64,000 bases of DNA from Ischnura elegans (taxonomy: Eukaryota > Arthropoda > Insecta > Odonata > Coenagrionidae), in NCBI RefSeq assembly GCF_921293095.1, contig NW_025791658.1:806001-870000 (forward strand), read 5' to 3'. Shown in pieces: positions 1 to 64,000 of this stretch; position 1 is the first letter of the stretch; every line of letters begins with the position of its first letter. Both the position numbers and the translations under genes were made by a program. Below the pieces are notes generated by a model. It had not been told where the DNA came from. It was given only the letters and a program-made list of their open reading frames with translations, and did no database searches.

Positions 1-324
1 GCTGGGAGGGAATCGGTTTTTTAAGGGGGTGTTTTTAAGTTGGTCATAAGTTATTTTTGACGTCATATTCAAATATCTACTTTCATTGCTGCGTTTGCAT
101 TCAAGGTGTCTTTTTTTTTAATTGTAAGTTAATGTACGGCCGATGATTGTTACGTCCTAAAATGGCATATTATAATTACCAGACCATGAATTTGATGACA
201 TTAAGACTGTAAAAATCTGGAAAAAAGCCATGAATTTTAGGTAAGGAGGGAATCCTGATTTATTCTCCTGTATTGCATCAATATCGCATTTATCGCATAT
301 GCCATTTACACGTATCACTAATTA
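1..324. repeat. Intron segment, duplicated at 29573-30788
   Basis: Upstream-intron sequence of the zinc-finger gene. It matches 29573-29830 and 29945-30788 in the same order, including the phrase 'gctgggagggaatcgg' at the start and 'cctgatttattctc' near 255. The second copy carries two extra insertions. No coding potential is seen. The segment ends at a TA dinucleotide (323-324) where a transposon has inserted. Confidence 0.8.
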
Positions 325-2893
325 CAGTAAAACCTCTTTACATCGTAATGGAGGGGACCAAAATTTGGGCAATTTGATGTATTGGAGGTTCACTATAGAG
401 AGATTTCAGTGATAGGCACCATTTTTTCATATCCTTCAGAAATGAAAGGCACTACTGTATTTTAAACCATTATATTTATGTGTTTAAACAAACATGCATG
501 CATCATTGAACATATGTTTATTATTTAATAATTACAGAAAGCGAGCGCTATCGCATGATTTTTACCATGATTCTATAGAAAATAATGTGATGTCTCTCAA
601 TTCAATAGTCACTTTAAATGATTGGGAAAATTTGATATTTTTTTTCTTATTTACTCTAAGGTTTGCTCTCATATTGATCAAACTGGCCAAAACTAATGGT
701 TAACGTGAAAATTACAACATACAGTGGAACCTCGTTAAAGCGAGTACGGGCTATAGCGACACCCCCGCTATTACGAGAGATAGCCGATGCACCGTCGATT
801 GACCCTTTAATAAGCGTGTTAAAAAATTCGTTTTTACCAGGCCCTTTTGGTGTTGGCTCTTGCCGTAGCGAGGGTTTCACCGCCGGAAAAACTTACATCA
901 AGACTCCTTAATCTCTGTAATTGCTAGCGGTCTGTTAGAAATGAAGTTAATGGAGTGCTCAATCTCAAATTTATGTGGTAAACTGTCGTTCGATAAATAA
1001 GTAGTTAATTTTGGTGAAAATATTGTGGCATTAGCATTCATGAATGCTTGATCTTCTTTTGTTCCCCGTGCGGCAGAGAGCTGTCTTCAGCATAACCGCA
1101 CGTCCATGAGTTGCATGAATAGAAAGCATTTGATGGCAGACACCATGGCCAAAAATACACCAAACATGTCTAAGCGAGAAAATAAAAATAAAGGAGTAAT
1201 ATGAGAGTGTCGCAATTAATTTATCCTCCTATTCGCTCCTCACAATTAAAAAAAAAACAAAAGCGCCCAAGGAATGCAGACGATGAAGAGTTATAAGGAG
1301 CTTTGTTCGGGTGGTTTTGCCCACTCCAATCGGCGGGAACTTCTGAGAAAGGGGCTACGCCTAAGCCTAAATCGGAGTATTTCAGGGATAGATTGCGAAT
1401 CGAGAATTTCAAGAGTGCGGAAGGTTGATTATACTAAAGCGAAGCACCAAAGCGTTATCTCCCCTCATAATTGCTGGTGATGCCTGCGGTGTAAACCCGA
1501 AGTCGTGGAAGAAAGGACTCCTATCATAAGTATCTTAAGGAGCATTCCCCGCGTGATATAACATAGACGAAACGGAACTTTTTTTACATCCTACCCCCCG
1601 ACAAAATCCTTGCAGTACGAGGTATTTTTTGCAATGATGCCTCTAAAGGTATGTAGTGCGCCTTAGCGATGATGTAGGATGTACGATGCAATGATACTCA
1701 GCGTGAATTGTCCGGATGGACGTATTTATTCTCCGTTGCGGATTCACAAGGGTGAACTATTCACGTCAGTGGTCGGAGTCGTACTGGCGCTCTCTTCCGT
1801 CACGTGGGTAGCCGAGCATCCCCTGGTGGCCGCTGGAAGAACTCAAAGAACTCTCGTTTGCAGTGCCGTGGTAAACTCGGTGAATTATTTCAAAGACGTC
1901 GCAAGCGTAACACTCAAAAAGGAACTTTTTTTTAACAACGGCAATTTTAGTCACATCATTTTTCAAGCTTAGCAAACCTTTTACTGTAGATAATGAAAAT
2001 ATTACATTATCTGATAGAAAAAGTCTTCCAAGGCAGAAACGTTATGCAACGTTCCACCGTTTTCGACTACAGAAACAAATGCAATACGTTATTTCACTTC
2101 ACTGCCGCTTAATGTACAGGAACAATAAACATACACCAATGGAAACATTGGAGGCATTAAATAACCACGATACTGTTTTATTAGTTAATTTTTGAATTTT
2201 CAGTGGAGAATACCAAAATAATTGAATGATTACGTAAATGCACTAATTGAGTGCATAGTAAAATGGCCTCGTCGGTTGTGCATAGGCATAATGATTGACA
2301 TAACAATGCTTTGCATTTTTATTCAGTGCGGGGCTTATAAATTGTTTGAATAGTAAGTCGTTGTTTGAGTAAGGAAATATAGTGATGCAAAAAAACATCA
2401 CCTTTCGTCTGGATTTATACTTACGTTTATCGGATAGAAATTTATCTGTCGCCGCACCACTCCTGTTCCTGTATAACTGTTCGTAACAGGTATATTGGCT
2501 ATTATTTGCTCCACCTCCAGTAAAGCGACAATTCACTATAGCAAGTGTTTATTGGTGCACCGTGGGGTGTCGTTTTATCGAGGTTGCACTGTATTAAAGG
2601 TATATAAGAAAAAAAAGTGAAACATTTATTGCTGAAAATGTCATTCCATGTATGTAATCGAGGCTGCATTAATTGTCTCTAGTTGTCTCAGTACAAAGTG
2701 GAGGTAATTAGGCCATCTCGGGGGTATATCCTTGGTATGATAAGTGTAGGTTTCACTGTATAAAGAGGTTCATTACAGAGGTTTGCCTGTAAATTTACAT
2801 GTAAATCAGACGGGACCATAGGGGTGGTATGAGGTTTAGGGGAAGTATGGATGTTTATGATGTAAAGAGGTTCACTACATAGAGGTTTTACTG
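325..2893 (-). mobile_element. Tigger/pogo-like DNA transposon, family E, copy 1
   Basis: The ends are CAGTAAAACCTCT and AGAGGTTTTACTG, flanked by TA at 323-324 and 2894-2895. The copy at 30785-30800 has the same flanks joined through a single TA, so this is a precise insertion. Related copies are at 12530-15281 (opposite orientation, with a Tigger DDE fragment) and 39654-40315. No transposase survives in this copy; most of its length is the nested element 722-2591. Confidence 0.85.
722..2591. mobile_element. TA-inserted terminal-inverted-repeat element nested in family E
   Basis: Left end CAGTGGAACCTCGTTAAAGC and right end ATCGAGGTTGCACTG are inverted repeats, with TA at 720-721 and 2592-2593. 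The subterminal CGACACCCC is shared near both ends. The other family E copies (around 12830 and 39960) run straight through this position without the 1.9 kb, which proves nesting. The end type is pogo/Tigger-like. Interior reading frames are short and match nothing I recognise, so it is probably non-autonomous. Confidence 0.8.
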
Positions 2894-2914
2894 TATTATG
2901 TGTTATCATCATAG

Positions 2915-3172
2915 GTTGTCGTCAAGGCGGAGCCTGTGGATGATGATGCGATTGAGTCGACGGGTGAAGGTGAGGTGATCAATCCAGAGGAGATGGAGCT
3001 CCAGTCCCCGGATAGCAGTGGCGCAGGCAAGAGGGTCAGGAGGAAAGACTCATCGCCACCATCAAAGACGATGAATGGGCGAGGGAGTCCTGGCGCTGGC
3101 GTATCGACCAATCCAGGCACTTTGCAAAGCGGACAGAGCAAGCCTCCAGTAGACGGTGCTGGCAAATTGAAG
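2915..3172 (+). CDS. Zinc-finger gene exon A (internal)
   Basis: Exactly 86 codons between acceptor 'catcatag' and donor 'gtaatg'. It starts [15 protein letters not shown], where VKAEP resembles a SUMO-acceptor motif (psi-K-x-E), and continues with an acidic stretch then [14 protein letters not shown], a basic nuclear-localisation-like run, and a Gly/Ser/Pro-rich tail ending GKLK. A Tigger-like element ends only 19 bp before the acceptor AG (element end 2893, AG at 2913-2914), so the branch point or polypyrimidine region of this intron must lie inside or very close to transposon DNA. A 39-bp decayed copy of the exon start is at 30809. Confidence 0.88.
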
Positions 3173-6100
3173 GTAATGTCAACATCAATAGTGATTTATT
3201 AGATTAAATTGTATTCTCCTATAGCCATCTATCATTCATAGCATCGGAAGAACTAAGCGTGATGGCGTGGAATTATTCACTTATTGAATATATTCCCAAA
3301 TCTCATTTTTCGGGAAATAAAAATAAAAATTTATAACTAAGAAAGTTGAAAAAATCCCTTGAAAATATTTAGATAATGGTACACTTAATTCTGTCTTAGA
3401 ATGGGGGGAAAAACAAAAGTTCTTGTTTTATTTATATATTTACTATAATAAGTCATATAATATTATATTCCCTCCACTCAAAAGAGTTTTTATCAAAAAT
3501 TGGAACCAATAATATTTTCCCCAGCTACTTTTTGATGCTTAACTCTTTTATTTCTTATGAAAAGGGGAAAATAACAGTGTTTAGGTATTATTAAATGTAA
3601 ACTCGATTGTTTCAGGCATAACTTTGTGAAAATCCATTGTAAACAATAAAATAAAAAGCAAACAATTAGTAAACAATAATAATAAACAAAAAGTAAATAT
3701 ATTTTTTTAAATATAGAAGACTTGAGTTGTGAGAGGACAGCGCCATGGATGGTGGAAACGAGAACCAGGCGAGCACGGCCCAGCGTGTTAGTGGAAGAAG
3801 AGTAACATTTTTTGAATGTTACATTTATTCCACTCCTTGCAATAAGGATTACTTAAACGACAGATAGAATGGGGATGTTACTGTTCTTCTCTTAAATGAC
3901 AGCACTACATTAAAACTACATAATTCACAGTATCCGGCGATATCTGGTGGAAATATTTTATATCCATGAGAATAAAACAAAAAGGTAAACTTCCACACAA
4001 TGTTATTTATTGAAGTACCGACCCGGTTTCGACACGCAGTGCCATTATCAAGGTACCAATTTGGCTTTCCAAGTTCTATATATACTGTGTATCGAGTGAT
4101 TGAACACAGGAATAGTTTTATCAATAATGACAAAAAATCATGTTTTGCTAAACATTCGAATCATTGTAAACATTTTAGTAACTTTGATTTTGATATTTTA
4201 CATTACATAGAGAAAGGGCAAAAGCTGGACTTTTGCGAGAAATTTGAAATTGTTAATAGCCCGCATAATCTTTGTAACGATGAAGTGTGTTCTACCCAAT
4301 CGCCTCTTTTAAACCTGAATATTCCTGCCCGCTCTGTGAATGCATGGATGTTTTTAATGTTTTTAATTTCTGACCTTCGCCAACACCTGCTCCTATCCTG
4401 GTTCCAATGACTTCTCTTCTTACCTTACCAATCCACTGATTTACATAATCCCTAGTCCCCCCTCCTTCGAAGACCTTCCCTATTACGCACCTTTTTAGTC
4501 AAACTGTCTCCCCCCTCCCTTGCTATCCTTTCCCCCTCACCTTTCTCTTGCTGGACGGTGCCAATTCATGGACATTATCGTGCATAAGAGACATAGAAAT
4601 TCAGTCAAAATTCGAAGAAAAAAAATCACAGTATAATTTTGTCAGAGTAATTGATGTGCTTACGCAATCGTGTCCTTCGAAAGGTTGGCTGGGGGGACAC
4701 GGGTGGAACTCGATGGTAGCCTCTTTCTCGTGGTGAGTTCTGGGTAATTTATTCACGAAACTGGCAGAGAGCCAGTTAGTGAAATGCTTGGTGTTCAGGT
4801 TCTGTTCTTTCTCAGCCTTTGCTGAATTCTTTGTTGAAAATAGCTCCACAGGTACGTTATTCGTCATAATGATTGATGCTAATTTTAAATAATTTACCTT
4901 ATTATTACTTTTTGTGGGATTATTTTGTACCATATGATGACTTATTTGCTAAAAAATTAAATTCAATCGAATAAATATTATTTTACCTGCAATTCAGCCC
5001 CCAAAGTGCAATTTTAGAAGCGTAGGCAAAAATGAGTAGTGTTGTGCGGGTGGTCTATACTAATATTTTGTTGTTAATTCATAGACATTGTTTGAACCAT
5101 AGATTTTGTCAAATAAACTTCAAATTTCATTTTTATAAACTATAAACATGTATCCACTCTTTGATATTATCCAATATCCCATATTTTCATAAAATTCGTC
5201 TTCATAGCCGTTTGATTCTGAAATCAGCCTGACTTTTTGCAAAATTTTAAACTTTAGAGCTCGGGCGGCAGTGGTTAATATTAACCGATTTGAAAAAAAT
5301 TTTGTGTACGAGATCCTTATATCATTTCGCAACTTTCCCGCATAGGGCAAATTTGATCAGGAAAAAAAAACCTTTTTCTGACCCACCCTACTGCATATAT
5401 CACATTACTGCGCCTTTGCCCCTTCACTTTGAAGGCAACGACGTCACATGCAAGATCGAACATGTTCTTCCCTTGCTCCTTCGCTCATAGCCTCGTAGCT
5501 TGAAATACGGAGGGGAGGGAGCGTGCTCCTTCCTCTCGACCTCTTCTTCAGCGCTCTTCACTTATAAGCATTTCCGATTTCTTCTATCCACCATTTAGTC
5601 CAACTATGAACACACTCGTTCGAATTTTTTAAGCCGCAGGTTTTGACACCAATATAATTTTCAGTAGCAAAAATCTTCATATTAGCGATAAAGAAGAACA
5701 AGAACAACTATAACAGAGACACCGGATTTAGAATCAGCAGTACTTGGAACGCAGTCATCCGCAACATTTCGTCATCTTCCCCATCCAGTCCTCACACCCT
5801 CCGCCCACCCCTTTCACCTGAAATACCAAAAAAGGCAGCAATAAACCGAATCCAAAATTATTCCCTTGAAAAAGTGACCAGCAGTCGGTCGCAAAACGTC
5901 AGGGCAATCACCATTACGACACGCGGCATACACCCGTATGTGACTTGTTTTTAATGAGTTAATGATCATTATTAATTATTGTTTCCAATAGGTGAGAAGT
6001 CAGCACTTCCTGATGAAGTCGACGCCTGTTGCCGGTGCCAATCCCGTCCCTCCGCAGTTCGCCATCAAGCAGAAGGCTCTGGTGCTGACAAATCCATCTG

Positions 6101-9100
6101 GCATTCAGGGGAACGTGTTCCTCCAGCCAATGGGACCAAACAACTTCATGCCTCTCATGGTCAGTGTGGTCATAGAATAGAAATAGAACACTTTATTTGC
6201 CAAAGGATCAGAGAACAATGAGTAGGTACATCGATTCAGATATACGGCACATCAATATAAAGTATATTCTTAGCTAACCCAAAGGGACTCCTCACCCGCC
6301 TCTTTTCCTATGTCGCTACTTACTCCTCTCACTTTCAAAAGACACGCGGCCTCTTTTTACCCTAAACCAGTTTTTTTTCACTCTTCTCAACACCCCCTCC
6401 CGTTTTGCTATGGTTCTTCCGCACGTGTCGTCATTTTACAGTTATGACTAGAACCCTCCCTCCAACGCGGGTTCCCCACATCCCGTACTTGTATCTTTTC
6501 CCACTGTCTCTACTCTGTACACCCGTTCCCATCACACATCCTCAAAGATGTTAAATCCTCACCTACCCCCCCCTCCTTTCTCAAGGGTATAAAAGGGATT
6601 TTCACATGTTTTGAAGTGTCTTGTACCAGATGATGGCTCAGTGAGCCGAAACGCGTGGTACGCATTAAAAATTCTAGTGGAAAAGTGCTACAATCTTTTA
6701 TTTATTTGAATATGTCTAACTTCCACCAATTGAAGCCTGAATCTGTTGAACTCAATATAAAATGGTTGAACCATCACCAGTAATATGGTAATGCCTGCAA
6801 TGGGTTAGATATATCAAAAATTTATAATATTCATGAAATAATAGTAAAAGAGTAAAATCAAATACAGTGGGAATGATTGTTAATACAAAAGACTTAAACA
6901 TTTACAAGTTCTCATCACATAGAAATTCGTTAAATGAGTAGTATAATTTAGAGATGAGAAATACCTTCAATTTATCCTTGAAAACCTTGTCTGTGTTAAA
7001 TATTTCATTTGTGAGGGAAGTTTGTTGTAGAGCTGTGTCCATAAAATAAGTTATATTTATAGAATTAGAAAATAAAATTTATTATTCTGGGTCAAGTTTG
7101 TCCCTTTGGAACATACATTATTATAGATAAAATAGAGTCAAAAATATTACAAAAAATATGCAGATTTACATTAAACATCAATGTCACAGAATGCTGCTTA
7201 ATATATTACAAAATGAAAGAAAAAATAATTATGTACAGTACAATCCCGATTATCCAGGCTAATTATGGGGAGATGCGGCGCGAATAATTGAAAAACATGA
7301 ACAATCTCAACTTTCACTTTAATAGGGTGGTTTCCTGTTGTTTTTTTATTGCCTAAATCGAAAGATTATTAATCCTGGAGTATGCATTTCATGCTTTTAA
7401 ATTTTTCAATGACAATAACTATTTTTCCCGATTAAATGAAAAGTGAAAATTTTCAAGCGTGCGAAAATGTGACGGATAAGTATGAATACTAGGAAAATCC
7501 CGTTTGACGTCATTCTGGTTCCCACTGCCGCAAGTGAGGTGACCTTGAGGCGAGGGTATGTGCGCCACTGTGATGCAGGCTGCTAGCATGTATCAGAGTA
7601 CCATGCTAGTAGGTACCGCCTGGCTTAAAAAAGGATTATTAATACCTTATCAAAATAAGGAAACTGTCTGACAATAGGCAGTTTTAATAATTGATTATTA
7701 AGAGATGTTTCCCTGAGCTCTGTGTCTCATGCATGCATTGGTAACCTCAGACGATGTAAAACTCCTATCTAATCGTATAGAAACTAGGTCCCTGTGACGT
7801 CACGTGGGGTGGCATCGCATGGGTGCCAATCTGGCCTTTTTCAAATGAGGATAAAAATTGACCATTAACATTTGTCTAAACTGGGATTTTTTAAAACCAA
7901 ATAATTTGTGCATTATGAATACACTAATGGTGGGTAACGAATCACAATCAATGCCTTTCGTTTTCTTTGATGAAGGAAACTAACCTGTTTCTTGTAATTT
8001 TCATCATATACGTAAGTCAGCAACCTATTCATACTGTATATCTCCGAATATAGTCCCCCCTTTTTTTCCAAAAATGGCCGTGGAAAAGTAAGGGGGGGGA
8101 CTATAATCGAGTGTAATCCAGTTTAGCTTACTAAAGGTGACCATAAAGTTATAAATAACGGCATAATGGCTAATGTTCTCGTAGTCTTTCTATTTGAGTA
8201 TATTTATGAGGATTATAATCAGAGATATTATTAACACTCCGGGAGTGGCGCACCTTTTTGTAACTTGGCTAGTGGCGCGCGGTCTGTGAGACCGCATATT
8301 TTGTACAGGATTAGTTCCCTATTTATAGAAGTAGCTTATTGTTCTTCATCATTATTTATTTTTCTAGAGGTTTTATTTATATATTTTTTCACTATTTGAT
8401 TGCTTTTTAGGTAAATTATTTTTCTTTTTGAAGAAAATAAAAACAAATTCAATCGCCCGCAAAAAGTGAAATGCATTAATTTTTTATAGCGATAATAATA
8501 TTTAATATTTTTCAATAAAAGAGTTGTATAATTCTCAGTGAAACATAATACATACTCAAGCATATACATTGTTACAAAAAAAATTCAGCTTTCCATCTTT
8601 CCAATAATTTGGTTAGACATACAGGCACTAATATGTATCAAATATAACCAACCATTGAATAAATTGACAGCTATATTTTTACATGTACAAATGGAAAAAG
8701 ACAAATACAAAATATTCTGGAAAGACAAGGTATTTGAATATATTATTTTTTTGCATCAAATCTGACTACGTGGGATATGCATTGACTTTCACTAATGAAG
8801 GTCGTCAGAATTTATGTTCCCTATCACACAGTTATTACAAACAGAGTTTATATGCTCAAGGCACATGAATTTTCTGCACAAGTGGCATGCGTATCGAGTC
8901 TTTCTATTTTTGGAACTATCGCAGAAACTACAACGTCCAGAAACTCGGAGTGCTGACACTGAATCCTGCTCAGGAGGAATTTTCAGCATGGTTTGTATTC
9001 GTAGTCGTATAAGTTTTGGAATACTTAGGCATGCCTGTCGATAACGAAGTTGACTGTCTATAAGTTTATAGGCCAATTCTTCAATATATACCTTTCTCAA

Positions 9101-12100
9101 AATATTTTTATTTTTGTTAGCCTCAAATATAATCTATGAGTTTTTGGTAGCTACATTTAGAAGAGTGTAAAAAATCACAACTGGCCAACGATTTGTGTTT
9201 CTTAAACTTGTGTTTCTCTTTGACAGTTATATGAACTTATTTTTTCTCTATTGTAATCCATTTTTCCTCTGTTGTAATCCATGATAATGGTTGGCTTATT
9301 TGTTTTTGAATCTATTTTTCTTATCATGGTGAATACTCGACAACAAAAGAACTGCCTTATTCCGTTTGGGAACATATGAAACCAGAGTAATTTCTTTATG
9401 AAAACCAAACAATGAAGAATGCACTGCAAGATCTCGAGAATTGAGAAACTCAACAGGAACCTGTCTTTTGTTTTTCCGCAATGCTCCAATCATTGTTGTC
9501 TTATGTTCAGAGAGCATAGTGGTCATCAATTCGAAACTGGTAAACCAATTATCTGTCACTACATTTCTGCCTGAACCTAAGATGCATTTACAAAGACAGG
9601 AACCAAATCAACAGGTTTGTTGCTGCATCTGTATGGCCCTTCAGGCTGCGTGCCGACGTAAACCTTCATGTTCATCACATAAAATGTTTCAGCGAATGCA
9701 ACTGCTTCTATTTTGATGCCGTATTTATGTTGGTGAAACACCTTTCTGGGATTTGGAAACAAAATTATCAAACACTTGTGTGATTCGAGAGAGCTTGTCA
9801 GATTTGAACCTATCTACTCTCGTTTTTTTGTCATCAAATCGAAGGCATCTAAGCAGAAATCTAAATCTGAATTCACTGGTGAGGAGTCTACAAACTTCAA
9901 TAGAGGATCCATTGGTTTTTTTTGTCAGCCTTATAAAACACGCCCCTGACCATTTATTAGACTTTTACGAATCTATACACATACAAAAACACCAAGGCAA
10001 AACCATGAACAGTGACCAAGGTCCAGCAACATCTTGCCTTTTTTCCCTGATTTCAAAACACAAAACATCTAATAACGGCTTTCTTCCAACCGCTCCGTAA
10101 TTTTCCATTTCCCCCCTTTTTTCCTTATCCCAACGACTTCCTTACCCCCACTCCTCCCCCCACCTCCGCAATTCTTGACCCTCCTTAGTATTGGCTACTC
10201 ACCTCCCCCAACCCTTGACGTTCGACCAATTACATCAACCTCTCCATCTACGAGCATTACTACGCTCAAGATTGCAATAGTTTTGAACATTCTCCTTTGA
10301 GGAGGCCTGCTTGGCAGGAGAAACACCTGGTGTCAGGAGATACTTCTTGGGCACTTTTACCCTTCTACCTTCCCAACTCCCGTGTGTGTGACGGTCACTG
10401 TCGTGAGCGAGGGCTCCACAAACCTGAGTGCGTGAGTGAGTGTGTCCATCGCGGTCATTTGTTCCCTTGAGCAAATCCGCGAGGTGCGTGACTGAGAGCG
10501 TGTTTTTATTTTGTCTTTTTCTTTTGTGTGTGTGACGGTCACTGTCGTGAGCGAGGGCTCCACAAACCTGAGTGCGTGAGTGCGTGTGTCCCACGCGGTA
10601 ATTTGTTCCCTTGAGCAAATCCGCGAGGTGCGTGTGTGAGTTTCACGTTTGTATGTTCAGTTAGTGTCTTATCTTGCCATTACCTCCCGTTTGCAATTAC
10701 CCCCCTTTAGCAATCTGCCCATCAAAGAGTACGGCCTTGGGGAATTAATTTTCTTTAAACACTGTATGTTATCAAAAAACGTTCAAAATATATAATGTAT
10801 AATTCTAAACCTTATCAAGACACAATAATACAAAAAATTCTAATAGTGAAGGTAATAAACCAGCAGAATGATGGGCGACACAGCAAAAGTCAATTCAGCG
10901 GGTACCTGATGAGGGAGCTACTCTCGTATAGCGTGTGTATTCAATGAAAACCCACCGTGGAATGACTAACAAACCTCGTAAAGCGCACAGAAGAACACAT
11001 GCCTGTCGTAATCAAATGTATGCAAAGTAATGAAACGGAGAAAGAGCACTATGTCAGTTACGGCGTCAGGCAGTCGAAGAATGGCATTAGAAGTGGCGCG
11101 GGTCTCTGAGACCGCAACTATGTTTTATGCACAAAGTATACATTTTAGGCTAAATCTCTCTAATCAACAGGAAAGAAGTTCCCAAGATAGACAAATTAAC
11201 GAAAGGATATCCACATTTGTATTCTAACAAAAAAGTTGTAGACCGCAAAGCAGGTGCGCGGTCTCAGAGACCGCGCGCCACTCCCGGAGTGTTAAATACT
11301 GCCACGTTTTACCGGAAATTTAGACAATTTTTACCACAAATGTTGTAAAGATACGATTCTTCCGATTCAAATAGCATATCGAATATGCGTTTTCACGGAA
11401 TCCATCGGGTAGCCATTAATTTTTCTTGGAAAAGTATTGTTAGAATAATTCAATCGACACTGATCACTTAATGACGCAAAACAGTAAATAATTAAATCAA
11501 AACTAAACACACACTATCATTACATTAATCGAACACTGGAATTGAATCAATAGTATATGTACCCGTCGCTCATTTAATAGTTACACGATTTAAATAATTG
11601 CGAAAAATAAACAGATAAAGTGAACCTTTCGTGACGATTTAGCATTTCATTGCATCCGTAGCTACTATACGTCCGTGCGGTTCGTGTTTACAACCACTGC
11701 CTTTACCGCCTTCACAGAACAAGAATGCGCCATAGGTGATGCATTTTTTTCTGAAAAGGCGCAATAATCGACGACTTTAAACAAGAAGCGCCGGCATTAC
11801 TGCATTTGATCGAAATCCAGCGACTCAGCATCGAAAGTGTGATCAATTTATTGAGGAATATATTCAATTCGCCAGGGTAAGTAGGATCGATTAATTACGT
11901 CACATAACGTTTCGCAATTATTTCCGCGATATTTTCTGTATTAAAAATAATTTTACGTTCAACAGTGAGGTGATGTATCAAGTAGAAAGATTCCTGCAGC
12001 AGATTAGAGGCCATCAAAGACGGAGTTTCGATGCCAATTTAAAAATAGCCGTTGCAGAATACGCCGTAAATCATAGTATTCACAGCGCTTGCAAAGCGCT

Positions 12101-15100
12101 AATACATCGCGGAAGTCATTTCGGGGGTCTCGATGCGGCAGATTCAAAGAATTAGAGGAAAATATCGTCGAATTTGTGCGCAAATGCAGAGCAGAAGCTC
12201 TTTGTGTAACTTATTCAATGATTCGCGACGAGGCATTGAAAATTGATATAATATTTTTTTCAGTTTTAATGTTTGTTGGAAAAAGTTTATTTCTTAATTT
12301 TATTACTTTGATATTTGTAAGTCATGTAGTTTAATTATTTTGCTTAGCAGGCATTTGATGGCAATATTTTTATAATGTTTATAATTTATTTAACACAATT
12401 TTATTTAGATTTCCTAAATTCTTCAGGTCACTTGGATTTGTGATGACTTGATGGGTGTGTTACACTGGATCTAAGGAAGTTTCAGGGCCAAATGCAATAC
12501 TGTTTATGGGATTTAAGTTAAAGCTTATACAGTAAAACCTCTATGTAGTGAACCTCTTTACATCGTAAACCTCCATACTTCGTACCAACCCTCCGGTCCC
12601 GTCAGATTTACATGTAAATTTACAGGCAAACCTCTATATAGTGAACCTCTTTATCTCGTAAAACCTCTAATATCGTACCAACAAGACAGCCCCGAGACGG
12701 CCTAACTACCTCCGCAAATCGTACCGAGACAACTAGAGACTATTAATGCAGCCGCGATAACGAACATGGAATGACATTTTCAGCGATAAATGTTTCACGC
12801 TTATTTTTTTCTTATACACCTTTAATAATTTTCACGTTAACCATTAGTTAGGGCATCCAACTACCCTAATCACATATTAACCCTTTCGCGCCGAATTCCG
12901 CACCTGTGCGGCGAGGATTTTTTTCCCTCAACTACGAATGCCACACCTGTGCGTCGTGAATTTTCCTACCATAACCAACGAATAACGAACGACCTGCGCC
13001 TGTGCGGCACAGGTCGAAAAAAAGTGACCGTGGCGGACACAATAGACCCACAGACGCGGTCGCCCCTTGTGATCCGCCTTAGCGCGAGCCCAGCTCCTTC
13101 TTCGGCCGCTCTGGTCGACCCTTTCCTATCCTCTCCACGCGGTCAACTACTGTTATTTGCAGTGTGTTTTCCAAAAAAAGTATTTGTTGCTTACTTTTGA
13201 AATCCAATGCTAGAAATAAATTCATCTTTTTTTGCTGACCACATGGAAATTTCAAACGAAATTCTAACGTTAATATCAACAGAGTTATAGAACAACTAGT
13301 AAATATACTAAATCCATCTATATAAACGTTAGCACTTCGTTTAAAATTTCTGCACGCTCAGAAAAAAACACGAAATTCATTTTGAATTTAAAAAAATCCA
13401 TACGAACAACAAGTATTTGCATATATTTTGCGTTAATATTTTAGCTAGTTGACCACGGACTCATGCTAGGAAGGGGCTTTTAATCCCTCTAGAGTCTGGG
13501 ACAGAGGCCGAGGAAAAGGATCGGCGCCCCACCGAGTCGGGTCCAAAAATGTTTCGGGAGAGACCAACTGTCTTTAGTCGACGCGGAAAGGCTTCGTACA
13601 GAGGAGTAAAGAAAACTTTCAAGAGACTCGTATTGAGGAAGAATTTCCTTCAACGAAGATCCGGCGCGAAAGGGTTAAGTGACGGTAAATGAAGACGGAA
13701 CACATCGTTTTCTCTCGAATCATGGTCAAAATCGCGCAATAGCACTCGCTTTCTTTTACTGATGGCTTTATTTTCTTGTAAGTGCCTACAACATACTATG
13801 TTCAGTTAATAAAAGAGGCGACCAGCGCAGCCTATAATCACTTACTGACGGAAATATTTCAACTAACTTCACTTCCATCCATGGAGACAGAATTACTCGA
13901 CCGCATTGCTACTTCCGCTTCTGAAATGAAAACATTTCATGAATTTTCCGCGACTTGAAATAAATCAAATGCAGTTTCGCAATTATTTTATTCCCATATT
14001 TCCCGGTGTAGCACTTTCTTACTACTGCATAGGTAATTTTTTCGATGCTTTCGTGAACGATCGTAGTTTAAAATTTATTGCGCTTAGCGACAGTCATATG
14101 TCTTGCCTGCGTATTTATACCGCGAAATCTGACTCTTCCATCGGGAGTCTGGGACGTCAATTTCTAGCAATACTGAACGAACATCAATCCATGCGCGACA
14201 GTGTTAGGTGAAGGAGACAGCTAATTAGCTGATACGCGGTGGGGCAATGAAATTTTTTACCGTCACCGCCTCATTCTGAAGTAGTTCGCCTAGCATTCTC
14301 ACCGGGAAATCACGTCCTTTCGCAGACCTAGCGTTTCTGTGTGCCCTCGACAGAGTTTTCTTAAACGCTACGTGCATTGTATTTAGGAGAGAGGGAATTG
14401 AACAAAATTTTCAAAATTAAGCTCAATTTTTTGTATATTTTTTGCAGTAGTCACGTGTTTACTTATTTTTTTATATTCTTTAACAAGTCGCATGTTATAA
14501 GAATGATAAATCAATTCTTAAAGATATAATAAGGAGTATTTTCAATTATTTGCCATAAAATATGAAAATTACTTAATTAATCATAGGCTGATGATGGTTT
14601 CGAGAAATAAAAGAAGGCGACTGCTTGACATTAGCACATAATTAGCAATTTTCCTAGCCATCAACGAGGACAGGCAGAAGGCAGTGACCTTTGGAATACC
14701 TTCATTCACACTCACATTTATTTTAAACAACCGAGGAAAAACAGAAGAAACTGTATATATAGGCTGCACAAATAAAAAAACTCAGGCAGTCAAATACAAG
14801 GATGAAGAAATTATGTTTAGAAATATAAAACTATTGTTCTTTCCTCCGAACACTATTAGTAAATTACAACTCATAGACCAGGGAATTATTTCTTAGGTCA
14901 AAAGGCATTAACGAAAATAACTAGTGATTTATTTATAGTGAAAATGACATTAAAAAGTGCTCATAGAATTGAAAACATTATTTCGAAATAGTTTGAAAAA
15001 AATTTTAAGCAAACCCATTAACTAATTTATTTTCTAAAAAGACCTCTTGAACAATTTACTTTTACCTTTGTGTAATCATTAAATTGTAAATATATGTTCG

Positions 15101-18100
15101 CTTATGCATTCCTATATGTTCAAATATATTAATATAATGGCTTAAAAGACAGTAGCACCTTTCATTTCCCAAGGATATGAAAAAATGGTGCCTACCCCTA
15201 AAACCTCTCTATAGTGAACCTCCATACATCAAATTGCCCAAATTTTGGTCCCCTCCATTACGATGTAAAGAGGTTTTACTGTATATTGACATTGTTTGTA
15301 GTCATTTAGAAATCAAAAATATTAATAATTTGTGAATGTTTAAAAAATACAATAGCCTTGGATACTTAAAAAATGTTCTCATTTCTTCATTACATCTGGT
15401 TAAGGAACTATAAATTACTGATACATGCAATGGATCACAACATGTTTTAGGTATAGTTATTTTGTTGTGATGGAAAATATGTGAACAGATTTGTTCTTAA
15501 TCTTCACAGAAAATAATAGTTTTTATCGACTCTAGAAACTTAACTTGCTAACCACAGAAAAATTGCCTTCCTTTGCATTTTAAAATTTTTCCCAAAACTG
15601 AGGTCTCAAAATTGGGGGGGGGACTATATTCAGAGGGGGACTATATTCGGAGATATACGGTATCTATGTACTTTTTATGTTATTTTAGTTACCTCTCCTG
15701 AATCATTACCAGCTTCATTTTCCTGACTGCAATCTTTTCAATTAGCATTTATGCAGCGTTAATGTGATTGTTAATGTGCACAGCGTTAATGTGATTGCTC
15801 TCAGATTCTTAATTCTTAGCGCAGGAATATTGCAGAATGCCTTAGGTTGTCCGCAGGCATATGACGGCAGGGGTGGGGGTAGAGCGAGATCCCTGGTGAA
15901 AACAAGAAGTGGTATTAAGCCGAGGGTAAGGTGGGCGTGCCGCTGACGAGTAATGCAACATTGCCTGAATCATATTAAAAATTTAATTGCTAGAATGGAA
16001 ATTTCAAATATTAAACTATTTTTGGCCTTTTTGATCCATCTCATAACCTCTCATAATCACTGTGTCGGCAAAAGCGGTTGTTTGAGACATGAAACGCACA
16101 TTTCTCTCGTAAATATGTGTACTTGAAATAGCATTTGATTGATAAGAATTTTTACATCAGACAGAAATCCATAGTAGCAGTGCAAATGCCGAGTAGAGTG
16201 CAAACATTTTTTAGCGGCATGTTCCTTTAGGATATTTGAAAGACATATAAGTCGAATCAACAATATGACCTAAGTGTTTCGATAAAGTAATAATATTCCT
16301 GTAATCAGCTAAAATCTTGTTTGAAACCATTTAAGAATATGGAATATCAAAATTCGCTAAAAAATCCAGCATTTCCTGGGACATAGGCTACCTAGCCAAA
16401 CATTCCCGCATCGATGGTTTTCCCGCATTCATCTTTGTTTTTATCCATCCCTCTGAAGAACAATCGATCGAGTTTCCTCTGTTTGTACCTTTTTATGTTA
16501 TTTTAGTTACCTCTCCTGAATCATTAACAGCTTTATTTTCCCGACTGCGATCTTTTTAGCACTCACATTCTTGCTGCTCTGCATGACACCTAGTTCCTGA
16601 AAACGGTGCATCTGCGGCTGCAAGATACTGGATTCAGAAACATGGTATTTCGACCTATATTCTATACGAGTAGGCATGAGGAGTTTTACATGGTCTGAGA
16701 TTACCAGTGCATGCACGAGGCACAGAGCTCAGCGAAACATCTCTTAATAATCCCCCATTAAAATGGCCTACGGTCGGAAAGTTTCCGTCTTTGATGTGGT
16801 AATTATAATCCTAATCAAAGCCAAGCACTACCTGCTAGCAGACTGCATCGTAGCGGCGCTCATATCCTCACCCCATGGTCAACTCACACGGCGGCAGAAT
16901 GATGTCACACGGGCTTTTCCCAGCATTCATACGTAGCCCTCGCATTTTCGCGTGCATTTCGTCTGTGGCATTTTGGCAGTTGCATATTAAGTGTCAAGGA
17001 TCAGATATTAATCAAGGATCTGATAGACCAATTGGATAGGTGTGGAGTGTATTCATTGAAATGCAGCGATTGCAATGGTGTATACATGGGGCAGACAGGG
17101 AGAAGTTTTTAAAATCAGAAAGAAAGAACATTTAAGTGCTTACAAAAATAACAAAGATGATAAAAGTAATTTTGCTAAACACTTAATATGCAACTGCCAT
17201 AGGAGCGATTTTAAATGATTATTTTAAATTTTTGCAATGACCGCCGTGAACTGGATTCTAGGGAACAGTTGGAAATTTTAAAAATTATCGAAAGTCAAGA
17301 CAGTACTCTTATAAATGAATATCTCTGCCCATCCTTTTCCCCTATTCTGGGGTCCGTTTTAAAATTCATCAAGTAACTAAGTAACAATAATAAGATAAAC
17401 AAATCGTAATTAAATCGAAACTTGAAGCTTTTACATGGTGGAAGGGCTCCATGTTTACACTAGAATGCCGGGAAATTTGTATCCCCTAGAATGCCGGGAG
17501 GGTGTCATTTTGACACCCATGTTTTTATATGCATGTTACGTTGCAGATTAGCTTTATTTCGGAGTCAATAGTGTCAACTTTTGTTTGATACTGATTTTGT
17601 GCCCTAATATTTAAAAAAAGTTAATGTTTTAATAGAGTATCATTGAAGTAAAAATTTTTTTACAAAAAAATACACTCCTAGAATGCGGCATCCATCGAAA
17701 AGATTGTGCTGAAACGTCGGAGGACGCATGAAAGTGCAATAATACCTATATACAATCATTGAATACTCTTTTATAAGTATTTATTGTTCACTGTAATTGG
17801 TTAAATTTTGTGCACAAAACAATTAAAATGAATATGACAGGATTGCTTTTCTTTTTATTATTATTGTTAACTTTTTTCATCAATTTTTCGTCATAGAATG
17901 TACAAGTGTGCTTCAAAAGACGAAAATTAAAATAAAACCATTGCGGCCACAAAACTAAGAAATTTTTAAAAATAAAATACAAAAACTTCGTATGAACCCA
18001 AAAAGAAATCGAACACTTTTTCATACAGACTTACAAAAAGCTTCATCTAAATAGTAGATTCTCTACATTCTGGCACTTTTGGTCTGTTTTGGCCGTAGGT

Positions 18101-21100
18101 TTACTGACTTTTCACTAAGCTTACAAAAAGCAACAGTTCTGTTTTCATTGCATTTTATCTATACTTGACAATCCCTAGTCAGTTCTGGATTTGGTTGCTA
18201 GATTTGGTTGACGCAATGTAAGGAAAAGCAAGCTATTCTGATAAATTTTGTAAAAATAATTCGGGACATCTTTTGTGAAGTTATTTCCTTATATATATTA
18301 TCCAGGAATTTATAGTGACCAAGTCAAAAGTATTCTGGAAAGAAAAAACAGGCCTGGTTCTAGTTCTGACCAAATATTTCCGCCCCATATGATCAATAAT
18401 ATCTACTTCAAAGTTTATCTCATTACAACACCTTACAGTTTCGGGCGATTTGTTAGAGTTGTTACCAATGTCAATATGAGGGCGAAGAGATCATAGAACA
18501 AGAACACATTTTTTTCTGTTTGCCGTGATGAACAGTAAGTGTTACGTCACTATTTTTGTTCAATTTAGTTGATTACAACTCTTCCCAAGAAACTTTTATT
18601 TCACCAGGTATTTCCTTTCTTCCCTTATTTACGGTTCCTGAAAGGCAAGTACCCTTTTGTTTCGAGTAGAGCTAGCAAAAGTGATGTGAAACAAATGCCA
18701 GTGGTTACATTCCTGCCCTTGCTCATGTAGGGTTGCATACGTTTCAATACAACATGATCTGAAACGCGATCGCCAGCTTGACGAGAGCCGTCCTGGACGC
18801 CTCTGGTCAATCTGGAAGTTAATGGAATCAGTTTACCAAATACATACTGTCTTTATACTCTGCAAACCAGTATTTATGCCCATACTTATCAGGCTTTGGT
18901 GCCATGAATTGCTTGAATGGACATCTAGCTTTGCTTAGAAACAGCTGTTCGTCAATGGTTATGTTAGGCTCAGGTTATGATTCCTCAGCATGGCCATCTT
19001 CTTCTTAGGATCTTGAACAAGGAGTTGAAGTCGCCTTGAAGTCTACCCAGCGCCCCTTCCACGTCGGCACACCTTGTCACGACCACGCACAATTTCTTTT
19101 CTGTCCGATAACTAGTGCAGATCCAGTAACTCAAATATGTGTATTGTAAAATAAATATGTGTATCTTTCGTGATTAAATTACTAAACTGTAATATAAAAA
19201 ACACTGAAACTGACCGTGCTCACTATTTTAATCATTTTTGGATGATCTAAATTGCACCTCCTCTGCAACCCAATCGTTGTCCGTCTCAAAATCTGCATCA
19301 GACCCTTTCTACGACACGTCTCCAGACATATCGTTTAGTATTGCAATACTTTGCTCCGTCGTAACACGTCTATGCAGTGCCATTATCAAGACAGAACTGC
19401 CGAAGCAAGTCAAGCAGCAGGTCGCGACACACAAGCGACCCAGTCCGCCAAACACGCGCGCGAGCCAAGCAGCCGAACACAGAGGCTCGGCAGCAGCTAA
19501 CTGCATTGTCGCGCGCGTCACTTCACTGCGATGTTTCAGGGCAAATAAGTGTCACCGCAGTAAAAAAACTAGCTGGTTTCAAGGCGAATCATTTGAAAAA
19601 GGCAGCGGAATATACTTACCTTACGAGCTACTAAACTTTTGAAATAAGTAGCATACAGCCTATGCTCATTGAAATTATGTAAAACAAACAATCATGAAGG
19701 TAATATACTATACTAAAATATACTATACTGTACCTAAAGGTACTACACATGAAGATAATGTACTAAACTATACTAATTTGACAAATAATTATCAAGCCAC
19801 ATCCCACAAGAGACCTAAACCGAAGAAAGAAATGATATTATATACTGGGTGTCAAAATGATACCCTCCGGCATTCAAGGTAAATTTGAATTTTTGAGACG
19901 AAAAAAATTAGGGGGGTATCCCTTTTACTGTCGTTTTGTTAAGATCTAAAAATGAATAAAAGTCACGAAAGATTTTTTTCTAAAACACTCTCTAATGGCC
20001 AGCTCCGTAAAAAATGTACGCGTAGGGTGTCAAAATGACACCCTTCGGCATTCTAGTGTTAATAATGAAAAACACTTCATTACTTCCACAAAATTCACAG
20101 AGTTTCTATTTAAATAAAATTTCTAAAATAGAAACTTTGTGAATTTTGTGGAAGTAACAAAGTGTTTTTCATTATTAACCCTTTCGAGACCGCGGAGTTT
20201 TCGTCTTAGCTTGACTGCTGTACCGAGCCCCAAGAGACCCCTCTTTTTCGTGGTACGGAGCATTTTTGGGGGGCATTCGTTAAGAAGGGTCTCGCTGAAC
20301 CTTTTTCGACCCCTCCACGGTGGGATTCCGCATTATCTCGGACTCCGAGAGTAGTTGTGCTCCCTCCTTTCCGGGTTTACGACCATACCTGTGGCATTGG
20401 TTCGCGGTCAACTTATGTATTGTTTATATGTATTTAGCAAATGGATAATTGTTGCTTGCACGTAAATTACAGACATAGAATATAATTCCTCATTTTTATC
20501 TGAGTATTGTCAAATTTTAAACGAAGTTCTAAGGCCATTATCAAAGCATTTAACGCAGCCACAATTTCCATGCTGATGTTTATACATAACTCGAGATAAA
20601 AGTTAATATTTATCGTAGAATTTCGTTTAAAAATTGCAAACGCTGCTCAAAAGACATATAATTCAATTCTTAGTTTAATTTACTTGAGAAATGAACAAAT
20701 ATTTATTTAAAAAACTGACGGGATAAACAATTGCATGACCGCTGTCCCTTACCGCTGAGAGGGATTATAAAAGACGAAGGGTCCGGGTAACATTAACCCG
20801 GATAGTCGGAAGTATACTGTATTACAGTTGAGGACCTCAAATCCAGAAAGCTTGGGACCGAAGGGTTCCTAGAGCCCTGGTCTTCAGCACACGGAAAAAG
20901 TGATACACTTTTTTTTTGAGAATTTTATTGCAAAGTTTTCCTGGATATTGTAAGAGGCGGCTGCCGTCTTCCTTACCTCAGTTCCCTTCCCATACCAGCT
21001 CAGCTATAACTCCCTTCCTTACACTCCCACGATTCCCCTACCACTCAACGCATACAGGAAGCGCTCGCACACAATTACTTATAACACTTCTTCTTTTCCA

Positions 21101-24100
21101 GAGCGCAACCCTAGTTTCAATGAATTATCATCATCTTCAGGCACAAATTACGATTTGTTTTAACCTTTTCCCTACCGTACACATATATATACGTGTGGAC
21201 GTTTCTTGACCCGGGAGACCACGGGCGTATATGTACGTGTGAGATTTTCCCGGTCAAGAAAACGAAACCCGTATATATACGTTTTCTAGCTCTCCCCCTT
21301 TCAGGACGGTCGTGGGTTTAGGTCGCCTTTGTCTCGGGACCCAACGCTTCGGGGTTTAGGATTAACCCTCCGAATCCGGGAGCAGGTACCCGGACCCCTC
21401 GTCTTTTATAACCCCTCTCAGCGGTAAGGGACAGCGGTCATACAATTGTTTATACAGTCAATTTTCGAAATAAATATTTGTTCATTTTACAAGAAATATA
21501 CACTAAGAATTAAATTATTTGTCTTTTGAGAAGCGTTTACAATTTTTAAACGAATTTCTACGACAAATATTAACTTATATCTCGAGTTATGTATAAACAT
21601 AAACATGGAAATTGTTGCTGTATTAAATGCGTTAATATTGGCCTTAGAACTTCGTTTAAAATTTGACAATGCTGAGAAAAAAATGAGGAATTCAATTCAA
21701 AGTCTTCAGTTTATGGGCAAACAGCAATTATCCATGACACAAATACATGTAAGTAATCCATAAGTTGACCGTCAACCAAAGCCGCTGGTAGTGTCGTAAA
21801 CACGGAAAGGAGGGAGCACAACTACTCTCGGAGTCCAAGATAATGCAATGCGTAGTCCCAGTGTGGATGGGTCGAAAAAGGTTCAGCGAGACCCTTCTAA
21901 ACGAATGTCCTCCAAAAATGCTCCGTACCACGAGAAAGAAAAGTCTCTTGGGGCTCAGTACAGCAGTCATGCTTAGACGAAAACTCCGCCATCTCGAAAG
22001 GGTTAATTGGGGCAAAGTGCACAAGTCCCGATATGTCCCAATTAAACAGAATCTACTGTATTACTAAATATATCATCTTCTCTTCCAGCTTGCCAACCAG
22101 CCGATGATACTCCTCCAGTCCCCAGGAAACCCAGGCGTCTTGCAAGCTGCGTACATCAAGCCGAACGTGTTCCCCGCAAACGTCCAAGCTCAAAACACGA
22201 CCAAATTGCCCACGGCCAACGCGCACATCCCGCAACCGACAATACTCGCGCTCCAGCCTCAGAACGTGGATAACCTTCAGAAGATGCGCAAAATCGTGTT
22301 GCAGAGGGTCAACAATCCGGTGTTGAGGGGCGGTGGCGTCCTCGCAAAGCCCCCTGTGTCGACGTCTGACGACGGGACGGTTGAGAGAGTAGGGGATGAG
22401 GGAGTCTCGGAGCAGTGCGGAGACGTGGAGAATGGTAGCGAAGGTGAAAGGACAGACGACGCAATGGAAGGGCAACTGGGGGAAGAGTTTCCGGAGCCGC
22501 TAGAGGAAACGGACATGGGCGTGTCGTTTTTGTGCAAGACAGTGTCGAGCGAGCACCGCCCCCACGTGTGTGAAACCTGTGGGAAGTGTTTCCGGAGGCG
22601 ACTCCACCTTAGGTACCACCGCTCGACGCATCAGGACGAGCGACCCTTTGCCTGTGCCGAGTGTGGGAAAAGCTTCAAGTTGAAGGTGTGTATGGAATCT
22701 AGAATAAGGTTAATTAAACGATTTTAATGTCTAGTTTTAGTATACCGGGACTAGCCGCGGTAATAACTTTTTACGGGAGTCACCCGCAATGAACAATCTT
22801 GCGAAAGATCCACAGAGAAAAAATCATTGGCCTTGACTGGGATTCGAACCCGGATCTCCCGATTTCCGGTCGAGTGCTTTAGCCATTTAAGCTACCGAGG
22901 CGTCATTCTTCCCTGTGGATATTTTCGGACACTACCGGACAAGGTGTTGCTGGACTGCTTGGTATATGATGCCACGAGCAGTCCAAATCGTGTGCACAGT
23001 GCCACAGCCGGAGAGCAGGCCCGGAAATAGAACCCAAAGAGGTGTTCACTCTTGACTAGTTTAAAGTATACCTGTATAAAGTATACTTTAAACTAGTTAA
23101 TTACTTTGAATAGTGTTGACCAGGATAAATTAAAATCGTTCATTTAACCTTTAATAATAGGGTGGTTTCCTATTATATTTTTATTGCCTAAATCGAAAGA
23201 TTATTACTCCTGGAGTACGTATTTAACGCATTTAGATTTTTAAATGAGGATATCTATTTTTCGCAATTAAATGAAAAGTGAAAATTTTCAAGTGCACGAA
23301 AATGTGACGGGCAAGTATGAATGCTGGGAAATCTCTCCGTGTGACGTATTTCTCGTTCCCGCTGCCGCCCTGTGAGGTGACCTTGAGGGAGGTTTGAGCG
23401 CTGATACGACGCAGGCTGCTAGCGGGTAGCTGAGTACCCTGCTAGCTGGTAGTGCTTGGCTTAAATAAGGATTATTAATACCTTATCAAACGAGGAAAAC
23501 TTTCTGACCTTAAGTAGTTTTAATAGGTGATTATTAAGACAAGTTTTCCAGAGCTCTGTGCCACACGCATGCATTGGTAATCTCAGACGATGTAAAACTC
23601 CTATCTACTCGTGTAGAAACTAGGTCCCTGTGACGTCACGTGGAGTGGCATCGCATGGGCGCCAATCTGGCCTTTTTCAAATGAGGTTAAAAAATGACCA
23701 TTACATTCGTCTAAACTGGGATTTCTAAAACCAAATAATTTGTATATTATGAATACACTAATGGTGGTTAACGAATCGCAATCGATGCCTTTCATTTTCT
23801 TTGATGAAGGTAACTACCCTATAACTAGGCTACATAGGTTATTATTGAAATGAGTTGAGACTAGAGATGGGTCGAATAGCAGATTTCTCAAACTCGAATA
23901 TCAAATTCGAATATTAAATCATTGCTCGAATATTTGAATACCTCGAATACTAAACGATGAATGCTGGAATGTTTGACTCGGTTGCCTGTGCAGCAGGAAA
24001 CACAAGATTTTGGGGAGTAATTTTGATTTCCTTCAACCCTTTCGCGCCTGGCTCATTCACGGGAAGTTGCTTTCGGCTGTACAAAGGCTTTGAGAATTTC

Positions 24101-27100
24101 TTTTTCGCCCCATACGGATTTGTTTCTTGGCTAGGAATTGTCCAGGTAGCCGCTTTCTCCGCTTAATGACCTTTCCAAGCGGGGTGCCGGACCCTTTACT
24201 GGGCAACTGGGCAAATATAATCCTCGACCCTTTTCCCGAATTATTGTAGTAAATATCAGTTCGTCAATGTATACCTTTCATTAAGCAATGCTTATAGAAC
24301 TTTTAAACGAAGTTCTACGGTTATTTTTAGGGTTTTTAGCAAAAGGGCATTACCGTATAAGCGCGTGTAAGAGGCGCACCTTTTTTCCCAGATATTGCAG
24401 CCGAAAATGAGGGTGCGCCTCTTACACAAACTTCTTATCTTCCCCCCCTCCCCTTCACCGATTGCAAGTTCAAGGGGAACTGAGTGGCCTTGGTTTTCAG
24501 CGTGAGTCAGTCATCTGAAACCCTGGGTCAAAATCAAGCAGCAGGCAGGGGAGTTTCTCCCTTAGTGACGTATTTTTAAAATGCTCCTGTTTGAATTTCT
24601 TGCAAGCATCGCGCCGTCACGTCGGTACCCCAGAGGTGAACATTGAAAAGATCGCGCGTGGTGATTCGCTCCAGTGCGCACGCTAAATTTATTGCCACGA
24701 GTGGGCATCCCGCGGCATTTATTCTGCATATAGTAATATTGGTGTCAAAACCTGCGGTTGAAAAAATTCGAACGAGTGTGCTCATTGTTGGACTTAATGG
24801 TGGATAGAAGAAATCGGAAATGCTTATAAGTGAAGAGTGCTGAAGGAGAGGTCGGGGGGAAGAGGGCTCCCTCCCCTCCGTATTTAAAGCTATGAGCGAA
24901 GGAGCAAGGGAAGAACACGTCCGATCTTGCATGTGACGTCATTGCTTTTAAAGCAAAGGGGCGAAGGCGCAGCAATGTGATATACGCAGTTTGCGTTGCC
25001 TGAGTTTCCAGTCCGTCTCGTCTTGTTTGAATGCGCTTATGCTACGCTTGTTTCTTCCGAAATTGTGCTGTTTGGACTATGTTTAATATTAGTAGCCTTA
25101 TTTTAGCTATAAATCTTTGTGTAAAACAATTAGAGCTTAAAAACTTAAATTCTGTCAGATATGCATCGCGTTAGATCTCTTTCTTTTTTTGAACCTCGTG
25201 CGTGTCATACACTTGCTGAAAGATATCGAGATATCTTCGAGCTCAGAAGGTGACTCACATAGCATTTTACCTCCAGAAACTCGGGGAATTGAACCTGGTA
25301 GACCGAAAAAGGTCAGTTGGTGGAATGGGGTAGGGATGAAACACGTTTCCATTGTTCCCCTGTAACTTGATATTTTCCTGTGGAGTCTCGGAAAGGAAAA
25401 AAACGGCAGAGGCATTAGCTGATGGAGAGCCGAGTGTAGTTCCGTTAGGCCCCTTGCACACACACCGATTTTGGACGGCTGGTAAAATATTGGCCGATAT
25501 TTTACCGGCGAAGCGATGCTTGCACACACGCCGGATTTTTACCGGTCAAACGATACGTTGCTAAGTTTTTGAGCCGGCGTTGGCGATCCACAGTGACAAT
25601 AGCCGGCAGCTAACCGGCATTTTGCCGGTGCCGGGGTGTGGTCGGTACGTGTGCAAGCTCCAATGCTCTCCCATTGTTCACTATTGGAATGTGGACGGCC
25701 GATATTTTACCGGCCGTCCAAAATCGATGCGTGTGCAAGGGGCCTTAAATCTACGACGTGGTTATTAACCTACGGCACTGAGATTGCCCCGATTGTTGTT
25801 CAATCTCTTGGGAAAGCTCATGCTATGTGCCTGTCGTGTTTTGCCTTAAAATTTTCCGCGGTTGCAATTCTATTGCAATACTCCTGCGAGAGCTTTTAAA
25901 CAAAATTGTTCGTGAGTAGGACAAGCAACGTAGAGCGATGGCGTATGCAAAGAGAGGATCGGAACTCTTTCTACTCCCTCTTATGCCGCCGCAGTTATCA
26001 AAATTTCCTCTTTCAAATAGTACTGAAAGAGGACATTTCGATAACTGTCGAAATTCCAGGCATACGTCTGAACACCGCACGATAGGATTAAAAAAATGTC
26101 GCAAAATTTTTTTTCTTTATAGCTTCGATCCGCAAAATAGGGGTGCGCCTCTTACACGTGTGCGCCTCTTCATCATCATCATTGGTCAACAATCCTAGGA
26201 TTGGTTTGACGCAGCTCTCCACTCTATTCTCCTTTCAGCTAATCTTTTCACACTTACGTATTTCTTCTCTTTCACATCTCTCTTCACTTGTTCCATGTAT
26301 TTTGTTCGAGGTCTTCCTTTTCCATTCTTACCTTCCACTTGTCCTTCGACGATTGTCTTCATCAGGCCATCATGTCTCAGGATGTGGCCTATAAGGTTGT
26401 TCCGTCTTCTTATTAAGGTTTTCATGAGGCTTCTCTTCTCTCCTACTCTTCTTAGGACTTCTTTGTTACTAACTCTGTCGATCCATTTGATTTTCATCAT
26501 TCTTCTGTAGCACCACATTTCGAAGGCCTCTATCCTTGCTTTCTCCGCTGCGGTCATTGTCCATGCCTCACTTCCGTGTAGGAGCATACTCCAGATGTAG
26601 GATCTTATAAATTGTTTCTTTGTGCGCCTCTTACACAAGCTTATACGGTATATCATAGACCAACAAATACTTTAAAGGGAATGACATCTTTCAATGTTCT
26701 TAGAATACTTCTAGGTATTTACGATTTATGATATTAACATATTTTAGATCCATGATGCCCAAATCCACACTCTCCTCATTTGCGTCTGCTCTCCACGAGT
26801 TCTCTGAAAACATGGGAATGAAACATTTCGAATTTTCTAGAAGAATATTTTCCCGAAAAATTCTCATAAAACATCTTGAATCTAACAAAGTTGTTGTTTG
26901 AAACGGCTACATTATATTTATTAAGAAATTTCACTCAGATAAATATAAATTCATATTACGCACGAAATACAAAAAAAAAAAAAAAACTATTTCTAGAGTC
27001 ACTATCCTGGTCTTCATTATCACTTCTAGTGTGTATTTCCAGGATCGATCGATCCGTAATTAGCCTGGACATTTACCCAGTGCAAGCAAATTCCCGTCCA

Positions 27101-30100
27101 GTAAATTTGCCTAATGCTCCACTCGTCCAAGTAACTCTGATCACGTCGAGAACGTAAGCAAAACTAACAAAAGCTCTAAGGAACCAACGAAAGGCACATC
27201 AACAGAAAATTCTTGCTGTATAATTCCAAGAAAAAATGTAATTCCACCGAAACATCATTTGAAAGAAAATCCTTGCATGAGGAGGAAAGGGAATGCGTAC
27301 AGAACATTTACGGTTGAATTAGAATGCACGCAAAAAAAAATTGAAAAGAAAATGAGCTATTCAAAGAAGAATGAGATTATCATCTTCCACATACATATTT
27401 CAGTAGGAGGATACTTGCACCAATCTACTCTTGGGTTTGCCAGTTGGAGGATAATAAGTTTTCCAAGAAAACATTAATGCGCTAATGTGTCCCAAAGTAA
27501 GCCCGTGAGGAGCATAGGGCAGACCACCTTCATGGATACTGACCAGAGAACCAAGATATGAGAGTAATTACCTGGGTAGAGCAGTTCTCTTTCCATTCAT
27601 GGTATGGGCTGCATCGCACAGCAGGGTTCTACAGAAACCATCCCTTTTATAGGTAACGGAATGCGTAGAGAGAGTTAACGGCTATATTTGAATACATGCC
27701 AAGAAAATTTTGAAAAGAAAATGAGCTATTCAAAGAAGAGTGAGATTATCATCTTCCACATACATATTTCAGTAGGAGGCTACTTGCACCAATCTACTCT
27801 TGAATGTGCCACTTGGAGGGGAATACGTTTTTCCAAGAAAACATTAATGCTCTAATGTGTCCCGAACTAAGCCTGTGAGGTGCACAGGGCAGACCACCTT
27901 AATGTAACCTGACCAGAGAACCAAGATATGAGAGTAACTACCTGGGTAGAGCAGTCTCTTTCCTGCAATGGTATGGAATGCTTCTCACAACATGTGTCTA
28001 CGTAAAACATTCCTTATTTGTACATTAAATTTACGAATTTTTAGGATTTGCATTAATTAGTATTTATAGCAAAATTCATTTATAATATGTTTGTATTCAA
28101 AGGTTGATAAGAGGTTATTAAAAATAGTCGCTGTAATTTCAGCTCACGACAAAGAAATGAGAGAATCATATATTATTACAGTACGAGGGCTTTTTTCATT
28201 GGAGTTAAATCGGATATTTCATTGAATTTCCCCGCAAATGCACACTTAGAATGTGGCTAACAGAATAATGTATATCTTTAGATTTTGATCATTATAATAT
28301 CGCTCCTGTAAATTTGCTAGTAAGTTTTAAAAATAACAGTTAAACATCTAACCTAAGCGTCTCCAAAATTTGTTCTAGGTGATGATCAACTCCGTTAATA
28401 TGAACGCTAGAGTTCCGTTTAAAATTTGGAACCAATCAGCAGAACATCCAGAATGTAATTCCTCGCGTTGATTTTCAATAAATGCAACATGTACGTTTTT
28501 AGTTATTCCACCTTATAAACAAATAAGTGACCATGAGCACCTTCCTTGAGTGGGTCACTAAGCGCCGGAATGGGCCAAGATAATCCCCACGCGGACAATA
28601 GGAAAGGGTCGAACCTCTCGCACTGAGGGACCCTAATGGCGGTTGGGACCCACTTGGCATGCTTGGCCGCAAAACCGTGAAAACGCGGCCTGCAAAATTT
28701 TGCTTCGAAAAATTCAGGCCGTGAAAAAACGCCCTCCGTAGGGAAAAGGTTAAAGGATTCGAACTGGAATTTAGCTGATTAATGGAATATTTTAATTTTA
28801 TGGAAACAATTGGGCATATAGTTGATTCAACTAACATCTTTTTCAAATATTCTTAGGGGACACACCACCTCCCGAAAAATTATTGCATGCCGTCTCGTCA
28901 TTTACACTGCTAGGATGGTTTTCTGTCTGATGTATACATTCTTATCCACCAAACGCCATTTCAGTGGCACGCCCATCTGATACTCAGCTTCATCCAACTT
29001 CTTATTTTCAACAGGTAGCTCGCTTTACCCCCACTCCTACTGTCAAGTGTAGCGGACAATCCGAGGCATTTAGCAAAATACGCGTGCTTCTCCACCAGAT
29101 TTTCTTCAATTATTTTTAGTCCATCTTTGGAAGTTCTCACGAGATAAGCAGGTGAATTTGAATAGCTATCAGGGAGAAATCAAATATCCTGAGAAAATAT
29201 CCCTTCGTCTCCAACTGTGACAATAGGGATTTATAGCCTAACTCATAAATTATAACTTCATACATATATGTTTTCGGAAAAAAATACCGCATCAACTTCC
29301 GAGAAGCTCAGCTGCGAGGATAACGAGTTTTGCCAGAATGCTAAGTCTTGTTCCTATTTCTTCGTCTTTCCGACATTTATTTTCTTGCGTAAAATGCTTA
29401 AATAAAGTCAGAATTACGTCGTATTTGGTATAGTTGATTCAACTTTCGTTCTCTTCCTCTCTCCCTGCGCAGACAATCCTGACGATGCACTCCCGTGAGC
29501 CTCCCCGCTTCACCAAATAGGGTGGGGTGTCGAATCGGGGTGGTTGGCAGCCCTGTCTCATCATCCCTGCGTGCTGGGAGGGAATCGGTCGAAGGGGGTG
29601 TTTTTTTAAGGTGGTCATTAGATATTTTTGACGTCGTATTCAAATACTTTCATTGCTGCGTTTGTATTCAAGGTGTCTTTTTTTTTATTTTAAGTTCACG
29701 TACGGCCGATGATTGTTACGTAATCTATATTTTTTTTTAAATAACTTACATGGCTTATTATAATTACCAGACTGTAAAGTTGACGACATTGAGACTGTAA
29801 AAATCAGGAAAAAACCGTGAATTTTATAATTTTGGTAAATTATAAAATATAATTATAATTTTATAATTAGCGCCTGATGATGATGATTACTCATTGAAAC
29901 CCGGGTCGCGCTCTTATAAAATAAGTGGTATAAGTAACTGTTTATATCCAGGAAATTTTGGTAAAGATGGAACCCTGATTTATTCTCGTGTATCGCATTA
30001 ATATCACATTTGGGTCATTCCATGTCAGTTCATCCAGGCATGACACCCACCAACTCGGATTTTGATGAAACTTGGCAATTTTCATCCTTCCATGTAGGAA

Positions 30101-33100
30101 TGAAATAGTGTAAAATATTTCTTGGCTATCTCCAACAGTTTTTTTTTCACGACCTTTTGAAGTATGGGTGAAATTGCAGTTTTTCAATGAATGCAGTCTC
30201 CAGAGGCACTTGTACCTCCAGAGGGAAATAATTTGTCTCAGCCATAGTTTTCATCCGATTCTTGTGAAAATTTGCAGGTCTACTGTAGAAGTCACGAGGA
30301 TTCCAAAAACTAATTGAAAAATATCCAAAGGGATGTTGGAAATTCTCTAAACTCATGTTTCATAAGATTTTAGAAAATTTTGAGTCAAAAACGTGGTTCT
30401 ATAAAACATCAAATTTTGACCTGAGGCAATATCTGAATCATGCTAAATTATTTTTTCTAATATTCCTTAAGGTATGACCCACCACCTGTAAAAATAAAAT
30501 TCTTGGCTTTGTGCTTGCTTTGTTGTTAAAAAAATTTTATGTAAAAAAATCCCTTTTCACGACTCAGGTAGTCAGTGTTGGGTACCCCTTCAAGTGTGAT
30601 GAAATGCTTGTGTTAACTGTGAAAACTGTTAGAGATAGCCAAGAAATATTTTACACTGTTTCATTCCTACATGGAAGGATGAAAATTGCAAAGTTTCATC
30701 AAAATCCAAGTCGGTGGGTGTCATGCCTGGATGAACTGACATGGAATGACCCATTTATCGTATATGCGATTTTCACGTATTACTAATTATTACGTGTTAT
30801 CATCATAGGTTATCGTCAAGTCGGAGCCTGTGGCTGATGATGTGATTCTTTGATGAAGAAAACTACTCTATTAACGTTCTATTTCTCTCTACCTGCACAG
30901 ACAATCCTGACAACGCACATGATGACACACTCCTGTGCGATGCGATGCATTTTGTATCCATTTCAGGAGCCTCCAGGGCATGAGGGTGTCTTACGTGAAG
31001 AGATTTAGCTTTCCATATCGACATTTTACTATCTAAAATAACAGTGGTTTCAATTATTACCATACTTTCGTCAGATAGGTTTAAAGGTGTGTATTTATTG
31101 CCTGCATCACAGATAGTTCTCAGGAGATCCGAGGTAGATTTCTTGCTGAAAAAATATTTCCGTAACTGAGAAAGTTGTGAGTTGTGCTGATTCTTGATGT
31201 CATTGATACCCATTCCACCAAATTTTCTGGGCAACGTGCTCCTCTCCATATTCGAATTTTTATGGAGCATATTTTTCTCTGTCATTTGGGACTGAATTTT
31301 TCTTTGTAGGTCGTCTAGATCTGTTTGTGACCATTTGATTATACCGAAGGAGTATGTCAGGAGAGGGATGGCAAAGGTATTTATTGAATTAGTGAGGTTT
31401 TTGCTGTTTAATTCCGTGGGAATAATTATTCGGAATAAGTTAGTGCATCCACTTGTGATGTGCTGTATCGTCTCATAGGCATTATCACATTTTCTGCATC
31501 TGTCATCCAAAAAGTTTGGGTTTTTAATTATTGTTATTATAATTATCATTCTCGTTCTCTCTCCCTGCGCAGACAATCCTGACGACGCACATGATGACGC
31601 ACTCCTGTGAGCCTCCCCACTTTGCTTGCAAATAATTTGTATATAATGAATACAGTAATAGTGGGTGACGAATCGCAATCGATGCCTTTCATTTTGTTTG
31701 ATGAAGGAAACTACCCCATTGGCAATTTTAATGGGTGATTATTAATAGTTGTTTCCCTGAGCTCAGTGCCTCATGCATGCATTGGTAATCTCAGACGATG
31801 TAAAACTCCTATCTACTCGTATAGAAACTAGGTCCCTGTGACGTCATGTGGAGTGGCATCGCATGGGCGCCAATCTGGCCTTTTTCAAACGAGAATAAAA
31901 TAGACCATAAACATTTTTCTACACTGCGATTTCTAAAACCAAATAATTTGTATATTATAAATACACTAATGGTGGGTAACGAATCGCAATCAATGCATTT
32001 CGTTTTCTTTGATGTATGAAACTACCCTGTTACTATTAACATTCCTCATAATTTTACCCTTTTTAGATCAAGCTAAGCGTACAGCGTAGAAAATTAACAA
32101 ATGATTGGAAAATGAGAATCAGTTGAAGCATGCATTGCTTAGTTCAGGAATTGCCATATTTGAATCGACAATTGCGAGTAGTTTTCTACTCGACTCGAGA
32201 TCAAAAAGTATTACTTGGAACATCCCTATTATATCCTACCCTCGAAAACGTAACGTGCACGTTTTATTCCATAATTCCACTACGGGTAGGAGGCACTTTA
32301 GATATAAATAATTTTATAAAGAGAAATATTGTTTTAAATGCCCCATATTATAATAATGTCGTCTTTATTTCACAAGTGAATTTAGGACTAGATAGTCCTC
32401 TCTTACAATTAACTTGTTTGACAATCACATACATTCATGCCCTGGATGGTGGTCAATCCATCCAGGCGGGATTCGAACCCGCGACCTCTAGGTTAGCAGT
32501 CGGGGACTTTACCCCGGCGCCACCGAGACCGGCATTTATGTGTATACGCATGCATCCTGGTTATTACATATATTAATCACCGGCATCTGCCATTACTGAA
32601 TATATTTTTGGCATAACTCTGACTGCATCGTCGCCTGCCATCGGTCGGGAACCCCTTATATAATAATAATTATTAACAGAATAATTATTATCAGTGCTAA
32701 ATCTACAACTAAAACAGTGGTTTTATGAAAAATATAATTAAATGGTAATGTAAAATCCCTGGCATATTTTTCATTATTTGAATTTTTCTGTTCACTTCAT
32801 TAGTTTAATACGGCACCTGCTGACAAGCCTTAAATGGCTCAGCAGGACCAGGATGATCTTTTTATTACTGTAAGAAATGTAAGAAAATTGATTTAACTCA
32901 CGTTTTATGTAATTGTTCAGCTAATTTGCATTTGCTATGTGACAATATAATGTTCATATTTTTTAAATATATTTCTCTATCAAATTCTATGAATTCGATT
33001 ACAATATAATAACAATCAGTTCTGTGATTGAAATTTTTGTGAAATTGCATGTGTAAATAAATATTATATTATTATTTAAAAAAAAGAAAAAAATCATTCT

Positions 33101-33417
33101 CTTTCTCTCTCCCTGCGCAGACAATCCTGACGACGCACATGATGACGCACTCCCGTGAGCCTCCCCGCTTCGCCTGCAACCTGTGCGAGAAGAGGTTCCC
33201 GACCAAGGCTCGCCTCAAGTATCACCAGGTGGTGCACTCGTCCGAGCGCAACTTTGAGTGCTGCACGTGCCAGAAGAGGTACAAGACAAAGAACCAGCTC
33301 TCGGTCCACTTGCGCACGCACCTGGTGAGGCAGCCACAGTTCCCGTGCCCCAGGTGCAACATGACCTTCAAGCAACGCATGGGACTGCGCAAACATCAGG
33401 AGAGACTCAACCACTGA
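2915..33417 (+). CDS. C2H2 zinc-finger protein, 3' four exons (5' end outside window)
   Basis: Join of 2915-3172, 5992-6159, 22089-22685 and 33121-33417; stop TGA at 33415. All exons start and end in phase 0 with AG/GT borders. The product visible here is 438 residues. It has an acidic and Ser/Lys-rich segment, a Pro/Gln/Asn-rich hydrophobic segment resembling a transcription-factor activation region, and five C2H2 fingers in the last ~140 residues. Such proteins usually bind DNA in the nucleus as transcription regulators; the target is unknown. No finger signature let me assign a named orthologue. Introns are about 2.8, 15.9 and 10.4 kb and packed with transposons. The upstream exons, including the start codon, are not in the window. 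Confidence 0.9.
3173..3960. other. AT-rich intron, no clear gene
   Basis: Strongly AT-rich intron sequence with A/T runs. The only possible coding piece is the short frame at 3745-3864. Confidence 0.6.
3745..3864 (+). CDS. Small hypothetical reading frame, 39 codons
   Basis: ATG in a good Kozak-like setting (GCGCCATGG), then [19 protein letters not shown], with a more GC-rich first 60 bases than the surrounding intron, then AT-rich codons to TAG. It may be the first coding exon of a lost transposon or gene fragment, or chance. No family recognised. Confidence 0.2.
3965..4340 (+). mobile_element. Penelope-like element fragment (C-terminal part)
   Basis: The frame from about 4105 to 4330 reads [16 protein letters not shown] ... 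[20 protein letters not shown] ... SPLLNLNI. The pattern (K-S-x-F-A-K-H, then ILH..EKG..L...E.FEI, then SPLLNL) is the end of the GIY-YIG endonuclease region of Penelope-like retroelements. The bases before it (4017-4053) carry a hammerhead-like motif on the minus strand, as in Penelope pseudo-LTRs. The reverse transcriptase is absent. Confidence 0.65.
4017..4053 (-). ncRNA. Hammerhead-like motif of a Penelope pseudo-LTR
   Basis: The minus strand reads CTTGATAATGG, a short paired arm (CACTGCGTGTC) and CGAAACCGGGTCGGT. The GAAAC box and the TGATAATG half resemble the CUGANGA...GAAA hammerhead core in divergent form. Cleavage competence is not shown. Confidence 0.4.
4800..5394. repeat. Dispersed repeat R1, copy 1
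   Basis: Matches 60150-60665 over its length with an extra ~55 bp near 4985-5040. Shared landmarks include 'aatagctcca', 'gttgtgcgggtgg' and 'agctcgggcggcagtgg'. No coding frame or terminal repeat was identified; class unknown. Confidence 0.75.
5395..5665 (-). repeat. Fragment of TA element family F
   Basis: Its reverse complement matches 24720-25000 inside the element at 24353-26648, for example around 'ttagtccaac' and 'ttataagcatttccg'. Termini are missing. Confidence 0.7.
5864..5904 (+). ncRNA. Degenerate hammerhead-like motif
   Basis: CTTGAAAAAGTGACC, a loop, then GGTCGCAAAACGTCAGG. GACC...GGTC can pair as the middle helix, and the A-rich box resembles GAAA with a change. It looks like a Penelope-type pseudo-LTR relic 88 bp before exon B. 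Confidence 0.3.
5992..6159 (+). CDS. Zinc-finger gene exon B (internal)
   Basis: Fifty-six codons between acceptor 'tttccaatag' and donor 'gtcagt', starting [15 protein letters not shown] and ending [14 protein letters not shown]. It is rich in Pro, Asn, Gln and Met and has no zinc ligands, consistent with a linker or activation segment. Both borders keep phase 0 with exons A and C. Penelope-type debris lies on both sides. Confidence 0.85.
6165..6240. repeat. Possible LINE 3' tail (antisense)
   Basis: 'cactttatttgcc' followed by short repeated words resembles the antisense 3' ends near 47580 and 59500 ('ctttattgtccag'). Too short to classify. Confidence 0.25.
6300..6760 (+). mobile_element. 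Penelope-like pseudo-LTR / 3' region
   Basis: A pyrimidine-rich stretch, then 'gggtataaaaggg', then the hammerhead-like block at 6623-6661 and the tail 'ttttatttatttgaatatg'. The tail (about 6665-6755) recurs on the minus strand at 37262-37345. Most likely the terminal region of a Penelope-like element whose coding part is lost. Confidence 0.5.
6623..6661 (+). ncRNA. Hammerhead-like ribozyme motif
   Basis: GTACCA at 6623 pairs with TGGTAC at 6656. Inside, GATGA is followed by the stem GGCTC-AGT-GAGCC, then GAAAC and GCG. This matches the hammerhead layout (CUGANGA, stem II, GAAA) except that the conserved U4 is A (C-A-GATGA), which would be expected to weaken cleavage. Penelope-like elements are known to carry such motifs in their pseudo-LTRs. 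Confidence 0.5.
6761..7230. other. Intron, no gene seen
   Basis: AT-rich sequence with no reading frame or terminal repeat that I recognise. Confidence 0.5.
7232..7324 (+). repeat. Terminal fragment of a TA-type element
   Basis: CAGTACAATCCCGATTATCC after a TA, followed by 'ggggagatgcggcgcgaataat'-like sequence, matches the start at 46147 (CAGTACTCTCCCGATTATCG). Pogo/Tigger-type end; the rest is missing or displaced by the MITE at 7325. Confidence 0.5.
7325..7985 (+). mobile_element. MITE family G, copy 1
   Basis: A ~660-bp non-coding element with ends GGGTGGTTTCC and GGAAACTAACC (usual right end GGAAACTACCC), next to TA at 7323-7324. Full or partial copies are at 16700, 23160, 31640, 31720, 36421, 41253 and 63875. 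TA target sites suggest a Tc1/mariner-superfamily origin. Confidence 0.85.
8792..9960 (-). pseudogene. piggyBac transposase, frameshifted
   Basis: Read on the minus strand, the N-terminal side has [16 protein letters not shown] and DKLSRI, then [19 protein letters not shown], then [10 protein letters not shown] with [11 protein letters not shown] (the DDE-domain DN.FTS motif), and finally a cysteine-rich C-terminus (CSFC ... [12 protein letters not shown] ... CNNC) typical of the piggyBac CRD. Parts lie in different frames, so it is inactive. The first conserved Asp block and the extreme N-terminus are not clear. Confidence 0.85.
9961..10381. other. Piggy­Bac 5' non-coding region, no gene seen
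   Basis: Pyrimidine-rich sequence between the transposase start and the tandem duplication. The reading frame at 10235-10618 on the minus strand only follows the tandem repeat. Confidence 0.5.
10382..10640. repeat. Tandem duplication, 144-bp period
   Basis: Two copies begin with 'gtgtgtgtgacggtcactg' at 10382 and 10526, and both end near 'gcaaatccgcgaggtgcgtg'. Located within the piggyBac element, near its 5' end. Confidence 0.85.
11296..11969. other. Element A interior, no gene seen
   Basis: AT-rich sequence belonging to the pogo-like element; it presumably holds the 5' region of its lost transposase gene. Confidence 0.5.
11970..12245 (+). pseudogene. Pogo-family transposase N-terminus (Brinker/CENP-B-like helix-turn-helix), truncated
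   Basis: [18 protein letters not shown], then HSACKALIH and, after a frameshift near 12140, [20 protein letters not shown]. The pattern R-R-x-F/Y-D-A-x-x-K..V..YA matches the DNA-binding start of many insect pogo-like transposases. The frame then joins directly to sequence that is 3' untranslated in the copy at 41119-41250, so the catalytic domain has been deleted. Confidence 0.65.
12255..12440 (+). repeat. 3' region of pogo-like element A, empty site for MITE G
   Basis: Matches 41155-41250 joined to 41911-41960. At about 12346 it lacks the 656-bp MITE present in the other copy. Confidence 0.7.
12881..13674. mobile_element. piggyBac-type TTAA MITE (794 bp)
   Basis: TTAA at 12877-12880 and 13675-13678, with inverted ends CCCTTTCGCGCCG / CGGCGCGAAAGGG. 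The related element at 39654-40315 runs uninterrupted through this position (around 40045, 'cctaatcattttaagtt'), giving an empty site. Confidence 0.88.
14684..14895 (+). pseudogene. Tigger/pogo DDE transposase fragment
   Basis: The frame ends [26 protein letters not shown] followed by a stop. LFFPPNT-S-LQ-x-DQG is the hallmark around the third acidic residue of DDE_1 (Tigger/jerky/CENP-B-related) transposases. Stops follow, and no intact upstream catalytic block is seen. Confidence 0.8.
15665..16555. repeat. Two 70-bp direct repeats around a family B fragment
   Basis: 'ttttatgttattttagttacc' type sequence at 15669-15737 recurs at 16490-16555. Between them, 15828-16475 matches the Tigger-like element B at 62105-63588. 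Confidence 0.75.
15828..16475 (+). mobile_element. 5'-truncated copy of Tigger-like element B
   Basis: Collinear with 62105-62614 and 63446-63588 but without the 827-bp MITE in between; the join is at about 16335 (TTTAA), so it provides the empty site. The right terminus is decayed (GATCGAGTTTCCTCTG). Confidence 0.8.
16700..16990 (-). mobile_element. MITE G, partial copy
   Basis: The reverse complement of the middle/left part of MITE G: 'ggaaagtttcc', the Lys-like 'ctaccagctagtag'-type block, and 'tgacgtca'-rich sequence. Termini lost. Confidence 0.65.
17020..17376 (+). pseudogene. Penelope-like element GIY-YIG endonuclease, C-terminal end
   Basis: [20 protein letters not shown] is a GIY-YIG nuclease start (G-V-Y ... 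[10 protein letters not shown]). After a one-base frameshift come SNFAKHL, then [17 protein letters not shown] and the end LGSVLKFIK with stop TAA at 17374. Order and spacing fit Penelope-like retroelements. The reverse transcriptase is missing. Confidence 0.85.
17458..20058 (-). mobile_element. piggyBac-like transposon 2
   Basis: Ends CACTAGAATGCCGGG and CGGCATTCTAGTG with a shared subterminal palindrome (GGGTGTCATTTTGACACCC and its inverse). The right target site is TTAA (20059-20062); the left is TTTA (17454-17457), one base off. A decayed transposase is on the minus strand. Confidence 0.88.
17788..19383 (-). pseudogene. piggyBac transposase, decayed
   Basis: Start [18 protein letters not shown] at 19383 (minus), an acidic N-terminus ([12 protein letters not shown]), then [20 protein letters not shown] and [17 protein letters not shown] (first catalytic Asp region), then [18 protein letters not shown] with [12 protein letters not shown] (second region). 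Several stops and deletions; the C-terminal cysteine domain is barely recognisable. Confidence 0.85.
20059..20178. repeat. TTAA-bounded hairpin, ~53-bp arms
   Basis: Arms 20059-20111 and 20126-20178 are inverted repeats with only about three mismatches, and the first and last four bases are TTAA. It fills the space between piggyBac 2 and an 829-bp-family MITE and shares both TTAA sites. Confidence 0.9.
20179..20790 (+). mobile_element. TTAA MITE family D, 3'-truncated copy
   Basis: Starts CCCTTTCGAGACCGCGGAG after TTAA and follows the other D copies up to 'gggtccgggtaac', where it breaks into unrelated sequence. Confidence 0.85.
20791..21159. other. Spacer between two family D copies
   Basis: 'acccggatagtcgg' then T-rich and pyrimidine-rich sequence. 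No gene or terminal repeat recognised. Confidence 0.5.
21164..22002 (-). mobile_element. TTAA MITE family D, full-length copy
   Basis: Flanked by TTAA at 21160-21163 and 22003-22006. Ends (element orientation) CCCTTTCGAGATGGCGGAG and ACGGTAGGGAAAAGG; 839 bp. Other copies: 20179, 34641, 62619. The TTAA site and CCCTTT ends suggest mobilisation by a piggyBac-type transposase. Confidence 0.9.
22007..22058 (+). repeat. Right-terminal fragment of TA MITE family C
   Basis: 'ggggcaaagtgcacaa' through 'cagaatctactg' then TA, matching the right end of the element at 49022-56208. Only 30 bp before exon C. Confidence 0.75.
22089..22685 (+). CDS. Zinc-finger gene exon C (internal)
   Basis: 199 codons between 'ctcttccag' and 'gtgtgt'. 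It starts [20 protein letters not shown], continues Gln/Asn/Pro-rich, then Gly/Asp/Glu-rich ([15 protein letters not shown] acidic run near residue 140), and ends with finger 1 ([21 protein letters not shown]), the linker QDERPFA and the first half of finger 2 ([11 protein letters not shown]). The donor lies inside finger 2, before its zinc-binding histidines. The first 430 bp are GC-rich compared with the flanking introns. Confidence 0.92.
22795..22955 (-). repeat. tRNA-derived SINE, family 1
   Basis: The minus strand has GCCTCGGTAGCTTAAATGGC (A-box region) and GGTTCGAATCC (perfect B box), in a cloverleaf-like 73-nt order with a mispaired acceptor stem. A copy at 45975-46125 shares both tRNA-like and flanking sequence, so this is a SINE rather than a tRNA gene. 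Confidence 0.8.
23055..23097. repeat. Perfect 17-bp hairpin
   Basis: ACTAGTTTAAAGTATAC at 23055-23071 and its exact inverse at 23081-23097 with a 9-base loop. Confidence 0.85.
23160..23819 (+). mobile_element. MITE family G, full-length copy
   Basis: GGGTGGTTTCC to GTAACTACCC with TA at 23158-23159 and 23820-23821; 660 bp, non-coding. Confidence 0.9.
23868..23960. repeat. Degenerate 'tcgaatat' repeat
   Basis: Repeated 'ctcgaatat/ttcgaatat' words. Simple degenerate repeat of unknown origin. Confidence 0.5.
24036..24345 (+). repeat. Possible TTAA MITE fragment
   Basis: AACCCTTTCGCGCCTGGC resembles the end of the MITE at 12881. It ends near 'tttaaacgaagttctacgg', a word also found in family D. 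No right terminus. Confidence 0.4.
25448..25744. mobile_element. PIF/Harbinger-type MITE (297 bp)
   Basis: TTA at 25445-25447 and 25745-25747. Inverted termini of about 35 bp begin GGCCCCTTGCACAC and include CGATTTTGGACGGC. Internal 'ttaccggc' palindromes. TTA duplication and GGC ends fit Harbinger. Confidence 0.85.
26171..26620 (-). pseudogene. Non-LTR retrotransposon reverse-transcriptase C-terminus, 5'-truncated
   Basis: On the minus strand: [56 protein letters not shown] and [12 protein letters not shown]. This block is typical of the end of insect endonuclease/reverse-transcriptase ORFs. The 3' end is a (GAT)n-type tail (CATCATCATCAT on +). The 12-bp TGTGCGCCTCTT at 26159-26170 and 26621-26632 is the target duplication. 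The frame is nearly open, so it is fairly young. Confidence 0.9.
26650..27279. other. Intron, no gene seen
   Basis: AT-rich, with a run of A near 26973 and 'atcgatcgatc' near 27044. No recognised feature. Confidence 0.5.
27285..28015. repeat. Tandem duplication, ~368-bp period
   Basis: 'aagaaaatgagctattcaaa' occurs at about 27347 and 27715, followed by the same order of words ('acttgcaccaatctactctt', 'gagaaccaagatatgagag'). Two diverged units. Confidence 0.85.
28016..28755. repeat. Intron with possible TTAA MITE 3' end
   Basis: The region ends CTCCGTAGGGAAAAGGTTAA, like the right end of family D, and contains 'gttccgtttaaaatt', also D-like. A left end was not found. Confidence 0.35.
28785..29100 (-). 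repeat. Fragments of Tigger-like element B
   Basis: 28967-29080 is the reverse complement of 15840-15945 / 62130-62230 ('cacgcccatctgatactcagc' type match). 28790-28860 resembles B near 62515-62570. Confidence 0.6.
29440..29520 (+). pseudogene. Decayed copy a of the terminal zinc-finger exon start
   Basis: Polypyrimidine 'cttcctctctccctgcgcag' then a frame starting TILT at 29473, with 9 bases deleted so that only one zinc-binding His remains ([13 protein letters not shown]), stopping at TAG 29518-29520. The acceptor is the same as at the true exon (33121). Confidence 0.85.
30012..30752. mobile_element. TIR element with ~130-bp inverted repeats, superfamily unclear
   Basis: Begins GGGTCATTCCATGTCAG and ends with its inverse; arms of about 130 bp differ at roughly six positions. 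ATTT flanks both ends (30008-30011, 30753-30756), while the related site near 280-290 has a single ATTT. Non-coding. Confidence 0.85.
30809..30847 (+). pseudogene. Decayed copy of exon A start
   Basis: After 'catcatag', 13 codons read [13 protein letters not shown] against [13 protein letters not shown] in exon A. The copy then breaks into the right end of MITE G (gatgaagaaaactactc). Confidence 0.85.
30901..31008 (+). pseudogene. Decayed copy b of the terminal zinc-finger exon start
   Basis: Acceptor 'tctctctacctgcacag', then [11 protein letters not shown], which completes finger 2, followed by unrelated codons to TAG at 31006. Acceptor quality looks similar to the true exon. Confidence 0.8.
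30946..31550 (-). pseudogene. Non-LTR retrotransposon reverse-transcriptase fragment
   Basis: On the minus strand: [20 protein letters not shown], then [51 protein letters not shown] and [10 protein letters not shown]. This is the C-terminal part of a reverse transcriptase with its zinc-knuckle-like CRKC segment. Embedded between two copies of the zinc-finger exon start. Confidence 0.85.
31545..31635 (+). pseudogene. Decayed copy c of the terminal zinc-finger exon start
   Basis: 'ctctctccctgcgcag' then [20 protein letters not shown] and TAA at 31633; starts at 31573. It completes finger 2 and begins finger 3 before the stop. The sequence passes directly into the right end of MITE G. Confidence 0.85.
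31627..32032 (+). mobile_element. Two partial right-end copies of MITE G
   Basis: 31627-31717 ends GGAAACTACCCCA; 31720-32030 is a longer right half ending GAAACTACCCTG. Left ends absent, so these arose by recombination or truncation rather than simple insertion. Confidence 0.75.
32033..32440. other. Intron, no gene seen
   Basis: AT-rich; the long frame 32130-32576 has no recognisable domain and runs into a SINE. Confidence 0.5.
32441..32560 (-). repeat. tRNA-derived SINE, family 2
   Basis: Minus strand: GGTCTCGGTGGCGCCGGGG then GGTTCGAATCCCGCC (B box) and a 'ccatccagggcatg' tail. A relative is at 46955-47045. Confidence 0.75.
32561..33100. other. Intron upstream of terminal exon, AT-rich
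   Basis: No gene. The polypyrimidine tract for the true terminal exon begins at about 33095. Confidence 0.6.
33121..33417 (+). CDS. Zinc-finger gene terminal exon D
   Basis: 98 codons plus [13 protein letters not shown] supplies the finger 2 histidines; finger 3 [21 protein letters not shown]; finger 4 [21 protein letters not shown]; finger 5 [20 protein letters not shown] with a wider H-x5-H spacing. Acceptor 'ctctccctgcgcag'. GC-rich and free of decay compared with copies at 29473, 30901 and 31573, so this is the functional exon. Confidence 0.93.
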   Translation, partial: TILTTHMMTHSREPPRFACNLCEKRFPTKARLKYHQVVHSSERNFECCTCQKRYKTKNQLSVHLRTHLVRQPQFPCPRCNMTFKQRMGLRKHQERLNH

Positions 33418-33990
33418 GGTGACGTTCCCCAAGGGTGAAATGAACCTCGTATACTGATGTGAGTTGCGTCTCCAGCTAAAAAATTGTGGATAGTTACTCT
33501 TCTTCAGTCCTGTAACCTGTGCGTCGAACAACGCATGGGACTGCACCAGCGTTAGGAAAGATTCAACTGCTGAGGTGACCTTTCAACTGTGAAATGAACG
33601 TTGTGTATTGATACGAATCGCATCTCCAGCTATAAAATTGAGGATATTTACTCTCCTTAAGTCCTGTAACATGTGCGTTGAACAACGCATGGGACTTTGC
33701 AAACATCAGTAGAGACTCACCACTGAGGTGACCTTCCCCAAGTGTGAAGTGAACCTTGTATATTGATGCGATTTGCGTCTCCAGCTAAAAAATTGCAAAT
33801 AGTCACTCTCCTATGGTCCAGTAACATGTGCATCGAACAACACACGGGACTGCACCAGCATTAGGAAAGACTCTATCGCTGAGGTAAAAGGTGCCATGCA
33901 TGGATTGAACCCTATGCAAATGAAATGTGAATCTCCAAGTAGAAACTTAAGAATATTCCTAAAGCCTGAATCGCACTATGATGTTTATCA
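33373..33990 (+). repeat. ~155-bp tandem array starting in the coding end of finger 5
   Basis: Units start at 33373, 33529, 33683 and 33838 with 'caacgcatgggactg'-type sequence. The first unit contains the real C-terminus and stop; the later units carry decayed versions of the same coding end, then 'gcgtctccagctaaaa'. The array would form the start of the 3' untranslated region. Confidence 0.9.
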
Positions 33991-34264
33991 ATCCCTTTTG
34001 AGTGATACCTCCAGTACTCTCGCCAATAATGGCAAAAAATGAGCATTTCCCAAGATCATTTTCCACCAGAGTATGATAGATGGAATTCATATCCCTTTAT
34101 CCACCACTGAGCACGTCCCTTTTTTCGTCCCTGAAACCATTGTAAGTCGTCACAAACCGCAGTTGCTAAAAGCGATTTTAATGCCAGGCTTGGCTATTAA
34201 TTGAATGACAGTTGTAAGTATGGAAAGTGAAGTAATTAGCAATGGAGGAAGAGGTAGTCTGAAT

Positions 34265-34538
34265 CAGGGGCAGATCCAGGATTTTTTATTTTCTGGGGGG
34301 GCACAAGGGTCTGACAGGTCTTCTCATATTTGAGATTAAAAACAAAAGACAACAATTGCAGTAGAAAATATTGTTTATTTTGATATTAAAGTTATCAATA
34401 TTAAATTAAACGATTGAGGCTCCGTAATACACTAAATAAAACGACCATAATGAAAACCGTTTTAAAAATCTTGTCTATTTTTTAAGAGTCTGGGGGAACA
34501 CCCGCCCCTGTGCCCCCCACTCCTTAAATCTGCCTATG
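34265..34538. mobile_element. hAT-type MITE (274 bp)
   Basis: Perfect 8-bp duplication GTCTGAAT at 34257-34264 and 34539-34546. Ends CAGGGGCAGATCCAGGA and (inverse) CATAGGCAGATTTAAGGA. Non-coding, with G-rich flanks inside. Confidence 0.85.
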
Positions 34539-34640
34539 GTCTGAATGACTCTGTGATTCAGAAAATTACTCTAATGATTCCTGAAAAATCTATTGCTAGA
34601 GTCTTGTAAGCATTTTTCATACCTATGCACAGCTTTTTAA

Positions 34641-35691
34641 CCTTTTCGAGACGGCAGAGTTTTCGTCTTAGCACGACTGCTGTACTGAGCCCCAAGAGAC
34701 TCTTCTTTCTCGTGGTAAGGAGCATTTTTGGAGGGCATTCGTTAAGAAGGGTCTCGCTTAACCTTTTTCGACCCCTCCCTGCTGGGACTCCGCATTATCT
34801 CGGACTTCAAGAGTAGTTGTGCTCCCTCCTTTCTGGGTTTACGACCATACCTGCGGCATTGGTTCGCTGTCAACTTATGTATTGCTTATGTGTATTTAGC
34901 ATATGGATAATTGTTGCTTGCACGTAAATTGCAGACTTTGAATTGAATTCCTCATTTTTTTCTGAGCATTGTCAAATTTTAAACGAAGTTCTAAGGCCAG
35001 TATTAACGCATTTAATGCAGCAACAATTTCCATGTTGATACATAACTCGAGATATAAGTTAATATTTATCATAGAATTTCGTGTAAAAATTGTAAACGCT
35101 GCTCAAAAGACAAATAATTCAATTCTGTTAAAAGATTAGCTTCCACTGCGCTAATTTGACTCCCTTAATTAACGCGGATGACCGATTTTGATTATGAACC
35201 ACAACGTTTCAATGCTGGAACAAGACTAAAAAATTTATTTCATTCGTTCGTCACCTGTTCAACGTACAAAAAACAAAAGCAAATCAGAATTCGTGCGAAA
35301 ATACAAAATTATAATATTTTTGAAATTAACGTCACTTTAACAAATTCTTAGTTTATTTTTCTTGAGAAATGAACAAATATTTATTTCAAAACTGACGGGA
35401 TAAACAATTGCATGACCGCTGTCCCTTACCGCTAAGAGGGATTGTAAAAGATGAGGGGTCCGGGTACCTGCTCCCTGATGCCGAGGGAAAAACCTAAACC
35501 CGGAAGGGTTGGGTCCCGAGACAAAGACGATGTAAACCCGCGACCGTCCTAAAAGGGGGAGAGCTAGAAAACGTATTTATAAGACTTTCGTTTTCCTGGC
35601 TAGGAAAATCTCACACGTAAATATACGGCCGTCGTCTCCCGGGTCAGGAAACGTCCACACGTATACATATACATGTATAGTAGGGAAAAAG
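34641..35691 (+). mobile_element. TTAA MITE family D, copy with a 216-bp insertion
   Basis: TTAA at 34637-34640 and 35692-35695. Without the insertion at 35127-35342 its length is about 829 bp, equal to the other full copies. Confidence 0.9.
35127..35342. mobile_element. 216-bp insertion, 6-bp target duplication
   Basis: AATTCT at 35121-35126 and 35343-35348. Ends GTTAAAAG and CTTTAACA form a short inverted repeat. Absent from the other D copies. Superfamily unknown. Confidence 0.75.
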
Positions 35692-35851
35692 TTAAACCCT
35701 CAGCATAGAAGTTTGCTGCCTGAGAGTTGAGCCAATTGGACCAAGCCACATGCTCACATTGCTGTCAAAACCAACAAGAAAATTCAAGATTTTCATTGGG
35801 AACTCTTTTACCACCCATCATACAGTCCTTATACCTTGCACCTAGTGAATA

Positions 35852-37126
35852 CAGTAGATTCCGGTTAATTGGGACACATCGGGACTTGTGCACTTTGCCC
35901 TAATTAAATGGCTGCCCCAATTAGGTGAAATATTCTGTATATGGGCATTAACAAACGTTGAAATGATAGAAAGAAGACTAAAGAATGTTTATTACGCAAC
36001 ATAAGTTTATTAAACTATTAGTTTGACTAATAAATTAGCGAGTTTGGGTATTTTATTATCATATTTAAGAATTATAACATTTTTGTTAAAAATATTTTTC
36101 ACAGCCTCGGGCGATGCTGAATGAATGTCTTTTACTAAGTCCTATTAAATAAAAGTCCTATCCTCTTGCGGATAGTATAACAACAAGAGCTTTCAAAATA
36201 GGTCAAAAATAGGAACATTTGTGAAAAATAAGAGTAAATAAAAGGAGGAAAATATAAAAAAATAGTATTCTGAAAACAAAAAATTTTAATTTCGTCGTGA
36301 GTATAGAGTCTATGTCGCCGACTCATGGTCCAATAAAGCGGCATGCTGTCCCAATTAAGCGGAGAATACTCTGGCATATTCCTCTCTATTGGGTTCTGTT
36401 CTTCAAGATCTGCCCCAATAGGGTAGTTTCCTTCATCAAAGAAAACGAAAGGCATTGATTGCGATTCGTTACCCACCATTAGTGTATTAATAATAATATG
36501 TATACAAATTATTTGGTTTTAGAAATCCCAGTTTAGACGAATGGCAATGGTCAATTTTATCCTCTTTTGAAAAAAGCCAGATTGGCGCCAATGCGATGCT
36601 ACTCCTCGTGACGTCTCAGGGACCTAGTTTCTATAGGAGTTTTACATCGTCTGAGATTGCCAATGCATGCATGAGACAGAGCTCTGGGAAACATGTCTTA
36701 ATAATCTCCTTTTAAAACTGCCTTAGGTCGGAAAGTTTCCTTCGTTTCATAGGGGAATAATAATCCTTATTTAAGCCAAGTGCTACCAGCTAGTAGGGTA
36801 CTCTGCTACCTGGTAGCATCCTGCGTCGTATCAGCGCTCAGAGCCTCGCCCCAAGGTCACCTCACTTGCGGCAGCAGGAACAAGAACGACGTCACACAGA
36901 GTTTTCCCAGAATTAATACTTAGCCGTCGCTTTTTCATGTGCTTGAAAATTTTCACTTTTCATTTAATCGCGAAAAATAGATATCGCCATTTAAAAATCT
37001 AAAAGCGTGAAATACGTACTCCAGGAGTAATATTCTTTCGATTTAGGTAATAAAAAAATAATAGGAAACCACCCTATTAAGCGGCTGCCCCGAGTAACCG
37101 GTGGACCCATTAAATGGAATCTACTG
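35852..37126 (-). mobile_element. TA MITE family C, copy split by MITE G
   Basis: Ends CAGTAGATTCCGGTTAATTG and AAATGGAATCTACTG with TA on both sides (35850-35851, 37127-37128). Without MITE G it is about 619 bp. It is uninterrupted at the position where the copy at 49022 holds a Harbinger. Confidence 0.9.
36421..37074 (-). mobile_element. MITE family G, full-length, nested in family C
   Basis: GGGTAGTTTCC to GGAAACCACCC with TA on both sides (36419-36420, 37075-37076). The C copy at 49060-49085 is empty at this position. Confidence 0.9.
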
Positions 37127-37165
37127 TACTTCCTCTTCATTTACTTGATACAGTGGCTTGGTAGA

Positions 37166-37874
37166 CAGTGGCATAGCCAGGAATTTCGTTTGGGGGGTGG
37201 GGGGGGCCAAAACCATGGGGAAAATGTTTGAAAAGTAGCATACAAAGTATGTAATGGTTTTTATAAGTTCAACAGATTCAGGCTTCAATTGGTGGAAGTT
37301 AGAATTATTTAAATAAATAAAAGATCATAGCACTTTTCCACAAGAATTCTTGTGGAGAAGTGCTGCGATCTTTTATCTATCTAAATAATGGTTTTTAATC
37401 TAATTTAAACACATTGCGTACCGCGGTATTTAAATTCCTAGGAACGCCGATTCTGGGTGGAGGTGTTGAGATTGGAAATGTGTGCCTATTAGGGCGTAAT
37501 ACCTTTGGTTTAAACATGGTTAAAAAGTTAATGTGTAGAATATAACTTTACCCAATCAAACGTTATGATGCATCAATTCATTATGAATAACGAACAACAA
37601 CTGAAAACGTAATAATGAATATGTATTGTACGCTTTAAAATTTTTTAGGTTGACGCACCTAAATGACGAGAATCTTCTTCATCCGTCCGGAACGTTCGGG
37701 AAAAAAATGAGGAGAATTCTCGCCATCCGTACGCAATGTGTTAATAATCGGAAAAACTTCATTTGTTGAAGGAATATTTTCTAAATTCATGATTTATCAA
37801 TATTTTGTTTTCATTTATGCTGGAAAATAATTGTGTTTCTATATTTTCGGGGGGTCCCCCTGGCTACGCCACTG
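37166..37874. mobile_element. hAT-type non-autonomous element (709 bp)
   Basis: Ends CAGTGGCATAGCCAGG and CTGGCTACGCCACTG; 8-bp duplication TTGGTAGA / TCGGTAGA (one mismatch) at 37158-37165 and 37875-37882. G-runs just inside both ends. Contains a Penelope pseudo-LTR fragment. Confidence 0.8.
37262..37400 (-). repeat. Penelope pseudo-LTR fragment with inverted duplication
   Basis: 37262-37345 is the reverse complement of 6665-6755. It is followed by an inverted partial copy, so 'aaaagatcatagcacttttc' and its inverse form a hairpin around 'gaattc' at about 37345. Confidence 0.7.
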
Positions 37875-38067
37875 TCGGTAGACAACATTTTGAAACCAAA
37901 GAGGAACTCAATGAGGTTGTCAATTGGTCCAACTCCCAGGTGGCACAAATGCATACGGCTGTTGCCGGGATTAATGGTGAAGTAAATGTAGCACAATTTT
38001 TATGATTTTTTAAAACAACCAATTAATATACTCAGGGTTATCGTCATTTTCTACGAGTAATCTCTAA

Positions 38068-38301
38068 AGGCCATTTTACACGGTACACGGAATTGCGCAG
38101 GTTAGAGCTGCATTAATATCTAAAATGGCGTGGAATTGCACGAATGCATGAACGAAATTAAAACAGGGGCTATTTTGCCGTCTCGCATCCACGCATTCTC
38201 GCATGTGTTCTAGCAATTCGCTGCTTTACACGATGCAATTTTGATGGCACCTTCGCATGTACGTCAGATTGCACAATTCCGTGTACCGTGTAAAACGGCC
38301 T
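38068..38301. mobile_element. TIR MITE (234 bp), possible Harbinger type
   Basis: AGGCCATTTTACACGG and CCGTGTAAAACGGCCT are inverted ends of about 28 bp. Flanks TAA (38065-38067) and TGA (38302-38304) would fit a decayed TWA duplication. Confidence 0.65.
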
Positions 38302-38523
38302 TGAGAAAGAAGAAGTGACATAGCTAAACTTGTCCTATTAAAACATATTCGACAAATCATGGGAGAATGATGACCTTTTTATGCAATTGCCTCTGGGAAA
38401 TTATGAAAACATTGTGATTTTCTTTCAGATAGTTTTTTTTTTTTGGCAGTTCAGCGCTAATTTTCCTGATTTTAAATGTGAAAAGAGTTCAGGAAGGCGA
38501 TCCTACAAGAACTTCAGACAGTA

Positions 38524-38674
38524 CCGTATATGTCTGAATATAGTCCCCCCTTTTTTTCCAAAAATGCCCATGGTAAAAGCAAAGGGGGGGCTCGCTATAT
38601 TCAAACGCATTTTTTTAACTTTTCCCGAAACTGGTGCCTCAAAATTAGGGGGTATTATATTCAGAGAAATACGT
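38524..38674. mobile_element. Short MITE of pogo-like family A
   Basis: Begins CCGTATATGTCTGAATATAG after TA and ends with inverse-like 'attcagagaaatacg'. About 150 bp. Confidence 0.75.
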
Positions 38675-39068
38675 TAATTGTAAATATGACAACTTCTCCA
38701 CAGATTGCCATAACTCCTTATATCTATTGTTTACTTCCCTGGTTAGCCCATTTTCCTGGATAGCACGTTCTTTTTTTGTGGTCCCTTCAAAAACGAACTA
38801 AAGAAGTTCTACTGTATTTGTGTTTGGTTCACATGTCTCTGCATGGTCACCAATGCCAGTGAACTTAGCTCAAAGTGATGTAATTTTGGTATGACAGTGG
38901 CTGCATCTCAACCTGATCAAAATTGTGTGGTAAAAAAATCTGGTTTGATAGTTTTTTGACAAAGGTGTGCGTGTCTTCATGCAAGTGTTAATTTTTCCTC
39001 TAAAATAATCTAGCTCCCATTCACACAAAAAAATGCTTTTTAAATATTGCTTGACTATTCCAGAATGG
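38675..39068. other. No gene seen
   Basis: AT-rich intergenic sequence with no recognised repeat. Confidence 0.5.
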
Positions 39069-39070
39069 TA

Positions 39071-39212
39071 CAGTGATGTGTCTTTGTAACAAAATCCCTC
39101 CGACCGCCGAAATAAGTTCGTTAAACTGAAATTTTCCTATACTGGGCGGAAAATAATTTAGTTATATTGAATATTTCGTTACACTGGCGTTCGTTACAAA
39201 GAAATGTCATTG
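39071..39212. mobile_element. TA MITE (142 bp)
   Basis: CAGTGATGTGTCTTTGTAAC and GTTACAAAGAAATGTCATTG are inverted ends; TA at 39069-39070 and 39213-39214. Pogo-like end type. Confidence 0.8.
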
Positions 39213-39653
39213 TATTTCATGACTTCGGATCGTATTCCAGAATCATACTCTAGTCTTGGTTGTGACAAGGACTTGACTCGTTTCCACCTTGTTGTCACAA
39301 AAGGTTCTGGAATACAAAATTTTGTGTCCATTCCAATATGGCGAGCTTCTATTTATAGAAACAATTAAATGTAGATATGTACGTACTTTGCAAGTATTAT
39401 TGTTTAAATATTTTTATTGGCTGATGACGGAGAATATATAAATATTTATGTTATGGAATTGAGAGATCTGTTAAGGATGTTGTAGAAAGATATTGTACAA
39501 ATGAATGAAAAATAAATTTATGCTGGTCCAAAGTGAATGGAAGGATGGTGTGATTTCCTTTTCTGACTTTTAACTCCGGTTTACACAATATATTCACATG
39601 AACAAATGAAAAGAAAAAAATTTGTACTTTTCTACCAATTTATTTTCATGGTA

Positions 39654-40315
39654 CAGTAAAACCTCTGTGTAGTGAACCTCTATACATCATAAACCTCCAT
39701 ACTTCATACCTACCCTACAGTCCCGTCAGATTTACATGTAAATTTATGGACAAACCCCTTTGTAGTGAACCTCTTTATCTCATAACACCTCCACTTATCA
39801 TACCAAGGAGACACCCCCGAGATGGCCCAACTACCTCTGCAAATAATAGATAACTAGAGACCATTAATGCAGCCGCGATTATGTGCATGGAATGGCATTT
39901 TCAGAAATAAATGTTTCACACATATTTTAATTCTTTTACACCTTTAAAATGCTGTAATTTTCACGTTAACCATTAGTTGTGGCCATTTTGCTCTATATGA
40001 GAGATACGTAACAGTAAATAAGAAAAAAGGTATCCAACTATCCTAATCATTTTAAGTTACTCTTGAATTAAGAGAGATCACATCGTTTTCAATTCAATCA
40101 TGGTAAAAATCACGTGATTGGGCTTGTTTTGTGTTATCATAAAATGATAAACATATGTTCAATGATGCATGCATGTTTGTTTAAACACATAAATATAATG
40201 GTTTAAAAGACAGCAGTGCCTTACATTTCCATAGGATATAAAAAATTGGTGCATATCACCAAAACCTCTCTATAGTGAACCTCCATGCAACAAATTGCCC
40301 AAATTTTGGTGCCCT
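39654..40315 (+). mobile_element. Tigger-like family E, copy 3, right end missing
   Basis: Starts CAGTAAAACCTCTGTGTAG after TA and follows copies 1 and 2 without their nested insertions; it stops at 'aattttggtgccctc' before the expected final 25 bp. No transposase. Confidence 0.85.
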
Positions 40316-40317
40316 CA

Positions 40318-40737
40318 TCAGGAGGATTTTTAAATGGCACCCTATATTTTTTATTCGGCAATTCATTTCCTCTCCTAAAGACTTATTCAAAAATGTAGCA
40401 CAGTGGACCATTAACATAAACACAATGTTATGAAAACATAAGAACCTCGTCTACTTACTGGAGTTAGCAGTAAACAAATGACAAGCAAGTCAAAACATAA
40501 CACAAAAGTCACTTTGAGCCCGGGACCACAACCGCGTCCACGTCTAGGGTGCCATTTAAAAAAGACATACCGCTGTTCATATCTTTGTAAATAACAAAGC
40601 TACAAGGAAGGCAGCCATGCTGATCAATGTCCCCCTGACGGCTAATGAACATTTGCTTGACACATTTTTGAATTTGCATCTGGACAAAAAGTTATTTCGG
40701 GTGGTCAAGATAAATGGGACACCCTGTATATAAAAAG
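40318..40737. repeat. Unclassified repeat ending in 'gggacaccctgtata'
   Basis: 'gatttttaaatggcaccc' near the start and 'gggtgccatttaaaa' at 40549 are inverted; the segment ends 'ataaatgggacaccctgtata', a word common at the ends of arthropod repeats. Class not determined. Confidence 0.4.
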
Positions 40738-40899
40738 ATAAAAATTAAAAACCCAAAAATTGGGATGTAAAACCATTTTTGCATAACTCGACAGTCATTG
40801 CCTAATGGCTATCCAGACGAATGGGCAGCAGTTATGGTGGACCAGAATCAGTGGAGTTACGAAGAGGGGGGAGGTCTAGGAGACCCCTCCTCCCCAAAA

Positions 40900-40965
40900 T
40901 ATAAAGAAACAATTACTGCTTTTGGACCCCCCCGAACGAAATTCCTAGCTACGCCACTGCGAAAG
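40900..40965 (-). repeat. hAT-type terminal fragment
   Basis: 'aattcctagctacgccactg' matches the ends of the element at 37166-37874. The other end is not found. Confidence 0.5.
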
Positions 40966-41001
40966 ACATTGATTGGGATTCGTTGCCCACCATTAGTGTA
41001 A

Positions 41002-41118
41002 TCAGATTCAGAGGAGAGTGATGAGGATTGGAATCCAGATGAAGAAAATGATTCCTCTGATGAACCTGGCAGTAAAGTGTTTCAGATGAAAAATACGATT
41101 GAGAAATCGAAAGGATGA
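41002..41118 (+). pseudogene. Acidic C-terminal tail of a pogo-like transposase
   Basis: SDSEESDEDWNPDEENDSSD followed by EPGSKVF and a stop. An acidic Ser/Asp/Glu tail is usual at the C-terminus of pogo-type transposases. The following non-coding part (41119-41250, continuing at 41911) matches 12255-12440 in element A, linking the two. Confidence 0.55.
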
Positions 41119-41252
41119 TTCCATTTTAATAATTAAGATTATACCATTTTTTCAGTTCTAATGTTTGTTGAAAAATAATCATTTCTTATTTTTATTCCTT
41201 TGATGCCATGTTAGTAAGTCCTGCAATTTAATTATTTCGCTAAGCAGGAGTA

Positions 41253-41908
41253 GAGTGGTTTCCTATTATTTTTTTCTTGCCTAAATTGAAAGATTATTAC
41301 TCCTGGAGTACGAATTTCACGCTTTTAGATTTTGTAATGACGATATCTATTTTTCGCGATTAAATGAAAAGTGAAAATTTTCAAGCGTGCGAAAAGAGAG
41401 AGCTAAGTATGAATGCCGGGAAAACTTCGTGTGACGTCGTTCTTGTTTCCGCTGCTGCAAGTGAGGTGACCTTGGGGCGAGGCTTTGAGCGCTGATACGA
41501 CGCAGGATGCTGGCAGGTAGCTAAGTACCATGCTAGCAGTTAGTGCTTGGCTTAAATAAGGTTTATTAATATCATATCAGACGGGAATCTTTCGGACCAT
41601 AGGCAATTGTAATAGGTGATTATTAAGACATGTTTCCCTGAGCTCTGTGCCTCATGCACACATTGGTAATCTCAGACGATGTACAACTCCTACCTACTTG
41701 TGTAGAAACTAGGTGCCCGTGACGTCACGTGGAGTGGCATCGCATGGGCGCCAATCCGGTCTTTTTCAAATGCGGTTACAATTGACCATTGCCATTCGTC
41801 TAAACTTGGATTTCTAAAACCAAATAATTTGTATATTATGAATACACTAATGGTGGGTAACGAATCACAACCAATGCCTTTCGTTTTCTTTGATGAAGGA
41901 AACTACCC
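41253..41908 (+). mobile_element. MITE family G, full-length
   Basis: GAGTGGTTTCC to GGAAACTACCC with TA at 41251-41252 and 41909-41910. The empty site is at about 12346. Confidence 0.9.
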
Positions 41909-41910
41909 TA

Positions 41911-42240
41911 TTTGATGGCAATATTTTATAATGTTTATAATTTATTTACCTCAATATTATTAGGGAAGGAAGAAGGTAGGTGGAAGGGGCGGCTGGGGAA
42001 ATCTCAAGGGGGTGATATTGCGTTGTGGGTGGGTGGAGAGGGGTGGATGACCATTGGCTGGGAGTTTGGGAGGGTTATTAGTGACTAAGGTAACGGCGGG
42101 GGTGTCTTTAAGAGTAGGGGGAGGGGAAGGATTAACGGCTGCAGGTTTTTCCGTAAGAGTCAGCAAGGCTTTTTTGGAGTGGGGAAAGGTTTTCAAATAA
42201 AATGTCGTTAAGCAGGGAACGTTTCTACATGAGTCTTCTA
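41911..42240. other. No gene; purine-rich strand
   Basis: G/A-rich sequence. The minus-strand proline-rich frame at 41960-42196 follows base composition and has no domain. Confidence 0.5.
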
Positions 42241-42244
42241 ATTT

Positions 42245-42790
42245 TCAACTACTCTTTCTTGTTCATTCTCCTCCGTGTAGAAGATGAAAGAAGTATTCAG
42301 TAGAATATCGCAGGTGAAGAGGGCTTTCTACAAATAGAAGAATCTTCTAACAACTGAGAATACAAGCATTGAAGTAAGGAAACAATTCTTCAGATGCCAC
42401 ATATGGAGTACGTTTCTCTATGGAAGCGAGGCGTGGACGTTGACAGCAGCAGAGAAGGCAAGAGTGGAAGCATTCGAAATGTGGTGCTACCAAAGAATGA
42501 TGAAGATAAAATGGGTCGACCGTGTAAGTAACGAGGATGTGTTAAGAATTGTGGGAGAAAAGAGAAGTCTTCTAAAAACCTTAAGCAGAAGACGGGATAA
42601 CTTGGTCTGCCACATTCTGAGGCATGATGAAGACAATCGTAGAAGGACAGGTGGAAGGGATGAAGGGCAAGGGACGGCCCCGAATGAGTTACACAGGTCA
42701 AAGGGTTATAAAAGATGTGAAAGAGAAGAAATACGTCACTTTGAAAAGGCTAGTCTAACCAATCTAAGGATTGTTGATTAATGATGATGA
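42245..42790 (+). pseudogene. Non-LTR retrotransposon reverse-transcriptase C-terminus, frameshifted
   Basis: [56 protein letters not shown] and CHILRHD match the fragment at 26171-26620, then the frame shifts. Ends in 'aatgatgatgaa', the same (ATG)n-type tail. A second piece of its 3' region is at about 43005-43065. Confidence 0.85.
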
Positions 42791-44580
42791 ATCAGCAATT
42801 ACCAATTTAAAGTCACTTGCCAATCAGTATTCCGTCAAATTATTGGTGAATCCTAGTCATTTTGTAATACATTGTGCACCAATGTGTAAATGATTTTCTC
42901 CTGATACTCGTAGCTTAATGCTTTTTGCTGTCGGGTATAACAATTAATATTTAATGGCATTGTGCGTTTATTTTCATCTTAATAGTTGAAGACTTTCGTA
43001 TAATGGCAGGTGGAAAGGAAGAAGGGCAAGGGACGGCAACGAATGAGTTACATAGGACAATGAGTTACGATGAAAATAAATTACGCAAGGAGTTGGCATC
43101 TCCTTTTAAATGAAAGAGAAAAAGGCCAAAATAAAGTCGAGAAAAAACCGGGCTCAGTTTACAAGATTTGCGGATGGATGCCAAGATTACATACATGCTG
43201 CACCGATGAAGTGTTTATGGTTCTGCGGTTCTGTTGACAATTTGAGACGACGAAAAGAAATGTGGATTTCGTACTAGACGTTACATTTGATCTAAGGCAG
43301 AATCTAAGTAGCCTATTCTTAACCATCCACCACTAGATGTCTCCAGCGTTCTACAAGTGTCGGAAGTGGTTCTCGCCATGCATAATCACCCAACACAACA
43401 ATGTTTTACAATTTATAAAGTAGATAAGTGGTTATAAGTGAGAATAATAAACAAATATGGCAGCTTTAAAGTTAATTATCATTTTTAAGGAACCATAAGT
43501 ACTCTACGCTAACGTGTTTAGTTCCTTAAGAACGGCGTAGCAATCGGAAGGTTGCAAACTGGCCTGGTAGCCCATAATTAAATGGGAATATTCGTTGTAA
43601 CTTCGAAATGTTGATAATAAAACCATGGAAATAAATTTGAATTTCGATAAGCGGGATTGTGGTTTTCATTCAATTGAGGCGGCTAGATGCATTAGAAGGT
43701 AAAATAAGCCTAAGGAAAGTACTCTTTTTAAGGAATTATAATCTTTCCAATGATTTTAGGAATGGAAAGTCGTGAGACTGAGCTAATTGAATTTCTTCCA
43801 ATGCGTTTGCGTCCTAATGTTTTTAATTGTTTTCATGTTTTGTCATGAACTTAATTTTTACATGGATATTTTCTCATTTTAGTAGAATATGTCAATGACG
43901 TAAGAAAAGCCGAACATTAACTCGTTATAAGTCATTAGGGAGTATGTTGGCTAATGTTATGTCGTGAAACTTGCAAGTTTCGATTTGAAATCGCTATTGA
44001 CTCTGGCCCAATTCTCAGCCTGTCGACCTCGCGGAAATATACTTAACGGTTTTAAAGGTTCTTAATTGTTTAAATTATACTCGAAGTGTTTCGAAAAACT
44101 TAGTGTCTTCTAGTCTTTCTGTGGTTACACGCAGTGCCGTGTTCAGGGTCCTCAATTTGTGCTCGCCTGAAAACATTGGAGTTGCCTTGCGGCGATGAAA
44201 GCAATTCATCGTTTTTGTTCAGCAGGGACATCGTTCTTATCTTCTATTCTTATGGCTTATAACTCACGAAATTCGTGTGTAAATAAGAATGTTGTCCCGA
44301 AAAATTCTTTTGGAAACCTGACCGACCTCTACAAATCCTATTAAAAAACTTCTGCGAATAAATCCTTTCATAACCAACATATTTTGATAAGGCTCAAAAT
44401 TAAAGCTCTATCAATTATCTTAGAATATTTATGGAGTTATTCAAGACCCTGCCTTAAATATTTTCTGAATCGACTGTTGCTGAACCTCCACAAATCATGT
44501 TCAAAACATCTCCATAGCTTTGACAAATCTTATGACCAACAAGTGTTGACAAGGCTCAACAGATAATAGTATAATATTAT
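42791..44580. other. Intergenic, mostly featureless
   Basis: AT-rich. Apart from the LINE 3' piece near 43005-43065 ('aggtggaaaggaagaagggc') I see no gene, RNA or terminal repeat. Confidence 0.5.
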
Positions 44581-44582
44581 AG

Positions 44583-44800
44583 ATGAAGGAGGTCTCAGTT
44601 CAAGTGTGTACTAGCGACAGATCCAACCAAAACAGGATGTGTTGCACGAGCATGAGTAAGCCTGAAGGCCCTCGTAAGTGGGCGCCTGTTGTGGAACCGG
44701 GTACGTCTGACTCTGTGTTATGGGATTTGCCACGCAAAGCCGCTTGTTTACGCTTCCAGTGTGTCACAGCACATGGCCTAATACTATCTTCTATATTATT
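44583..44800 (+). repeat. Dispersed repeat R2, copy 1
   Basis: 'ggaggtctcagttcaag' through 'gggatttgccacgcaaagcc' and 'cgcttccagtg'; matches 45712-45925. Class unknown. Confidence 0.75.
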
Positions 44801-44859
44801 TCTACTGTATAGATACCTTTTTCTCAACTTATATGCAACCAAACTCTACAAATGAGGTT

Positions 44860-45710
44860 CCAAAATGCACAGAATTTATCAGAGAACATGCGACGGCATA
44901 TCTTACTTCCTAAATATTGCTATTGTATCCTAAAATTGGTTTTTAAATAATAAAAAAAACGATAAATATTCCTGACGTTAATGGCGCACAAACTGATACA
45001 TTTGTTCATTTGCAACAATATCTTGCATTATTTAAATAACTTTTATCAAAATGCGGCTGATTCCACATTCAAGTCTCCCGTTGATACGCAAGTATGAGTC
45101 ATCATGTGCGTTTAACAGAGGATAGTGTAATTACTTCCAATGTTGTGTTTAAAGAGGTTCTCTGACCTCAATTTGTGCATGAACATTCCAATTAAATTTG
45201 TACATAAGACCCTGCTTTTTTTTTTCTACATTTTAAAATTCGAAACGCGCCTATCCCTCTGTGGACCTGCATTGAAAAGAGCGGGTGAAGCCCACTGGGA
45301 GCGGGCACTGACGCTCGTAAAAGTATTAAAGAAGGCCATGGACCAGCATCATTGTTGTTTATCACACGATCATTTTGTCCATATTTTCCTGGTGATCACC
45401 ATCAGTGACATACCGATTATCCTGGTGGGCATTCCATATCCTCACACACCCCGATATAAGTTGCGCCTAAACCCCCACCAGCCGTAATTTCTCGCTGCTC
45501 CCCTGCTTGACAGTACTTACCTCGGATGCTATCTGGTAAGAAAATATCTTTATGGATGAACCGAATTTATCAGGAGAGTAGGACGATGGGAAAGTACAAT
45601 CATTAGCATATGGGTTAGGAAAATGAACCGCCAAAGTTTTTTTATTACTTTTTCGAAAGACACAAGGCACTTTCCGTTATATTTTGAATCCTGAAGAGAA
45701 AATTATAGTC
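44860..45710. other. Spacer between R2 copies, no gene seen
   Basis: The frame at 45140-45487 has no recognisable domain. Confidence 0.45.
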
Positions 45711-45711
45711 A

Positions 45712-45925
45712 AAGGAGGTCTCAGTTCAAGCGTCTAAGAGCGACATATCCAACCCAAACAGGTTGGGTAGCGTAAGCGTGAGTGCACTTCAAGCTCCATG
45801 CAGGTTGGCACCTGCAGTGGACGCGGGTTAATCTGACGAGTTATGGGATTTGCCACGCAAGGCTGCTTGTTTACGCTTGTGTAGCGTGAGTGCGAAGTCG
45901 ACCGATTACGCTTCCAGTGAACGAT
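45712..45925 (+). repeat. Dispersed repeat R2, copy 2
   Basis: As copy 1, with an extra 'tgtagcgtgagtgcgaagtcg' segment near 45880. Confidence 0.75.
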
Positions 45926-45969
45926 CAGCCTAAATGGAAAATTGCAATTTTTTTCTACATTTCCACTAA

Positions 45970-46125
45970 AGGCTATAGTAAATGATTAGAAAGATCCTCA
46001 GAGAAAAAATCATCCGCCTTGACCGGGATTCGAGCCCGGATCCCCCTATATCCGGTCGAGTGCTTTAGCCAGTTAAGCTATCGAGGCGTCATTCTCCCCT
46101 GTGGAAATTTGGGGACACTACTGGT
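45970..46125 (-). repeat. tRNA-derived SINE, family 1
   Basis: Minus strand: GCCTCGATAGCTTAACTGGC, B box GGGCTCGAATCCC. Shares both flanks with 22795-22955. Confidence 0.8.
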
Positions 46126-46146
46126 ATTTGTAACATATCTATTAGG

Positions 46147-46235
46147 TACAGTACTCTCCCGATTATCGGGTCTAATGATGGGGAGAGACAGCACGAATAA
46201 TAGGAAAACACGGATAACCTGAACTTTCACTTAAA
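46147..46235 (+). repeat. Terminal fragment of a TA-type element
   Basis: CAGTACTCTCCCGATTATCG after TA, matching 7232. No confident right end. Confidence 0.5.
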
Positions 46236-46251
46236 TGTCTTGCAATGTTCA

Positions 46252-46350
46252 CAATTTATTATTATTATTATTTATGTAATATAATATATTGTTGTAATAA
46301 TAATATATTGTTGTATAATAATATACTATACAACAATATATTATTATTTA
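46252..46350. repeat. AT-rich simple repeat
   Basis: Irregular repeats of 'tattat/aataata/ttgttg' words. Confidence 0.8.
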
Positions 46351-46954
46351 TGCATATATTCTGTTATTTTAGAGTGCTTCCCGGACTCGATGAGAGCTTT
46401 CTTCACCAGTTTGCAATCTTTTTCGCAGCAATAACATGGTTGTACTCGTATTATTAACGCTCCATGTTAGGCCTGGTTTCGAAAATCACTCATCCGTGGC
46501 TGTGTTATCACGGATACAGAAAAGTGGTTTGCACAAATGCTTCCAAACCACTGCTCGACGTCGGAAACAACACTGTCAGGCACCACGTTACGTCTCGCAC
46601 AAGTTGCCCGGGTTGCAACTGCTGCGGGATGTGTACCCGTGTCACAGAGTGCGGTCACCCACTGCGAGGCTTGGAAAGCAGGAACATGGTGCTTCCGTAA
46701 ATGCAGCTAGTGTGTGCTTTTTGTGCCGTTTTACGAAGGAGACTCTAACGGAAATAATAAGCCCGGTGTATCCTAGCATTAATGCAGTAATTCCAGTGAT
46801 TTTGCTTCCAATTTTTTTTATAAAGATCGCGGAAAAAGTTGAGGGAGAGAGAAAATCATGCACTGTTAATCCACCACCCGGATAAACCTGCTGTTGGATA
46901 ATCTGGCTGGGGTCTGCTTTAACATGAAAAAATGGCTATTACACACAACCATGC

Positions 46955-47045
46955 CCAGGGTAGGGGCAACCTACCCAGACGGGACTCGAATCCGCGACCT
47001 TCGGTTTGCCAGGGGAGGACTTAAGCCCGCCGGCAGCACCAATAT
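46955..47045 (-). repeat. tRNA-derived SINE, family 2
   Basis: Minus strand: GGTGCTGCCGGCGGGC, then GGATTCGAGTCCCGTC (B box) and 'taccctgggcatgg' tail, as at 32441. Confidence 0.7.
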
Positions 47046-47680
47046 CGCATTTATCGCATATATCCATTGTTTGTGGCCCTAAAATTGTTGCCACTATGTG
47101 ATAAGGTATAATAAGTTTGTGATAAGGATAATATAGTTTAAGGAGTGAGTCATTTATAGCAGCAAACAGACCTAAGTTAACATTATATAAACGCTGTTTT
47201 CTTTACATGGGGCCAAAGTTATTTCATTTACTGCCCACTAGAATAAAAAAAAATAAATCCTCAAATGTAAGACTTGCTAAAGACTGGAATTTCTCCCAAG
47301 AAATAATTGAAACTTTATTTTTATGTTATTTATTTTAAACACTCGTATATCATTTACTGCATTATTATTTTTTATCGGCATACATTTTGTTATTTTATGG
47401 TGGCTCAATTCTGGTCCTATGACCTTGGAGACAACCTAAAGCTCCTTCTCTTGTTATTTTTTGTATTCAGGTGTAATAACAAAATGTAGGAGTAAATAAA
47501 TTATTATATTATTATTATACGTGATTTTCATATACCACTATAAATGATAGGTGAAGATTTTTAGAAAGGTTTAATAATAATAGTAATTTTTATTCACCGA
47601 ACTGGCAATATAAATTGCATGGTTTCGTAACAAATCAAAGTGAACAGATAAATTAAATATAATGCAAATTACATAAATTC
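47046..47680. other. AT-rich intergenic, no gene
   Basis: Contains a LINE-like antisense 3' word near 47575 ('aatagtaatttttattcacc'). No more can be said. Confidence 0.45.
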
Positions 47681-47686
47681 ATTTAA

Positions 47687-47991
47687 CCCTTTCGCTGCTA
47701 CAAGCGGGAATACTCGCAAAAAGCATTATGGTTATTGCCTGCGACATGCGGGGATATTCCACGACTTTCAAAAAACTTTTCCTTTCAACACGACATGCGG
47801 GTAAATATCTACGTTTTCGAAAAACCCTCCCTTCGGTTGTAGGTGCTGTCATCTGCTCGAAATTCTAGCGGAACTACGTCCATTCGTGCGGCGACATTCA
47901 GCGACGTCAAATGAACGATTCAATTCATTTTTTTCTGGATAATAGGCAAAATAATGGAACCGATGAAAAATCTATGGAAGCAGCAAAAGGA
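47687..47991. mobile_element. TTAA MITE (305 bp)
   Basis: TTAA at 47683-47686 and 47992-47995; ends CCCTTTCGCTGCT and AGCAGCAAAAGGA. A third TTAA MITE family beside D and the one at 12881. Confidence 0.85.
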
Positions 47992-48069
47992 TTAAATAGT
48001 CGCTAATGTCATAATAGGCTTTACCTGCTAAAAAATTGTGTAATTTAACCTTGAATAGGGATGGGGGAC

Positions 48070-48680
48070 AACTTTGAAATTCAGACGGAAGTTTATTGAA
48101 AATAATTCATGGAGTGTGATGAGGTCCTTTGAGAGCGAGAGATAGATGGTGACTTTTTAGGTGAACGTCACCTTTTGAGTGAGTGTGGTAGTCATCAGGG
48201 GCCCAGTCACCCAGGATTTCTTTCTGGGGAGGGGGGGGGCACAAGCAAGGCCGTATCCAGGATTTTGTTCTGGGGGGCACAAGGATGCCTCGTAATACAA
48301 AACGAATGCAATGATAATGGGACCATATTAAAAATCTTGCATATTTTTGAGGGTTAGGGGGGGGCACGTGCCCCCCCTGGATGGTAGTCATGCCACTAGC
48401 GGTTCCTTGGAAAATGCTCAGGATGCATTTTAACAAAAGTGGCACAGTTCAAGATAAAAATGGAAGGAAGTGTTAATATTTTTAGGTCCAAAAAGGTCGG
48501 TTTACCAGGAGTCGTCTTAGGCACTTGAACCATGGCTTTCAATGCTTGCTTTTGTAGAGAAAATAATTTCTTTGCATGGTTTGAAATTCCCCAGAACATA
48601 ATACCATAAGATATATGAGCACTTTTTGACCTACTTTTCCTCATTTTCAGGTTATCATGTGACCAATTCTTGGCTGCCAT
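48070..48680 (-). pseudogene. Non-LTR retrotransposon reverse-transcriptase fragment split by a hAT MITE
   Basis: On the minus strand: SAHISYGIMFWGISNHAKKL, FSLQKQALKAMV, FLDLKILTLPSIFI and NCATFVKMHPEHF. This is the C-terminal part of a Jockey/RTE-like reverse transcriptase (Y-G-I-x-F-W-G, then Q-K-x-A, then L-T-L-P-S-I). The 188-bp insertion at 48196-48383 interrupts the continuation. Confidence 0.7.
48196..48383. mobile_element. hAT-type MITE (188 bp)
   Basis: 8-bp duplication GTAGTCAT at 48188-48195 and 48384-48391. Begins CAGGGGCCCAGTCACCCAGG; the far end has CCCCCCTGGATG. Related in style to the MITE at 34265. Confidence 0.75.
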
Positions 48681-48813
48681 GCACGTTCCGAGTTAGCTGT
48701 CTCGAGTCAAGGCAGTGGAGGGCAAAGCTGTTTGGAGTCAGCTGTGGGATCTCGTGTATGTGGGACAGGAGAGGAAAGCAAATTGACTCAGGACACAAGT
48801 GTACTATGCTCGG

Positions 48814-48962
48814 ATGGCTGGGACCGAAATGGACCAGCAGGAGAAGAGTGATGCTGGGGGCACGTCAGAGTCCAAAGAACTGCAGCGTCGCAGGTCTGGG
48901 AGGGTGAGGAAGAGTGTTATTCGATTTACAGCGGAACAAGAGAGTCATCATGCGAATCTCAG
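48814..48962 (+). CDS. Possible first coding exon, unknown protein
   Basis: ATG then 49 codons, MAGTEMDQQEKSDAGGTSES followed by KELQRRRSGRVRKSVIRFTA and a good donor context (CTCAG/GTAGGG). The region is GC-rich and lacks transposon hallmarks. It starts acidic and polar, then a basic R/K run like a nuclear signal or AT-hook-like GRVRK. A TGA lies upstream in frame, so the ATG would be the start. No partner exon found downstream; it could be a transposon gene or chance. Confidence 0.3.
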
Positions 48963-49666
48963 GTAGGGGAAAGTGTTGCACCGCGGAACATTTTTTCAAA
49001 TTTTTTATATTAAGCAAAATACAGTGGATTCCGTTTAATGGGTCCACCGGTTACTTGGGGCAGCCGCTTAATTGGGGCAGATCTTGAAGAACAGAACCCA
49101 ATAGAAAGGAATATCCCAGAGTATTCTCCGCTTAATTGGGACAGCATGCCGCTTTATTGGGCCACGAGTCGGCGACATAGACTCTATACTCGCGACGAAA
49201 TTAAAAGTTTTTGTTTTCAGAATACTATTTTTTATATTTTCCTCCTTTGATTTACTCTTATTTTTCACAAATGCTCCTATTCTCGGCATATTTTGAAAGC
49301 TCTTGTTGCTATACTATCCGCAAGAGGATAGGACTTTTCTTTAATAGGACTTAGGCCCGTATCATAAAAGTCCCCTCGAAGTTTGAGCTGAGGAGGGCCT
49401 CGTTTGAAGCCGGCCTAGCTCGACGAGGAGATCCCTCGATCGCATCATATCATAAAACCCTCCTCCAGCTCGGTTCATAGGAGGAGGGGTTTGAGCCAGC
49501 GGAAATGACGCATTGTTGTCGACGATGTTTCGGGTTTCAGAGTTGACAGTCTTCCAGTATTGTTCCACGTTAAATTTTTCGAATCGTAATTTCGCAGACA
49601 TGCGCAGTAGCGATACACCGAATGCGACCGGGGATATACCCGCCAATATCAACAATATAAACAGAA

Positions 49667-51915
49667 ATGGCTAAGTCGGAGCGGATGGCCAGGCAGGAGC
49701 AGGAAATTTTGTGCAATTTGGTGGTCTAGTACAAGGACGTAATTGAGTGCAAGCGCACGGATGCGGAGTCCGTTTTGAGCAAGGCAAGATGTTGGCAGAA
49801 ATTAACTGAAGAATTTAATAATCACGGATGTGTAAGACAGGTAAGTCGACATCATATAGAATGATCTAATAATCAAATAGTTTTTGATATATAACGCTTT
49901 CGAGATCGGTTCTGGAATATATATGTAAATCAGTTCAACTGTGCTTATCTTATGATGTATTTCGGTTTTATTTTATTCGTGTAACTTATAATTTGTTATT
50001 ACTTAGCCGTTATATCTTTCACGAAATATTTCTTTGTTTTCCATTTATTTAGCGAAACTGTAGACAATTGAGGAAGGCGTGGGATAATATCAAGATGAGG
50101 AGGAAAAGGGTACTAGCAGAGGAAGCACGACGTCGGATGGGTACAGGCGGAGGACCTTGCCCATCCACGTCGAAAGACAGCACCATCCCAGAGTTGGAAG
50201 TGGCAATTCCATCGATCGATCACCATCTGTTGTCAGTTGGGGATAGTGATCGATTGATGGAAGCACCCAGCGGCCCTGAAGACTTTGTTATCATTGATGG
50301 AGACCTCGGAGGAGAAGGTAAGTTCAACGGGTCATTGAAATGTATTCATTAATAATGTTGATTACTTATTTAATATTTTTGTCGAACAAAATTCTGTCAA
50401 CTGTACACCTCAAAGTTTATCAAGACATAATTAGATTGCACTAATGAGTGGAAGTAATGTTCAAGGATACCTAAATACCCATGCACTATTTTTCTTATCC
50501 CTGGCAAAAATATACAGTGACTTTTCAGTGATGTACACAGTGAATTCAGTGACTACTCAGTGAGACCGTGATTTGCCCAGTGACATTGGGCCAGTGGGCT
50601 TGACAGTGATCAATATGTAATTGATATTTTAAGTTAAAACATAGATATATTAAGTCAAAAATTGAAGAAATCAGTCAATTTAAGAATAGTTTATCTCGCC
50701 ATATTTCAACATGACCAGTGATTTGTTTTAAAATCAAGAATCACTGGCTAAGTCACAGGCTGCCACTGCCTAGGTCAATAGATATTTTTGCCGGGGATCT
50801 TGGGTGTTGTGCTGTGCAATGGCCTTTAAAATAATCAGTTATTAATTTTCAAAGATTTTCCATGATACTATGAAACTTGTAACAGAACTTTCATAAGTAA
50901 TAATTCCATGTAGTCATATCTGAAAGTATCCATTTTATGACAATTATTTCTCATGTTTGCAACCAGGTTAAAGCTTTTATGCAAGCCAACGTTTCGGAAG
51001 ACTATTTGTCTCCCATCCTCAAGGCTGTGTTATTTAATGGAAGTCCAATTTCAAGATTTAACCTGGTTGCAAGCCCGAGAAATATTCATCAGAAGTATTC
51101 ACCACTAAAAATTAAATTCGTTTATCCATTTTATTTTTCAAAATGAAGATGCCGCTGGGTCATGGAGTGAACCCCACCAGTTGGAGGAGACACCCATAGT
51201 GGAAGCTGTGGGATCCACAGCTGTTGTCTCTGGCTCTGCTTCGGAGCCAAGGCAGGCTGTGGATACCCTACAGTCCCCTATGGGACCTGGTCCCTCTCCA
51301 CAGCAGCCAACAGACTGTGTGGGGGGAACCAGAAACACCACAGCACCAAGGGCTCTCACAAGAGCTGAAGCTCATCAAAGGGAGTTGGATGCAAGGTTAG
51401 CCAGAATCCAGACTGCCTCAGATGATGAAGCGAAGATGAGGCAGGCTGCCGCAGAGGATGAAGCTCTTCTGCGGCAGATAAGGATTCAGGCAGCACTCGA
51501 GGAATTGGAGCATCAAAGAACATTGCATGCAATGGAAGTAGAACATAAGCGGGTATGGTATCTCTGTTTGTAGATCCTTATATAACTTAGTCACTTTAGG
51601 AACTCTTATGTTAATGTATGCTTATTGTTTTTATATCTTACTTGCATCATTTAAATAATAGTATGTTTTTTATCTCTCCTGTCTTCCATGTGGATTTGAC
51701 TGATTCCTGAGTAACTTATAATTCATAAAATGGCATTCATGTACCTACACAAATTCATGATAATACTTGAATAATATAAATAACAGGAGCTGCATTTTTA
51801 GTTACATTTAATATTGACAATTTGTACTTGCAGGGGCATAGTGGAAGAGTGCCTTGGAATTTTAGATGATTAATTGTTAATTTTCTTTTCTTTCTAGCAA
51901 CAATATAGTAAGTGA
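49667..51915 (+). pseudogene. Harbinger Myb/SANT-like protein gene, four exons, one nonsense codon
   Basis: Exons 49667-49840, 50053-50317, 51149-51552, 51898-51915, all with AG/GT borders and matching phases, about 286 residues. Exon 1 begins MAKSERMARQEQEILCNLVV, then TAG, then YKDVIECKRTDAESV and CWQKLTEEFN; exon 2 adds RQLRKAWDNIKMRRKRV. Together this is the trihelix Myb/SANT-like (zeste-type) DNA-binding domain. Exon 3 is Ser/Pro-rich then a long coiled-coil-like Ala/Glu/Arg helix (RELDARLARIQT). In Harbinger elements such proteins bind the ends and carry the transposase to the nucleus. Only the in-frame TAG (about codon 21) spoils it; the inverted copy lacks that stop at the same position. 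Confidence 0.88.
50943..51088. repeat. Hairpin in Myb intron 2
   Basis: About 30-bp arms: 'ctcatgtttgcaaccaggtt' at 50951 and its near inverse 'aacctggttgcaagcccgag' at 51060. Possibly a small foldback element. Confidence 0.7.
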
Positions 51916-51918
51916 AAG

Positions 51919-52236
51919 GTGCTGATTATATTCTACTTGCAATTCCTCGAGTGCTACAACCTTGCATCCATCTCTCCTGAGTGCCCTTGGTGCTGTTGGT
52001 TTACCTCCACTGCTGTGATTCACTCCATGTGCCTATAGCTCTGGGTGGTGCTTGTCGCTTGCTTTCCCTCCAAGCACCCTTTTCCTCACTCCAACGCCTT
52101 CCTCAATTGCTGCATGTCCATGATTATTTCTGCCAACATCTTGCATTGCTTATGACGGACTGCATACACTCAATTATGTCCTTGTACTACCAAATTGCAC
52201 AAAATAATCTGCTTCTGCCTGCATGGCCTGAAATAT
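51919..52236 (-). pseudogene. Inverted, intronless copy of the Harbinger Myb/SANT coding sequence
   Basis: Read on the minus strand from 52236 to 51919 it follows the spliced gene in order: exon 1 ('ttttgtgcaatttgg', 'gcaagatgttggcagaaat'), exon 2 ('caattgaggaaggcg', 'aggaaaagggt'), exon 3 ('catggagtgaa', 'gcaccaagggc', 'gcactcgaggaatt'). Introns are absent and several internal stretches are deleted. It begins within a few bases of the sense stop codon, so it would be the 3' UTR of the sense transcript and could base-pair with it. Confidence 0.85.
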
Positions 52237-53106
52237 ATTTATCTGATATGGCATGAAATTGTTTTCTTTACAATGCCTGTTTATCCCTTAATATGCATGC
52301 TGGTCAATTGGTGTTGCTTCTTTTAACTGTATTTATTTAAGAAAGTTATTAATTTCGGGGGTATGGAATTTGCAGAATTTTCCTCTGGGTCATTCAATCA
52401 ATTAATTTGTCATTAGTTGGTAAAAACCACAATAAACATTGTCAAGTAGTGACCTTGGAAAAAATATACATTTTCATGCAAAGCTAAATAGGAAATTTTG
52501 AATCATTATCTAACTAAATAATTGCTTGCATCACTATCTGCACTCTTTGATTTTTACAATATAGTTAGTAATAAAATTATTTTTTGGTTAGAATTTAAAT
52601 TTATCTGGAAAGTAATCACCTAAGATTTTATTCAATAATATATTAGAAAAAAAAGGCATCAGTTGCTTGATATTTTTTTAATAATTGCAAGAGCAGGGAT
52701 AAAATACATAAATTTTGGCAGAAACCTCAGTAATCATATACTTTAGCAGGTATAACAAGTTAACAATAACATATTATCTGGAAAAGAAAATAATGTAATA
52801 TGATGTAATACACAGTTACAGGTAGTAGGAAAGCATATGATTTTAGAGAATTTTCTTTTGTTAAAATAATTACATAATCTAATCAGCTAATATCCAGTGA
52901 TAATTATTATGAGCCAAGGAGTAGACGGTGCAGCATGTCCACTGATGTCAAAGGCAGCATCACCTAGTTATAATAAGAAAAGCTGTAATTAGTCACAACA
53001 TTTATTCAAACAAACACTGTACTTGGGAGTATTTTAAGTAAAAACCAATTTCCAATCCAAGGGTGGGTGGTGATATTGGTGGGTGGTGGAGGTGTGTGAC
53101 AGCTGA
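52237..53106. other. Harbinger interior, AT-rich, no gene
   Basis: Between the two convergent genes. No frame, repeat or RNA recognised. Confidence 0.5.
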
Positions 53107-53428
53107 AACATAATCACTGATACACTATTTCATGTTCCACAAAACCTTTTAATAATCTGACCTAGGTTTCGACTTGGTACAATATGTCATTCTCAAAAGT
53201 TAAAATACATGTTTGGTGATCTTATACTGTTTTCTTATACCTTATACTGTTTGATCTTATACCTTCAAATGACTTGTCTTTACCCCCCCTTCACCTTTCC
53301 AAAACAGTATAAGAACATAAAACATGTATTTTATCTTTTGAGAATGACATATTGTACCAAGTCGAAACCTAGGTCAGACTATTATAAGGTTTTGTGGAAC
53401 ATGATATAGTATATCAGGGATTATGCTA
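53107..53428. mobile_element. Foldback element with ~108-bp arms carrying hammerhead-like motifs
   Basis: Arms 53107-53214 and 53320-53428 are near-perfect inverted repeats. Each contains AATGACATATTGTACCAAG followed by TCGAAACCTAGG (minus at 53161-53196, plus at 53336-53372), a Penelope/hammerhead-like block with TGAGAATGAC and GTCGAAAC. Confidence 0.8.
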
Positions 53429-53795
53429 CCAAAAGCCAATTTAATTTGAAACTGGATCTCAAAAGTTTACATGCACCACAATATAGACATGCTAATATTG
53501 TTTAACCCCTCAAAAATATCATTTACCACTATCAGCAGCCAACCATTATTTGTCATAATTTAAAACCTGATTTATCTCTGTTTTCATGTATGTATGTAAC
53601 AAAATGATCATGGCGTGACATTGTGCACTCTATGCTATGCTTTTGCGGTCTCTTGATGTCTTGCATACATTGCATTGCTTCATTACCCTCCTGACAATTT
53701 CATTTCCTATTCAGAGCCCAGACATCCCATTCTCCTATTTTCAATCATGTTGTGAGAAGTTTCCCCACCTCCCTCTTTCACCTTACAGCATGCAG

Positions 53796-54610
53796 TTATC
53801 CTTGGATGAAGGTAAAGTAGCGATTAGTGAAAGCCCTTCTTTCAACTATGGCACTGAGATTTCTATTTTGCACGGCAGGTATTGGAACATCAGCATGGGG
53901 ATCTTGCAATTGTATGTGCTCTGGAACTGGCTCCCTCTGGCTGATGGCCACGTTGTGGAGCACAGCTCAAGCCAGTATTATTTTAGCTGATGTTTGAGTG
54001 GCTGTTCTCATTTTCATTGAGAGGCAGGGAAATCGCCTCTTCCATATCCCAAATGCCCTCTCCACTGCAGATCTGGTTGCAATGTGTGATGCATTGTACC
54101 TGAAAAAAATAAATAATATGTATACAACCGCTATCATTTCCATGAAATCATTTTGTCACTGCACATCACCCTTTTCAATAAAAGTTAGACAATTTATTTT
54201 TTCCTCTAACCAACCTATGCTCAGCTGGTGTGGCTGGGTTGTGCACTGGTGTGTAAAGGTATCTTAGCTATGCTATCTCCCAGCAATAAACCATTGACTT
54301 CATCTCTGTCGAAGCAGAGACACAGTCAGCTGTTGTGGAAGATCCCAGCATCGTGTGTAGACCCAGGCCATCGACAAACAATATCCAAAATCTCCAGCCT
54401 GGGACCAGCAACCACCTGTTACATGCAGAGCAAAGCAAATATCACTTGTATTTGTTCTAATACTAAGGTAAATAATCATATCAAATCAACCCCAGGAAAG
54501 TGTGCCACTCGATACAAAAGTCTTCTTGCAGTGGCTAATTCCTCGTGTGATTGAAGAATCTTCACTACCTTTGGCAGCTTCCCAGTAATTTCTGTACTAA
54601 TAACCTGCAA
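53796..54610 (-). pseudogene. HARBI1-type Harbinger transposase, decayed
   Basis: Minus strand. An upstream exon (about 54610-54493) has EELATARRLLYRVAHFPGV. The middle exon 54415-54215 has VVAGPRLEILDIV, RWPGSTHDAGIF (second catalytic Asp), GLLLGDS and, after a frameshift, YLYTPVHNPATPAEHR. The last exon 54099-53796 has YNASHIATRSAVERAFGIWK (catalytic Glu in VERAFG), RRFPCLSMKMR, LHNVAISQREPVPEHI and RAFTNRYF. Splice sites between the last two fit exactly. The exon with the first Asp (expected GAIDCTH) is deleted and two TGA stops are present. Confidence 0.92.
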
Positions 54611-55490
54611 TTTAATTGGGTCAAATCATCAAACCAATGTATTGTATATTGTTAAAGAAGTATTAATCATTACATTTACGACGTAGTAACACAAGTTAAA
54701 TTTAATTAGGTTTCCAACTCTATTGTTCTCTTTGACCAAGGCAAAAGATAAATGTAGAGAGATGATTCAGATTTGTGCACAAGGGCGTACCCAGGATAAT
54801 GACTAGGGGGGCAAGCCATGGTCTAAATGGGGGGGAACCAAGATGTAATATTAGTGTATGAGATTATTTCCATGAAAAAATAGTTTTACTTTAGTTACAT
54901 GTATTGTGCGTATAATTTTTCACCGGTTTAAATAAAATTTGTTGAATGCTTTCGTTTAAATTCAGAATAGATTTTGTTTAAAGACTTGCGATTTTTTCTT
55001 CTGGGGGGGGGGGGGGGGGGGGAAAGCTGCCCCTCGCTGGGTACGCCCATGATTGAGCTTAAATAAACAAAACCGCATGCCTTAATTAACTTCGACATTG
55101 TCGACTGAACCAGTTCGTGGAAATCGCCAGAGACTATCTACAACAATGACAGAAACACATGATAATTATCTATGGCGTTTCGAAGAATATAAATGATATA
55201 CTATGTAAACATTTATCTGAAATTCGTAGAGCGTTGCACGTATGTAACACCTTTAGCTTATAATAAGTTAATATATAAATGCTTTCGTCAACTAATATAA
55301 TTTGCGCCTGGTGTTTCATGATTATTAGTTATACAGTGACCGCGAGAAGAATAAAAGCAATGATGTACGTAACAAAAAATATCAATGCACTACTACACCA
55401 CTACAAATATGTTAGGAAAAGTATTTAAATCACTCACCTGAAAACTGTCCGTGGAATAAAACCTTAGGAAAGCAAGCAATTATAATAACC
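54611..55490. other. Harbinger right interior with a nested MITE
   Basis: No coding block recognised. Expected to hold the transposase 5' end, but it is too decayed to see. Confidence 0.45.
54782..55050. mobile_element. TIR MITE with 20-G run
   Basis: Ends GGGCGTACCCAGG and GCTGGGTACGCCC. Contains an uninterrupted run of 20 G at 55003-55022. Target duplication not clear. Confidence 0.6.
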
Positions 55491-56209
55491 TTGGGTCAGG
55501 AACGCCTCTCAAGTCGGCGTTATCCCGGCCGTAGCATCGGAAGTAACACGTCGGTTATATTTACTTTTTGAAACCTGTACCTGACGAAGAATTCCTCGTT
55601 CGTGTACCAATCTAGTGGATTGTCTCCATCCGCTAGACGGATTCTGGGTGCATATACGAAGGCATCTTCCTCAATATGACCCAAAAACTCTTCCAGATCG
55701 TATTAATCCTTCACATTCGGGAAAGCATCCATCTTCTCACAATGGCGGAAGACACCTCAAACGCTTTGAGCCGACAACAATCTAACCTCAAAGTTTGAGT
55801 CGAGGCTGGCTTCAAAATTCGACGTTTTTGAGGTTGAGGTCGGTTTTATGATATCGCATCTCCTCCTCCTGACGACAATGAGGTGGAGGCCGGCTTCGAG
55901 GGGACTTTTATGATACGGGCCTTAGTAAGAGACATTCATTCAGCGTCGCCCGAGGCTGTGAAAAATATTTTTAACTATTTTGTTATAATTCTTAAAAATC
56001 ATAATAAATTAATGAAACTCGCTGATTTAATAATGAAATTAATAGTTTAATAAACTTGTGTCGCATTATAAACATTTTTTAGTCTTCTTTCTGTCATTTC
56101 AACATTTGTTTATCCCCATGTACAGGATAGTTCGCCTAATTGGGGTAGCCGCTTAATTGGGGCAAAGTGCACAAATCCTAATATGTCCCAATTAACCGGA
56201 ATCTACTGT

Positions 56210-56677
56210 ATATTTACTGAAGATTCAGTCTAATGGTATAAATTCAATCCATCAGTGTTGCTTAACGTAAGTTTTAAGTTTTAAACTTGTACCTTTACTA
56301 TACCCTTTTTCTGAACTGACGGTGGCTGACCTTGATCGTGCTCGAAACCCACCCACTCTTCTAGCCAATCACAGAAGAGCGACAGATGAGAAAGTGTGTT
56401 GGAGCCCGCAGTCTCTCTCCGAACTCCGTGCAGTGCACATTGCTCCCCAGCTAGCAGTGTTGCCAAACCGAGTCTGTGGAGATTGCACAGCACTCGTTCT
56501 GCCGCCCCCGAAAGTACTGTTATTCCCAAGGATGGCAACGTCGATCGGCTGGATGGAGGGGAGCGGAGGGGAAAAGGGAAAGGGACGGAGGGGAAGGGAG
56601 AGGTGGAAGGGGCAGCGTTTCTCATTGGCTAGTTTCTATTTTCCACCCAGCTGCCATCAGCTCGGAAAAAGCGTATA
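56210..56677. promoter_or_regulatory. GC-rich stretch with CCAAT boxes, function unknown
   Basis: 56310-56660 is markedly GC-rich for this window, with CCAAT at about 56366 and ATTGG at about 56625 (inverse CCAAT) and several short overlapping frames. It could be a promoter remnant or an unrecognised repeat. No TATA-like element or following gene is evident. Confidence 0.2.
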
Positions 56678-57124
56678 TTAACCCTTATCCGGGCACCTCA
56701 AATTTCTAACGTAACCGGGCAAGCAGGGCCCAATGGACCCTCCTTGTTAATTTTTTTCTTTTTGCTCAAGTGGGCCAACCTGCTAGCATAACTATCATTG
56801 TTTTTTGTCAAATAGTGCAAATTATTACAAAATCAATGATTTCAAAATATTTTTTAATGTTCATAAATGAAAATTTTACATGTTAATCAGTAACAAAAAT
56901 TTGAAATCTAAAAAAATTATGACTCATCCTTCATAAAATTGATCTCTGGTGGAAATGATTTAAATTTAGAATTAATTAGCATAAGGGATAATTAAATATT
57001 GTTTACTTATGAAACTAGACACTGTAGAACATCAAAACTTATTGTTTGAGGGAAAAACAAAATTTTATCTACGAGTCCAGGATAGGCTACCCCTCAAAGC
57101 TTTTTTCACTTTTGATTTAAACGT

Positions 57125-57990
57125 TTTACCTCACTATGTTCATTGCATACCGATTGCTCACAGTTGTTGCACATTTGTTTTTCTTCTTATTGTATCCATT
57201 ATGGGCGTATATATTATCTATTTTTTGTTATACTATAATTTGATGAATGTCTTGGCTCAGAAATTCCTTCATCAAAAAGTCCTTTGCCTGTGTTCCCAGA
57301 CAAACCCAAGTTGGATCGTCTTTCAATGTGGACCTTAACCAGAATATTGGAGGAACTTTGAATTAATAGTCTTCTTGAATAATGTTTACCAACATTTCAA
57401 TTTAGATCAGTATTCATCCACACCACATACACTGCTACTCTACTCACATGCAAGTCACTCATGAAAAATGCAAAAGGCCAACTATTTGTGTGTCTTTTAC
57501 TCATGTGCGTATTTATCAACTTGTCAAGGAAATCGACTTCACCTTTGGTGCAGTTGTAGTGACAGATAATTTCAGGTTTAGCATTGACGTCTTCAATAAT
57601 TTCATTATGATGCACGAATCATTGAAGAACTACCAGCCAACTTTTCATATTGGGCAATGACACAAACATACCATTTTTGGTGAAACCAAACCATGAAGAA
57701 ACGACTTTACCACTTTTATTGGCTTGAAATTTATCTGGAATAAATCGCTAATACTTTCCCATAGTTCCAACATAACTGAGAAGGCTCTATGCAAACTTTA
57801 TAACAGAGAAATGTTTGTCACTCGTTTCATTTCTGTACTTATTTTGGTATGGTTCAGTGAGGTGCTGTACTACTCTTCAATCCAAACCAGGCATTGCTCT
57901 TCATTGGAACTCTCCTCTACGATGGGCTGGTCATCCAAATCATCGTCACTAGTTTATTCAATGTTCAGCCGTTTTTGTGTGCCACCTTGA
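57125..57990 (-). pseudogene. piggyBac transposase, internally deleted
   Basis: Minus strand: an acidic N-terminal piece (SDDDLDDQPIVEESSNEEQ) near 57940, then KPEIICHYNCTKGEVDFLDK, HTNSWPFAFFMSDLHVSRVA near 57430-57570 (the YN-TKGGVD and RWP motifs), and a cysteine pair CNNCEQSVCNEHS near 57150. The central catalytic block is missing. Confidence 0.85.
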
Positions 57991-59180
57991 GACAAAACTT
58001 TTCTCTAGCCATGATCTAATAGTTATAAAAAAATATGTATTATCATAGAATTTCTCTAAAAATACAAATTACTTCCTCAGTACTCATCTATTAGAACTTA
58101 CATGGGCATGTGATGTCTTCGTGAAGGAAACTTGTAAATACTTGCCATCACTCCGATGACTGTGTTACTTTTACCCAAAAACAATTGCATATTTAGGCGG
58201 TAGTTCCGTATAAAAGCCCATATTTTTGAAATCAGTTATATGAAACATCTTATATGCATTCATCTACGTTGCCCAGTAGCACTTTGCTAGCACTCTACTC
58301 TTTTTTCATACATGCCGTAGTTTATATGGGAAACAAGGATGGAGGATGTAGAGGTGAGAGATGGTGGAAAGATGGGCGGGGAGTGCACGAGAAGGAGGAA
58401 ACAGGGAAGGATGGACTGTCATCAATGCGTTAGGGTTTGGAATACGGGTGGAGGATTTTTACGAGAATGATAATGAACAGGAGCTTTCAAATTCGAAGCG
58501 AAATCATCTGCATGCTTTCTGTATGACAGGATATATCCTTTCCTTTATCCCTTGAATGGACACTACAAATACATTCCGAGGAACAGTGTTTTTTTTTTTA
58601 AACAACTGGATCGTTTTAGTGATCATTCCCTAGGGGTTTCCCGGTGACTCAATCCAACTGAAGGAAAATTTCTCTTAGCATATGCCCTTCAGCGACCGCC
58701 ACGGTACAATAGCAATAAGCGAAAGAATAAACAAAACTGTCTCCATCCTTCATTTATGGTTAGAGATAATGATGTTTGTTGCGTATTGTTCATTCCTCTC
58801 CCATCTCACTCTCCTTTACCAGGATTTTCCAACCGTAATGCACCAGTGACTCTCCAGCCTACTCTATATTCCCTTTTCACCTTCCCCTATATCTGCCCCT
58901 ATCTTACCACCCATGCTACCTAGAATAACATTCTGCGTACATAATCTAGTTATTTAATTTACACTTATTACATTTTCCTGCCTTGATAGCAAAAATAAAC
59001 TTCGTGATTGAAGCCAACACAAACTGGATATATATGCTCGTAAGCATCCAAGTGCAGCGTGTTGCATAACTGGTGAACATTCACCTCCTGCCATACGCCA
59101 CTGAGTTAGGGGTTATTTAGATGAACATGTGATCATTCCCAAATAATACTTGAAAAATGACAACATAATACCTTTTATAT
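57991..59180. other. piggyBac 3 5' region, no gene
   Basis: Contains a GA-rich stretch at 58350-58440 with a short frame and pyrimidine-rich sequence near 58830. No family recognised. Confidence 0.45.
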
Positions 59181-59488
59181 TAACCATCTAATGATGTGCA
59201 ACTGATCGTGTATGTAAAGGGTCCATCAGACCCAGCTTGCCCGGTTACGTCAGGAAAAGTTTAAATTTACCATAAACAAAAAAGAAATATTTTTTTTTAA
59301 TTTAAAAATATACTTTTCTTATTCCATTTATCCGTATGAACAAAGTCACAGAAATTCACAGCACTGGGATATTTTGTTCTCATGTTATAACCTGAAATAA
59401 AGGCTGTAGGGTCCGTTGGACCCTCCTTGCCCGGATAAGGGTTAATGTATCTAATTAAAACTTCTAAAAGTGTTTAAAATTGTTCCTA

Positions 59489-59690
59489 GGTATAATAATA
59501 ATAATCTTTATTGTCCAGAGACCATATTCATGGTATAGGATTCGTCAATTTACAATATAATACAGAAATATTTTTTACAATTATGATTTTCTTTACCAAA
59601 TGTTTACACGAAATGATTTTTTTCAATAAAAAAGTCATTTCATCACGGTATGTACATCACGTTCGTGTACCTCGGGACACTACCTATTGT
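59489..59690 (-). repeat. Possible LINE 3' end
   Basis: (taa)n then 'tctttattgtccagagacc', the reverse complement of a typical non-LTR 3' tail. No coding part. Confidence 0.35.
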
Positions 59691-59916
59691 TCCTAGGAAC
59701 ACTACTTCGATTGGTTACGAACAATAATTAAAGAGTGAAAAATGGACAAAAATATGATTTGTTTATTAAATTTGAAAATACATTAACGTGTCTTATAAAG
59801 AAAATTAACGTAGCTGAGGTGAAAACTCAATTTTAAAATATAACTCCTTTCAAGTAAAAATAAACTTAGGTTAAACCCACCCAACTTTAGAACATTCCTT
59901 TAAGTCCAATTATATA

Positions 59917-60090
59917 CCGTATTTCTCTGAATATAGTCCCCCTCTGAATATAGTCCCCCCCACCCCCCAATTTTGAGGCTTCCGTTTCAGGAAAAGTTAA
60001 AAAAAAATGCGTTTGAATATAGTCCCCCCCCTTCACTTTTACCACAGGCATTTTTGGAAAAAAAGGGGGGACTATATTCAGACATATACG
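59917..60090. mobile_element. Short MITE of pogo-like family A
   Basis: Begins CCGTATTTCTCTGAATATAG after TA and ends CTATATTCAGACATATACG. Relative of 38524 and of the ends of element A; the start of the repeat is duplicated internally. Confidence 0.8.
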
Positions 60091-60149
60091 ATAGTGTATT
60101 TCACACATAAAAGCAAATAATAGAATATTAGACCATAAAAAATGGTTGG

Positions 60150-60665
60150 CTGAATTTCTTGTTGAAAATAGCTCCAAAGGTACGTTATTCGTCATTATGA
60201 TTGATATTAATTTAAAATAATTTACCGTATTATTACTTATTGAGGGATTATTTACTACTATATAATGACTTATTTGCTAATAACTTACATTCAGTCGAAA
60301 TAAATATTATTTTGTTGTGCGGGTGGTTTATACTCTAATTTTGTTGTTAATTCATAGACATTGGTTGAACCTTAGATTTTGTCAAATAAACTTCAAATTT
60401 CATTTTTACAAACAATAAACATGTATCCACTCTTTAATATTATCCATTATCTCATATTTTCATAAAATTCATCTTCATAACCGTTTTATTCTGAAATCAG
60501 CCTGATTTTTCGGAAAATTTTAAACTTTAGAGCTCGGGCGGCAGTGGTTAATATTATCCTATTTGAAAAACATTTTGTGTGCGAGATCCTTATATCATTT
60601 CGCAACTTTCCCGCACAGGGATAATTTGATCAGGAAAAAAATTTTTTTTTCGGCCCACACTAGTA
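60150..60665. repeat. Dispersed repeat R1, copy 2
   Basis: See 4800-5394. Confidence 0.75.
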
Positions 60666-60739
60666 TACATCCACCTTCCTCAGAGCTAGGTACGAGACTA
60701 TGTATATATAGTGAAGGCACGTACCATCAGATGAGTTTG

Positions 60740-60835
60740 CCAACTCTAAAGTTGGACGATTTCGATCCCCGACCCTACTGGTTGGAAACCAGCGTCGATA
60801 GTGCATACCTTCACGTAGTCCACTGATGGTGGACG
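60740..60835 (-). repeat. Possible tRNA-like SINE remnant
   Basis: Minus strand has 'gactacgtgaaggtatgc' and 'gtcggggatcgaaatcg', a weak A-box/B-box pair. Unsure. Confidence 0.3.
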
Positions 60836-61044
60836 TCTCTTATTTAAAAGGAAAACCACGTGGGTTCTACGGCCCGCGATCACAAAAGAGAAGGTAAATA
60901 CAGGAATTTTGGACCTCAATGCGAAGCACAGCAAAAACGAAATGACCTTGTCCAGATTTTGAATGGTTTTAGATATTTATTGGTAAAAAAAATAAAATAA
61001 CCATAAGCAACTTCCTTCTAACTCTAATGAGGAATGAAATGTTA

Positions 61045-63588
61045 CAGTGGAACCCCGATCTATCGTTCCCGCATTGATCGTTTTCCCGCATTCATCGTTC
61101 GCCGCTCCTGGTCCCAAATTAAGTTCCGTTATGACAATGTAATTTTTTCCCGCATCTATCGTTCCTCGAAGTATCGTTTTCCCGCATTGATCGTTTGAAG
61201 ATTGCGGTCCTGTCGTATAATTTTTCCCGCATCCATCATTTGACGAAAATGAGACGAAGTGTTTACAATGTGTTATTTGTGGCTAATAACGACAGACATA
61301 TAGTTTGAATCTTCCCCAGGAGATTGAAATACGAAAGGGAGAAGCTGAGTGCTGTGGGATAGTATCATTAGCGCATTTCCCAAGATCCGCTATCCCCCTC
61401 CATTCAGCATTCGCCTCTCCCCCTCTGAAGCTTTCCTCTTCTCCGAAATAAAAAAACGGCCCTAGCTCACGCTGTGATCGTATTATGAAGACCTTAGCTT
61501 TGAAGGAAAATATTAAGTTAGACGAGAACAATAGAAACGTGTTTCTTGCCCCCTGAATTTTTTCAGCCTATCTCCTTCAAAGTTCCCAGTTTCTGGAGGT
61601 CAACTGCTGCATGAATCACCTGTTAGCCCAAAAGGTGTCTCACAATGAATTTCGGCATTTGGTATTATTCTTTTATTAGATTTAAATATTTGTAATGTGC
61701 ACGTGATTCAAAAAAGAATGATACCAAACATGACGTATTTCTAACGTTATTTAAGCATTTTAAGCATGGGAATAGAATAATACGATGGTGACTTCTGGTG
61801 AATATCGATATCCTCGCAGCAGATAGTGAGCTTCACGGCAGTTGATGCGGCATTTTTTTTCGAAAACGTACGCGGCATTTTTTTTCGCCAGCATTAGTAC
61901 CGAACTTCACCTCGTACGAGTGGTTCCATACTTTCCAGGATGGGGTGACTAAAAGCTAGCGAATGTTTTCCGTGTGGGTTCAATAAAGTCCGGTTTCAAC
62001 TTTATCAACTTATTCGTCTTCGGACCGTGGCCCTTCCGAAGACACAAGGGAGAACTTTAAAAGATGGACTGAAAATAATTGATAATTAAGAAAAGAATCC
62101 GGGCTAGAAATACGTGAATATTGCAGAACGCCTCGGTCCAGTTGCACATGACAGCAGGGGTGGGGGTGGAACGAGGTCCCTGGTGAAAACAAGAAGTGGG
62201 ATGAAGCCGAGGATCAGGTGGGCGTGCCACTGACGATTAATGCAACATTGCCTCAATCATATTAAAAATTTAATTGCTAGAAAAGAACATTTCAAATAAT
62301 GAACTATTTTTGGCCTTCTTGATCCATCTAATAACCAAACACTGTGTCGGCGAAAGCGGTTGCTTGAGGCATAGCATGCACATTTCTCTCGTAAATACGT
62401 ATGCTTGAAATGGCATTTGATGGATAAGAATTTTTACATAAGATAAATGCTTAATAGCAGTGAAAATTCCGAGTGGAGTGTAAACATTTTTTAGCACGGC
62501 TCCTTGTTCCTTTGGGATATTTGAAAGAGTTATAAGTCGAATCAACAATATGACCTAAGTGTTTTGATAACGTAATAATATTCCTGTAATCAGCTAAAAT
62601 CTTGTTTAAATCCATTAACCCTTTCGAGACGGCGGAGTTTTCGTCTTAGCATCACTGCTGCATTGAGCCCCAAGAGACTCTTCTTTCTCGTGGTACGGAG
62701 CATTTTTGGAGGACATTCATTGAGAAGGGTCTCGCGGAACCTTTTTCGACCCCTCCACGGTGGGACTCCGCATTATTTCGGACTCCGAGGGTAGTTGTGC
62801 TCCCTCCTTTCCGGGTTTACGACCATACCTGCGGCAGTCAACTTATGTATTGCTTATATGTATTTAGCATATGGATAATTGTTGCTTGGTCGTAAATTGC
62901 AGGCTTTGAATTGAATTCCTCACTTTTTTCTGAGCATTGTCAAATTTTAAACGAAGTTCTAAGGCCATTATTAAGGCATTTAATGCAGCAACAATTTCCA
63001 TGTTGATGTTCATACATAACTCGAGATATTATATATTTTTACCGTAGAATTTCCTTTAAAAATTGAAAATGCTGTTCAAAAGACAAAGAATTAAATTCTT
63101 AGTTTATTTTTCTTGAGAAATGAACAAAAATTTGTTTCGAAACCTGACTGGATAAACAATTGTATGACCGCTGTCCCTTACCGCTAACATAAGAGGGGTG
63201 AAATAAGACGAGGGGTCTGGGTACCTGCTCCCGGATTCTGAGGGTAAATCCTAAACCCCGCAGGGTTGGGTCCCGAGACAAAGACGACGTAAACCGCGAC
63301 CGTCCTAAAAGGGGGAGAGGTAGAAAACGTATATATACGGCTTTCGTTTTCCTGGCTAGGAAAATCTCACACGTAAATATACGGCCGTCGTCTCCCGGGT
63401 CAGGAAACGTCCACACGTATATATAAATGTGTAGTAGGGAAAAGGATAATGAATATCATAATTCGCAATAATCCAGCGTTTCCTGGGACATAGGCACCCC
63501 GTCCAAACAGTCCTGCATCGATCGTTTTCCCGCATTCATCGTTTTTTTCATCCATCCCCCTGAAAAACGACAGATCGAGGTTCCACTG
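61045..63588. mobile_element. Tigger-like element B
   Basis: Ends CAGTGGAACCCCGATCTATC and GATCGAGGTTCCACTG, TA at 61043-61044 and 63589-63590. 'cccgcattgatcgttt'-type subterminal repeats on both sides. The reading frame at 62270-62548 (minus) also exists in the copy at 16057-16263, but I do not recognise it. Holds MITE D at 62619-63445. Confidence 0.88.
62619..63445 (+). mobile_element. TTAA MITE family D, full-length copy in element B
   Basis: TTAA at 62615-62618, ATAA at 63446-63449 (decayed). 827 bp. Empty site at about 16335. Confidence 0.9.
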
Positions 63589-63874
63589 TATCTTTTTGAA
63601 TGACACACTAATGGAAAGAGAACGCAAAAATTCAATACCCCACCAAAATAAAAAAAACATACTTATTCATAACAAAATTCATAATGGCCTCTGTAGGAAT
63701 CTCTTCTACAATTTTTATTATCGAGTTGATTGTCCACCTTGAATTTTACATGATCCACATCCGATCGTACTAAAGTGTCCAGCAATATTGGAATTTAAAG
63801 CACAAATTGCAAGGGCGGGAGAATAATTATACAGATTTTTGCTTTGTGACAAATTTATTAATGTTATTTGGAAT

Positions 63875-64000
63875 AGGGTGGTTTCCTATTATTTTTTTAT
63901 TGCCTTAATTGAAAGATTATGACTTCTGGAGTGCCCATTTCACACTCTTAGATTTTCGAATGACGATACGTACCTATTTTTTGCGATTAAATGAAAAGTG
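63875..64000 (+). mobile_element. MITE family G, cut by the window end
   Basis: GGGTGGTTTCCTATTATT after TA at 63873-63874; continues to the end of the window. Confidence 0.85.

Follow-up and report, generated by a model that had tools for sequence, protein, structure and literature searches.

The window, that is, the whole stretch of 64,000 nucleotides of Ischnura elegans DNA that was analysed, contains a complete Harbinger element whose parts are collected in Table 1. The element carries a Myb/SANT-like gene, an inverted and decayed fragment of the same gene directly behind it, and a transposase relic that converges on the Myb gene. Elsewhere in the window there is an open frame of 219 codons (22068-22724, plus strand), the end of which resembles C2H2 zinc fingers by eye. 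Two further open frames (26198-26671 on the minus strand and 42338-42778 on the plus strand) share 76% identity at the DNA level and resemble, again by eye, the C-terminus of a LINE polyprotein.

Table 1. Features of the Harbinger element and their positions in the window
Feature	Position	Strand	Basis or remark
Complete Harbinger element, 6568 bp	49354-55921	+	28-bp inverted ends, empty site, further genomic copies
Left target duplication, TTA	49351-49353	none	Flanks and empty site
Left terminal inverted repeat, 28 bp	49354-49381	+	
Myb/SANT exon 1	49667-49840	+	Open frame save a TAG; splice sites by eye
Myb exon 2	50053-50317	+	Open frame, splice sites
Myb exon 3	51149-51552	+	Open frame, splice sites
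Myb probable last exon	51898-51915	+	Alternative 51834-51869
Inverted, apparently intron-free, decayed Myb coding fragment	51920-52221	-	Alignment; in 20 of 20 other copies read
First canonical AATAAA behind the Myb gene	52431-52436	+	Beyond the fragment
MITE-like near-perfect palindrome inside the element	53109-53425	none	Arms 125 nt, 93% complementary
Transposase relic	53799 (approx.)-55732	-	Convergent to the Myb gene; PF13359 pieces, stops, frame breaks
Right terminal inverted repeat, 28 bp	55894-55921	-	
Right target duplication, TTA	55922-55924	none	Flanks and empty site

The Harbinger element and its genes

The first-pass annotation had assigned the locus to Harbinger with a Myb gene, and its ends, target site and protein domain bear this out. 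The two ends are identical 28-bp terminal inverted repeats, a feature of PIF/Harbinger elements, and the TTA duplication is supported by an empty site, a host repeat at 35849-36419 in which the left flank, a single TTA and the right flank align straight through. Among the 19 copies for which both ends were read, 13 have a matching 3-bp duplication and six (L015, L016, L020, L023, L026 and L027) have none. The Myb protein of the family majority contains PF13873 (E 9.9e-17; 61.1 bits, cut-off 21.7), so the Myb/SANT-like accessory gene of PIF/Harbinger is also present. Elements of this superfamily, e.g. zebrafish Harbinger3_DR, are described as combining a Myb-like gene, a PF13359 transposase and a 3-bp target duplication (PMC9179366, PMC9710019). 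As far as the consulted parts of these descriptions go, our element resembles them in these features, in its PF13359 sequence and in terminal repeats of the usual size range, and differs in that its transposase is a relic and an inverted Myb fragment stands behind the Myb gene.

PF13359 was recognised in two of the three typed transposase pieces, in one of them above the cut-off. The stops and frame breaks are present in the family-majority sequence: a stop near the presumed start occurs in at least 16 of 21 copies (L009 has the same one), and 20 of the 21 have one in the last exon. A functional DDE transposase gene, as an autonomous member would carry, was not found, only the relic of the family majority, and judging from its sequence the element is probably a non-autonomous Harbinger member.

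For the Myb gene, the earlier reading of four exons ending at 51915 holds for exons 1 to 3. The identity of the last exon is uncertain; the probable one gives a slightly better alignment of the fragment than the alternative at 51834-51869 (242.2 versus 239.2). Besides, the frame in the window is broken by a TAG at 49727-49729; AAG stands at this place in each of the 20 other copies read. Eighteen of the latter keep the frame open to its end, two of them, L012 and L020, without the first ATG; L021 and L024 carry other stops. The distinct codon changes among 19 copies (9 silent, 24 changing and 3 stops) are close to the expectation without selection, which is 27%, 69% and 4% respectively. Of 3,588 candidates in a protein search with the Myb sequence, none matched with an E value of 1e-3 or lower. 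An open Myb frame in most other copies thus stands alongside a transposase that is dead in the family majority, and the family is probably a Myb-only Harbinger that is mobilised in trans.

The palindrome between the fragment and the transposase relic is present in all 19 copies compared and makes a stronger hairpin than the Myb gene and the fragment do together. It is a separate hairpin source and must be kept apart in any small-RNA analysis. No Rfam family reached the threshold over 49300-56000.

The inverted fragment of the Myb gene

The strand opposite to the Myb gene had been described as repeating the same coding sequence with all introns removed. The inverted, collinear match is real, but it covers just 302 of about 863 coding bases and is decayed: 35 substitutions and 19 deletions, with no insertion, were counted under an alignment whose gap and deletion count depends on the scoring scheme. 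The comparison proposed at that time, of the reverse complement with the joined exons, scored 274.8 for the family majority, while 500 shuffles of the fragment averaged 61.1 and reached at most 87.6, and 1,000 segments drawn at random from the window outside the element scored no more than 80.6. This rules out chance similarity as the source of the match. The arms of gene and fragment pair in strict reverse order (49690-49725/52186-52221, 49727-49754/52162-52189, 49767-49802/52126-52161, 50065-50084/52090-52109, 50100-50127/52060-52087, 51161-51181/52009-52029 and 51340-51367/51969-51996).

The fragment is collinear with the gene across junctions 1/2 and 2/3 and extends 2 bases beyond junction 3/4. 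Under one scoring scheme it scores 242 against the spliced gene and 156 against the unspliced gene, and none of the three introns matches it better than the best of 200 shuffles. The removal of introns is thus upheld as far as detectable intron sequence goes, but no junction is cleanly crossed. At junction 1/2 the alignment is ambiguous, since two scoring schemes put the gaps differently; at junction 2/3 there are 64 coding bases absent, 52 at the end of exon 2 and 12 at the start of exon 3; and no exactly preserved exon junction was found among the junctions aligned.

Stops occur in all three frames of the minus strand, and the substitutions are spread evenly over the codon positions (14, 10 and 11), so that a second functional Myb gene on this strand is ruled out. 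The even spread, together with the 25 of 35 substitutions that change an amino acid, indicates a dead copy of the same Myb gene; as read from its sequence, the fragment is non-coding. Deletions are in excess: 19 against 35 substitutions in the fragment, compared with 28 against 515 among 19 family copies (Fisher p 7e-10, or 1e-5 when the insertions of the family copies are counted too). This surplus suggests that the copy was badly made or unusually eroded, beyond mere ageing. Template jumps at short repeats are unsupported as the source of the deletions (mean microhomology 0.58 versus 0.70 expected).

Distribution of the fragment in the family

We searched 1,722,721,009 bases of the genome with a query of 2594 bases and scored 40 of 1,629 first-look candidates. 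There are at least 40 long matches, the one in the window included, which is a lower bound on the copy number. It turned out that the same inverted tail, which the first-pass annotation had suggested looking for in other copies, is included in 39 of the 40 (alignment to 2593 or 2594 of 2594). The fortieth breaks off within the last intron (query position 1998), and the 1,470 bases that follow are not part of the element. A close copy that bears the gene and is without the fragment should outscore this fortieth match, so there is probably none at this identity; more diverged relatives may exist.

All of the 20 other copies read carry the fragment, 98.8-100% identical to that of the window and free of gaps. 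Over 19 copies (the one in the window counted, L011 and L013 left out), divergence from the family majority averages 0.41% for the whole element and 0.36% for the fragment. The presence of the fragment in the copies and their low divergence from the majority indicate that it predates the recent burst, and on this comparison of sequences the progenitor of the burst already had it. The same two values leave selection preserving the fragment unsupported.

L009 (G000:C7:116350600-116358300) resembles the window copy to about 53854 and then departs from the majority by about 3.5% (window 53854-55350; 18 of 500, 17 of 499 and 9 of 491 positions in successive bins). Its transposase segment is without two shared lesions and has one stop unique to it. 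The pattern suggests that sequence was exchanged between L009 and a sister subfamily. The matches G000:C4:129536837-129539412 and 129543388-129545969 have the same strand, lie about one element length apart and are possibly head-to-tail copies. Between L025 (G000:C6) and L026 (G000:C1) the branch length is zero and the flanking triplets are different, which by these sequences is a very recent move.

Origin and possible role of the fragment

We hold with moderate confidence that the fragment is a cDNA-like patch from the element's own spliced Myb message, which was pasted in reversed and has been carried passively since. The family would be young, with the transposase presumably supplied in trans by relatives. 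Before the burst, DNA would have been copied from the spliced Myb message and inserted in reversed orientation just behind the Myb gene, most likely during break repair; RNA-templated repair, or a related reverse-transcription step, is a candidate route. The patch may have been incomplete from birth or soon eroded by deletion. It codes for nothing, and would now be a passenger, probably in the 3' UTR, with no strong function.

An origin from spliced RNA had been concluded before from the lack of introns. It is favoured also here, as exon blocks flanking introns 1 and 2 are retained in collinear order, no intron beats its shuffles and the spliced gene outscores the unspliced one. Besides, the C-terminal end of the copy lies within about 20 bases of the gene end, tail to tail, and the excess of deletions looks like a badly made copy rather than one that only aged. 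Such copying also has parallels in human cells, where templated sequence insertions are described as DNA patches copied from RNA (PMC5110952) and where RNA-templated repair is reported along with whole-intron deletions, an intron loss guided by spliced RNA (PMC12065846). The fragment resembles these, in the parts of the two reports consulted, as a probable DNA patch copied from RNA or a putative product of intron loss guided by spliced RNA, and differs in that the exact junctions which mark a whole-intron deletion are absent from it. Because no exon junction is exactly kept, the RNA origin is likely but stops short of proof; the dependence of the gap count on the scoring scheme and the missing microhomology at the deletions also count against it, and the lack of introns could also stem from an intronless ancestor. 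Passive carriage is favoured because the fragment, which has diverged about as much as the rest of the element, gives no sign of preservation. That the Myb frame is open although the transposase is dead counts against the preferred reading, since it would be odd if Myb served its own element only.

A DNA-level origin is the next to be considered, and we regard it as possible but rather unlikely. Here the right part of the element, with the fragment and the transposase relic, would come from an older element in which Myb followed the transposase, or an inverted DNA duplication would have lost its introns later by deletion. It fits that the minus strand holds both the fragment and the relic, which are decayed, in contrast to the open Myb frame on the left, that exchange between subfamilies occurs, as in L009, and that the many deletions in the fragment make intron loss by deletion conceivable. 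However, the changes are without the third-codon bias expected of a gene that had been selected separately, and introns of about 1.3 kb left no detectable trace while exon blocks were kept on both sides of them. For a chimera it would moreover be a coincidence that the junction falls, to within about 20 bases, at one and the same point in both copies. An ordinary processed pseudogene, made by a LINE and landing here by chance, would also be apparently intron-free, decayed and non-coding, but is very improbable, since there is no T run on the plus strand at 51917-51925, where the poly-A tail is expected, the copy ends within the coding sequence (its extension into the 5' UTR is rejected, with a score of 30.1 against a shuffled mean of 28.7 and 38% of 500 shuffles reaching it), and a random insertion is unlikely to land tail to tail no more than about 20 bases from its parent.

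The first canonical AATAAA lies past the fragment, which would therefore probably be in the 3' UTR, although the message could already terminate ahead of it, at the weak signal variant AATATA (51902). The expectation that a read-through transcript, taken as far as this AATAAA, folds on itself agrees with the predicted structure: -654 kcal/mol, whereas 8 versions with the downstream part shuffled give -439 +- 8.5 kcal/mol, and 283 predicted pairs between the coding region and the downstream part (280 in the window copy, or 282 with the other last exon). In a functional hairpin, the Myb message would read through, fold and be cut to small RNAs or held untranslated, which would limit the family. 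The fold energy and the position of AATAAA are in line with it, and in Drosophila simulans hairpin RNAs are described that silence related genes, some of them arising beside their targets (PMC10317233). Against this, the family multiplied with the fragment, as its presence in nearly all long matches tells; a burst with the fragment aboard disfavours strong self-silencing. The perfect duplex runs are also short (22 bp for the longest), the fragment is without sign of preservation, and the message could stop at AATATA. We therefore regard a self-targeting hairpin as possible but do not favour it, and consider a functional one improbable. The more specific proposal, in which the fixed antisense copy from spliced RNA makes every Myb message fold and either feed the small-RNA pathway of the host or block its own translation, would give a built-in brake on copy number that acts via the accessory protein and not the transposase; as a model it is a long shot.

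Known silencing loci give a useful comparison. In maize, Mu killer is described as a derived locus in which about 1.3 kb of a transposase gene lies inverted; its hypothesised effect is the silencing of active MuDR (PMC3440606). Like Mu killer, our element repeats part of an element gene in inverted orientation and may give a fold-back RNA. Unlike in Mu killer, as presented in the consulted part of that report, the repeated part is a decayed 0.3-kb stretch from the accessory gene that travels with the multiplying family, and the perfect duplex runs reach no more than 22 bp. The hpRNA loci of Drosophila are likewise inverted repeats derived from a target and sometimes adjoining it (PMC10317233). 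In that account, consulted in part, they are recognised through Dcr-2-dependent siRNAs, whereas the present case is known from sequence and a predicted fold. A literature search, weak in that it covered open-access text with few terms, found no Harbinger that carries its own Myb gene a second time in inverted form. The best filing is a structural variant of Harbinger with an inverted fragment that is probably RNA-derived and carried passively.

In conclusion, if the RNA origin is true, a DNA transposon acquired part of its own spliced message and went on to spread that part, which would be a route for class II elements to gain hairpins. With at least 39 copies that have one common fragment, small-RNA sequencing and RNA-seq in one species could show directly whether a natural fold-back within a multiplying family triggers silencing or is ignored.
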